From the NCBI GenBank assembly GCA_903813345.2, contig CAIIXF020000001.1:32156556-32220555 (forward strand): a DNA stretch of 64,000 nt, in the 5' to 3' direction. The DNA comes from Owenia fusiformis. Taxonomy: Eukaryota > Annelida > Polychaeta > Sabellida > Oweniidae. Of this stretch, positions 1 to 64,000 are shown one piece after another; the stretch's first letter is position 1, and the number at the start of each line of letters is the position of its first letter. The notes beneath the pieces are model-generated. The model was not told the DNA's origin and did no database searches. It worked only from the letters and a program-made list of their open reading frames with translations. A program made the translations under genes and the position numbers.

Positions 1-378
1 CCTTTACCACTTATACCTGCATTTGATGAACCATTCAGTAAGGTTCTTATTGACTGTGTTGGTCCATTACCAAAAACAAAATCTGATAATCAATATCTGC
101 TCACTATTCTGTCTATGGCCACACAGTTTCTAGAAATAAAATCACTCCTTATGCTTAGGAATAGCAAAACCAAGTATATTGTGAAATCACAAATCAACAA
201 TTTCACATTAGTTGGGCTTCCAAAGGAGCTTATTTCCAACTTACAATCTGACTCAGTGCTGAATGATTTCATTTGCATTGATAAAGCTACCCCTGTGAGG
301 TGTAGAGAGTTACATATGATGAAAAGGTATGTTGAGCGTGATAAAATTTCTTTACTCAACATGAGCTTGTGCTCTTAG
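1..378 (+). pseudogene. Ty3/gypsy-type integrase fragment, internally deleted
   Basis: The reading frame is open from base 1 to a TAG at 376-378. Its first ~40 residues contain FSKVLIDCVGPLPKTKS followed by YLLTILSMATQFLE, the start of the integrase catalytic core of Ty3/gypsy (Metaviridae) retrotransposons, in which the first catalytic aspartate lies in the ID-CVGPLP stretch. A degraded piece of the next core block follows (TLVGLPKELIS). The frame then jumps to RELHMMKRYVERDK, which resembles the extreme C-terminal tail of gypsy polyproteins (H-x-N-M-L-K-x-Y-x-x-R-x). The second catalytic aspartate region, the glutamate region and most of the C-terminal domain are missing, so this is a dead copy. 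The rest of the element lies left of the window. Confidence 0.8.
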
Positions 379-1063
379 CTCGTAGGCCAAACTTGTATGT
401 CAATGACAACTATACATGTATGTTATTCAAGAGTCAGATATTGTAAATTATAATGATTAACTCATGAAGACTATATTATATGATAGGCAAATTGTATATA
501 TGTGATAACTGTCACTTTATTTTAACAATACTGTATATAAAAACATTTGCCTAAATAGTGAAATTGATATTATATGAACTATAAGATTGTATCTAGATTA
601 TGTGAGCATTATAGGTGATCATTAAATAGTGTCACAAGATTACTTGATAATATTAGATTGTACTATTAGAAATACTTATATAAGATCATGTGATAATTTA
701 AAACATTGTACAAGTTTAGTGTTTGTCATACTCAAACATGTATGCTATTGTACAAGTTATATGATCTATTGCATGTATTGTATTTATGACTTGATGCATA
801 AATTAGTTTGATACTATTGTAGTATGATACTATTGTAACACATTATTACAGAACATTATATGTTATTAGTTTGTACTCACACTGTAACGATAGAAAGTAT
901 TGTATTATTTGTAAACATACTGCATATAAAAAAAGAATATGGTAAACAAATGTTATGTAAGTCTCAACCTCACTTTTAGAAATTGTAATGCTCGCTACTC
1001 AAGCTAAGATATTATTGTAAAAGTTTTTCATTGCATTCAAAACTTTTCTTTTAAGGAGGGAGG
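379..1063 (+). other. Retrotransposon 3' untranslated internal region with polypurine tract
   Basis: AT-rich sequence without a credible ORF between the integrase stop and the LTR. It ends in the purine run AAGGAGGGAGG at about 1053-1063, directly before the LTR. This is the expected position of the polypurine tract that primes plus-strand DNA synthesis. Confidence 0.6.
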
Positions 1064-1899
1064 TGTTACAGTAGTGAGCTACATATATATTATATTCTAC
1101 TATATTCACCTATAGTTTAATTTGTAATCTATGCTTGCTGTATATGTTGAGCTATTCTTCATTAGAGATCTTAGGTCAAGGTCACAATGACATTATACAC
1201 TGTATCTTGTAAACATAACTGAACTGAATGACTCATTAACTCTTGGCCTTCTAGAAAGTACTGGAACTGTAATCATTTAATCAAGATTGAATCATGTGAC
1301 TTAAGATGTCCAATCAGTGTTATTTTCTAGAAAAAGTAACTTCTTGAAGCATCTGGACTATGCCTTTGCACTATATAATGAGAGAGATGATTTGGGCTGT
1401 CAGCAGAATTTCAAAGTTGATCAAAAGGACATCTTCTTAGCAGAAAATTACAGACACCTACTTTGGGAACATTTATAACAGTGCAAACATACAACCTGAG
1501 GACTTTATATGGACATATATTACAACACTCACTATATACGGATTATCATATACATTCGTGGATTATCATAAACATTTGTGGATTATCATCAAACATTTGT
1601 GGATTATCATCAAACATTATTGGATACGAACATTATAGGATTACAACAAACATTATTGGATTATTACAAACATTGGAGAACTATGAACGATTATTGAAAC
1701 ATTTCGTGATCTGGAACATTCTCAAGGATCGTCAACGACATTTATCGACATCAAGAATAAGCCGTATCATTGATTGGACATCACTTAAGTATTAAACCTC
1801 CTTTATATTATTGTTATATTATTTAGTTTTCAAAATATAAATATATTGTTATCATATTTTAATTGCTGTTTTTACTTTCTGTTATTTTCGTACGTAACA
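1064..1899 (+). mobile_element. 3' LTR of the Ty3/gypsy element
   Basis: The segment begins TGTTACAGTAG and ends TACGTAACA, giving a TG...CA LTR with perfect 6-bp inverted termini (TGTTAC/GTAACA). It directly follows the polypurine tract. A TATA box with promoter spacing (CTATATAATGAGAGA, ~1371) lies inside. Short GGATTATCA-type repeats occur at ~1555-1680, and ORFs across this stretch are not gene-like. The 836-bp length is within the usual LTR range. The 5' LTR is outside the window, so LTR divergence cannot be measured. Confidence 0.75.
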
Positions 1900-2030
1900 T
1901 GATGCAAGATCTATTTAAGGTAAGACACACATACATCCATATATGATGCAAGATCTATTTGAGATAAGACACACATACATCCATTTATGATGCAAGATAT
2001 ATTTGAGGTAAGACACACATACATCCATTT
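1900..2030 (+). repeat. Three tandem copies of a ~45-bp repeat
   Basis: The unit ATGATGCAAGATCTATTT is followed by RAGRTAAGACACACATACATCC and occurs three times in a row immediately after the LTR, with a few substitutions between copies. Confidence 0.85.
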
Positions 2031-2816
2031 ATTACTAAGGCACTCTCATTGCAATTTTACCTATTTATGATTCAGTACAATTCAAAGGTCACAATGATGT
2101 GTGGCTCATACAAAGGGGATATATATTTCTGATATTTTGAGCACTACATCGTCGCATGAGAATAACTTTGTACTATCTCACATTTTTACGGAACTGAGAA
2201 ATCAAGGTTTGAAAGTTTAGAGGTCTGTATCTTACTTAGTATTGCTATGTGAAACTTGATTTTTTGTATGTCACCTGGTCTCACCCTAGAGATATCTTAT
2301 ATGAAATATCATACCTTGAAACAATTTACAAGATCCTTTTTTAAAACTATGGAAATGGAGTTGATACAATTTCCCACCGAAATAACAGCTTATTTCTAAT
2401 TTCAAATTGTCATATCTGATATCAACTCTCTAAGAATTGGTCATGTGACTTGCAAAACTTGGAGTTATAACAATCTTATATTAAAACAAAGTATGCCAAT
2501 ATGTATGTTATTGTATCTAGAATGAAAAATAATGTTTTGCTTTGTAAAAAAATCTTCAAAAACCAAAGAATATTATTTAATAAAATAAAGAAAATTCAAT
2601 TTATAAAACTTTAAAATCAATTTCTCAAATAAGTACAATTATTTCTTAATTTTGGAATCTCAGGACACCCTTCAAAAAGAATTTATTGCCTTTGAAACTA
2701 AGGCAGAAGTACAATGCATTGAAACCAATGATGCCAATACGGTCCCCCACATATTTCCCTCGGTATAAACCCTGTAGCCTAAACCTCCCAGCACATTACA
2801 ATGTAGCCCCTAAGGG

Positions 2817-3266
2817 CCGGTCTGCTGGTCATTATCAGGTTATTTTTGATACAGACCAGTTGATTTTTTCACTGGGTATAGGAGAATAACATTGCAACTG
2901 GTCCATAATTCCATTTTGACCAGCAGGTTTCAGATCCTTAGGGCCTAAGACATAACCAATTTTTATTACATGCACATGGAAGAAATTTGAAAATAGAAAA
3001 ATAATTTCTAATTCATTTTAGATTAATGAAAGTGATGAAACCGGTCCGCTGGTCATTATCAGGTTATTTTTGATACAGACCAGTTGTTTTTTTCACTGGG
3101 TATAGGAGAATAACATTGCAACTGGTCCGTAATTCTATTTTTACCAGCAGGTTTCAGATCCTTAGGGCCTAAGACATAACCAATTTTTATTACATGCACA
3201 TGGAAGAAATTTGAAAATAGAAAAATAATTTCTAATTCATTTTAGATTAATGAAAGTGATGAAACC
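2817..3266 (+). repeat. 224-bp tandem duplication
   Basis: Two nearly identical copies (2817-3040 and 3041-3266) begin CCGGTCYGCTGGTCATTATC and end AGTGATGAAACC. Each copy contains its own small inverted pair, CTGCTGGTC and GACCAGCAG. The few differences indicate a recent duplication inside element A. Confidence 0.9.
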
Positions 3267-4354
3267 TCGATTTAGGTAATCATATTTTGTTCATTGGGAT
3301 GCAGCTATCTTTATCCATTCATTTTCTGTTGTTTGCTACTCTGTGGAGTACAATTGGGAATTGAAGCAATTGTAGAAGTGGAGACTAAGAGTGGCTCTTT
3401 GTAAAGAAATTGAACCAATTTGTTACTTTTCCAAAATAAAATGTAGATGATCTAAAAACAATGATCCCAAAAATGCAAAAGAAAGGACAAATCTGAAAAA
3501 AACATACTAGTAATATAATAACTAAAAAGATCCAAGATGTTCAGTGAAAAGCGCAAAGTAAATCATAGATGAAGAGAAAATAAAATAAGTGTTTTAAGGG
3601 ACTATACTAACATAAAGATAACTCCTTATTGATATAGTGTATGGTCAGTAAAAGTTAAAGCTAGTTTAAATTGATTTAGCTTTTTTCCACAAACTATAAA
3701 ACATCATTTTGAAAGAGATTTCAATAGTATACAGACAGTGATTGCCTTTGAGCAATGTAGTGCAAAATATGACAGTTACTATTTGTTTTGATTACTATAT
3801 CAAGTATATAACCTATTATTATGTACTCTATTTGAAGAAACAAATAAATAGTCTTTCATTTTCAACATTTAATGATGACAGCTTCGTATATGCATTTCTA
3901 TTGCATTTGGCCATTCAAACCCCTATAAGACCTGGTAGCAGGGAAGATAAAGGGTTCTTTTGACTGCTCACATGATCTAATTAACTGGTCATTTGTACTT
4001 TTCATCTTCCCTGGTAGCAAGGATTTAGGTTTTCGAGGAAATTAGTAATTCTATTTCATATCATGTGGCCATGAATAATCCAATGAGCATCCATAATACA
4101 AAGAGTAATTGAGGGCATATAATTTGAATATCATTCTGATTTATCAGAGTCCCTCTTTACCTAACGTTTTTGAGAGGGTTGAACTATGGGTCTGAACTAT
4201 TCCAAAAGGATAGTAAAGGCTGTGGATCCCACAATGTTTGAATATCCATGGGATTACACATACTGTATCATTTTATTTTTTTGATCTCCTTGTAATAGTT
4301 CTAAAACTAAAACATGAAAGGCCAGGCATGCAAACTGGCATGGTATTGTGTTAC
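3267..4354. other. Interior of element A, no gene seen
   Basis: AT-rich non-coding sequence. The longest frames (3742-3963, 4238-4426) have no recognisable protein features, and no splice-bounded exon stands out. Confidence 0.5.
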
Positions 4355-4555
4355 AAAACAGTATTTCATTCTAGATACAATAACATGCATATTGGCATAC
4401 TTCGTTTTAATATAAGATTGTTATAACGCCAAGTTTTGCAAGTCACATGACCAATTCTTATAGAGTTGATTGGTTGAAACAGTTGATATCAGATATGACA
4501 ATTTGAAATTAGAAATAACAGTACTGTCAACCCCTAAAGATTTTCTCGTGGGACA

Positions 4556-4867
4556 GATTTTTTAGACCCAGTGCCCAAAATTCGCGGGATTTTGCGGGAC
4601 ATCTACTAAATTCGCGGGATTTTGCGGGACATTTAAGGGATTTGCGTGATTGCGCTAATAGGAGATTTTTTTTTATCAAATTCCCGGGATTTCGCGGGAC
4701 CATTCGAGGGACAAACACCCTAATTGCGGGACAGTTAACAGGTGTGCCACCAAAAACTTCATAGAGGGACAGATGTTTTAGACAAAGTGCCCTAAATTTG
4801 CGGGATTTCGCGGGACATCCACCTAAATTTGCAGGATGTCCCGGGACATTCAAGGGATTTGCGTGAT
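4556..4867 (+). repeat. Subterminal GCGGGAC repeats of element B
   Basis: Two copies of an about 100-bp block, each starting at a TTTTAGAC and ending AAGGGATTTGCGTGATTG, contain repeated TTCGCGGGATTTTGCGGGAC-like motifs. Clustered subterminal motifs of this kind are typical transposase-binding sites in hAT elements. Here that is an inference from position only. Confidence 0.6.
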
Positions 4868-5260
4868 TGGGACTAATGTAAAAGCGTGTAGAAGTACTTA
4901 AATCAAACTTTCAGATACTGATTAATCAAATATAATGCACCGTTACATTGTAACTTAAATAAACGTCAACACAATTTCACAAAATACGCATAGGAATATT
5001 ATTAAACTTTATTGTAATTTATCAAAAACAAAAACCATGCTTCAGGTGTGATTACCGTAATCTAACACGAAATTCAAAAATTCGGAACAATACTTTGTAC
5101 TTCTGGCGTCGTGACCAACTACGAAACGCTTACCCCCATAATGTTATATATTAAAATGTACCTATTCATATACTGTAGGCATGGGCTTTCAATTGAAAGC
5201 CCATGATATAGGGGTTCGATTAATCTACATCAAATTATAGAGAATGAGGTTAATTAAGAT

Positions 5261-7400
5261 AGGGTTTGTATAAAAAACCGGGTACCGGGTAGTAAATCCT
5301 CCATGCTGGGTTCAAACTTGGTACCCGGTCGAAAAAAACCAAAAAACGAAATATACGAATACACAACATAATTAGATCATTAGAAAACGTGTAAGATTTG
5401 TTTTGAATTTACAAAAATGTATGTAACTTCCTTCAAAATTGAGCCAGAAGCTTCAAATAAAAAGCATTTTAAGGCTCTTTTCTTCCTCTATCATCTTGGT
5501 CATATTTCCATTGGTAATGAAGGGGGGGGGTGCGATCGCACCCCCTCCTGGCTACGCCAATGACATTGTAAGACGATTTGAAAAACAAGACAAATCAATC
5601 TTACTCTATTTTCAATAGTTCGTATGCTGGTACGTGAATTGTTTTGATTATGATTTAAATCTGTAAATAGCTATCATTGCTTTAGCAGAGAGGTGACGTG
5701 TGTTAATTTACATGATGCAACGTGTAAGATTTTGATTATTAATCATAATTTAAGTTATCCCAATTTATGACAAAATTTCCACTGAATTGTAAATTGTTAT
5801 GTCTTACAATGTCATAGGCGTAGCCAGGAGAGGGTGCGATGGTGCACCCCCCCCCCATAACCAATGAAAATATGGCCATAACGATAGAGGAAGAAAAGTG
5901 CCTTAAGGTGCTATGGAAGTTAACAGGAAATGACAAAACAGGAAGTGACAATTTTTTTTGCATTTTTAGATATTTTTTGAATAAAGATAACAGAGTTCTG
6001 GTTTGACCTCCAGTCAATTTAACTATTTCCAAATATCATTTATATGACCAGGATCACAATGTGCATGGTCAGAATGACCCTAAACATGATGAAATAACCT
6101 TTTTTAGCCCTTTGAAAGTGTGACTGAAAAAAAGCTAAAAGTAGGAGCGTAGGGAAGGTCACTGAACAGAATCTTTTGAATTTTTCAGAAAATGTGCCCA
6201 ATATATTGCTCTAAATGATACAATCTTTGAAAATTTGATATCATTCATAGAAAAAGAAAAAAAAATGAAAAAACTGATTTGAAAAGCGATCTATTTTCCT
6301 TTTTATGACCGCCATTTTTGTTTTAGACAATTTTCTAAAATTTCAAAGATTGTACTAGTTAGAGCATTATATTGGGCACATTTTCTGAAAAATTCAAAAG
6401 ATTCTGTTCAGTGACCATCCCTACGCTCCTAGTTTTAGCTTTTTTTCAGTCACACTTTCAAAGGGCTAAAAAGGTTATTTCATCATGTTTAGGGTCATTC
6501 TGACCATGCACATTGTGATCCTGGTCATGCAAATGATATCTGGAAATAGTTAAATTGACTGGAGGTCAAACCAGAACTCTGTTATCTTTATTAAAAAAAT
6601 ATCTAAAAATGCAAAAAAAATTGTCACTTCCTGTTTTGTCATTTCCTGTTAACTTCCATAGCACCTTAAAATACAGGCCTGTCAACTGTCCCGCAATCTG
6701 CGTATTTGTCACGCATTTGCTGAAGAATTTGAAGTCACGCCAGTTTTTTTTGCGTGACAGAAAATGTCACGCAAAATACGCATTTTACCTGGTAATTGTC
6801 AAGCAAAAATATTTCTGTAGAAATTTTTTCAAAATATGTTTACGATACGGTAAAAATACGAACGCCGGAAAAAACCGAACGCAATTTGTTCGGATTTGTC
6901 ACGCGAATCCTGTATGTGTCACGCATGTTCATTGGCAATTTTTCGTACCTCCCCCCCCCCCCCCCCCCCCCCCCCCGTTGACGACATCGCGAGCGTAGCG
7001 AGGGCGAAAAATTTGAGGTGTTCAAAGTTTGGCAAAGGTGCTCAAACTTTGGCCAAAGGTGTTTAAAAGTTGGCCAAAGGTGTTCAAAATTTGGACAAAA
7101 GTGTTCAGATTTGGACTTAGGTGTCCAACATTTTGAAGTCACTCATATTAGGTGGTCCCAAGTTGACAGCCCTGAAAATATGCTTTTTATTTGAAGCTTC
7201 TACTGTCTAGCTCAATTTTGAATCATGTTACATACATTTTTGCAAACTCAAAACAAATCTAACACGTTTTCTCATAATCTAATTATGTTATATGTTCGTA
7301 TTTTTCGTTTTTTGGGTACCCGTTTTTTTTGACCGGGTACCAAGTTTGAACCCAGCATGGAGGATTTACTACCCGGTACCCGATTTTTTATACAAACCCT
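5261..7400. mobile_element. Long palindromic foldback element D
   Basis: The arms fold back on each other about a centre near 6290. The ends are AGGGTTTGTATAAAAAA with an adjoining CCGGGTACCGGGTAG (5261 onward), inverted at 7310-7400. Further in, GAAGCTTCAAATAAAAAGCA (left ~5446) pairs with 7180-7200, and GGTCAGAATGACCCTAAACA (left ~6067) pairs with ~6490. The left arm carries an extra segment with inverted GCGTAGCCAGG motifs (about 5520-5850) and the right arm carries element C. A partial copy of the inner arm lies at 59776-60185, so this is a dispersed family. Confidence 0.75.
6674..7174. mobile_element. Element C, CAGGsCTGTCAAC-ended MITE, 6-bp TSD
   Basis: The left end is CAGGCCTGTCAACTGTCCC. 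The right end, inverted, reads CAGGGCTGTCAACTTGGG. Both sides are flanked by AAAATA (6668-6673 and 7175-7180). It interrupts the right arm of palindrome D, whose sequence resumes after it. Inside are a C-rich homopolymer at about 6951-6976 and six imperfect copies of a ~22-bp GGTGTTCAAAATTTGG-like repeat at 7016-7130. The termini resemble those of element B, so B and C are probably one family. Confidence 0.8.
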
Positions 7401-8082
7401 TTCTAGATATCAGCGTCCATTTATTGTAACTCGCGTTTGCTAACATTTGCTCAGTTCTGAGATGAAGGCCACACGGGTAGAAAAAAGGCCAACGTTGGAA
7501 CTATTTGTGACCTAAATCCCTATTTTCGTAATTAAAATGAAAGTTGAACCCTTCCCCTTTATTTTGATACCAAACAACAGCATGCTAGGTACTTAAAATT
7601 AGGTAAACTTTACTCCTCAAAAGTGCAAAAACTTAGCTTCTTATATTAGATAAGATAATCAAAATATAGGGGATTGCAACAATTTCGGAAATTCGCGGAG
7701 GTCAAAGCCACATTTTGCGGGACTTCGCGGGACAATGCGGGACACGCGAATTAGCCTAATTTTGATCAAATTCGCGGGATAATCCCGCCATTTGCGGGAC
7801 ACTTGACAGCTCTGGAAATAAGCTGTTTGTCTGGAGATGGTACAATTTCACACTGGATTCTAGCTTAACGAGAGGGAATTGAGATGGGGCATGTATCTGA
7901 GATGAAAGCCTGTGTTTCAAATAGTAAAATTCCATGTCTATCTCAATTTTTTTGAAAATGGCAGTTAGTACAAAGTTATTCTCACGTGACGACATATACA
8001 ATACTATTAGGCTGAACTGACTGACATATCTTGAATTTTTCACTCACTTGTACAAGGGGTCATCCAAAAGTAAGGTGACTGT

Positions 8083-8285
8083 AGATGGAAGGGAACAATG
8101 AATGTGACATAAATGGTCTTTATATATTTTTTCTATACATATCTGATTTACAGATTTTACGTAATATTACAAAACTGGTGTCCTATAAGCTGGTATCAGC
8201 TGGAAACAATGCATTTAAAAGACATTTAAAGAAAAAGACATTTAAAGATCAATCCTTGTGACACAGAAATAAATTATATTAAACA
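8083..8285. other. Insertion in left inverted-repeat arm
   Basis: This ~200-bp AT-rich stretch separates the terminal 30 bp of the left arm from its continuation at TGTCCGCCATTTCAACATT. The two parts are contiguous in the right arm. No coding potential or recognisable family. Confidence 0.5.
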
Positions 8286-8349
8286 GAACTGTGTCCGCCA
8301 TTTCAACATTTTTAAGCAATTCCCATGAATTTTTTTCAAAATGTGTACT

Positions 8350-9305
8350 ATCTATTTTTACAAGGTAACTCAATATCCTATTCTGACTTATAGGCCTTTT
8401 GGGAATAGGCCCATTGGGTTTTTATTTTGCATGGGCATTTATTTGAAGTCCTCGAAATGAATGACCATGGGCATCAGCCTTTATAACGAGGGAAAATTCC
8501 TTTTTTAAGCCACTGAACATTTATTTCGAGGGATATTATCGATAGTAAAGTTTATACCTGGTCTTTATACTAAATGCAATAGTCTCATAAATATTGACCG
8601 AAAAAGACCTTTTCCCATAAAATTGTCGCTTTATTTCAAATTAACCCTAATTCTTTGTTTGTCATTTCTGTTTCTTTTGACCACTGGTAGCAAGCCAATG
8701 GTGAGGGAAGAAAATGTAAAATAAATGGTGTCATATTTTTATTTCCAAAAAACAGCACGAACAACAGTAATCACTAATTACCATGAATATTAGGTTGTTG
8801 CAATTTTGGTGCATAATCTTGAATCCTTTTCTAAAACATTTGGCCAACACTGGGTGTTAAAGGGTCTCAGAAGTTTTTTTACTTATAGTGTATAATTTGA
8901 CCGTACGCTAATAATTTGACCTCAACTACTGTGATAATACATGTATATATAATTTTTGTTACATTTCCCTTAATTATCCCAACGAACAAAGATGGTAGGG
9001 ATAAAGTGAAGCCCTCCATCTGTCAGTATCTATATATTACAAGAAGTCCGTCTGCCCGTCCGTCTGTCCGGAAGATAACTGAAATACTAGTAGATGGGTT
9101 TGCTTCAAAATTGGTGGAAAGATGTAGGCCCGTAGCCAGGATTTGCCAAAGGGGGGGGGGCATTTTTTTAAAATTTCCAGGGGGGGTTCACATTTGACAA
9201 TTTTGGCAGATTTTGGTAGATGGTAAATATTACATTGTGAAAAGTGTTCGTTGGGATATGTTACTCTGTGGAGTTGCCGTTTTCTAGTTATTGAACTGTT
9301 CCATG
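8350..9305. other. Second insertion in left arm, mixed repeats
   Basis: This stretch is absent from the right arm. It contains a CGTCCGTCTGTCCGGAAGAT motif near 9060 and a fragment beginning GTAGCCAGGATTTGCC with G-runs near 9130, similar to the GCGTAGCC repeat family found elsewhere in the window. No gene seen. Confidence 0.45.
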
Positions 9306-10150
9306 TTTGATGTGTTCATCTTATAGGTGAGGAGTGAAATTCTCAATTGTGCAATTTAAAGGAGATTAATAGTTCAGAGTATATAAGGACGTGTCATACC
9401 TTAATCTCTTCGTTTATATATGCCTTCAGTGAAAAAAAAAAAATTTTAAATCATAATGAGGGACAATGATGTTTTAGACGCCCGTTTCCATGGCAACTGA
9501 ATTTCACCACTGTTAATGAGGACTATTTCTATTATTAGAGATATCTCTGTCATTTTTTATCCGATTTTGATGATATTAACGCCAAATGAAAGCTTAAGGA
9601 ATAAAGTTTATGATTGGTTCAAAATTATGCAAATTAGCTCATTTGCATATCAACTGTGACGTCATAACCATAATTTATATCTAATTATTGATGTTTTTTA
9701 ATACTACATGGAATATAAACTGCTATTTAATTAAACTGTCATGGTAGAGTTATAATATTTCACTATAAAGCAGTTCTAGGATATCATAGCTTCCCAATGA
9801 TATATAATATGAGGCTTATTAGCTTAAATTAATACAATTATGGCATTCTCAAGTTGCATATTCAAAATTCAAAATGTATACAAATTATACCGTAAATGCA
9901 ATGAAAAATGTTAAATGAAAAATATAGTTTCTGTATGAATTTAATTTAATTTTAATGTATGAATTTAATTTGTGGTTTTTAATTTATAATGTAAGTACCA
10001 AATGAGAGCTACTACTCTTGATGCCTGTTTATAAATCATTAAAAATGATCATGATTGAAACACTCGTTTCCATGGCAACCATATTTCTTTAATATTAAAT
10101 ATATTCTTGCTTTTAAGTTGCTTAGTAATCACATTTTAATCATATTGAAA
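9306..10150 (+). repeat. Left long inverted-repeat arm, main body
   Basis: Reverse complement of about 18770-19570. High-identity landmarks include ATATAAGGACGTGTCATACC, CGCCCGTTTCCATGGCAAC, GCAAATTAGCTCATTTGCAT and CATGGCAACCATAT. Short frames inside (and their mirror at 19254-19457) are repeat sequence, not genes. Confidence 0.85.
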
Positions 10151-10766
10151 CCAAGTGAAAGCTAATCAAAAAAGGAATCTTTTTTTGTTTGTTTTTGTTT
10201 TGTTGTTCTGTTGTTGCCAAGACAACAATCAATAATACTGGTGACATCACAAACAAACTGCAAATCATGCATGACTTCAGACTCAGGTTTTTAGGTTCAC
10301 TGGCTGCAGAAGGGAAATGTTTCACCAGGATATTTTTCTTATTAAAAGTAAGCTATTTTGTTCATACTCTTTTGATTAAGTAATTTATTCTTTTTAAAAT
10401 GTTCATTTATAAACTGTTAAAATATAGAGGCCAAAGTATCAAAGGATAATATATTTAAAGAAAATATTGATGAACCAACAACATAGAGTATTTCCCTTTT
10501 AATTTTCTTCTTCCTGTTTGATAGGATTTGTCATACTTTGTTATCAAGTCATAACTAGAATGCCTATTTGAAAGACAACAGAATCTTGTTCTGATGAATC
10601 TTGTTATTACTGATTTATTCATCTTTCAGATCCAACTACGTCCCCAGCACTCCCAATGCCTGTAACCTGGTAACGTATGAATGAAAATGAGTTTAAAATT
10701 CATTAACAATGAAAGATATGACTCGAATCTATAGTAACATTATAATATCCTATTGAAATCGCAAAT
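10151..10766 (+). other. Leader region of the giant ORF
   Basis: AT-rich sequence between the left arm and the ATG at 10767. Short frames only. The bases just before the ATG (ATCGCAAAT) do not resemble a strong animal Kozak context apart from the A at -3. A non-coding 5' exon and intron cannot be excluded. Confidence 0.4.
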
Positions 10767-13700
10767 ATGGACACGAACTATCGCACCCCCTTGAGGGCAA
10801 TGAAGCGATGCCACTATGATTCGCAAGAAAACATACCTCTTAAAAGGAAAAGATTGAGAACACATCTTCAGACTGATTTTTCGAAATGCATATTTTGTCA
10901 AAAAAGAAAATATAAAGGCAGCAGTACCACTCACAGGATTGAAGATGATAAATCTGGCCAAACTATTAAGGATACAGCTGTCATGAGAAATGATGAAGCA
11001 ATGATGTTCAGAGTCTTAGATGTTGATCTTGTCCACAATAAAGCTTGCTATCATAGCAATTGCAGATCAAGTTATGTCGCCAGGAGAAATCTGCAGTTTT
11101 TGGGAAAGAAAGAAGAAGGAGAAGAAAATAATGATATTCACAAAGGTTCCTTTGAAGAACTTTTAAAAGACATTAATCAGCGATTGATGAATGACAGCGA
11201 AGTCTTCAAAATGACTGATCTAGTGAATAAATATCAATCATATCTCCCGGATGAGTCACATAGTTATAGCTCCTCAAATTTATACAGAAAACTAAAGAAA
11301 CACTATGGAGATGAAATAGTTATCCAAACGAGACAAGGCCAAGGTATGACTTCAATAGTCAGAAAAAGAGATGTAGATATTTTGAAAGCATTCAATAATT
11401 TGAAACTAGAAGAATCTGAGGCCATTACAGAAAACACGAAAATGTCAAATCTTCCAGATTCCGCTATTACTGAACACAAGCGAAAGTGTAGTGTTATACA
11501 CGAGGCTGTGGCATTGATAAGAGAAGAAGCACAGATATACACAACCATCGATGTCTTTCCCACTGTAGACCAGATGAAAATGGACAAAGTTGAAGAAAAT
11601 CTACCACCACTTCTTAAAACAATGATGCTCTGGCTTGCTGATCCAAAAGCTCACACTTTGAAATCAAATGATTGCACCAACCATGTATTGAAGCGCAAAG
11701 CTTTAACATTCGCTGAATGTCTCCTTTCAAACATGCGCAAAAGCAACATAACTCCATTTACTCTAGGCCTAGCTGTACAGCTACATCATACTTATGGCAG
11801 GAAGGAACTCATTGATAACCTGCATTCTCATGGATTTTGTGTGAGCTATGATACCTTACGCCGCTTCTCGACTGCTATAGCGCAGCATGAATCAGATCAA
11901 ATGACAGATGGAGTGTATGTCCCACCAAATATAAAACCAGTGTCAGATGGGGGAAATATTATACATGAGGGTGATGACAACATAGATATAAATGCGGAGA
12001 CCATTGATGGAAAAAATTCCTTCCACTCAATGGCCAGGGTAGTATTTCAAGATCAAGATCCAAATGATGCTTTTGAACACATCACAATGAAAATAAATCC
12101 ATCATCCGCAAGAGCCTTGGCTGTTGATGATAAGAAAAAGTCTGATCTGACTTTGCCTTTGCCATATACAAAGCCTATTACCCGACCAAGCCCTCCAAAA
12201 TATCCAGAAGCCAAAGTTTCCATCAGAACAATGATAGAGAAACCAAACTATAATTCACTGTCATCTGATATAGGGTGGATACTGCTACGCATGGGGTGCA
12301 GAGGAGCTTTGCCTATGATAAATACTATTCATGAAGCTCAAATTATCCCTTTGTGGACTGGATACAATCACATGGTTGCAGCAAAGGAACAAACTATCAC
12401 TGCAACTGCTTATCCACCAATCATAGATGCCCCTCCTTCCAATATTGGAACGGTTTTTACGACTATGACAAAAAGCAAGGAAATGATGAATCATCTTGGG
12501 CAGCCGTATACTATACAAACATTTGATCAACAGTTGTATAAGTTAGCCTTACAGGTTAAGTGGGATAAAACAGAGTTTGAAAACAGCATTATTAGACTAG
12601 GTGGCTTTCACATGATGTGTTGTTTTATCTCTTGCATTGGAAAGATATGGGGTGACTCTGGGCTCAGGGATATCCTTGTCGAATCTGGAGTTTACGCAGC
12701 AAATACTGTAGATCAAATGCTACAGGGAAAGCAGTTTAAGAGGGCTTTACGAGGGATAGTACTGACATATGAAGCAGTGATGCAAACATTTCTTCTATCT
12801 TTCATTAAATGGTGTGAGGAAAATGATAATGTATCTGAAATCTGGACTCATATTGATGATTGTGTCAGTGCACATACAGAGGGTGGTGAGGCGATGAAAA
12901 CCTCCAGAGAAGAATTTGAGAAAAGGATTAAAGATAAACTGCTTCCACAACTGAATGAATACAAAGAATGGGGCTGCAACCAATCACCAACATTTTCTTT
13001 TTGGATAATGTTCCTAGAAGCTTGTGAAACCGTTCTTGAAAACCTAAGAGCGGAAAGAGGTGGTGATTGGGATATGCATCTGACAAGTGTGGCTAGGATG
13101 TTACCATACTTTTTTGGAGCAAACAAGACAAATTATGCCAGGTGGTCTCCAATCTACATCCTTGATATGATGAACCTACCAGAAGCTGTTCAAAGTGCAT
13201 TTGAAGAAGGAAAATTTTCCATCCGCAAAACAAGTCATGGGTTTAATGGAATTTGGTCAGATATGGGGACAGAAACCACTGTAATTAAAGATGCAAAGGG
13301 AGATGGGGGCATAGTTGGTCTCACAAGCAAACCACAAACAATGATCAGATGGAGCCTAACTAGGCATATATTCAGCAGGATATCATCTACTTTTAAAGAT
13401 AGATGCAGTGAATCTTCAAATGAGCACATACATCATCCACAAGAGTGCCATTCTAATTTGATGCGTGACGAAGATGATGTCAAGCTAATCCAAGATCATA
13501 TAGAGAACAGAATGACTAATCCATTTGATGTACATAGTCATCCTAATGTTCTCCTTAACATATCAACGGGTGTTCATGCAAGTGAAGATGTACAACGTTC
13601 ACTCTTATCTGTTATCAAATCTGGTTCGATGAAAATGTATCAGTTTGTATCCTCAGCTCTTGAGGAACAATCAACCAATTTCTACCAGACGATAAAACAA

Positions 13701-15275
13701 AACAAACTTGTAACATTTTGTGACATGCACCCAAAATCCAAGGTTAAAACAAGGACAGAGACTGTGGCTGTTGCAATAGGTGCTGAAACCATCTTCCAAA
13801 GAGCATTAACAATTTGCGACAAAAGACCTCATGTTAACATAGATACTATGCTAGAACATCCAATTACCATAACCCCTCCTGCAATATTCCATGATGATGG
13901 AAGCATGAGGAAGAATGTCAAGTCAGACCTTGTCAAGGTTTTGCAAGTCAATCAAACGACTATTTTCCCTTCCTCTGATCCAGATAACACATCATACATA
14001 ATAGATGGAATGTGTGTTATACAGGCCATACAGGGAGACAAATTCAACAACTTTGATCAGATTGGGCAACACTTCCTTAATAAAATCATATGCTGGCTCA
14101 GACTAGCTAGCACTGTGATACTGGTGTTTGATAGGTATGATAAGGCTGACTCTCCAAAGGCTGAAGAGAGAAAAAGGAGAAAAATGGCTGGGCATGAAAA
14201 GATATATCAGGTTAAATCAGAGAGAATGGTACCAGACTGGAGAAAATTTCTAAACGTTGATGACAACAAGGCCTGTATTGTGGACTTCATCACAAAATAT
14301 GTTATGACCACTATACAAAAGCATTTGATTGGGTCACAAAAACTTTACATAGCAGGAGGACTCAAAGAAGAAGGTGAAACATGTGTGATGATTTCGAAAC
14401 AACAGAAAAAGAGTATTGATGATCTAGCATCCTCACACGAAGAAGCTGACACACGAGTAATATTTCACCTCATGAAACTCGACGAAGAGGCAGACCCAGG
14501 AAACCATGAAGTAGTCATTAAATCTCTAGATACTGATGTTCTTGTTCTCGCAGTTTACTATTTCAAAAAACTGATCAACACACAAAAGATATGGATTGAA
14601 ACTGGGAAAGCCACTGGGACAACTAACAACCACAGATTTATTCCTATTCATTGTATTGTTGACCAAAGGGGGCACATGTTCTGTAGTCTACTACCAATGT
14701 TGCATGCCATGTCAGGATGTGACAGTACATCATCTTTCTATGGTCATGGCAAAAAGGCTTTTGTAAAAACTATTGAAAAGGTAGGATGTGATAGCTTCGG
14801 TGGGATGAAGACTCTTGAAAAGGAAAACTTCATCGATGATGCAAGAAAAATAGTGGGGAAAATGTATGATCCCAAACAACACGATCCATTAAAACTAGAC
14901 AATCTAGGAAAACTACGCGCTCATCTGTTGAAAACCTCAGTAAAATACAAATCCCTACTCAAATTACCACCAAGTGAACCTGCATTTCGTCAACATGCAC
15001 TGAGAGCCTTGTGGCAGAGTTTGCAATGGACACAATCACACAAATCATATCCTGAACTTCCAGAAAGAATAGGGCATGGGTGGTCATTGGTGGAAGGGGA
15101 TATTGTAACTACAAAGTTTGAAGGCCCCTCAGCTTCAGAAGTCATTGAAGGATTTCTTTGCTCTTGCAAAGGGAAGGCCATATGCCTTAAAAATTGTGAA
15201 TGTGCATCTAGTGGATGCACAATTCTATGCCCATGCCTCGGAGAAGCAGCTATTTGTAAAAATGTATATTCTTAA
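10767..15275 (+). CDS. 1,502-aa element-encoded protein: N-terminal zinc motif, FEN1/XPG-like nuclease, CXC-like tail
   Basis: A single intronless ORF, ATG to TAA. Residues 26-31 (KRKRLR) look like a nuclear localisation signal. C41-x2-C44 with H96-x2-C99 (CYHSNCRSSY) looks like a zinc-binding module. The centre holds TFDQQLYKLA (D587) and LGGFHMM (612-617), a pair I recall from many 'uncharacterized' predicted proteins of cnidarians and molluscs; I cannot assign its fold. From about 1070 on the order of motifs is that of a FEN1/XPG 5' nuclease: IIDGM (D1080), LVFDRY (D1122) with a basic stretch after it, HEEADTR (E1226, D1228), SLDTDVLVLA (D1255, D1257), and HAMSGCDSTSSFYGHGKKA (D1319), the last matching the GCDY/helix-two-turn-helix segment. 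Residues 1465-1497 are cysteine rich (CSCKGKAICLKNCEC...CPC), CXC-like. The intact frame suggests recent activity. The mobility role is inferred from the flanking inverted repeats. Confidence 0.85.
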   Translation: MDTNYRTPLRAMKRCHYDSQENIPLKRKRLRTHLQTDFSKCIFCQKRKYKGSSTTHRIEDDKSGQTIKDTAVMRNDEAMMFRVLDVDLVHNKACYHSNCRSSYVARRNLQFLGKKEEGEENNDIHKGSFEELLKDINQRLMNDSEVFKMTDLVNKYQSYLPDESHSYSSSNLYRKLKKHYGDEIVIQTRQGQGMTSIVRKRDVDILKAFNNLKLEESEAITENTKMSNLPDSAITEHKRKCSVIHEAVALIREEAQIYTTIDVFPTVDQMKMDKVEENLPPLLKTMMLWLADPKAHTLKSNDCTNHVLKRKALTFAECLLSNMRKSNITPFTLGLAVQLHHTYGRKELIDNLHSHGFCVSYDTLRRFSTAIAQHESDQMTDGVYVPPNIKPVSDGGNIIHEGDDNIDINAETIDGKNSFHSMARVVFQDQDPNDAFEHITMKINPSSARALAVDDKKKSDLTLPLPYTKPITRPSPPKYPEAKVSIRTMIEKPNYNSLSSDIGWILLRMGCRGALPMINTIHEAQIIPLWTGYNHMVAAKEQTITATAYPPIIDAPPSNIGTVFTTMTKSKEMMNHLGQPYTIQTFDQQLYKLALQVKWDKTEFENSIIRLGGFHMMCCFISCIGKIWGDSGLRDILVESGVYAANTVDQMLQGKQFKRALRGIVLTYEAVMQTFLLSFIKWCEENDNVSEIWTHIDDCVSAHTEGGEAMKTSREEFEKRIKDKLLPQLNEYKEWGCNQSPTFSFWIMFLEACETVLENLRAERGGDWDMHLTSVARMLPYFFGANKTNYARWSPIYILDMMNLPEAVQSAFEEGKFSIRKTSHGFNGIWSDMGTETTVIKDAKGDGGIVGLTSKPQTMIRWSLTRHIFSRISSTFKDRCSESSNEHIHHPQECHSNLMRDEDDVKLIQDHIENRMTNPFDVHSHPNVLLNISTGVHASEDVQRSLLSVIKSGSMKMYQFVSSALEEQSTNFYQTIKQNKLVTFCDMHPKSKVKTRTETVAVAIGAETIFQRALTICDKRPHVNIDTMLEHPITITPPAIFHDDGSMRKNVKSDLVKVLQVNQTTIFPSSDPDNTSYIIDGMCVIQAIQGDKFNNFDQIGQHFLNKIICWLRLASTVILVFDRYDKADSPKAEERKRRKMAGHEKIYQVKSERMVPDWRKFLNVDDNKACIVDFITKYVMTTIQKHLIGSQKLYIAGGLKEEGETCVMISKQQKKSIDDLASSHEEADTRVIFHLMKLDEEADPGNHEVVIKSLDTDVLVLAVYYFKKLINTQKIWIETGKATGTTNNHRFIPIHCIVDQRGHMFCSLLPMLHAMSGCDSTSSFYGHGKKAFVKTIEKVGCDSFGGMKTLEKENFIDDARKIVGKMYDPKQHDPLKLDNLGKLRAHLLKTSVKYKSLLKLPPSEPAFRQHALRALWQSLQWTQSHKSYPELPERIGHGWSLVEGDIVTTKFEGPSASEVIEGFLCSCKGKAICLKNCECASSGCTILCPCLGEAAICKNVYS

Positions 15276-15344
15276 ATTCAGAGATGAAATATTTATTTGG
15301 ACACTGGTCAAATACTGAGTGCCTACACGATCTGTCTATGATAG

Positions 15345-18300
15345 AAAATTTGCCAATGCCTGAAGATATAACTGCTACCAGCTTTACCTATGAATTCAGT
15401 GCCAATGCCTGAAGACATAACTGCCACCATCTTACCTATGAATTCAGTGCCAATGCCTGAAGACATAACCGCTACCTTTTCTTCTTGTGAATTCAGTGCC
15501 AATGCCTGAAAACATAACTGCTACCAGCTTTACTTATGAGTTCAGTGCCAATGCCTGAAGACATAACTGCTACTAGCTTTACCTATGAGTTCAGTGCCAA
15601 TGCCTGAAGACATAACTGCCACCATCTTTACCTATGAATTCAGTGCCAATGCCTGAAGACATAATCGCTACCGTTTCTACTTGTGAATTCAGTGCCAATG
15701 CCTGAAGACATAAATGCCACCATCTTTACCTATGAATTCAGTGCCAATGCCTGAAGAAATAACTGCTACCATCTCTACTTATGAATTCAGTGCCAATGCC
15801 TGAAGACATAACTGCTATCATCTCTACTTATGAGTTCAGTGCCAATACCTGAAGACATAACTGCTACCAGCTTTACCTATGAGTTCAGTGCCAATGCCTG
15901 AAGACATAACTGCCACCATCTTTACCTATGAATTCAGTGCCAATGCCTGAAGACATAATCGCTACCGTCTCTACTTGTGAATTCAGTGCCAATGCCTGAA
16001 GACATAAATGCCACCATCTTTACCTATGAATTCAGTGCCAATGCCTGAGGAAATAACTGCTACCATCTCTACTTATGAATTCAGTGCCAATGCCTGAAGA
16101 CATAACTGCTACCATCTCTACTTATGAATTCAGTGCCAATGCCTGAAGACATAACTGCCACCATCTTTACCTATGAATTCAGTGCCAATGCCTGAAGACA
16201 TAACTGCTACCGTCTCTACTTGTGAATTCAGTGCCAATGCCTGAAGACATAAATGCCACCATATTTACCTATGAATTCAGTGCCAATGCCTGAAGACATA
16301 ACTGCTACCATCTCTACTTATGAATTCAGTGCCAATGCCTGAAGACATAACTGCTACCATCTCTACTTATGAATTCAGTGCCAATGCCTGAAGACATAAC
16401 TGCTATCATCTCTACTTATGAGTTCAGTGCCAATGCCTGAAGACATAACTGCTACCAGCTTTACCTATGAGTTCAGTGCCAATGCCTGAAGACATAACTG
16501 CCACCATCTTTACCTATGAATTCAGTGCCAATGCCTGAAGACATAATCGCTACCGTCTCTACTTGTGAATTCAGTGCCAATGCCTGAAGACATAAATGCC
16601 ACCATCTTTACCTATGAATTCAGTGCCAATGCCTGAAGACATAACTGCTACCGTCTCTACTTGTGAATTCAGTGCCAATGCCTGAAGACATAAATGCCAC
16701 CATATTTACCTACGAATTCAGTGCCAATGCCTGAAGACATAACTGCTACCATCTCTACTTATGAATTCAGTGCCAATGCCTGAAGACATAACTGCTACCA
16801 TCTCTACTTATGAATTCAGTGCCAATGCCTGAAGACATAACTGCTATCATCTCTACTTATGAGTTCAGTGCCAATGCCTGAAGACATAACTGCTACCAGC
16901 TTTACCTATGAGTTCAGTGCCAATGCCTGAAGACATAACTGCCACCATCTTTACCTATGAATTCAGTGCCAATGCCTGAAGACATAATCGCTACCGTCTC
17001 TACTTGTGAATTCAGTGCCAATGCCTGAAGACATAAATGCCACCATCTTTACCTATGAATTCAGTGCCAATGCCTGAGGAAATAACTGCTACCATCTCTA
17101 CTTATGAATTCAGTGCCAATGCCTGAAGACATAACTGCTACCATCTCTACTTATGAATTCAGTGCCAATGCCTGAAGACATAACTGCCACCATCTTTACC
17201 TATGAATTCAGTGCCAATGCCTGAAGACATAACTGCTACCGTCTCTACTTGTGAATTCAGTGCCAATGCCTGAAGACATAAATGCCACCATATTTACCTA
17301 TGAATTCAGTGCCAATGCCTGAAGACATAACTGCTACCATCTCTACTTATGAATTCAGTGCCAATGCCTGAAGACATAACTGCTACCATCTCTACTTATG
17401 AATTCAGTGCCAATGCCTGAAGACATAACTGCCACCAGCTTTACCTATGAGTTCAGTGCCAATGCCTGAAGACATAACTGCCACCATCTTTACCTATGAA
17501 TTCAGTGCCAATGCCTGAAGACATAATCGCTACCGTCTCTACTTGTGAATTCAGTGCCAATGCCTGAAGACATAAATGCCACCATCTTTACCTATGAATT
17601 CAGTGCCAATGCCTGAAGAAATAACTGCTACCATCTCTACTTATGAATTCAGTGCCAATGCCTGAAGGCATAACTCTTACCATCTCTACTTATGAATTCA
17701 GTGCCAATGCCTGAAGACATAACTGCCACCATCTTTACCTATGAATTTAGTGCCAATGCCTGAAGACATAACCGCTACCGTCTCTACTTGTGAATTCAGT
17801 GCCAATGCCTGAAGACATAAATGCCACCATATTTACCTATGAATTCAGTGCCAAAGCCTGAAGACATAACCGCTACCGTCTCTACTTGTGAATTCAGTGC
17901 CAATGCCTGAAGACATAAATGCCACCATATTTACCTATGAATTCAGTGCCAATGCCTGAAGACATAACTGCTACCATCTCTACTTATGAATTCAGTGCCA
18001 ATGCCTGAAGACATAACTGCCACCATCTTTACCTATGAATTCAGTGCCAATGCCTGAAGACATAACCGCTACCCTCTCTACTTGTGAATTCAGTGCCAAT
18101 GCCTGAAGACATAAATGCCACCATCTTTACCTATGAATTCAGTGCCAATGCCTGAAGACATAACTGCTACCATCTCTACTTATGAATTCAGTGCCAATGC
18201 CTGAAGACATAACTGACACCATCTTTCAATTTGAATTCAGTGCCAATCCCTGAAGACATAACTACTACCATGTTTAACTATGAATTCAGTGCCACTGCCT

Positions 18301-18590
18301 GAAGACATAACTACTACCATGTTTACCTATGAATTCAGTGCCATTGCCTGAAAACATAACTACTACCATCTTACCTATGAATTCAGTGCCAATGCCTGAA
18401 GACATAACTGCCACCATCTTTACCTATGAATTCAGTGCCAATGCCTGAAGACATAACCGCTACCGTCTCTACTTGTGAATTCAGTGCCAATGCCTGAAGA
18501 CATAAATGCCACCATCTTTACCTATGATTTCAGTGCCAATGCCTGAAGACATAACTGCTACCACCTTTACTTAGCCTGAACACATAACCA
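15345..18590 (+). repeat. 49-bp satellite, about 66 copies, higher-order structure
   Basis: The monomer contains the constant core GAATTCAGTGCCAATGCCTG then AAGACATAA, followed by a ~20-base variable part ending in TTACTTAT or TTACCTAT. Period is exactly 49: the marker TGCTATCATC recurs at 15813, 16401 and 16842, i.e. 12 and 9 monomers apart. Variant monomers follow each other in a repeated order, so there is a higher-order unit of about 9-12 monomers. The array starts ~70 bp after the stop codon of the giant ORF and ends ~180 bp before the right inverted arm. Because 49 is not a multiple of three and stops occur, it is not coding. Confidence 0.95.
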
Positions 18591-18769
18591 CACATAACTG
18601 AAGACATGACTTCCAAGTTGATGTAAAACAAAACATTATAGTGAAAGAAAAAGCAAAAATTCAGAAATATAATTGTTCAAGGGATAATATAGTTCTAAGA
18701 TGATAAAACCTGATCAGGAAAACAATTTTAAATGACTTGAAAGAACAGATAACTTTTTCCGTGTTCACA

Positions 18770-19744
18770 TGTTTGAAATCGGCCTGAACGATATAAGAGA
18801 TAATAAATGATTATATATACTCTATAACAGGAACAATCTTTTTGTTATCTAATATGGTTGCCATGGTAACCGATATATCACTAACACACATATCTGCACA
18901 AGTTATCATTGAATGTATATAGGGTAAACTAGTAGCTTTCATTTAGTACAGTATTTATTATACTTTCATAATAAAGATTAGATTTTGAAACTCCATTTCA
19001 AGTTCCCTGTTTCATTATAAAGGTACATTTATCAGCACTTAGATTTTCAAATGAACAACTCCAGTAGACTACATTTATACTTTTCATAGTTATTATGCCT
19101 CATATTATATATCATAATGGAGCTATGATGTTAAATATTTATACTTTAATAAGATATCGTAAGTTAACCTCAATGATTTAATAAAATAATAGTTTGTATT
19201 GTTTAAAGTATTAAAAACCCATCCATTATTGAACAAAAAATTGGGTTATGACGTCACAGTTGATATGCAAATGAGCTAATTTGCATAATTTTGAACCAAT
19301 CATAAACTTTGTTCCTTAAGCTTTCATTTGGCGTTAATATCATCAAAATCGGATAAAAAATGACAGAGATATCTCTAATAATAGAAATAGTCCTCATTAA
19401 CAGTGGTGAAATTCGGTTGCCATGGAAACGGGCGTCTAAAACATCATTGTCCCTCATTATGATTTAAAATATATTTTTTTTCACTGAAGGCATATATAAA
19501 CGAAGAGATTAAGGTATGACACGTCCTTATATACTCTGAACTATTAATCTCCTCAAAATCTCATTTTCACTCCTCGTCTATTACTACAGCAACCACGAAA
19601 CCATTAATACAGAATTAGATACTTTGGGTTATATTGTAATGTATATATATATAAATGGATATAACACATTCTCTGAGAATTTCATGAGAATTAAAGAATG
19701 TTGAAATGGCAGACACAGCCACCTTTCTTTTGGATCACCCCTTG
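18770..19744 (-). repeat. Right long inverted-repeat arm of the giant-ORF element
   Basis: A continuous copy of the left arm in reverse orientation, ending GGATCACCCCTTG. It preserves pieces that are separated on the left, which is how the left insertions were recognised. Confidence 0.85.
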
Positions 19745-19888
19745 AATTTATATTTCATTATTTTTATTTGATTCAAATACATGTAATATAAAACAATAAT
19801 GCTCATGTCAATAATCGGATATGTTTTTAATTTTTCCATACTTTTTAGCAACATCATTTCAAGGTTTATCATGTTTATATATTTACAG

Positions 19889-19996
19889 CACTGTCATTCA
19901 CTGGTGAAGCAGATGGCCAGGTTTGAGGCTGGTACTCACAATGAAACCTGGCAATGTGAAGGATATTACAAAAGCATTCACACATTTCTCAATCAG
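19889..19996 (+). CDS. Penultimate coding exon of a plus-strand host gene (family unknown)
   Basis: The exon is bounded by TATATTTACAG on the left and CAG-GTGAGC on the right, 108 bp, phase 0 to 0. It encodes HCHSLVKQMARFEAGT, then ETWQCEGYYKSIHTFLNQ, a dense mix of charged and aromatic residues unlike the surrounding repeats. It joins in frame to the exon at 20894. Upstream exons are not visible. They must lie beyond the 11.7-kb element or left of the window. I do not recognise the family. Confidence 0.7.
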
Positions 19997-20177
19997 GTGA
20001 GCAACATTGTGGATGAAGGAATATACCAATTGGGATGTACTTTTCACCATTTTAAGATTAATATAAAGATTGGCAGAATTGGATTATTTTTGGAACTATT
20101 TAGACATGTTAATCCAGAGACATATGAAATATATATATGTCTCTGGTTAATCAAGCTTATATGTTAAAGTATCTCAT

Positions 20178-20660
20178 ACTTGAGTGGGTTTGGGGTAGAT
20201 ATCACCCGGGAATATATATCGTATCTGAGGAGCGGGCAGGATATATTGTATATGTCCCGCTCCAGGCCAAATGCGGGCAGATATAATATATCCATCCCGC
20301 TCCCGGGAATTTTTCAAAAGTTTAAAAAAGTTTAAATATCAAAAGTATTAATTTCTTAATTTTAAAATTTAAATTTTTTAAGTTTAAATGTTACAATTTC
20401 ATTGTATTGAACATAAAGAATATTACGAACATGTTCAATATGAATATCTTGTCATTTGAAAAAGGTGGAAAAGGTTATATCTACCCTAAACCCACTCAAG
20501 TAAGAGATACACCAGTTATGCACGGTTGGTTTGGATACATGGAATATCCCTTGGGATATACAATACACCTTCCCTCGATCCCTTCGGTCCCTCGGGAAAA
20601 TATATTGTATATCCCTCGGGATATTCCCTGTATCCAAAACCTCCCAGTGCATAACCCCTA
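20178..20660. mobile_element. Foldback MITE pair in last intron of plus-strand gene
   Basis: ACTTGAGTGGGTTTGGGGTA at 20178 is inverted at about 20482-20501. A second palindrome follows (20515-20660) with ATGCACGGTTGG and GGATACATGGAATATCCC mirrored by GGGATATTCCCTGTATCC and CCCAGTGCATAAC. A diverged, partial copy lies at 53175-53512 with the same ATATCCATCCCGCTCC and ATTTTTCAAAAGTTTAAA stretches. Confidence 0.75.
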
Positions 20661-20893
20661 TTTATCCATTAGTTGTTTATTCTTCTCAGTCTATCTAAAA
20701 ATAATTTTTGGACAATGTATAGATCTTTCTATCCCAGCACAGGATAAGTATGAGTATATTATCCAGTATGCTCTGCTAATGTATGTAGTTTATTAATAAA
20801 ATGAAATATCTAAATCCATGATATTTGAGAAAATACAAAAAATTATTTACTTATACACAGAATACATGTACTTTACGTTTCCATATTCTTCAG

Positions 20894-20977
20894 GTATGTA
20901 GTCACTCTGGTACCAAAGATGCCTTAAGAACCAATATAGAACCAACAGGAACATATATCTCAATGGAACATATATAA
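20894..20977 (+). CDS. Terminal coding exon of the plus-strand host gene
   Basis: The acceptor is CCATATTCTTCAG with a good pyrimidine tract. The reading frame continues from the 19889 exon (phase 0) for 27 residues, VCSHSGTKDALRT...GTYISMEHI, to TAA at 20975-20977. The 3' UTR presumably runs on into the AT-rich sequence beyond. An AATAAA lies near 22137. Confidence 0.6.
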   Translation, partial: VCSHSGTKDALRTNIEPTGTYISMEHI

Positions 20978-23900
20978 CATGCATTAATTTAAGGATCATA
21001 ATCAAGTGTACAGAGAGGTGATATCTCAAGACTGTCCATATTGCTACCTGAAGCAATGGATGACGATGTGGCACAATGTGATATAATTATGCTCTCTGGA
21101 ACTCTGACAGGCTCTAATTCAAGGAGCGGATTTCTTTTTTGCTTTGGTCCGTACATGTTGATTGACTAGACTGTGACTAGACTAGACCTACATGATTCTT
21201 CTTGTTACAAATGTTAAAATTGATGATTATATGCTACATTTTGTCAAAACTTAAAAATTCGAGAAGGTTGAAAAACCAAAAGTGTACATGTTTTTACAGG
21301 GCAAAGTCATAACATAAACAAACATTTGCATTCATGTTTGAAATTTCAAAGAACTTTTGTGCAATTAAAACTTATAATTTGATTTTTGAATATCGGAAAA
21401 CTTTTTTATCTTAAATGTGAAATTAATTTTTAAATGAAATTTATGGTTGTTGCATGCTATATCCTTGATTTATGGGGAATTTAAAGACTATAGTATGAAT
21501 GGAAATAGTTCCATGTATTATAATTTAGCCAGGGATTTGTTTAGATTTTAAGTTTACAGTGGCAATTTTGCACTGCTACAAAACTTGGATTGTTTTAGAA
21601 GAAAAGTGTGATTACTTTTTTTATAATATTTAGTTTACCCCAAAAATTGTCCTCTGTGTCATTGTTAAACTATTATCCATAAAAACTTGTGATACCATAT
21701 GATTTATAATGTTAATAATTTAAAATTTTGTAAGATACATATTTTATTTAATTTAACACTAAAGGAGGGGTAACATGATCTGAATCAAATGAAATTGAAT
21801 CCAGCCTAATAGTAATGGATAATCTTATGCATTATGTTTGTATGCATATAAAAAACTATTTGGATGTTTATCTTGTGTTTGTGTTAAAGGCCTCATATAA
21901 AGTTTAAACCACTTTGACTTATATTAGAAAATTGGTTGATAAATAAGTGAGAAATGATCTCATCCATGCATGAAAATGATTCAGAGAAAAATGTGTTTTA
22001 AAATTGTATTCCTCATAGAAATCAATGATACAGTAACATATAAAACATAATGTAGTTTTCTTTTCAACCTAGTGTGGTAATTATCATTGGTTTTATAAGT
22101 GCAGCTTATTTAGAATAGATTGACAGAAAAAATTTCAATAAAATTGAGTATTTGGGAAATAAAAAGCTGACAACTTTTTTGAAAAATCTCGAAAATAACT
22201 CAAAATCAGGGAAAATAGTAAACTAATAATAGAAACATATTTTCAAACTTTGCATGGGGCCTTTAAAATATGCTAAATTATATACTGTACTTGTCTTGTA
22301 AGTGGCTGGCCATATTATGGGCATCCTAACCTTGTATTGTATAAGTCTATTGGTGGTATAAATCGCAGCCGGAGTTCTTTCAAACAATGAAAATTTAGCT
22401 CCCCAAGATTTGATGGTTTTGCCCAAATACACTTTCATTTGCCCCCAGGTTCTTCATTAAACACAGACTACATAAGCCAGAACCCATCATTTCTATGAAC
22501 ATGACATCAACTGTGTGATGTCCATTCAAAATTCAAAAATTTTGAGATTGAGTCAACATATTTGTCTTTTGTGAATACCCAGTTCAATTTGAATCATACT
22601 GAATTAACAGAACCAAAACCATATGAAACTATGCATAATGAATATGTGAATATATTTACTGTATTCAAGATCATAGCAAAATGGCTGATAAAATGGTTTT
22701 GTATGACCATTGACGCATTGATATTTTACCATTTTCATACATTTGGCTATTTAAAATATAAAATTCATGATTTTGGTGTCTATTTTCTTTGATGTCAAAT
22801 TGACCAGAGTTTCAGTATATTTGTGCATGCCGTAGTCAACTGTTTGTATTAAATTTTGAACTTGCATGTAATCTGCTATACTATCACTAATATTTATATG
22901 CACGACTCTATTTTCTAAAGATAGATATTTATTTTGAAATACAATGTAAATAAAATATGTATACATATATTTAGTTCTGTGACTTTACACACAAGAAACA
23001 TTGCAAAGTATCAAAATTAACATAGGACTGGTGTTAGGTCCCATTTCTAAACACTCAATTGCATAATTAATTGATTTTTAAATAGTACTTTTTTGGAAGT
23101 TTTTGAAAATGCAGTAGTTTTAAGGTAGATTTTGAAAAGATATGGTAGTTTTGGGGTAGATTTTGAAAAACTAGTTTTGCGTTTTGCGGTAGATTTAAAG
23201 AGCTGATTTTGCATAGGTTTTGACAATTTTCAATGAATAAATAATAAAGTATGTTTTTCTAATACAGCATTCATGGAACTCTTTAATAAACAGACTAACA
23301 ATTTGAACACTTCAGTGTTTTTATTACTACAATAGAACCTGTGGTACATGAACACTGTGTTGACTGATTAGTACACACCAGCTTACTTTGCTAAGTACGC
23401 AATAACCAATGTCACAGACCTGCCGACACCTATTTATTTTCGGGTTGGTAATGGAATATTAAAAGGACAATACAGGAAGACTTAAATTTTTCAGAATTTC
23501 CTAATAATAACGGTATATTTTACGGCAGAAATACGGTTTTTTATTTTACGGCCGTTCTTATATAATGCTCTGGATAACTGCAAAATTTGATCAATCTGAG
23601 TAGCTCTGGAAAGCTCGTTACTGTTTAAGTTGACAGATTATTTAGATAAGATGTAGGCTAAGTTATGGGTTTGTCTTTTTGGTTTCTGTCTGGAGTGAAC
23701 TCACTGTGCTCCTTTCATAGATAGATTGCAGTCGGATTCAATGTCTTTTTAAAGGCAAATATAGAGTGTTCTTTGAAGTATTCCAGATTTAAACTTATAA
23801 GATTTTACTATAACATGTACTATAATACCCAGATACAGATAAAATATTTGGTCCAGTTTGAAGTCCCAAGTTACATTTACTACAATGGAATATGAAGTAC

Positions 23901-24533
23901 CGAATTTCAACATTGAAATCACTTATATATTTTGATTGCCCGGACAATTCGTAAAATCAAATAAACGTGAGATTTGGTGTAAAACTTTTCCCAAATCAAA
24001 TGTAAATGCTATGCTGGAATGGTGGGTAAATGTATTAAGATAGTTTATGAACAGTTTGTGAACAATTTCTGCATCCTAATTTTTCACTTAATAATTTCCA
24101 TATTTGGTCAAACTATGGTACCTTTATTACCTGTACTGTATGGTAACTTTATTGTATCAAGTTACAAGAGGAAACTCCTTCTACAGAGTAATTTGAATGC
24201 AGAGAAGGGAGGGGAAGTGTTTTTGCATGAATTTAGAAATAGACCCCCCCACAGTCACCAAATTCTAGCTATGACAGTGTATTACGAGTCACTTAAAGGC
24301 AAATGAATATCAGCCAGTCAAGTTCATCTATCTTGACACAATGTATAATATTGTGGAGATAGCATCCTTGGTCCAAGGGTATTTCACTTCTTTCCATAAT
24401 TGAATTGAGTAATAAAAAATGAAGTCCTTTGAATGAAGGATGTGCAGATAGAATATACGAGTGTATAATATTTTATTGCCCAAGTGTAGGGCCAATGTAA
24501 AACCCTGCATTGAATTACAAGTGTTAAACATTC
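20978..24533 (+). other. Probable 3' UTR then intergenic sequence
   Basis: T-rich and A-rich sequence with no supported exon. From about 23418 (CAGACCTGCCGACACC), with a mirrored GTTGGCAGGTATGG near 25843 and related ACGGTAGATTTT-like strings at both places, there may be a decayed element enclosing 23.4-25.85 kb. The frame at 24019-24306 has no recognisable features. Confidence 0.4.
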
Positions 24534-25275
24534 AAAGGATTGGTATCGATATGGAGAACTGAATTCAACAGTGTTTTTCTCTTAAACCAGTCATTGAAAA
24601 CATTCTGTAAAAAACATGGTATTTTATGTAATGTTGACTGATTGACAACAATTTAATGCTAAAATTATTTAGAAATATTTTATATAACTGTTTTTGTTAA
24701 CATTTTCTTTTTTTAGTGCAATTGTTTTTGCTCCTTTCTACCAATTCTTGACAATGAAATAAAATGTCTTTCCGAACCTTGTTGGAACAAAATAGCAAAT
24801 ATAACATGTTTTTAGACCTCTAAATATTATAGTTATACATTGTACAAAGGAATTTTTGGTTGATTTTAGAAAAGTATTCAAAAAATTAAAACAAGATCCC
24901 CCCAAAATAGGTAAAAATCAAGAAAAAACTTTTATTTCATTAACAAGATACTTTTTTAAAATCAACCAAACTTTCCTTTGTACAATTACAATATTGAGAG
25001 GCCTAAACGCATTGTGTTTATGTCGTTTTGTTCCGATGAGGTTCGGAAAGATGTTTCATTTCACTCTGGAAACATGATACCAAGAACAAAACAAGTGTTT
25101 GATGTGTTTTCTAAAACAATATAGATGAAAGTATATATATATATTTCAGATTATATTGTTACCATTCAAAAGATGACCATTAAGTTGATGATGTATTAGA
25201 TTTTTAGATTTTTATTAGGACTGGTTTAAGAGAAACATGTGTTCAAAAAGTTCTCCATATCGATACCACTCCTTT
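24534..25275. mobile_element. 742-bp palindromic MITE
   Basis: Almost the whole element is one inverted repeat centred near 24905. The ends read AAAGGATTGGTATCGATATG and, inverted, AAAGGAGTGGTATCGATATG. Internal pairs include CTCTTAAACCAGTC, CTTTCCGAACCT and TACAAAGGAA. It could form a ~350-bp hairpin if transcribed. Target-site duplication is not clear. Confidence 0.8.
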
Positions 25276-28200
25276 AATCTAACTGATGACTAAACTCAAA
25301 TGAACAGAGATATAGGATTTCAATCTCAACAAAATGAAACAATAAGCTAATCTGTTCTGTCATTGCAGTAATATTAATGTCAGGCTAGATTTTAGAGATT
25401 TTAATGTGTTTCAGTCATTCACCATCCTCCGATCACAGGGCTTCAAAATCCAGAATATCTTCTTTCTTTTTACACCCTGCAATAAGCAGTTAGCATTTCC
25501 CCGATTGAGAACTCGCAATTTGATTCATGTGTACATCATCGGTGCATAATTAGATAACGTGACTCAGTTAAATCGGGCACTTCCAAATTGGTTATAGCAG
25601 GGGGGAAGAAGGAGGTACGGATTCTGGACACCTACCTAGGAGGATGGTCATTCACTGGAAGACTGTACAGAAAAATCGAATTATAATGAAATATTTTACG
25701 GTAGATTTTGGTAAAATGATGGTAGATTTTTTACGGTCGTTTTTACGAGAAAAAATGGTAAATTTTTTATGGTAGTTTGTCACTTTTTAATGGAAAAACG
25801 AAGATTTTACAGTAGATTCCCGTAAAAATGTGGTAAGTTGGCAGGTATGGTTGTTGCAACAAACTTAAGGTTCATAGTACCCACTCCAGTAGTTCTGTTT
25901 GGTAATATGTTTTTCAGTTGCACCTTGAGTTACCAGAAGCACTTAAGTTGTAAAGTGATTCTCATATACTGTCAAATGAGAAGGGTACAAAGGTGCACTG
26001 GATGGAGAGTCTATTGAATATAAATCTACAGACCGAAGGAATATGAAAAATCAATTTAAATTCAGTTTACAAAATGAAATGGATTTCTCAACTCCAATAT
26101 GAAGGGTGATCATTGCTAGTATATCAATGATATCACTTTTTTGCAACCCCCTTCCATTTAAGGTCCCCGAGTCATAAATTCAACAAGACAATGTACTTAA
26201 CAAATTTTCTAGTAAAATAGATACAGCTCCAGTATAGCTTTCAAATCAAAGTATTTATTTCATTGTACTATCATCTGTTGGTTTTAATAACAATGTACAG
26301 TTAGTTAAGTATATTTTAACATTTCTACTTTTCTTGAAAGAAAACAGAACTCAGTCTATGATTCTGTGATTAGGCCTATCTGATAAAAATGATAGTTTCA
26401 ATTGTAATTGAAATACTGTAACACAAAATTGTGTCAAGGTCAATAACATCATTGTCTCCCTGAAAATAATAACCATGTCTAAATCTTGTAAAAAGGCATT
26501 TACAAAAAGCAAAATAACCTATATCTTAAACAGAAAAATAACAGAAATGTACATGAACTGTATAAATATCATGTAAAGAAGATTGTTTGCATTTTACTTT
26601 GGTATATACATCATTTTATAAATACAATTGTTATGATCGTAATATACATATTTATATATGAATATCTGGACGGAAATAATTATTTGAAGAGAGTAAAGTG
26701 ACTGTATATCATATGTGGAATGTGATTACATGTAAAACATTGTTATATCACAATGTGTAATATCAGTGCGAGTTTCAGCAGTAGTTCCACTTGGTATGTG
26801 TATTATAGAAAGCTAGCACAATAAAGGAATTACAGAATGCTCACTGGTGTCTAATTTGATACAGTTCAAAAAGGGAGAAATTATCAGAGATTTGACAAGG
26901 GTCAGGTTCTCCAAGTTATTTTAATTCTAGAATATCACAACTGCTTTCAGTTTCATGATATAACAATGGCAATTCAAAAGCAGAGTATTTTTGTGAAATG
27001 GTCAATTACGCTAATCTATATATAGCATATACAATATCGTGATTGTCTGATATAGGTAAGGCAGATCTAAGAGGTAAAATAAGAGATGGAGAGCATGGGT
27101 GAAGTAGAACACCTCTTAATAGGCTCAAGTTGACTTTACACATTATACATGACCCGGAGTGCTCAAAAATGTAAATCTCTAGCAAATAGTTTTTTTCTTG
27201 TTATAATAGGGTATAATCAGTAATAAACATTTGGAAAATGAATAGAAAACATATTGTTGACTTTTTTTTCGCAAGTCTCTTGAACCTGAATGTTAACATG
27301 AATCATTATTTAACCTGTGTTAACAACTTCTCTTGTCACACACACTCTCAGTCTGTGTGAGAAGCTATGTAGTGTTAGCTAACATTCATATTCTACATAT
27401 GCTAAGAAACAAAGTGATGTTTCTTTTTCACAAAAAGGAATGACCTGGTGACTACCACACCACTATTATGACCACTCTAGAAATTTGTGTATATGTTATA
27501 CAGAGTGCACTTGGCAAAATAGAAAGAATATACCAATGACATAAATAAAATAATAAGGTTTTATGACTGTTCAATAAGATATAAAACATTCCCTTGTAAA
27601 ACACATCTATTTAATGAAAATGAAATGATTTTAACAAATGTTAAAATTCAACATATGTATGCACTTATGTTTAGTGTATATGATATAAAATATTTATAGC
27701 TTAAAAAAATATAGTCATTGAACAGTACATGAACACGAGGCATTAACATGCAAAATGTCACCACCTGCCATTTGTTGCCAACCACCAAATGCCAAACTCC
27801 AAACACCATCCAAAATATGTCATCACTTGTGGTGGTGACATAAAGTGATATGCCTAACATTTAACACTACATACACATCACATCTTATTGCACCTTTTAA
27901 CAAATTATTTTTCCATGACGCCCTCATGTCAAGTAAGCCTACTTCCTGTGATGGGCTTTGTATCTATCCAGCTCATGTGTTCTGGTTCTAATAATATGGC
28001 TCCTAAAATCTATTTTTGTGACACTGGACTTGATTGTACATTTGCATATCAGGTAGTTTTTATAAATATCAAAATATTTGCATAGAATATAATGACCAGA
28101 GATTCTAACTTATGCCACCTTTGGGGAAAATGACACTGATTTATATTCATGTACTTCGTTTACATTCCTGATATCAAAGATGAGGGGGAAGTTAATGTTT

Positions 28201-28473
28201 GTATTGTTTTTCTACACCACTAACAGGCTGCTTATGACACTCTTTTGTATATTGAATATATCATCTCTGAGGGGCAAGTTGTAAACTGATTATGTGGTTG
28301 TGGCTACATTTCATGTGACTGGGATGGAAGCAATGGTGATTGTCGATCTTCAATGTACTTCATTTTTATAATTTTTTAAATGTTTTCCTTATTTCTCCAC
28401 TGTTGCATATGGTACAATCATGTTATAGTCTCTCTGGAAAGAAACAAAACAACACACTGTAGAATTGTAGAAA
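25276..28473. other. Intergenic region between the two convergent genes
   Basis: AT-rich. At 25680-25850 there are several ACGGTAGATTTT-like motifs. I see no splice-bounded coding segment. The 3' UTR of the minus-strand gene probably occupies part of the right end. Confidence 0.4.
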
Positions 28474-28476
28474 TTA
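28474..28476 (-). CDS. Putative terminal exon: stop codon right after acceptor
   Basis: The minus strand reads GGCTGTCTTGCAG followed by TAA. The preceding exon ends in phase 0, so the stop would be the first codon of the 3' UTR exon. Acceptor quality is good, but a three-base coding contribution is weak evidence on its own. Confidence 0.35.
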   Translation of the reverse strand, partial: 

Positions 28477-31400
28477 CTGCAAGACAGCCTATTAGATTCA
28501 GGGGACTAACATTTTATTTTATTTCTTATTTTCAGAAAGATATCCTAGACACTAATTGGTCTTATTGTATTGTGTTAAATGACTGGTTTTACTGAGAAAA
28601 CAGCAATTAGCTAATCTTTCAAACGTTGTACCTTAGCTTGCCGTTGCCGTGACACCTCTAGTTCAAAGTTGTTGTCATGCTTGCTGTTCAATGTACTGCG
28701 TATATAGTTGCCATGTGGACCATTTATATGACCATCATCATACATCTTCCTATATGACTCTGCCTGTAAAAATGGGTTTGAATAATGTCATGCAGTACAA
28801 CATATGTAATAACTACAGGATATTTTATGGCATCAAGAAAATATTTGAGAACATTTTAGTACAACTACAAAGAATGGAGTGTTTAATGATAACCCACTTT
28901 CATAGGAAATAGGTAGAGTCACAATTAAATTCCAAATCCAAACACGTACTTAATGTACTATGATGTACTTAATGTACTATGATGTACTTAATGTACTATG
29001 ATGTACTTAATGTACTATGATATGGTTAATGCAACAGTATTCTCACATGTTACATGTCTTCTACAATCTTATATCAATGTGAATTACTGTTACTGTAATA
29101 TTGTGCACAAAATTCAAAAGATAAGGTAAGAAAATTGTGTCAGTTTACACTATAAATTATTTGAAGAGGCTATGAATACTAAAACTGACTGATTGTTTCT
29201 TCCTATTCTATAAGTATTAATCAAAACCATCATTGGCAAAGTTGTCAAATTGTGGAGTTCAGAGTTACAAAATAAGGTCACACACAATGCTTAGTTTTAA
29301 AGCATCTGAATATGGTTCAGTATAGATATATTAAGCTGAAATTAAATGAGGAACTAAATATGAAAAGTCATCATATATTTTGTTATGGTCACATAGGGTG
29401 AGTAGCATACAGTATGTCACACAGAATTCCAAATCTGCAAGTCAATATATTCATAGTTCATAGATGGAATCATTAGTACAATCAACACTATGTTATAAAT
29501 GAGCTAAATTGTAAGGGATCACATCAAAACATCAATACATAACAAGCTACAAAGTAAAAAAACTGACTTAACCCCATACCTTTCCCTAAAATGAAATTCA
29601 ACAGTGACTTCCAAAATAGCTTAATTAATCTGAAGGCAGGAATCAATGTAAGAAATGAAAATAACAGTTTTCCCTAAATACCCAACTTCCGAACCCACTT
29701 CTACCAGTCCCAAATGAAATAAGTAGCAAGGTTGGGTGTACATGGATGCTTTGATGCAATCTCTGAATATAAAATGTGATGAACAAAGAGTAGTGATGAA
29801 ACAGGAGTACAAATATGAATACACACACACACAGGTCACAGTTTAGACAAACCTGTTGCCAAGGTTCATATCGTGAGAAATCTTTATTAGTTTCCCAATG
29901 TGGAGCCTCGTCCTGGAAGCAGCGAACATGTGAAGCTAATTTTGTTGTACTACATTCAATATGAACTTTTACAGGTTTGGAAATATTTTTCGACTCGTCG
30001 CTTTTTCTTCCTGGCTACGCCATTGCATAACTATCTTACATATAAAGCAAAATCTACAAAGCCTTATTTTTGCATGCATATGTACTAATGTAGGCTATCT
30101 ATACATGGCAGGGCTGGCATGGAATGTATTTTTTGTCTGAACTGTCCGATTTTACCTTTGGAAACAGACTTTTAGGACTGCCTTATCATATTCCAATATT
30201 TTTGGAATAAATTGTTTTCTGTAAAGAACAGTTGCTAGCGAACTGGAATAAAAGTAAATCTATAAAAATATACTATATACAAAACTTGTTTTATATGTGA
30301 TAAAGGTCATCAAAAAAAACTCAAAATTCTAAAGGGAAATTCAGAAATTTGTTCCGATTCATTCCATTCCATGCCAGCCCTAATACATGCACATGCAGAA
30401 GTTATATGGTAACAAACTTCAATATAATACTCAAATACTGGCTTGAGGGAACACATTGATGATGGTTTAGAAATGATTGGTGGTGATATTTCAGTATTTT
30501 TTAAGAATCAGTTAACTTAAAGGTAGATTCATTGGATAAGAAACCAAAGAGTACATGTAGAAAAGTTGCAGTTGCAGAGTGCAGACCATAATCTTGGTCC
30601 TGAGGGGCACCATTTTGCTCTTGACAAGAAAATTTTGTCAAATAAAGCTGAATCCAGAATTTGTAGTCTAATCATATATTCTTTTCCATTTAAAATATTC
30701 TTTAATTAAAAACGACATTTTGTGCTTCAAAGTTCAGGGCTAATCTGTGCAAAAGAGTTTAGTATATTAGGAATGGGTTAATTCTTAATAATTTGAAGTG
30801 ATATTGAAATAAATTAAGTTTGTGTTGCATGCATTCAGTGATGACAGATGATGGTCAATAACCAACCTTGGCCTCCTCAGTATTATTTCCTGCACTCTAA
30901 ATGAATAATAATTAAATGCTACAAAATATTTATATTTCATCTAGAATTTCAAGTTCATAAAATGTCATATGATCACATAATTTTATAGCACAAAAATCAA
31001 AATGTGATTTTTGTCTAATAATGGGTTCATGTTAAACTTGGTACAATATTTCAACAGATCAATTTTTATGTTGCCAGCTTCTTGATCAAATACAGGTAAT
31101 TACTGTTATAGTTATACTCCCCAAAACATTATAGCCCAGTGAACATTTTGCGTAGAATGTAATTAATCAGAAAGATCAGAATGACATTTTATACACTGGT
31201 GAATAAGACTCCATAAAAAGCAAACTACATAACAATTAATATATTCCACATTGCTCCACCAAAATATAAAGGACATTTAAAAGCTATTTATCAAGTATTT
31301 AATATTACCTCTCGTCTTGGGTTGAAAAGAGCATCTTCTAAGTTGACTTTTTTGTTCTCAGCTGTGGGTGCCCCACCACCTGCTCTCCCCCAGTAATCTG

Positions 31401-34400
31401 AGAATGCTTCCTGGTGCTGCAATAATATAAAGGAACATTTAGTATTATTATAACAGGCTTGATCTGCAATAATGTAACACAGATAATCATATGCAGCTCA
31501 ATGTATAACCAAATTTTTACCTCATAAAATAGTCAAAACCTGTCAATTTGTCAACTTAATTTATCCTGAAGGTTCAACAGAATAATTACAATCAAGGCCA
31601 TGGAGGAGACTTTATTCTGTTGCATTTAGGCACAAATATTCCGAATATTCCAGAGAATTTTGTACATTTTACAAGTGTTATATTGTGTTAATTGTACCTT
31701 TTGTGAATCTGCTTTATCCTTTATCTTCTCTACCACCCTCTGTCTATATCTGTCCTCAGCTGCCTGTTGTAGCTCATTATGATAAGTAGGTGTGTCTTCA
31801 GTCTTCTGAGGCCTGTAGTTGGCAGCCATCCTGGTGATATCTGAGTGAGGCAAGTGCTGGTCCAGGAGGAATCCAGTGTTAGGATCTCTTAGGGGATTAC
31901 CAACCTTTTTGTCCTTCATCACTGAAGTTATATCTCCAATCTACAGAGGTTAGTGGTATGATATTTAGTTCCTTATTAGGTTTGAATATATTAGTCACAT
32001 TGGGCTACTAAACTATCTACAAGTGTCTATATATTCCTTGATCTCGATGCCCTGTGTTCAGTGTAGATCAGACCAACTCAAAGGTTATGAGGAGATCTCA
32101 AACAAGAAGTATGATAAAGTGGGACAAAGTGGGATAAAGTAAGACATAATGTATTGTTCAAATTACTGGAAATAACTCACAATGACTTGTTTCCTTCTAC
32201 TTACTGGGGCTTGATCGTAATTCTTCCAATCCTGTTTATGTTGCTTCTGCTCAGCCATCTCCTTCTGTAATTCAGTAAGGTATATGCTGGCTGCCAGCTG
32301 CTTCTTCTTGCCATCAGCCGACCCTGCCTCACCTGTGATCTTCTTGAGATTCCCATAAACGTTTGGTTGCACATGTCCCTCTGTGTCCTTTAATGGAGCT
32401 CCTGCACCTGATTTGCCAAAGGGGTCATAAGGAGTAAATGTTTCATCAGCATATTTGTGATGTTTTCGTAGTCGTGGTGACGCCTGATCACTAATTTCTA
32501 CCTCTGAAATTGTTAATTGATAATATCATGCAGGGAGGAATAAAATAAGTAAAATATTAAAAAACCTCATCAGGATAAGCGGTGGAACATTCTTTTAATT
32601 AAGATAGGCTTAATGGGAAAAAATGTTGGGTCTGTCATTATGAAAACCAGTATAGCAAGCCAGATTATTTATTCAAACTTTTTAAATGGTAAAACATACT
32701 TCCATATTCATCTCTCATTAGTGATGACTTGAACTTTGTGTTGACAGTTCCGCTGTCTGTCTTCACAGGGGCCCCCGATCCACCATGGCCCCCCTGTCTG
32801 TGTAGAGCTAGAGACACATCCTGCAGGCAGAAGATTTTCAGTTAAATATAAATGTTTTATTTGCACAGGTTGTAGTGTGTAAAACCCAGATATTCAAAAG
32901 TAGTACCTTTTCTAAAATTGAACAAAGATATATTTCTAATTGTCATTATTTTCATTTAGTACATGTTGTAATATATAGTCTGTACATTGTATATAAATCA
33001 TATTTTGTACAGGGTGATCATTAAATAAGATCAAAAGTAATCTAATTTTTGTAAACATTAATGAATCTGGCTCATTTTCTCACAAAATTTTGATCTAATA
33101 ATTATAAATACACAAAATAAATATCACCCCATTACATTTAATATTCTGCGTTCTATGGTAACCATGGAAACCCAAGTTGAGGGTACCCGGAACAGTAAAA
33201 AAAAGAAAGAAAATATTGTGATTTTTTCTTTCTTAATTGTTTTATACTTTGGTTAACCACCATATTCTGTTACATTCTTATTTTCTCATATGTTCATTTT
33301 AGGTGTTTTATATATTTTTCATTATAAAAACGAATTCAAGTTTACATCCAATTTACACTTGTACACTTAGTTTTCATCAGACCTTGGTGTATACTTCGAT
33401 GTTAACTTTACCTCAAGTAAATAGGTATTTACTAGCAGAAAGTAAACACTGATTTACTAGGTGTAAACTTGACTTAGAATTTGTTAAAAGTGAAACTGAG
33501 TGTAAATTAGACTCAGAAAAATCAAATATTGGTCAAGGTGTAAAATAAGTGTAAACTTGACTGAATCCTAATTCCAAAACGAGGCTTGTGCAATCAAAGC
33601 TGGCTTGGCCATTTTGGTTTTGGTAAGTCTTCACAAAATCCCATAACATCGGCCCTGATACAGTTTTACTTTACTTGATTTTGGTGTTAATTTTACTATT
33701 AGGTATTAGTTATGTATTTGTTCCAGTTTCATAGTCATTGTTCAATTCAATTCAATTCAATTCACTTTATTTCAAATGTTTCAAATACAGTGTTTTACGT
33801 TGACATGAAAAGACACCCCGAGGGGTGTATAAGTTCCATGTTTAACATACAATATAGCATTTATTAAATTAACAGTCAGGTTATATGGAAACAAAAAAAA
33901 AAAATGACAAAGCATAACATGCATCACAATAAAATACAAGTAATAAGAAGAAAGCATTTTCAAAGAAGATCTAATAATGACTTAGCAAATCAAACTTTAA
34001 CTTTCATTCAAATGATTTGATATGTTTAGAATTTTCATTTAGTTATCGATTTTCTTCAGCTTCAAATTTTTCTTCATTCCATTGAATCTTTCTACCTTTT
34101 GTACTTGCCTGCTTGTTTTGATCTTTCCACTACACGTCATATAATTTGACTACCATCTCAATATTTTCACCTGGAATTCATTCTAATCTACATCGTGATG
34201 GCATTATATCCCAAATTGTAATTCAATATGGTTCAGTTTTTTTCGTATAGGTTTTTAGACATACATTTATTAACTTCTTGAAGACTGGCAACTTTTTGGA
34301 AAAATGAAGAAAAAGAAAGAAAAAGTTATTTGTAAAAGAATCTAGAAGTAAGAGAAGGAAGCAAGACCCAATAAATTATAAAGACCCATATTTTATGGGT

Positions 34401-37400
34401 TTTTTTTGAAAAATTTGAATATGCAAATGAGTGTCATTGTGACATCATAATTCAAGATGGCGGATTTGGACTTTTTACAAAACAGAATTATTTTAGCATT
34501 TGATTTTTTGTTTAAAACTTCAATTTAAAAACCTGAGTAGAATTACTCTACAAGTAAAAAGTATAGATCTTTTAATGCTGATCATTCTGTGATATTTGTA
34601 CTATAGCATAACTCCTACAAATATGTTTTTAAGCGCTAAGACAGATAATTCCAGGAAAATCCCTGTGGCGATTTAACATGGGATTTTTTGTTTTCGCATT
34701 TTTTTGCGATTCGTTACGCTTTGGACCCCCTTTAACTTCATTAGTACTTAACGAAAAGTTACCTTTTTTAGAATGTTTTGATATGGGATATTCAACACAT
34801 TTTAAGTGACATTTAATCCAGTTCAAGAACACATGTGTGAAGCCACCTTTACTCGTCACACACACTCTGTCAAGTACCACCTTTTTCAGATCTTCTTCGG
34901 TTTTGAGAAATTCTCCCCAGAATTCAGATTTTAAGTCCCCATAGAAATAAAAGTCTCAGGGAGCCATGTCTGATGAGTTAGGGCCCATTCCCAATCCAGT
35001 TTGGTTTAGTTGTTTGATCACCATGCTGTCCAATTGCTTCTGTGTTAAATTTGCTATGGCAAGGTGCATTATCTTAATGCAGGATGAAGTGATCTACCAA
35101 CTCTGGTCTTTTCTTGCGAGTGGCATAAAGACATGTGTAAATGGACTGGATTAAACATCACCAAAATGTGTTGAATATAATAGCAAACACAAGACAAAAT
35201 CGTATGGAATAACTAGCGATAAGCTAGTTATTAAGCTTGTTATTATGGTCTTACTAGTGGTTATTATTGAGTAATGGTACAGGTATTCGATATGGTATTG
35301 CAGCTTACACTTAAGTAATGGTACACGTATCCTTGGATTTTAGGCCCGAATACCGAGGTTTATTTTTTTAATTATCGTGTATTATTATTTTGTGTTAGTA
35401 TAAGTTAACCATATAACTATTGGCATGATATGATAACCTTGTTATATTAATATAGCGCATAGGCGTAGCCAGGGGGATGCGATGTGTGCGATCGCACCCC
35501 CCTCCATAACCAATGAAAATAGAACCATTAGATAGAAGAAAAAAGTCTTAAAATGCTTTTTATTTGAAGCTTCTAGCTCGATTTTGAACGAAGTTGCACC
35601 AATTTTTGTAAAATTCAAAACAAATCATCAAAAACATTTTTTATGCCACGATCGCACCCCCCCCACCCCTCCCCCCGACTGAAAGCTGGCTACGCCACTG
35701 TAACGTGTAATCAATACGCTACATTTTGTATGTTCAATTTGTATACTAAAAACTGTTATTAATCCACAAATTTAGATGAAGACAAGATAAAAATTCGAAT
35801 CAAGAATGAAAAGGTGTCTAAGTATATGATTCTTAAGGGTAATGCATATTTGAATTAAACAGAGGCGGGTTAATTTATATTGTGCTATGAATTACGCTAT
35901 TATTCAAAATTGCAGCTAAGATGCCTGTTTTACGATACCCTGCGTGCAGAGTCTAGTTAAACTACACTAAGACGAAGCTCTCTTTTAAGAAGTGAAGTCA
36001 AACGAATGCAAAGGGTAGTTTTATGAAAAATATCACGGAAGATGTATTCTAGATATCAGTAGTATTCTCAGAAATTTATTATCCGAAACGGATAACATCT
36101 GGCCACTCAGACAAACAATCGCAGACATAGGCTAAGCTTGTTTATTTAACAGTTAGATTTGTTGACTTACCGATCCGTATTTCAATCTCCGGGAAGACGT
36201 TCTTTTCACATTGTATTTGCGTGCAGTGTAAAATAAGTTGATACTTTTGTTCAAAAATGTACTTTTAATGGCCATTTTATGCCTTTTATTTTCAAATTAT
36301 GTTTTGTTTGGATGTCAGTGTGAAAAGTCAAGAAACGTCAACCCCGACTTTTAATTGTTTTAAAATGTTGGTTAATCACTTATGGCAAATCACAAGGTTG
36401 ATGATGTCAACGGACCATGATCGTGGAAGGCTATCAATATCAGGTGTATATCGCATAGAAAATAAATATAGCTAATTTTTCACACTGATATGATGATGAC
36501 TATTCTGGCGAATCGGGTAGATATTTCTCAGTTTTTTCCGGTAATAAAACTATTCATTTCTATCAATTTTACAAACGGGGTCCTTTGAATGCACATTAAA
36601 ACTATTAAAGTATTTATTGGGCGTACATACTCGTTCTGTCATGTTACTTACATTTCATTTGCAAGTTGTCCACATACTAATCCGGCGTTTTGTTTAATCA
36701 AATTTCCCGCCCCTTGAGGTTTCCGACTGTAAAACTTAATATTTAATACAAACCAATGCATCAGTTAATATTTTCAGAATACAAATTTTCCATTTTTATT
36801 TCTCTGATAGATAAAGTCTCATTTCTCTGTTCGTGTATTAAAGAGTATGCTTTTATAATGCCGTGGTCACATTTGCTCAGATTTTCAGCACCGGCGCCCG
36901 GCCGATGAGTATTTTGTTCAAAATTGTATTCAATTCTGAACAAAATACTCAATCGGCCGGGCGCCGTGGAGCAAATGTTACCAAGTCATAACTGATGAAA
37001 AATCAAATGAGAACATGATCATGGATAATAGGGGAACTATTATGCTGCGTGCAGACTCTAATTATAAACTACGAGAAGACGAAACTCTCATTAGAGAAGT
37101 GAAGTCGAACGAATGCAAAAGGTAGGGTACTATAGAAGGGGATCATATAAAAGCACGATCTATTTCACAACGCCTTTAACTTTTGTTCTTCAACTGTTGC
37201 CCTTTGTGCATTTCAAACATAAAATATCTTAATCTGATTTGTTCCACCTTTCTTTTCGCTCAGTTCTGCACTATTATTTCCATATGTTGTTTAGGATTAT
37301 GTCATTTGCGAAATAGCTGTAAGACATTATGAGAATGAATATGGGAGTTTCCACGATAATGTTGTTCACATGATTTTATACACATACCTGCATAACAATC

Positions 37401-40400
37401 GGAGACAGAAGTCTTAATATTGTCCAATAAAAAATGAGAATCTAACATTTAATGATAACAAAAGGATTAATTGCTTAGTTCTCTTTGTTTTAGTCTTTGT
37501 TTTCTTAAATGCGGAAGTGTACCAACATCACCTAGATTACATAAGAGATCATCCAACAGTCTAAATTTGCTTTTAGTTGCAAGTTAATGCATTCCGACCA
37601 AAATTTGTATACCTGTAATTTGGGGGGGGGGGCGATGTTACATCACATAACTACAACGTTCATATAGAAATATACAATAAGCATGTCCGTATAAAAGCTA
37701 AAATTATAAAAACTCATTTCAAAGTCATTCTGTTCATGGAAGCGTCAAGTTATGAAAAACAACGCTAAACACTCAAACAAATCGACTTGATTACCTTTGA
37801 AAACTTCTTGAGAGGAAATGGACAAATGTATTTTTCTAACTCATTAGAACGTCTGTGTGATTGAAATACTATTTTTAAATACAAACATAAATGATTTAAT
37901 CTTGGTCAGAAGTCTGAACATTGTCCAACAAAATAATAAGAATCTAACATTTAATGATTACAAAAGGATTAATTGCTATATATATAGTCTTTGTCTTAGT
38001 CTTTGTTTTTCTAACGGCGGAAGTGTACCAACATCACTTTGATTACAGAAGAGATCATCTAACAGTCTAAAATTGCTTTTAATTCCCGGGTTTTAATTAC
38101 ATTTTATGTATAGACTTTTTTGCCTCTATTCTCATTTTTAAACCTGTTTCTGTTTGCTTATTTAACAATTGTGATAAATTATTCAGTTAGTGTCGAAATC
38201 AAAACAATTTTCTACATTATAGTCCCCTCCTCTTGCACTGACTAAATATTAAAATAAGCCAGTCTGATTGCGAATTTACAAATCCTGTAAAAGTAGCTTC
38301 AAACCGCCTTTTAATCAAAGAAAACAATAAGTTAATTCATCTGATCGCGAAAATACTGATTATCTGATCTCCATGCTATTTGATTCGTGCATTATCTACA
38401 AGTCAGTCGGGCAAGGGTGAAATTATTTCATTTGAAAACAGAAATAAATATCAGAACCCCTCTAGCATAACTATTCGGAAGAAATTCATACAAAAAATAA
38501 TGTACACAACTGATGAAGGGTCGCACACAATGCACGCACCCCTCTCCTCCTCCTCCGTGTTTGCCCACACACGACCATATTTGACAATTTTTCTAAAGCG
38601 TTTTCCCCGGGAATATAGGTGTAGCGGTTGCCAGAAGTCGCACAGCTTGGGAGTCAGGGTATCCTGATCGGTGACAGGTCATCTCAACCCCAAGTCAACT
38701 CAACCCAGTACAACTCAACCCCAAGTCAACTCAACCCCAGTAAAACTCAACCCCGGTAAAACTCAACCCCAAGTCAACTCAACCCTGTAAAACTCAACCC
38801 CAGTAAAACTCAACCCCATTCATTTCTGTAATGTCTAGTTCTCTAGTTCATTAACTTTGATAATTTAGCATTTTGCATATTTTAAACAATGCTTTGTTAG
38901 AATTAGAATATTTCACAGAGGTATAATAATATTAGACACTGTTTATTTTCATCTTGGATAATGATTCGAGATATATATATTCACAAACAGTTTAACATAT
39001 TTTAAAATCAAATTTTAGGAAACTAAAATCTTGGCAATTAACAATGTTTTTTTTATAAACGTATTAATGAAATCATTAATGATCAATAGTGTCAACCTGA
39101 GAGGCATTACAACAAACAAAACGTATTAGCAAGATTTAAATGGTACCAAGAAGGCGTTGAAATTAGAAGACATGTGGAATATGATTAAATGACTCTTAAT
39201 TCTTTAGAGCTTAGAGATTGTGCTCATCATTAACTATACAAGGCAGGTCTTAGAATGATAATCAAAAATTGACACAAAATAAAAAAAACTTTTTTTTAAT
39301 TATAAACAAACATATGAAAATCAACTTAAAATAGATAGGGGTTGAGTTTTACTGGGGTTGAGTTTTACAGGGTTGAGTTGACTTGGGGTTGAGTTTAACA
39401 GGGGTTGAGATGACTTGGGGTTGAGTTTTACTAGGGTTGAGTTTTACTGGGTTGAGTTGACTTGGGGTTGAGATGACCATGCCTCAACGCCTGACGGGTC
39501 TGATATTTAGAGGGGGCGCAAGAATTATTAGGGGGCGGGGTAAACGTGAAAGTTGTCAAAAATTTCCATAGGCGTAGCCAGGAGGGGGGGGTGCGATGGG
39601 TGCGATAACAATAGGCTTTATATATGCTTTAATGTTTTATTGATCATGATGCTTTTATGTAGGCTATTAATTACAGTTCTTTTTGCAATATAAAACTGGT
39701 ATGTTTATGCAAATTCCGATTGGACTAATATAAACGGATATTGTTTCATTATGTGGACTTGAGAAAGTCCGACATACTCATTGCTTTCAACCCAAAACTT
39801 AAAACGGGAAGTTATCAAGATCCCAAGAACACGATCGCTACTTAAACAATACGTTTGTAAAATCCCGGCGATCGAAATGCAATCAAACTTTCGCAATCAG
39901 GTGCCTAATTAGTCTTTTGATCTCTAAAGTTTTACGACTGAACGTTTCAATGAACTCGTGAGAAGCAAACGCAATCATCAGATAAACATTTTTTTAGTAA
40001 ATCTAAAATAGAGTAAAACCCAGGGAAAAAGATCGCGTGTTCATAGGAATTAGGCATATTTCGATTTTGAAATAACAAAAGTCAGTCTCGGAAGAATTTT
40101 CCAAGCATTCCCTGCTTTGATGCGTTTTATTGCAAGGGCCGTTTAGCGCCGATATGAATTCATTATAGGGTATTAGGGTTGTGGTTTATTTGTTTTATTT
40201 ATATAAATGTTATAAAATGTGTACGACACTTTAATGAATTATTTTTAGGGTTACAATGCATATTTGACTTTTCCCTCTAAACGTTTAAAATTCATCTTTA
40301 TACTTTTCTTAGTTTGCTTCAATAAAATTGACATTGGATCCCAGACAGTTATCAAATTCTCAGACATTTGATTAATATAGATATTTGTACTTCCTTTGAC

Positions 40401-43400
40401 CAGTGGTGCTGGTGTGACTGAGATTCGAATCTAATCGGTTTCATTTTTAATGTAAATTGAGAGGAATAAAGTTTTATTTTAAGCGTTTTAACCATCTTAA
40501 CGTTTGGCGTGCAGCGCAACTTAATACACAATCAAAGGTCAGAATACAGAAATAAGAACATGCCTTTTATTTGTTATTCAAGCTCGAGCAATATTCCCGT
40601 TATAAAACCAAAATAACTGCGGTTAGGTACCATATCTTGATTGCAGTAAAGACAGGCCATCTCATTCTGGTATGCCAGAGCGACTCTTATCTGCCGATTG
40701 TCGAAGGATAAAGACAAAGGGGTCGCGGCTATCGCGATGAGGCCATCTTATTTCTAGGAATTATTTCTGCCTCTCATTCCTTAAACCGGCTTCGTTAAAC
40801 AGTGCCAAAATATATAAGTCGGAGCCAAAAACAAGACTATTTTTATATTTAAATCCCCTCACCTTGTCAATGTCTATGCCTGCATCTGGTTTTCCCACCT
40901 TTGGGAGGGAGCCAATATACACATAGATTACTTACTGGCCATTGACAGGGGGGGGGCACAGAAACGAACATTCTGGGGTCATAAGGGATACTTGGGGAAG
41001 GGGGAGGGGTGGTGGTGAATAGTGAAGTCCGGGAGTGGAGTTAGGGGTACTGAAATCTTTCTTTTCATATTAAGTGCTTGAATGGAGACTTGTTTCCACT
41101 CCGCGCATTCTAGTAGAATTTAAATATTTGATCCAAAGGAGTTATTTTAAATCAAACTTGCATTCCGATTAATTAACACTCCCATGATTGTACCGTTTCA
41201 CTATTTTCTAAGATAATTATAATGAATTCACGGGACACTATAGTCTTCCTTTTAAACTTTAGTGGTTGGATGGAGACTTGTTCTCCACCCCGTACACTAG
41301 TAAATTTGTAAATTTTAAATATTTGATTTAGGGAGGTATTTGCAATCCAACTCTGACGATACAAGACTAGTCAGCCAAGACTAAATTATGAACTTATTAT
41401 CATTTAGACTATTGAGTTCATTAAATTATAATTCCATAGATATCATATTTAATCCTGTCAACACAATAATGGTATTAATTGGCATGATATGTAGTCAGAG
41501 ACGGTTTAAAAAGTTGTTTAGTATAGATAGTATTAGGAAAAATCCTAACTCAAAGTTTTTGTTCTCTCGCAATCCAGAGCAAACCACTCGCCGGGCAAGC
41601 ATTCTTTAAAAACGTGAAGTTTTCACCATGTTAAGCAGTTTTGAAAATTGTCCAATTTGAACCATCGCCTTGTATATTTCTGTAACTGCCCCCCCCCTTG
41701 ACACTCGAGTGTAAGAATCCTTTCCACACTGTCAATGGTTTTACAAAATAGTTCATGTTAGGAAGGGGGAGGGGTGAGTGTGGAGAACAATCACTGACTG
41801 CGATTTGTATGATTGAACATTATACACTTATCATAAATTCGTAAAGAATAGTTTTAAAATAAACAGCTTGTTATATGTTATGATTGGAGTGATGTATGCA
41901 TAGAAGAATGACACTGGTTTTGAAATATCTTAATTATCCCATTGAATGAAGCCATCCGTCCCTCTGTCCATTCTTAACTCATACTAGTGGACTGATTTGA
42001 TTTAAAGGAGAAGTCTCGGTGTAGAACGTGTACACACTAATGGGAACGAATTTTACTCATTTCTATTTAGGATTCATTAATATATTAGCGGGGCTTTAGA
42101 GCATTTACAAACGCATGAATTGTATTGTTTTAAGGCAACTTTTATGACATATAATGTATTTAAAGCTGATTAATTTTAGATTATATTCGGTTCAATTTTA
42201 CAAATAATGAATAGTATTACAGTATATCGAAAAATATACAATGATTTACATTAAATTGCTCAGACTGCAAACAATGTACATGGTTGGCGAATTTGCATGC
42301 GCGTTCTTGATAATAAGAATTAAAGATTGAACTTAAAAATCAAACATTTTCTTTTTTAAACATAATAAACAGGGGCGTAGCCAGCTTTCAGTCAGGGGGG
42401 GTGCGATCGCCGAAAATTTTTCAGTTTTCGGTCAGGGGGGGGTGCGATTTTGCCATAAGCAACACAAAAAATTAAGATTTCTTTTGAATTTTACAAAAAT
42501 TGATGCAACTTCCTTCAAAATTGAGCTAGAAGCTTCAAATAAAAAGCATTTTAAAGCTCTTTTCTACCTCTATCCAATGGTCATATTTTCAAAGGTTATG
42601 GGGGGGGGTGCGATCGCACCCATCGCACCCCCCCTGGCTACGCCCATGATAAATCTTTAAATCAAGAAAATAAAAATAAGATTGATGATTGAGCTTTTCA
42701 TAGTCAACTGCGACTGTGTCGACGCATGTTTATTTACTTAGCTAATTAGATATGTAAAATTGTTAATGGCCGCAACGGATAATACGTACATGTAAGCTGT
42801 TCGGATAAGACATTTCTATATGATTAATAACAAATCCCGGGCAGAATGTTATTCAACAGTAACTGATCTTATTAGTTATTATTCAATTTGGATAATAAAT
42901 CTATTATCTCGTTGTATTGATGTTTATTATATAGTGTTTCTCGTTGTGAAATATATAGAACACCTAAAATAAACATCTTGAGAAAATAAGAATTTAGAAG
43001 AATGCTTTGAATGTAACAAAATATGGTGGCATTTCCAAAGTATAAAACCATTAAGAAAGAAAACATCATAATTTTGACTGCTCTTGGTACCCTCAACATG
43101 GGTTACCATAGAACGCAGAATATTAAATGTTACGTGGTGATATTTACCTTGTGTATGTATAATTATTAAATTTATATTCTGTGAGAAAATTAGCTAGATT
43201 CATTAATGTTTACAAAATTTAGAGCATTTTTGATCGCCCTGTATGTGAATAATCAATGCAGAGCTATCTACAACATGCAGAATATTACAATGTACATGGC
43301 TGAAGTAAATAGAAAATGGTAAAAAAAACGAAAACACTTTTCACCATGCACAGAGATATCAACCAATAAACCAACCTTGATATTTGGATCGTAAAATTCT

Positions 43401-46400
43401 ACAGGGCCCAAGTCTCTATTGGTGTTCTTGTGGGTCTTCAAATAACCATCTGTTTCCCTCTGGGGCTGGCCAGCTCCCTTACCCCATGGGTCAAACATCC
43501 CACCCTGTAACTACATAAGGCAATAAGCATGCTAAAACAGACTGTCATCTAAAGATACCTAAAATAATTCAAATTCTAGAATTTGAAATAACACTGTTTT
43601 CTCCATAACCTGGATATATTTATCTTTCAGAACTGAATCAGTTCACAATATTCATAGAAAGTCTGTGTAGGCACAATCTGGATGAAAATGTTCTTATATA
43701 ATAGACTGCGCGGTCATGCAAAGATTTGGAAACAACATCTTCTTGGTATGATTCAGCAAACAATGCACTGAGTTCAGGGCTAAAGTAAAGTGAGACTTAT
43801 ATATGAGATAAATCCTGCACCAAGAGCTTCTATAGAATAGAATAGCCATACATTTGTTGTAACATGAACAAATTAAACCTTTTTACAGAAAATACTGGTG
43901 GTAGTTGTTCTGACATTAAAAGATTTGATGTTAAAATTAAAATACACATAATGCTCTGATATTTCAGGTTTCTGGAAATGGTCACTTACCCGAGTATCTG
44001 ACAGCTCCAAACTCTTTGTTAAACGTGGATCTGAAATATACAATTGATATCATATATAATATATATGTATCTATTAATGAAAAGATCACTATAGAGGAAT
44101 AAACAAAAGATATGAATCATGGTAAACATGTGATCAATTACAAGACTGCTTAATTTACATACAAAACACAAGAAATCTTAGAAAGTCTTCATTCTGACAC
44201 TCATAGTATCTTTCTGTTTCACATGAAACATGCTCTGATATTATGAGGCATATTCTGTGATCTGAGCACAACTGTCAATAACAGGGTTCGTACACCTTTT
44301 TCAAAATGAAATTCCCTGACATTTCCCTGACATTTCCAGGCAAAAAAGAAAATTTCCAGATCTAGTTTTGCTTGTTTTAGGCCTCCCTAAAAAGTCGCGA
44401 ACAACTATCGTTTAAAAGACAAGAATTATTATGAAACATTTTGGGCGTCTCCTTTAGTAACATTTCCTTAACTTTGACTTAGCTTTACTTCTACAGGCCG
44501 TCTTATTCACAACTTGATATATTATGTTTTTCATTTTACATATTTTACGTTGCATAAGGCCAAAGGTAAACATACATGTACAGGGGCGTAGCAAGCAAAC
44601 GTCAAGGGGATGCAAGTTTCGGGATTTGCATCATGCGAGCGAAGGAAACCCAAGGGGGATTAGATGAACCCCCAGAAATTCACATTGTACCAGGTCGTTC
44701 AATAAGTTCTCATAATTTTGCTCTCATTTTAAGAGTTTTTTATATTTTTCCATGAAAACTTCACAGACGATGCAGAATGTATCTGTGTAACAACTCTGCA
44801 AGGATTATGTATTAATTCTAATGGTTGTGGAAATGGCGGTTGCTATAGTAACGTCAAAAATCGGTAGGCGGGGCAACTTTATTTGATCGTAAAATCCATG
44901 GATGTAGTTAGATTTCATCTTGAAATGTCATATGTTTTATCTGAAAGATTTGCAACCATAGAAACAGGTTTTGACATCAGTGTGAAAGATGCAACTTTTC
45001 TGAGTATAGTTATTACTGTGACATCACATAAAAAGGTATGACATCACAGATAAGGTTTCAATAGAGAGACCCAAGATGGCAGCTGACTGTGGTCTTGTGA
45101 AAAGTCAAGATGAAATTCAAATTCAAATCCGTAGTGTGATAAGATTTTGTGTGTTATCCAAGAAATCAAGAGGAGAAACAATAAAAGCAGTTCAAGATAT
45201 TTATGGAAAGGAGTTAATGAGCACACCTACCATATACCAATGGTATCAAAGGTTTGGTTCAGAGGGAAGAAAATCTGTGATGGATGAAAAACGGACTGGC
45301 AGACCGGTAAAAGTCACCAACCCAAAGGCTGTTGAAAGAGTTAAGACAGTTCTAGATGATGATCGCCGCATCTCTGTACGGGAACTTAGTGAGAATGTGA
45401 ACATTAGTATAGGTAGAACACACTTCATTCTGAAAGAGAAGCTTAAAATGAACCTCATGTGTGCTAAATGGGTGCCAAAGGAGTTAACTAGTGACCAGAG
45501 AGCCCGCAGAGTTGAGGTTTCCCAAGAATTTCTAAGACGATACCAAGATGAAGGGGATAGTTTTCTTCAACGAATTATCACATGCGACGAGGTGTACGTC
45601 AGCTATTATGAGCCCCTTGGGAAGAGAGCATCAAGTGGTTGGAGAACTAAGAACTCACCTACTCCCATTTCAACCCTGGCAAAACTGACCAAAAATGACG
45701 GCAAGGTGATGTTCATTGTGTTTTTGGATAGCTCTGGGGTGCTGCTTACGCATGCAATTCCTGATGGTCAGAGAATAAACAAGGACTATTATGCAATGGT
45801 AAGCTTATTCATTATTAATAAATTAATCAATATAAGAGTAAAAACATTAAATCAAATCAAATTTAAAATCAGATTTGAACTATAAAAATGGTTAAGTACA
45901 AATGTTAAAGGCATTAGTATCCTATCCTACTGACTATTTCAGGTTCTCAAGAGGCATCTCAAACGGGCCTTCTCAAAGAAACGCCCCCTCCTAGAGTTGG
46001 CGACAAGAATATTTCATCAGGATAATGCCCCGTGTCACCGGGCAGAACTTGTACTGAACACCATAGGAGAACTCGGAATGGAAGTTCTCCCACAGGCACC
46101 ATATTCACCTGATGAAGCCCCATGCGACTTTGGCGTGTTTGGCCGAATGAAAGATGAGCTGAGAGGTTTTCGATTTGCATCGACAGAAGATTTGCAGAAT
46201 GCAGTCCAAAATGCTCTCAGAGCTAGATTTCCTGATGGATTCCATAAAATCTTCCAGGATTGGGTAGAACGTCATCGAAAGTGTGTCGCATCCAATGGAC
46301 ATTATTTTGAGCATTTAAAGTAGGAATAGAAACATTTACCCCATACTATTTCATGGGATAAATGGGACTACATGACATTAAAACACTTGTTACTCTCCAC

Positions 46401-49400
46401 AATGTTGAACTGAATTATATGCCACTATGACGTCAAATAATCTGCCCCGCCTACCCATTTTTCATGTTACTATAACAACCGCCATTTTCACGACCATTAG
46501 AATTAAAACTTAATTTTTGCAGGGTTGTTACACAGATACATTCTGCATCGTCTGTGAAATTTTCATGGAAAAATATAAAAAACTCTTAAAATGAGAGCAA
46601 AATTATGAGAACTTATTGAACGACCTGGTATATGGTGCATTCTATCCATTTCAAACTATAAAATGTTAATAATAATAATAATGTTTATAATTTGCAAACC
46701 AAATGAAACTTGAAGTTGTTATCTAGCCATGGATCATGAATTATACACTTTTACTTGAATAAAATTTGTCAACAGCGTCCCACTTAAACATGTGGTGTGC
46801 CATGAGAAATAAGTATAATTTGCAAAATGTTCCTGAACTGATACGGCCTAGTGATTGCCAAGCTAATATTCCTGATGCAAACCCCAGTGAATATAGGGTA
46901 TAGAAAGGTCTCTAAGAGATTGTATGAAGGCATCCAATCTAGAAAATTGCTCAACTAAAGCTGGCAATTAAGACAGGTTGAAAACAAAAATTTAGCTAAC
47001 ATTTCATTGATACTGCTATATCAGCAATGCGACTAAAACTAAAATATATCATCAAATATTACATTGCATTATTACTAAGAACCCCTAGCACTATATAACT
47101 ACAAAATTTGGGGTATGTAGGTTGGAAAATAGAAAAAGTTGCAGTGTCTTGAAAAAAGTGGCGTTTTATTGGCCCACCCTGTATATAGTGCATTCTAAGC
47201 ATTTCAAACTATAAATTTTGTGATGAATCCAAATGACAACTGAAACTTCAAAATTTTGAGCAACTCCCTTGAGGGGCAAGTCCCACCTGATGAAACATAT
47301 TTTATTGAATACTGATCATTATGAACATTATATGACAGCAATAATCTGGCATTGCTATTGTCTTCTCCCTTTTGGGAAAATCTATACCAAAACATGATAT
47401 CAAATTAAAATTCCTTCTTAAGTAGCGTCACAATAAGGCACAGACCTACCAACTCAAATAATCAGTATTTGTGTTATCAGGAACCATATTTCTTTAAATC
47501 AAAAAATTTAATAATAAAAAAATAGTGGCATTTTCAATTTAGAGACCATCTTGAATATTTCTTCTTGAGCAGAGGTCATTTATCCCTAAGGCATCGCCAT
47601 ATGAAGCTTGAGCTAAAGTAAAACACTTGGTTCATCTTTACATGAAGAAAGGTTCTTATTTTGATTCTGGGTTATTTCCTTCTCTTCCCATGAAATTTTG
47701 GCCCTATAAAACCAAAGTATAAACAAATTTGAACCAAATCTGTCAACTGATATTTGAGTTATCGCCCTGACAGATGAATAGACTTACGTATGATCGGACT
47801 GCCGAACAGACAGCTTCTCAATATATAGTTTTATACTGTAAAGACAAGTTCCCAGAATTATTTTTGCTTTTCACCTCCCACCATCCTCAGGTTAACCCCT
47901 CAACAAAACATGAAACATATACCACTAATTTTGATCCTAGGACTAACTTTCAAGCATAATTGTATTGAACCATCATATATGTTCTTTATTGTTTGGTTTC
48001 ATTATAATGTTCATACTGTTCTTACAAATAGAATGTGATTCAATCAACTCTAATGAAAGATTTCTAATTTGTGAAAACAACTAAATGTTTAGTTAGATTT
48101 TGGACTTCATTGATATCCTGTCATAGTCCTAAAATGTATTTTACTGGAACATTAATTTTCAACACTGATACAAAATTCCCTGACATTTCCCTGACACATC
48201 TACTGTTTCAAAATTCCCTGACATTTTTGGCCCTTTTTGACCCAATTTTAAAATTCACTGACATTTCCAGCACCTGGAAAAATAAATCAACTTCCCTGAC
48301 ATTTCCAGGTGTGTACGAACCCTGAATAAGTGTGATAACCATCATGTAATTATTTACCTTAATACATTACATAATAGGCATTGTATTTAACGTCAGATCT
48401 TAAAACAGGCACATTTACACAAGCTTTATCCTCAATTTTGGGCTCTCCTAGATCGCCAAATTTAACATCATGGCATCTCAGGGCTGAGAAGAAATGAGAT
48501 GTCATGGTTTATCATGATGGAAAGTCTTAGAATACAGGTCTGAGAGGCACTAGTTAAAGGCAGAATCAGATCTATGGGGGTGACAAAATTACAAGCAACA
48601 TCAATTGACGTACCAATCTATTCCTTACAATCTTAAATACAATATCTCCCAAAAGATTCATGATATGTTATAAATTGATGAAGTTATAATAGATTAAAAG
48701 TGCAAAAATGGGTGAAAAATGTTTAAATTCTCCAAAATAATAAGAATGGTAACCATTCTTTAAGAAAAATAATACATTATTGTAAAAATCCTCAGTTTTC
48801 CTGAAATAAAGTGTGCACTTAAGGGATTTTTAGAAAATAGACATGAAAGGGAATGACATAAGCCAGAAATATTCTAAAATTGAAACAATTTTTTTTTAGG
48901 CTGCTTGCTAGATCTGATTCTCTCTTTAAAAGATGGAGTAAGAATAGAAATGCAATGAAATGAGAAATTAAAGAAGACAAGATATGGTAGAAAATAATGG
49001 AAAAAGGAGAAAAACTCAACGAAACTGTAAATGCCAATAACATAATCACATTACTAAATCATGATATAAACATGATAAATGGTTAAATGAAAAATGCTTA
49101 ACAATAACAAAATGTAGAGGATGCATATTTTCATTATATGCAGTAATGATGTCAAGAAAGAATTTTTATGCTACAATTTCTTATAAACTAGACATTACCT
49201 TAAGTACTGACATTAGACATACAAGCACCTTGAGGTGTAATTATTATTCTAGGCATGGCATTCCAGCTATTTACAAGAGGCCTTTACCTTTAAATTTGTT
49301 TATACTAGACATACCATAAGGTTCATTTAAAACCATTCATATTAAACATACCTTGGGGTTCATTCTTACGTAATTGTGCTATGTCATTGGTAAGTGTGAT

Positions 49401-52400
49401 ATGTCTATGTAGCTTCAGTCTACGCCCTGGTAACATATATAGGAATACTGTATTGTCAAGAATGACAAACAAAATTCAAATTATAGTGCTTAAAGGTGTA
49501 TCTAGGGAGAACCATGCACAAAAAGAAGAATCAAGCAAATATGCCCCAAAAGAAGTAAATGTCATACTATATTAGAAGAAAAAAGTTACAAAGGTAATTA
49601 TGTACATGTATCCTGATAGTCTCCTTTTGATAAATTGAAATGTTTGATTGGTTCATCAAATACCAGATGAAGATTCTGATATTTCGACTTCCATTTCTTA
49701 AAGATAAACAATGGGAGATCATCATCTTTGTTTCAAAAGTATCTTGAAATGTCATAAATAATACATAAACTGATGAATGTGACTAAGTACTCTAGTAATC
49801 AAATCATATACCAAAATATTTTGAGCATCATGATTACATAGATTATATGTGCAGGCCAGGGCGGGCCAAATATTGTAATATATTTTATGGATTTATATGT
49901 GGTATAGTCTGCCAGGAATATAACACTACTGTGAAGATACAGTATCATATTTTGTTCAGTATTTGAAGAAGTTGAACAAAGCAGTTGTTACAGAGAATAA
50001 ATGTAAATAAAATATGATGAGTGATTGGATAGTAGACAGACAGTGAAAACAGATAAATGCATGTAATGTAAGGATGTCAGTGTGACAAATCAATAACAGA
50101 TTATAAATAATGGAGAAGGTGTCAGTATATAGTATATACTCCAAGGTACATTTGCTGAATGCCATGCAGATTGGCCTTTTACTTCCTTATACTCATTTTT
50201 GATACTAGGTTCATCATTACAATATGAGTTGCTTACCAGAGGGGTATCTGTTTGGGGCACCAGCTCCAGGTTTACCATAGGGGTCTTCCTTTAACTGAAA
50301 GATAAAAGCCATATTCTTGTAAAGCTCTGTGATACTGTCTACATGTTACACTTTATTGTACAACATAAAACATTCCCTCACTCTAAACACATTCTAGCTT
50401 TTGAATAACATGTATTGTTCAAAGTCATGTCTTACTTGGAGATCTTTCATCTGCAGATCCTTTACACTCAAATCTGTTATTGTTTAATAAACCAATTTTC
50501 TGAGAGAGAATTCCTCAGTTAGGGGCGGGGTCAAAATATCAATGTTCATATGGAGACGAAAGTAATTTCGTTTGGACAACAACCCCCCCCCACCCCCCCT
50601 CTAGACGAAAGCTTAGGTCACTTAAAAAAAACATTGATTTAACACACGTTCGCAATTTAACTGCATTGAACTCTTCAAAAGGAGGAGGGAAAAGTACGGA
50701 ATTTATTTGAAAAATGATCGAATTATCGTCTTTATCTACCAATATTTTGGACCTATCACACAAAAAAGCTCACGAACTATTGAAAACAAGCCTTTTTATC
50801 AGAACATAGCGCCAGAAAAAGTGAAGAAAAAGTGGGTAAGTCAATTATTTTTTGTATATCAGATCCGAATTATCGATGTTTTTTTGGTCAACGAAAGTGC
50901 CCAAAAACCCCCTCCCCCCCTCGCGAAAGTACTTTCGTCTCCATATGAACATCAATATTTTGACCCCGCCCCTTACTAAAAGTAAATATCATTTCTTCTT
51001 GCATAGTAAAAATAGATTAACAAAAGTTTGCATTAAAGCATGTATTTCAATGTAAACTTAAAACAGTCTACTCAATGAGCAAGTGAAGTTGTATTGCTCT
51101 AGCACATTGGGTACCATGAGTTACCATAGACTTTGTGGATAGATCTTACAATTTACTCTTGATATGATTTTAATCTGCAAATACTTTTATGAACAACTAG
51201 GAGTGGATAAATATCACATCGAGAGTAAATCAAATGAGTTCTTTTTATTCCATAGTTAAATTGTGTTATTCATATTAATATATAATCAACATGTAAGAGT
51301 TCTTAAAACCTATTTTGCATAGAACATTTGAAGATCACATCTGATAGTTCAGAAGTGTATTTATTAGTTTGGTGAAACTAATTTACAAATGCAATATGTT
51401 CCTACTTGTTTTAAAAACATAATTTTTACTTTGGCACAATATTCTTTGAATTGCCACATTAACTATGGAATTAGGTGATAAATATGAATATTATAATAAA
51501 AATAGAATGATGCATATTCATAACACCACTTTAAGTCTATAAGCAATTAAGCTACAACAGAATTATTATCTCTATATGCTATCATAGATAGCAACAGACC
51601 TAGGTGTTCACAGAACTCAAAGTAGATAAACACAGTGATAAAATTGCACATCGAGGATCAAAATGGCCACCATGTTATTTACCCAGCATGCCCAAAAAAT
51701 ATCAAGGCATTAACATGTCAAAATGTCACCACCTTGTTGCTCACAATATTATGAGTTCAATCTTAGTCAGATTTGAATTTCTTAGAACTTGTAGATGATT
51801 TTGAAATAATAAATTGGTCAATTTGAAGCAAATTGTAAAAAGACCTTTTTTGACCCTGAGAAGGCCATTGAAGGTGGAATCTCAAATCTAAAGTCAGATT
51901 TGAACTTTTGAGAACTTGTAGATGATTTTGAAAAAATGGTCAATTTGGAGCAAGATGAAAAAATACCTTTTTGACCTTGAGAATGTCATTGAAGGTCAAA
52001 TCTATAGTCAGATTTGAACTGTTGAGAACTTGTAGATGATTCTGAAAAAAGGTCAGTTTGAAGCAAGTTGAAAAAATACCTTTTTTACCTTTTCAACCTT
52101 GAGAAGGTTATTGAAAGTCAAATCTCAAATCTAAAGTCAAATTTGAACTTCTGATAACTTGTAGATGATTTTGAAAAAAGAAATTGGTCAATTTGAAGCA
52201 AGTTGAAAAAAGACCTTTTTGACCTTTTTTTGACCTTGAGAAGGTCATTGAAGGTCAAATCTTGATTCTAAAGTCAGATTTGAAATTCTGATAACTTGTA
52301 GATGATTTTGAAAAAGAATTGGTGAATTTGAAGTAAGTTGAAAAAAGACCTTTTTGACCTTGTGAAGGTAATTGAAGGTCGAATCTCAAATCTAAAGTCA

Positions 52401-55400
52401 GATTTGAACTTCTGATAACTTGTAATTGATTATGGAAAAAAATTGGTCAATTTGAAGCAAGTTGAAAAAAGACCTTTTTGACCTTTTTTGACCTTAAGAA
52501 GGTCATTGAAGGTCAAATCTCAAATCTTAAGTCAGATTTGAACTTCTGATAACTTGTAGATGATTTGAAAAAAAATTGGTCAATTTGAAGAAAGTTGAAA
52601 AAAGACCTTTTTGACCTTGAAAAGGTCATTAAAGGTCAAATCTTAAATATAAAGTCAGATTTGAACTTCTGGAAACATGTAGATGATTTTGAAAAAAATT
52701 GAAGTCAGTCTAAACAGTATTTGTTAAGTTATTGGAACAATATGTCACCAGTTTTTGGTGATGACATAATGAGATCATGGTACTAGTCTGCTCTTGCATC
52801 TGTCAATATTATCAGTTGACAATGAGCAGTTCTCTTGATGACAATTTTGATGAAAAAATTTATGTGGCACCCAGTTGCCCACCCGCACACACAACAGCAC
52901 AAGATAAGCACAATAAATCACTTTGTCAAAGTACAATTAGAAACATTTGACCAACTAATTTGCATCATTTATTCATCATCCATGTGCATACATGTATCTT
53001 CCTAGAAAGTCATGGATATAGCAGCTAACAGCATTCTAGGGTTCTATAAACTATAAAAGCCTCTAATAAGCACTAGATTTGCACTTACATCTGGAGTTTT
53101 TATTATATTCTTTTGCAGCTAAAATTATGAAACATTAGATCAATTAAAAACGTTTGTTTCCCAAAAAGAAAGATTTCCAGGCCAAATACGAGCAGATATA
53201 ATATATCCATCCCGCTCCTAGGAATTTTTCAAAAGTTTAAAAATTTAAAATTTAAAGTCTTAAACTTTAAAAGTTTAAATGTTTCAATTTCATTGTATTG
53301 AACGAAAGGAATATTACGAAAATGTTAAATATAAATTGTGCTTTTACAGTATAGGCCTATCTTGTCATTTGAAAAGGTGGAACCCCAAACCCACTCAAGT
53401 ATGAGATACACCAGTTAGGTACGGTCAGCTTTGGATATAGGGTATATCCCTCGGGAAATATCTATATCTCCCCTTGGTCCCTTTTATCCAAAACCTCCCA
53501 GTACACAACCCTTATATAAATACTTTCTTTGATATATAAGTATTACTGTATATTTACACTTGTACATGACTTTTTCCATATTTTAACTAATGTAGTAATG
53601 TAAAATGTTTATGTACATAATTAGGTCATGCTAAATGTAAAACCACACGAGAGTGTGACTTTAAACATCATTTTTTTTAATATGAATCAAAAGACTGCCT
53701 TCAAATTAAAAGTTTCCTAATAAAGATAAAGACTATTCTTTTTACAAATCATATATATAACAAATTGTTCCTCGAATTCTATTAAGTACCATAAAGGCAA
53801 TAAATTAAATGTTTATGGACAGGTTTTGCCTTTAAATGATATGATGACCAAGTTCTACGGGATAAAAATCCATCAGTTTTGACTTTATTTCAGGGTAACC
53901 TTCAATATCTTTAATATGTTTAATTTTGTTAAAAAATATAAAAAGTGGACATCCCCTTTTTCAAATCTAGTGAGTTTGAACATTTGAATAACTTCTATAT
54001 TTTATCAGATATCTCAATTCTTCATCTCAACTTGTTTTGTGTAAAATGGCCATTTAATTTTGACCATTTGGGATAGATCAATGAAACTTGGTAGAATGAA
54101 AGAACATTGAACGAACTTAAGATTAATTGTGCTAAATATGCCTTTAAACCCATGCTGAATGACTGAGTTATTAACATTTGTTTGGGTTACCTTTTTTTGG
54201 CTCACCCTGTAGTACTTCTTTTAAATGCTACTAATAAGTAAATCTTTACATATTTGTAATTGTAAATGAACAACATACCATCATAAGCTCTGTGCGGAGA
54301 TCATTCAGTTTCTCCTCCTGTTCTTTATAAGCCTTCTCCTGAATTTGATGGTCTGCAAAAGTTGAAACAACACAATATTAAACAACAGTAAGGAAAATTA
54401 TACATCCCATGATTTACAATACCTGACAGATGGAAACATGCCAAAAAACAAATATCTCGTCCTCATACTCAATTTCACCTCGTGCCAATACAGAAATTTT
54501 TGAGCAAAACATATCCTGAATTGCACTTCAAATCATTCAATAACTTATAGTATACAGGGATTAGAAGAAACAAACACAGGAATTAAAGAATATGTACCTA
54601 AGTCTTTGTGATACTGTTCTCTCTGTTCAGGACCTTTGATGTAGCGCACTCGTTCTTCTATGGTAGCCCGACCTTTCTGTGTATCCATAAACCGAATAGT
54701 TGGATCTCCAGGTATCTCTGTCTTCAACCTGCCAGACTTTGTTCTCTGGGGAGCACCATTGCCTGGTTTGCCAAAGTTATCATGGAAATCCTAAAAAAAT
54801 ATTAGGACATATATCTTTTTTGAATCTCTAATGGTATATTGATCACTACAGTGACTACACTGACTACAATTGCCGAGAAAAACAGCATAACAAAAGGTAT
54901 AAATATCAGTGTGATGTATCGTTGGTACAATATCATTACAGTTTTTGAATGAATAATAATTGCTACTTACAAATGGTATAACAAAATGTTGCTTATCTTC
55001 TAAAGTACCATAAAGGTAATAAATTAAATGTTCATTAACAGATTTTGCCTTGAAATAATGTAATAACTAAATTCTATGTATAACTTGTGTGAGCTACTCT
55101 AATCTGCAAATGATACCTTGCAAAGAAAAATAATGAAAAGTTTTTAAACAAGGGCCAGCTCCCTAATTGGAATTGTTTACTTGGTGCTGTGCACAAGACT
55201 GGTTATAAAAAGGGTACAATGGAACACCTCACAAGTGGATATTTTTTGGCAGAACCAAAGGCGTTCCAATTCTCCATTTCGCTGTTCGCTCTTTGAATCA
55301 GAACGTTCGCATATATGGTGCATATATGTACTCAAAAAGGACAAAATTTGATTGGTCAATATTTTTCAACGATGCATTTCGTGTAGCTATTTGTGAGACC

Positions 55401-58400
55401 CGAAAGTTCTAAATCAAATTAATTACGCAATTTTGTTTTTACACCCGCAAGCTAAATAAAAAAATGACACCATCGGAATTCTTCTTCTTTGTCATTGAAT
55501 TAATAGTCAGTATACCAGATTTAATCAATAAAAGATTATACAATTAACAACAAAATTCGGAAACGAGTATGTAAGATTTGCTTTCGAACCACTAAACTTG
55601 ACCTAGATAATAGCGACGTGTCTTCTTTGGTCAAATGCTCAGTTGTTTGTGGGTTTTCAACGTAACTCTATAATGTAATATGAAGATGAGTACTTTTATT
55701 CAGTTGTTGCATCGATGTTACAGTTTGTAGTGCGGTAATATTGGCATGAACGTGTTGAAAGTCGAATGGAATTGCTTTTTCCAATATGGCGACTAGTCAC
55801 GTGACTTCTTCTCTTCCGGAATATACTCCCATTTTCAATCATTGTTTTCACCCCGTTAGGAGCCAATAAAATGAAAAAAAATATATGTTATATAAAGATT
55901 ATTAAAAGACTAATTGTTTCTGATAGTTTGTTTTCTCCGATCGCATGGAGATTCGATCGAAAATATCGCTTGAAAAATGGGTATGAAAATCCCCATGTTA
56001 AACCAACGGGGAAAAACAAGGTAGAAAAATTTTGTTCCCCCGCGAACTGCATCATGGGAAATTTTTTGACCTTATAAGGAAAAACTTTCGCGCCATCTTT
56101 ATTAGAGATTCAATACTACCGAATCCGCGATTTTAAGAATTGCACAGATTTTACTGTACATGCATTTACACTTACACTATGTCCACTATTACTTGCTTCG
56201 TCGGATTCCAGCATTCTAGTTTTCTTGTTCAGATCAATATTGCTACCTTTGGGAGCCCCATGACCAGGCTTTCCCCAGGGGTTGTAGTTCTGAAGCATGG
56301 CTAGGTCCTATAGAGGAACAACACACAACTAATAAATGAACTTCAATGAACCATTGACTTACAGGTGCTTCCTTTTCAAAATACTTGATGTAAAGTAACA
56401 ATTAATTGCATTTCAATAAAGACAGACATGGACATACTGTCCTTGTTGCTATTCAGCCCTGTAACGATGATCTGCTTACCTTTTTTCTCTCAGCTACCAT
56501 TTGCTGCTGTTTTAGCAGTTTTTCTTGCTTATATTGCATGATATCAACCTCTGCTGCAGCCATTTCCTTCCGTGCTTTCCTCAACTCTGCAGAACTGCAA
56601 ATATTAAGTGTGAGAAATATTCAATGTTTCATCTTGGGCATGATGACTTCAATGTGTATAATTGATATTTGATTTTTCAAAACAGTCCATCAAAATTCCT
56701 GACATAAATAAATGTCCAAATTTTAAAACCAAAAGACAACAATCTAGATCTCTAGCAATCTAGCAATTAGAAATCCTGGAATCTACAAATTTAGATGAAA
56801 TTATAATAAAGAAAACTTCATAAGACCATTAAGCATTTATAGGCCCCTTTATGTATTCCCCTCAATCTCTCAAGTGAGAGGTGAGATAGAGGAGATGGCC
56901 ATATATAGGATCATAATGCAAGTCTAAAAAAATGAACAGCCTTAACTACAAAAACACTCACTTTTTCTCTTGTAATGGGTTTCTGATGGGTCTTGGTTCT
57001 GTAGTGGGAGGTCTGGGTGAGTTTATGTCAGTACCATACAGAATTCCCTTGTGCCCAGTATCTATTGTAGGCTTGTTTACATCAAAAACATGTTTCTTAG
57101 CAAAGTTTTTATGCAAATCATTGGGTAATGATTTTGATAATGGGTGCTTTGTTCCAACAAAATGTTCCTCAGGGAAGCCTCGATATCGGAAATTGTTTTC
57201 TTGTTGTATTTCCTCCACTGAGGGGTGGTAATGTGAAAGATCTCTGGGTTGAACTAAAAGTAGAAGTCATGCAAGCAAATGAACAATAATTACTAACAAG
57301 GCAATTACCATGACAAATTGTCATCATCTGTGAACAGTTCCAAATGTATAACAATTTATTACAGATGCCTGCTAATGCCAAACTTTGAATGCCAATCATT
57401 AAAAACAGTCACTAGAACAATCTGTCATCACTTCTTGCTCTGGGTGCATAATAATAATAATGAAATTATATTTACATTTAAAATACATTTCTGTTGCTTC
57501 ATTACAATTTCATAGAAATGCCAATTGAATGTACATGTATGTTGAAATATTTTCAGGCCATAATTCTCCTTGCATATATTACATGATATATTCAGCAAAA
57601 TTCAATAAAAGACATACATGTACAACAAAAATGGAACAATTCACACACGCAATTTCCTTATTCAAACATCTAAAACATTTACCTCCCTCGACTCTATCGA
57701 ATTCCTATAGACTCCAGTAACAATACATTGATTACTTCCAACTTTAGGCATATAGTACAACATAGAAATCTCTGAATATGTATAAGTTGGTGCTTTATTT
57801 GGTTACTATATCAACAGATCAACATTTTCCAAAGATAACAAGTAATAGACTGATTGGAATTGCATGTCATAACGTATTTCTAATTAATTAATCAATATGA
57901 TGTAAACTCTTCTATTGTAATACCATTTCTCCAGTTTTACAATATAGGGACCACATTGATAAGTAATTAGCAGAGAATAAATGAATGTTTACTTTGCCAA
58001 TTGTTAGACAAAAGAAAACTGGACTTTTCAAAATCATTCTGATTTTCCATTTAGTGATCATTATATCTTTAATAGGAAATGAATATTTACTTCAATACTG
58101 TATATTTTCTTCTATACTGAACTTCAGTCTAAATATTTCAATTACTTAGGACTATGCGTTTTGCTTAAACCCAGAGCATTGTACCACTTAACCTTCAATA
58201 GAAATGTTGAAAATATCAATACTGTGACATTTACCTCATTTTGAGCCCCATAACCATGTTGCCTCACCTGCAATATGTAATCACACACACTGACTCATGC
58301 AGTCAAACAAACAGAAATTTACCTTGATAGATAAATTAATCTATTAAACTAAGTCTAAATATCCAAAAGTCAGCAAAATAGCTAAGGAATGGATATTTCC

Positions 58401-61400
58401 TTCACTTTGAGTACCATATAGCCATGAAGTCAATATCCTATGGCTACAATATCCACACAGTCTAACCAACAAAACTCACACAAAGTTGATAAATCGATGA
58501 ACCACAGGTTTTCTAAAACCCTATGATTAATCCTGAATCTAAATTCTAATTAATTCTAAATTACAGGTAGAAGTCAGCAGATGTGAACATATACTTTAGG
58601 AGCACACTATACCTAGAAAGCTTAAGCAACAAAGTACACAAAAAATTAACTTTGGCTTCTCAATTGTACCTCTGAGAGTTCCGTCAAATGTTGTGTTCTG
58701 GGGACCAGGAATAAGTCCTACTAAACTTTTCCAATGATTATCACGAAGTTTTTGACATCTTAAAGTGACTGGATCATCGCCATAATATCGCTAGTAGAAG
58801 TAAATAAAGAATCAACAGGTTACTGGTTGTAGTTGCCATCTGACTAGAGTTAAGCCTTTTGTAATCTTATAAAACAACATTGTATGAATTTATACTTATA
58901 TTTAGTATTGTGTTCCCTTTACATATTACATCACATAACATTATTCCACAATACAAGTATTTTCATGGCATTAGCTAGGAATAAAAATTAATGTCTGATA
59001 TATAATTCTCAAGATGTATTTCATGAATCTCTTTCAAGAACTGTTTTAAGAAATATAATAAAGTCAAACAACCCACCATGCAAAGTTTTTTAATTTTTAA
59101 TATGACCATGGTAGATTAATGCTCTCATAAGATTATGCTTTGAATTTAAATAACCTTTATGAACAGGATCAATGATTTATTATATAACATTAATGTAAAT
59201 ACATTTTCTATATTTCTAATAGGCTGATTTAAACATAAAATCCTATATTTTTTCAAAAAATATTTTACTTACTTAAATTACCTAATGCATATGTAATCTA
59301 AGTTGTAAAGCAATCTTTATTAATAATATCAAACTAATTGAAGATTTTGAACTTGGAAGAAAGTGATAGAGGAACTGATTCAAAAAGAGGTAGGCTAATT
59401 AACAACATAGAATTAACAGAAATAGAATAAACAGGTAAAAGTGCAAGAATCTAGAGGCCTTATGCAATAACATGCATGTACTGGCATCCCAAATATCCAA
59501 CAACACATATAAGTTGAGTCAGATCAGTCAATATAATGGCTCAGTTCACAAAAATGAGCATTCGAGTTTTATCAAGCTATCAATTGCAAGGCTATCTAGT
59601 TGAAACTGTACAATACTGAATCTAATAAGCAACATTTAGAATTAATTAGAAACCTACCGTTCTAACCATTTCTAATTTTCTTATATCATATTTTACTCTG
59701 TTTGCCCTGAAATAAACAACTGAAACTTTTACGACATAATTCTATGATATTTGGAAATTTTAGAAACTTGTCTGAAACAAAAATGGCGGTCATAAAAAGG
59801 AAAATAGATCGCTTTTCAAAGATTGCATCATTTAGAGCAATATATTGGGCACATTTTCTGAAAAATTCAAAAGATTCTGTTCAGTGACCTTTCCTTACTA
59901 TATTTGCACATAGCCATCTTTAGATAGATCTCTCAGGAGATAGCTTTGTGTAAACTAAGTAAACCTTTCCCACCTCCTACTTTTAGCTATTTTTCAGTCA
60001 CATTTTCAGAGTGCTGAAAGGTTATTTCATCATGTTTAGGGTCATTCTGACCATGAACATTGTGATCCTGGACCTGTAAATGGTATGTGGAACTAGTTGA
60101 ATTGACTGGAGGTCAAAACAGAACTCTGTTATCTTTGTTCAAAAAATGTCTAAAAATGCAAAAGTTTTTGTCAATTCCTGTTTTGTATTACACATTAAAA
60201 TAACGTTTTTGACGTAGCATTGCATTACTTCTCTCCTTTCACACATCACTGACAGGCATAGTCTTTAATTCATGCTACTGCGATTTGCATGGCAAGTCAC
60301 ATGCTATCTATTGCAAGACTTACGCCTGCCACAACCGTCGCCATGTTAATCAGTGTTTTTTAAGTAGCGCAAGGATGCTGTCATGACCGTGGTAGTGTTA
60401 TCGTGTAAGCCTGGTATAACCGTGACAGGCTGGTATAACCGTGACAATGCTGTATTCTATTGCAAGGCCTGTCATGACCCTGGAAGTGTTATCGTGGAAG
60501 CCTGGCGCGACCGTAGCCTTTATTGTGGTTTATAAGCGAATGTGAATATTAATGTATAGTAGTAATTTTGATTTTGACATGATTAAGGTAGTTAAACACC
60601 ATGATCATAGTATTAAACTGTTTAATTGTAATGGGGATCACTTAAAATTGTTAAGGATATTCCTGGCATTAATGTCATACATATTTACTAGTCATTGCAA
60701 TACATCATAACGGTCATAGTAGAACTAAGGCTAAATCTCTACATTACCACCCTCATACCTGGCCTTGCAATACTATATTACATTGTCACGGTCATACCAG
60801 GCTTTGCGATCCCATAATACATTGTCATGGTCATGCCAGGTTTTCAAATACACATTGTCACGGTCAATTATAGCAATCATAAATTTCTACATTACCACTC
60901 TCATACCCGAACTTGGAATACTATATCACATTGCCATGGCGGTCATACCAAGCCTTGCAATACTATATTACATTGCCATGGTCATGCCAGGCTTTGCAAT
61001 ACACATTGTCACGGTTATAGCAGTCCTAATCGTAAATTTCTACATTACCACTCTCATACCTGAACTTGCAATACTATATTACATTGTCACGGTCATGCCA
61101 GGCCTTGCAGTACTATATTACATTGTTACGGTCATACCAAGCCTTGCAGAACTATATTACATTGTCACGGTCATGGCAGGCATTGCAATATAATACAGCA
61201 TTGTCGCGGTTATACCAGGCTTTCACGATAACATTACCACGGTCATGGCAGGATCCTTGCGCTACTTAAAAAACACTGAATAACATGGTGACGGTTACGC
61301 CAGGTGTTAGTCTTGCAACAGATAGGGTCTCTGGCAAGTAGACATAAAGTATACCTCCACCACTGGATCTACTTCCGGTTACCCCCATAAATGTGAGGTT

Positions 61401-62087
61401 ATTTTGAGTTTTTTTTATTATTTTTGATTTTTTTTCTCAAAATAACCTCACAAAGCTTACTTTGTTGATTCTACGGGGATTTTTTCTTGAACGCCCATGG
61501 TAGAAGACATGCTAAATTTGTACTAAAATAATCAAATTTTATAAACTTTTTTATTATTTTCGTATCGACAAGACATTAATCATCAACTTGCTACAAAAGA
61601 TAGCCCTCGAAATAATCTATTAATTCTTTTAATGACGATCTAGTACGGATAACAGAAATTTCTCAAACATTTTCAATTTTGTACTTTCCTTCCAATTTTG
61701 CAAATTACTCCCGTTATAAAGCATCGTTTCGACTGATAGATCGCTCATTACATTGGAAAAAGAATCATCTTTACAGAAGAGAAGAAAAAAGGTAAGGGAA
61801 CTGCTGATATTGTTCGGACTTGAATCTTCAAATCATGTAAACAATTCCCCAAAGAATCAATATAGTAAACTTTGTGAGGTTATTTTGAGAAAAAAAATTC
61901 AAAAATAATAAAAAACGTCAAAATAACCTCACATTTATGGGGGTACTTCCGGTAAGCCTGATGAACTGATGAGTGATGTTTCAAAAACACATTTTCTTCA
62001 TCATACACTACTTTACAAATACTTACCATTGTATTCCAGCTTCCAGGGGCCTCGGTTAGGGTCCACCATCCGCCTGGCGCTCCGCAT
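28474..62087 (-). CDS. CSPP1-like multi-exon gene with seven GKxGxGAP motifs (whole span, exons listed separately)
   Basis: Nineteen GT-AG bounded segments join in frame into about 721 residues. Seven motifs of the form [ND]-P-[WYF]-G-[KR]-x-G-x-G-A-P occur near residues 217 (NPWGKPGHGAP), 257 (DNFGKPGNGAP), 356 (DPYGKPGAGAP), 399 (DPWGKGAGQP), 446 (QGGHGGSGAP), 504 (DPFGKSGAGAPLKD) and 665 (DYWGRAGGGAP). Human CSPP1, a centrosome and ciliary-tip microtubule protein, has one closely similar site, NPWGKGGGGAPLRD, which is the basis of the family call. Charged, coiled-coil-prone segments lie between motifs (e.g. LRKARKEMAAAEVDIMQYKQ; LQKEMAEQKQHKQDW). The N-terminus does not match what I recall of vertebrate CSPP1, so it may be a related but distinct ciliary protein. 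Introns are loaded with mobile DNA. Exon 1/2 phase and the last exons are uncertain. Confidence 0.7.
28632..28683 (-). CDS. CSPP1-like gene, exon 19 (KHDNNFELEVSRQRQAK)
   Basis: Acceptor TTGAACAG, donor AAG-GTACAA, 52 bp. Entered with two bases from the previous exon, leaves in phase 0. The residues are charged and coiled-coil-like. An alternative acceptor four bases in (GCAAG) would change the phase. Confidence 0.5.
28946..29021 (+). repeat. Four perfect 19-bp tandem repeats
   Basis: GTACTTAATGTACTATGAT occurs four times without a mismatch, inside the 3'-most intron region of the minus-strand gene. Confidence 0.95.
29853..29881 (-). CDS. CSPP1-like gene, exon 18 (ISHDMNLGN)
   Basis: A 29-bp segment between TAATAAAG and CAG-GTTTGT. 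It links the phase-0 end of exon 17 to the phase-2 start of exon 19 exactly. The pyrimidine tract is weak, so it is supported mainly by phase. Confidence 0.4.
31309..31416 (-). CDS. CSPP1-like gene, exon 17, motif 7
   Basis: Acceptor TATTATTGCAG, donor GAG-GTAATA, 108 bp, phase 0-0. It encodes HQEAFSDYWGRAGGGAPTAE and ends LFNPRRE. This is the last motif of the series. Confidence 0.8.
31698..31940 (-). CDS. CSPP1-like gene, exon 16
   Basis: Acceptor CCTCTGTAG, donor AAAAG-GTACAA, 243 bp, phase 0-0. It contains GNPLRDPNTGFLLDQHLP and a highly charged end (AAEDRYRQRVVEKIKDKADS). An internal AG nearer the first methionine would put a stop in frame, so the upstream acceptor is preferred. Confidence 0.8.
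32205..32503 (-). CDS. CSPP1-like gene, exon 15, motif 6
   Basis: Acceptor AACAATTTCAG, donor CCA-GTAAGT, 299 bp. It encodes YDPFGKSGAGAPLKDTEGH followed by a charged helix (LQKEMAEQKQHKQDWKN). This is the exon closest to the human CSPP1 NPWGKGGGGAPLRD site, including the residues after it. Confidence 0.85.
32700..32820 (-). CDS. CSPP1-like gene, exon 14, motif 5 (diverged)
   Basis: Acceptor CTGCCTGCAG, donor GGAA-GTATGT, 121 bp, phase 0 in, 1 out. It encodes LHRQGGHGGSGAPVKTDSG. The aromatic and the lysine of the motif are lost but GxGAP is kept. It is preceded by a ~10.6-kb intron. Confidence 0.8.
33737..33964 (-). mobile_element. 3' end of a non-LTR retrotransposon with pentamer tail
   Basis: On the minus strand the segment runs through TACACCCCTCGGGGTGTC to AATAAAGTGAATTGAATTGA, i.e. 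a poly(A)-signal-like AATAAA followed by GAATT repeats. Short tandem 3' tails of this kind are typical of CR1/L2-like LINEs and SINEs. Only the tail is present. Confidence 0.5.
34629..35170 (-). pseudogene. Mariner-type transposase remnant (C-terminal part)
   Basis: The minus strand reads RKKRPELVDHFILH-(stop)-DNAPCH, later SSDMAP-(stop)-DFYFYGDLKSEFWGE and LKTEEDLKKVVLDRV. These are the second and third aspartate blocks of a mariner transposase (HQDNAPCH and SxDxAPCDF) with stops and small shifts. The N-terminal half and first aspartate are absent. It may be the decayed transposase of the 33010-43241 inverted-repeat pair. Confidence 0.7.
35458..35700. mobile_element. GCGTAGCCAG-ended MITE
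   Basis: The ends are GGCGTAGCCAGGGGG and, inverted, GGCGTAGCCAGC. GCGATCGCACCCCCC occurs near the left end and CGATCGCACCCCCC near the right. The middle (TTTTTATTTGAAGCTTCTAG) is shared with 5446-5500, 7180-7210 and 42530-42560, so it is the same family. Confidence 0.7.
36171..36275 (-). CDS. Possible alternative first coding exon
   Basis: An ATG-initiated 35-codon frame, MAIKSTFLNKSINLFYTA then a basic tail ending SSRRLKYGS, runs straight into a consensus donor TCG-GTAAGT. It ends in phase 0, and the next downstream exon of the CSPP1-like gene (32700-32820) begins in phase 0. It could give a short isoform starting at motif 5, from an internal promoter. It may equally be chance. Confidence 0.3.
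36868..36974. repeat. Near-perfect ~45-bp-arm hairpin
   Basis: GCGCCCGGCCGATGAGTATT then TTGTTCA on the left is mirrored by TGAACAAAATACTCAATCGG then CCGGGCGC on the right, with a ~16-base loop. CATTTGCTC flanks both ends in inverted orientation. GC-rich arms in AT-rich surroundings suggest a small MITE. Confidence 0.8.
38677..39478. mobile_element. 802-bp element with perfect 30-bp TIR and CTCAACCCC arrays
   Basis: The terminal 30 bp (GGTCATCTCAACCCCAAGTC...) at 38677-38706 are a perfect inverted copy of 39449-39478. Just inside each end sit 5-8 copies of ACTCAACCCC spaced by AGTAAA or AAGTCA, pointing outward. The middle is AT-rich with no ORF. This is a non-autonomous element with dense subterminal repeats. 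Confidence 0.85.
39479..42369. other. Intron sequence, one direct repeat and MITE fragments
   Basis: A fragment of the GCGTAGCCAGG family lies near 39570. A ~120-bp block containing TGGAGACTTGTT and TTTAAATATTTGAT repeats at 41060-41160 and 41250-41350. C-runs and G-runs are present (40950, 41690). No coding exon seen. Confidence 0.4.
42370..42648. mobile_element. CAGGGGCGTAGCCAG MITE with 5-bp ATAAA duplication
   Basis: The left end is CAGGGGCGTAGCCAG, and the right end, inverted, CATGGGCGTAGCCAG. ATAAA flanks both (42365-42369 and 42649-42653). Each end carries a G-run with TGCGATCGC. The same family occurs at 5520-5850, 35458-35700, 39570 and, as fragments, 9130 and 44580. Confidence 0.75.
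43376..43504 (-). CDS. CSPP1-like gene, exon 13, motif 4
   Basis: Acceptor TATGTAGTTACAG, donor ATCAAG-GTTGGT, 129 bp, phase 0-0. It encodes GGMFDPWGKGAGQPQRETDG and ends FYDPNIK. The proline of GAP is displaced here (GAGQP). Confidence 0.8.
43990..44030 (-). CDS. CSPP1-like gene, exon 12 (DPRLTKSLELSDTR)
   Basis: Acceptor GTATATTTCAG, donor CGG-GTAAGT, 41 bp, enters with one base from exon 11, leaves in phase 0. Confidence 0.7.
45076..46323 (+). CDS. Mariner transposase, two exons (45076-45798, 45943-46323)
   Basis: The spliced product is 367 aa, close to the usual ~340-350 of mariner transposases. The N-terminal ~110 residues hold two helix-turn-helix units (SRGETIKAVQDIYGKELMST and ISVRELSENVNISIGRTHFI) for TIR binding, with the linker GRPVK. 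Catalytic blocks are ITCDE, then HQDNAPCHR and SPDEAPCDF. 34 residues separate the second and third aspartates, the DD34D signature of mariner. It would cut and paste the element at TA. The third block has SPDE where SPDL is usual. The start is the first ATG after the left TIR. Confidence 0.92.
45799..45942 (+). other. Spliceosomal intron inside the transposase ORF
   Basis: Starts GTAAGC and ends CTACTGACTATTTCAG, with a canonical branch-point-like CTGAC 12-13 bases before the AG. Removal joins DYYAM to VLKRHLKRAFSKK in frame. Reading through gives a stop at 45883-45885 and loss of the last two catalytic aspartates. Confidence 0.85.
46629..47235 (+). repeat. Diverged direct repeats downstream of mariner
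   Basis: TATATGGTGCATTCTATCC at 46629 recurs as TATATAGTGCATTCTAAGC at 47177, each followed by ATTTCAAACTATAAA. The second copy is preceded by GGCCCACCCTG, a typical mariner-type end next to TA, so a lost or degraded element probably sits between. Confidence 0.5.
48421..48483 (-). CDS. Possible cassette exon of the CSPP1-like gene
   Basis: 63 bp between CTTCTCAG and GCTT-GTGTAA. With phase 1 entry and exit it reads LRCHDVKFGDLGEPKIEDKA and could be included or skipped between exons 11 and 12 without shifting the frame. The donor is only moderate. Confidence 0.35.
48484..49351. other. Intron sequence, nothing supported
   Basis: AT-rich. Near 49190-49330 there are repeated ACATACC/ACATTACC stretches that look like duplicated donor regions of exon 11, without clear exons. 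Confidence 0.35.
49352..49378 (-). CDS. CSPP1-like gene, exon 11 (QLRKNEPQ)
   Basis: 27 bp, acceptor AATGACATAG, donor CCCAAG-GTATGT. It enters and leaves in phase 1 and fits its neighbours. Short, so support is mainly phase and splice sites. Confidence 0.55.
50237..50294 (-). CDS. CSPP1-like gene, exon 10, motif 3
   Basis: Acceptor TTATCTTTCAG, donor CTG-GTAAGC, 58 bp, phase 0 in, 1 out. It encodes LKEDPYGKPGAGAPNRYPS, one of the best-preserved motif copies. Confidence 0.85.
50522..50972. mobile_element. 451-bp MITE with TTA duplication (Harbinger-like)
   Basis: The ends GGGGCGGGGTCAAAATAT are inverted, followed by a shared TGTTCATATGGAGACGAAAG, about 45 bp in all. TTA flanks both sides (50519-50521 and 50973-50975), the target preference of PIF/Harbinger. 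C-rich runs lie just inside both ends. No transposase. Confidence 0.75.
51740..52700 (+). repeat. Eight imperfect ~110-135-bp tandem repeats with AGGTCA direct repeats
   Basis: Each unit carries AACTTGTAGATGATTTTGAA, TTTGAAGCAAGTTGAAAAAA, TTTTTGACCTTGAGAAGG and GTCAGATTTGAACTTCTG in order. Several units contain AGGTCATTGAAGGTCA, two AGGTCA half-sites four bases apart. The array sits in the intron between exons 9 and 10 of the minus-strand gene. Frames across it are not maintained. Confidence 0.85.
53089..53118 (-). CDS. CSPP1-like gene, exon 9 (LQKNIIKTPD)
   Basis: 30 bp, acceptor CATAATTTTAG, donor GAT-GTAAGT, phase 0-0. It fits between exons 8 and 10. A symmetric short exon that could be skipped. 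Confidence 0.55.
53175..53512. mobile_element. Partial copy of the 20.2-kb foldback MITE
   Basis: Shares ATATAATATATCCATCCCGC, ATTTTTCAAAAGTTTAAA, TTTCATTGTATTGAAC, CCCAAACCCACTCAAGTA and ATCCAAAACCTCCCAGT with 20270-20650, in the same order. Confidence 0.75.
54279..54352 (-). CDS. CSPP1-like gene, exon 8
   Basis: Acceptor CAACTTTTGCAG, donor ATGATG-GTATGT, 74 bp, phase 1 in, 0 out. It encodes a coiled-coil-like stretch, HQIQEKAYKEQEEKLNDLRT. Confidence 0.8.
54598..54790 (-). CDS. CSPP1-like gene, exon 7, motif 2
   Basis: Acceptor ATTTTTTTAG, donor TTAG-GTACAT, 193 bp, phase 0 in, 1 out. It encodes DFHDNFGKPGNGAPQRTKSG, then GDPTIRFMDTQKGRA and a charged end, EQREQYHKDL. Confidence 0.85.
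54791..56175. other. Intron containing a promoter-like CpG-bearing patch
   Basis: No exon supported. At 55783-55830 there are AATATGGCGAC (YY1-like), GTCACGTGAC (palindromic E-box) and CTTCCGGAA (ETS-like) in close order. At 56040-56100 there are ATCATGGGAAAT and TTTCGCGCC (E2F-like). The cluster could be an internal promoter of either strand. The plus-strand frame at 55871-56077 is unconvincing. Confidence 0.35.
56176..56307 (-). CDS. CSPP1-like gene, exon 6, motif 1
   Basis: Acceptor GTTCCTCTATAG, donor AGT-GTAAGT, 132 bp, phase 0-0. It encodes MLQNYNPWGKPGHGAPKGSN, the copy closest to the motif consensus. Confidence 0.87.
56480..56594 (-). CDS. CSPP1-like gene, exon 5, coiled coil
   Basis: Acceptor TTAATATTTGCAG, donor AAG-GTAAGC, 115 bp, phase 2 in, 0 out. 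It encodes SAELRKARKEMAAAEVDIMQ then KQEKLLKQQQMVAERKK, strongly helical and charged. Confidence 0.85.
56962..57253 (-). CDS. CSPP1-like gene, exon 4
   Basis: Acceptor CTTCTACTTTTAG, donor AAAAA-GTGAGT, 292 bp, phase 1 in, 2 out, matching both neighbours. It contains YRGFPEEHFVGTKHPLSKSL, KKHVFDVNKPTIDTGHKG and PTTEPRPIRNPLQEK. This is the longest motif-free exon, probably a conserved N-terminal region. Confidence 0.85.
57254..58669. other. Intron, nothing firmly supported
   Basis: AT-rich. A 33-bp segment at 58235-58267 has splice-like borders, but the phase entering from exon 3 would end in a stop. Confidence 0.4.
58670..58790 (-). CDS. CSPP1-like gene, exon 3
   Basis: Acceptor CTTCTACTAG, donor AGAG-GTACAA, 121 bp, phase 0 in, 1 out. 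It encodes RYYGDDPVTLRCQKLRDNHW, then LVGLIPGPQNTTFDGTLR. Joins exon 4 in frame. Confidence 0.8.
59658..59706 (-). CDS. CSPP1-like gene, exon 2
   Basis: Donor ACG-GTAGGT. It encodes VKYDIRKLEMVRT into exon 3. The strong acceptor TTTATTTCAG gives 49 bp and needs phase 2 entry, which exon 1 does not supply. A weaker AG eleven bases in (start 59695) gives phase 1 and joins exon 1 in frame. Either that acceptor is used or an exon between 59.7 and 62.0 kb is missing. Confidence 0.65.
59776..60185. mobile_element. Single-arm copy of palindrome D
   Basis: Matches 6300-6650: ATGACCGCCATTTTTG-like start, then ATTGGGCACATTTTCTGAAA, GGTCATTCTGACCATG and TTGACTGGAGGTCAAA. It is interrupted by ~85 bp of unrelated sequence near 59890-59975. 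Confidence 0.7.
60304..61325. mobile_element. Foldback element with arrays of GGTCATGCCAGGC repeats
   Basis: The ends CTATCTATTGCAAGACT and its near-perfect inverse enclose ~180-bp arms (TTTTTTAAGTAGCGCAAGGA, CATGACCGTGGTARTGTTAT). The interior right of centre holds about ten copies of a 38-40-bp unit, TTGCAATACTATATTACATT plus GTCACGGTCATRCCAGGC, all pointing one way, with opposite-sense copies at the left. ORFs in this stretch simply read the repeat. Confidence 0.8.
61380..61945. mobile_element. 566-bp MITE whose arms are themselves hairpins, 8-bp TSD
   Basis: The ends TACCCCCATAAATGTGAGG are inverted. CTTCCGGT flanks exactly (61372-61379 and 61946-61953). Each arm contains TGAGGTTATTTTGAG followed by its own inverse, CTCAAAATAACCTCA, so each end can form a stem as well as pair with the other. 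An 8-bp duplication fits hAT, P or Merlin-like elements. Confidence 0.85.
62027..62087 (-). CDS. CSPP1-like gene, first coding exon
   Basis: ATG at 62087, then MRSARRMVDPNRGPWKLEYN and donor ATG-GTAAGT, phase 1 out. A second in-frame ATG (MVDPNRG) begins at 62069 and may be the real start. GC content is higher than the flanks, as expected for a first exon. Confidence 0.6.
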
Positions 62088-62445
62088 TTTGTTAAGGTGG
62101 CCCCAGATTTAACTAATTTAACGTTTCACCTGATCAAAATTCATTTTGAGCTCATTTGTTGAAGTAATTGTCATGGCGCTGCAAACAATTGGATTTGGGA
62201 AACGACAGGGTAGAATGGCTTACAGAAAACAATATGTATATGATATTAATTTTCGGCTACACTGTTTTACTGATTTATAAATTTTTTGAATTAATTTTAT
62301 ATATCATTGAACATATTTATGATGTTGAGTCAAATATCGACAGAGGATGAATACATTATATTTCGGAAACGATTACTTTTAAGTCTCAAAAATCTGACCT
62401 CGATAAACCGGAACCAAACCACAATGTACGCATGCGCATATGTGA
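62088..62445 (-). promoter_or_regulatory. Candidate promoter and 5' UTR of the CSPP1-like gene
   Basis: Just upstream of the first coding exon lie CCGGAA (ETS-like, ~62409) and ACGCATGCGCATATG (NRF-1-like, ~62427), both frequent in TATA-less animal promoters. The transcription start cannot be placed. A small plus-strand frame (62168-62350) with a hydrophobic stretch faces away from the gene. Confidence 0.35.
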
Positions 62446-62674
62446 GATTCCAGAATTAAACATTTTGAAAGTAAGTCTATGTTTTCTAGTTGTTTTGTTG
62501 TAAGTCGATGTATTTTCATCTTTCATTATCAATACAGCTCTCTAAATAGAATACATTTGGATCTATTTATGACACACATGTATCTTTGTCATCTTATTTT
62601 ATATACCAAAACCTGAAGTCTGTAGACTACAATTAGACTATTCTTTTTATTCTGTGATTTGTGAACCAGTTCAT

Positions 62675-62954
62675 TAGTTCAACAAGTTAAACCTAGTCTG
62701 GGCCTTATTTCTTATCTGACATATCTTGTGGCCCGCCCTAGGTTTAACTTCCGTGCCTATTCAGCCCTTGATGCAAAAATATTTAATGGTGGCCTATGGT
62801 TCCGCATGGAATTCGATGCGCGTTTAATTAATAACTGATGGTGGGAATTTGCAACAAACGAAAGCATAGCACGGAAGTTAAACCCAACCACGGCAACACG
62901 AACATTCAGATTAAAAAATGAAAGCCGTGGTATTGGGTTTAACTTGTTGAACTA
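62675..62954. mobile_element. 280-bp MITE with 9-bp TSD
   Basis: The ends TAGTTCAACAAGTTAAACC are inverted, and CCAGTTCAT flanks exactly (62666-62674 and 62955-62963). Inner pairs include GGTTTAACTTCCGTGC and CACGGAAGTTAAACC. A 9-bp duplication is typical of Mutator-like elements. No ORF. Confidence 0.85.
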
Positions 62955-63199
62955 CCAGTTCATAAGATAGACTTACAGTTGGGGACAAAAATAAATGAAA
63001 GGTCGATTTTCGATCACCATTTCCTAATTATGGTGGTCTGAAAGCCCATAATTTCCAATATTGTCTAGATACATATCCCTTAAAATTTGTATATTTTACA
63101 TTTTGTATAATCTCATCCACTGATTTATGGGCTGCGGTTCCATGTAAGCAGTCACGAGCTAAAATGTCACGGCACTTAGCCATTTCTAACCATGCAACA

Positions 63200-64000
63200 T
63201 GTATACTGTACATTGCTACACATTGCTACACTGTGTCAAGCACCTATACATAGGCTGGAAAGCGGGGTAAACGGGGTACATATCCTTACCTGTATACTCT
63301 ACATTGCTACACTGTGAGGCAGCTTCTACACATACCATGGAGGTGGGGTAAGCGGGGTGCATACCTTTACATGTATACTCTACATTGCTACACTGTGTCC
63401 AGCACCTATACATAGGCTGGAAAGCGGGGTAAGCGGGGTACATACCTTTACATGTATTCTCTACATTGCTACACTGTGAGGCAGCTTCTACACATACCAT
63501 GGAGGTGGGGTAAGCGGGGTAAGCGGGGTGCATACCTTTACATGTATACTCTACATTGCTACACATTGCTACACTGTGTCAAGCACCTATACATAGGCTG
63601 GAAAGCGGGGTAAACGGGGTACATACCTTTACATGTATTCTCTACATTGCTACACTGTGAGGCAGCTTCTACACATGCCATGGAGGTGGGGTAAGCGGGG
63701 TAAGCGGGGTGCATACCTTTACATGTATTCTCTACATTGCTACACTGTGAGACAGCTCCTACACATACCATGGGGTAAGCGGGGTAAGCGGGGTACATAC
63801 CTTTACATGTATTCTCTACATTGCTTCACTGTGAGACAGCTCCTACACATACCATGGGGTAAGCGGGGTAAGCGCCGTTTACATGTATTCTCTTCATTGC
63901 TACACTGTGAGACAGCTCCTACACATACCATGGGGTAAGCGGGGTAAGCGCCGTTTACATGTATTCTCTTCATTGCTACACTGTGAGACAGCTCCTACAC
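63200..64000 (+). repeat. ~80-bp satellite running off the window end
   Basis: About ten units containing CATTGCTACACTGTG, ACACATACCATGG or CCTATACATAGGCTGG, GGGGTAAGCGGGGT and CCTTTACATGTATTCTC. Two main variants alternate at first, then a shorter form repeats. Long frames on both strands read the repeat and show no other coding sign. Confidence 0.9.

Follow-up and report, generated by a model that had tools for sequence, protein, structure and literature searches.

What kind of element occupies positions 8053-19744 of the 64-kb stretch of Owenia fusiformis DNA analysed here (hereafter the window), where long inverted arms enclose one giant open reading frame (ORF) and a satellite array, and which enzymes would move it? 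The first-pass annotation had suggested a transposon class of its own, built around a flap nuclease as its only clear catalytic domain. Our preferred answer, held with good confidence, is an AcademX-type DNA transposon, from the Academ superfamily, in which one long protein carries both a DDE transposase (aa ~300-880) and a FEN/EXO1-type 5' nuclease (aa ~1052-1435).

Domains of the 1502-codon protein

The protein-coding features of the element are as follows:

10767..15275, + strand: ORF of the proposed transposase-nuclease fusion (1502 codons, no internal stop)
10887..11063, + strand: N-terminal Cys/His module, C-x2-C ... H-x2-C (aa 41-99)
11664..13796, + strand: central domain, DDE-type transposase as modelled (aa 300-1010; D404, D587, D832/E836)
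13920..15071, + strand: FEN/EXO1/XPG/XRN-like 5' nuclease domain (aa 1052-1435)
15150..15272, + strand: C-terminal Cys-rich tail (aa 1462-1502), delimited from the alignment

The single intact giant ORF and the FEN1/XPG-like 5' nuclease that had been read from the letters alone were both recovered. The nuclease domain has the FEN/XPG fold together with the metal-binding acids (1080, 1122, 1226, 1228, 1255, 1257 and 1319), which we take to correspond one-to-one to FEN1 residues. Among the VIA-align rows listed, FEN1, EXO1, XPG and XRN are 8-16% identical to this domain; unlike in those proteins, however, the nuclease of the window protein is fused to a transposase.

The central domain, which the first-pass annotation had left open as a cryptic DDE transposase, bears out that suspicion, so that the nuclease is no longer the only clear catalytic domain: the fold of the structural model and the conserved acids (DDD/E) support a DDE-type transposase. 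In the fold comparison (VIA-align), which covers the listed families only, the domain aligned with the P element transposase at an rmsd of 6.0 over 363 residues. P element and hAT (Hermes) transposases are 6-9% identical in sequence to the window protein over the aligned part and, to our knowledge, carry no 5' nuclease domain. The acids of the DDE and nuclease domains are kept together in many relatives, at sites that were picked partly for being conserved in a first alignment. Against the DDE reading stand the rmsd of the P element alignment and the outcome of Foldseek searches with the central domain, which returned no significant match in the PDB (the best transposase, ISCth4, was at rank 2 with E 1.8) or in a viral library.

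At the sequence level, a PDB search with the ORF returned no match, and one with the profile of alignment A1 returned weak matches only (best E 0.21), none of them a nuclease or a transposase. The Pfam scan of the ORF listed DUF6589 (PF20231) only (aa 601-812; E 1e-4; 21.6 bits, below the gathering cut-off of 27) and hence no helicase. The same family was found at E up to 0.1 in three of the 12 members of A1; the score was 35 bits in relative P0016, above the cut-off, and 26.4 in P0082 and P0084.

Both ends of the protein are rich in cysteine and probably bind DNA. The N-terminal Cys/His module, a putative zinc-binding unit, keeps H96 in 26 of the 27 rows that cover the position, and relatives such as P0001 carry two modules that match the single one of the window protein. 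The C-terminal tail looks CXC-like by eye, an assumption of ours; relative P0071 bears the source name 'Tesmin/TSO1-like CXC domain-containing'.

Inverted arms and proposed termini

The features of the arms, none of which has an assigned strand, are as follows:

8053..8077: proposed left terminus CAAGGGGTCATCC..., pairs with 19720-19744 (92% identity, 25 nt)
8083..8287: left-arm extra stretch (~205 nt) between ACTGT copies at 8078-8082 and 8288-8292, without counterpart in the right arm
8288..8360: left outer arm, second block, pairs with 19650-19719 (76%, 72 columns)
8976..9257: short inverted-repeat stretch ATCCCAACGAACA ... TGTTCGTTGGGAT, inside ~0.9 kb of left-arm extra DNA
9354..9824: left inner arm, pairs with 19088-19559 (475 columns, 87.6%, E 7.6e-167)
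9484..9497: palindrome GTTTCCATGGCAAC, left arm, outer copy, pairs with 19416-19429
10066..10079: palindrome GTTTCCATGGCAAC, left arm, inner copy, counterpart at 18857-18870, within a 51-nt direct repeat (73%)
18857..18870: palindrome GTTGCCATGGTAAC, right arm, inner copy
19088..19559: right inner arm, pairs with 9354..9824
19416..19429: palindrome GTTGCCATGGAAAC, right arm, outer copy
19650..19719: right outer arm, second block, pairs with 8288..8360
19720..19744: proposed right terminus ...GGATCACCCCTTG, from the 18-mer scan and the end alignment with 8053..8077

The matching ends reported earlier were confirmed: over 30 nt, 90% of the bases at 8053-8082 can pair with those at 19715-19744, and the 18-mer CAAGGGGTSATCCAAAAG (up to 3 mismatches) has two matches in the window, which are exactly the ends at 8053 and 19744 (shuffle mean 0.11; two of 100 shuffles also reached two matches). 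Moreover, when 3000 random pairs were drawn from elsewhere in the window, none scored as high as the outer 60 nt, and likewise none of 3000 as high as the block 8288-8397 / 19591-19720. Outside the window, the 18-mer pattern was found in 16 genome-contig stretches (all with bacterial titles) and one viral contig, which were taken as chance matches.

Further inward, the inner arms contain a 346-nt core at 95% identity; the stretch just outside this core matches weakly (eight of 3000 random pairs reach its score), and the second outer block (aligned as 8289-8360 / 19650-19718) splits into a 26-nt part with 88% identity and a 44-nt part with 73%. Arms that align in order over ~1 kb had been described before. 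Only ~0.5 kb of them is strongly alike, but a weak collinear matching continues inward to ~10.2 kb on the left and ~18.6 kb on the right, and on that account '~1 kb' is a fair figure. The blocks are collinear in the two arms; they are directly consecutive in the right arm, while the left arm has two extra stretches. One of these, 8083..8287 between its ACTGT copies, is probably a later insertion. The other (~0.9 kb, roughly 8.4-9.3 kb) contains the stretch at 8976..9257, whose 13-bp inverted pair (at 8976 and 9245) has each end found once in the window, and which is probably a nested insertion, miniature-element-like in look. The simplest reading is therefore one long terminal inverted repeat, the left copy of which has taken later insertions.

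The arms also share a palindrome. Exact copies of the 14-bp GTTNCCATGGNAAC occur four times in 64 kb, all four in the arms, at symmetric places and in matching order. When up to two mismatches are allowed, the count rises to 11, which none of 100 shuffles attained (shuffle mean 2.46); six of the seven additional matches lie outside the arms. The palindrome is embedded in a longer unit, of which two diverged copies are present per arm (left, 51 nt at 73%; right, 20 nt at 85%), and a more extended alignment on the left scored 78.5, which two of 1000 random pairs reached. These CCATGG-centred palindromes are candidate transposase-binding sites. A promoter role is the alternative for the arm motifs, since to our eye GTTNCCATGGNAAC resembles an RFX X-box and TGACGTCA, present in both 95% cores (9657 and 19249), resembles a CRE.

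The flanks of 8053/19744 (left ..CACTTGTA, right AATTTATA..) show no direct duplication of 2-11 bp, the closest partial agreement being 5/8, and none of the inner candidate end pairs (9280-9369 with 19540-19624) has both eight matching terminal nucleotides and a 3-4 bp duplication. For that reason the boundaries of the element are proposals rather than proven ends; the duplication may have been lost at a single old site.

Terminal inverted repeats are present, as in AcademX, and it is the ownership of the outermost pair on which a different history turns: an Academ-like inner part (~9.28-9.36 kb to ~19.55-19.62 kb) may sit within an older, unrelated inverted-repeat element that supplied the 8053/19744 ends, and which we presume to be mariner-type from the look of its CAAGGGGTCATCCAAAAGTAAGG ends and the TA before 8053. 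Such nesting would account for an uneven identity that stands at 95% within the 346-nt core and at 76-92% over the outer blocks but is weak between the two, for the TA before the left end and for outer ends that lack a 3-4 bp duplication. We hold it possible but doubtful, on several grounds: i) the blocks of the right arm are directly consecutive; ii) the paired palindromes and the weak homology prolong the arms inward with their order unchanged; iii) the inner candidate ends likewise lack a 3-4 bp duplication joined to eight matching terminal bases; iv) the right flank is AA, not TA; v) the mariner in the window, considered as a source of the 8053/19744 ends, was rejected, as its own ends differ.

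Relatives and place among known transposons

Three protein searches, two of which scored only candidates sharing most words, returned at least 94 distinct relatives. An organism name is attached to 26, and 25 of these are animals: Mytilus edulis (11), M. coruscus (6), Pinctada imbricata (2), and one each from Anneissia japonica, Trichogramma kaykai, Exaiptasia diaphana, Phaedon cochleariae, Brassicogethes aeneus and Frankliniella fusca; the remaining 68 have no organism. The twenty-sixth named relative, P0006, a close one, carries the name of a bacterial bin (Sedimenticola sp.) and is perhaps host DNA in a symbiont assembly. In a tree of 27 transposase domains the window protein had no supported sister, and pattern scans with A1 gave 41 matches in viral contigs and 74 in genome contigs, among which no relative was confirmed. 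The outcome of these scans and the lack of a duplication at the ends would suit a domesticated host gene or an immobile relic flanked by chance repeats. Nevertheless, we consider that very improbable given the inverted arms (at the E value listed above), an ORF uninterrupted over its whole length and many relatives across many contigs, and would expect the AcademX-type element to have been mobile.

Filing under AcademX follows from the match in DDE transposase, 5' nuclease, terminal inverted repeats and named relatives that are animal and largely mollusc; the X of the name stands for XPG, i.e., an XPG-type nuclease. The name rests on the domain make-up and one published passage, with Academ compared by description, and at that level is probable. 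AcademX resembles the window element as a TIR-bearing animal DNA transposon with a DDE transposase and a nuclease. As that passage has it, AcademX has a nuclease and makes 3-4 bp duplications (PMC10045372), whereas none was found at the proposed ends here. AcademH, in the same passage, likewise joins an Academ transposase to an accessory DNA enzyme, but it encodes a helicase where the window element has a 5' nuclease, and makes 9-10 bp duplications, the difference from AcademX being linked there to 'helicase and nuclease' (PMC10045372). In the available excerpt of a further paper, the Kolobok lineages KolobokE and KolobokP combine a DDD/E transposase with an accessory nuclease, which is lambda-exonuclease-like or of the His-Me finger type, in contrast to the FEN-like one here (PMC9587614).

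With a DDE transposase plus accessory nuclease already in print, as far as these excerpts go (PMC10045372, PMC9587614), the suggestion of a separate transposon class is not supported, and the element is probably a new example of a named family, without opening a new class. A literature search returned no paper on DUF6589 and, judging by titles and abstract openings, no transposon paper joining a transposase and an XPG nuclease. In an excerpt on bivalves, Academ is described as strongly amplified, with 100 curated consensus elements of 5,565 bp on average (PMC10294476). The 11.7-kb window element exceeds this mean, swollen as it is by a 3.2-kb satellite and by insertions.

Does the element instead belong to a separate superfamily, a neighbour of Academ but not part of it, whose P-element/hAT-like DDE domain gained a FEN-like nuclease independently? 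The weak, sub-threshold DUF6589 match of the window protein, the comparison with Academ by description rather than with a reference sequence, and the lack of a duplication at the proposed ends would be in keeping with this. But the domain make-up fits AcademX as printed in the passage seen (PMC10045372), and bivalves are reported, in the excerpt above, to be rich in Academ (PMC10294476); we therefore judge a separate origin improbable and retain the AcademX assignment.

For an AcademX-type element of this make-up we propose that the protein would bind the arms at subterminal sites, for which the paired CCATGG-centred palindromes are candidates, that the DDE domain would cut the transferred 3' ends and join them to target DNA, and that the nuclease domain would trim the 5' strand, either by removal of 5' flaps once strand transfer is complete or by a cut in the non-transferred strand at excision. 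In a stronger form of this division of labour, which we put forward tentatively and think unlikely, the FEN-like domain would be required as a second catalytic partner, cutting or trimming the 5' (non-transferred) strand and leaving the 3' strand to the DDE domain. In Tn7, labour is divided between TnsA and TnsB; an obligate FEN-like partner, if true, would be a single-chain eukaryotic counterpart of that pair, by way of a DNA-repair flap nuclease. With its P-element/hAT-like DDE domain joined to an EXO1/FEN1-like 5' nuclease in one intact-looking ORF, such a protein could serve to test what part the nuclease plays in transposition and whether the 3-4 bp length of the duplication is set by it, as one passage suggests for AcademX versus AcademH (PMC10045372).

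Satellite and neighbouring features

Between the stop codon and the right arm lies the satellite:

15351..18570, no assigned strand: satellite with a 49-bp unit (65.8 copies, 89% matches)

The copy number agrees with the 66 copies counted in the first pass. Similarity falls from 87.5% between neighbouring units to 79.7% between those 30 apart, as local tandem amplification would produce. Located 3' of the stop codon, the satellite is a passenger array, dispensable for the protein. A possible copy of its unit 5' of the ORF (in the 10650s) was rejected: the 10-nt match scores 20, within background (95%, 19; 99%, 23).

Just right of the element, 19889-19996 is a 36-codon exon-like stretch with splice-like borders (tttacag before it, and cag followed by gtgagc at its end), for which a PDB sequence search gave no match. 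A near-perfect inverted structure lies at 5903-6669 (778 columns, 90% to its own reverse), with relatives at 59751-60186. The mariner-like element mentioned above spans 44677-46641 and has 210-nt inverted ends at 91%; its ORF (45076-45885) carries Mos1-type HTH and Transposase_1 domains, and a second frame (45934-46323) seemingly holds the remainder of the transposase.
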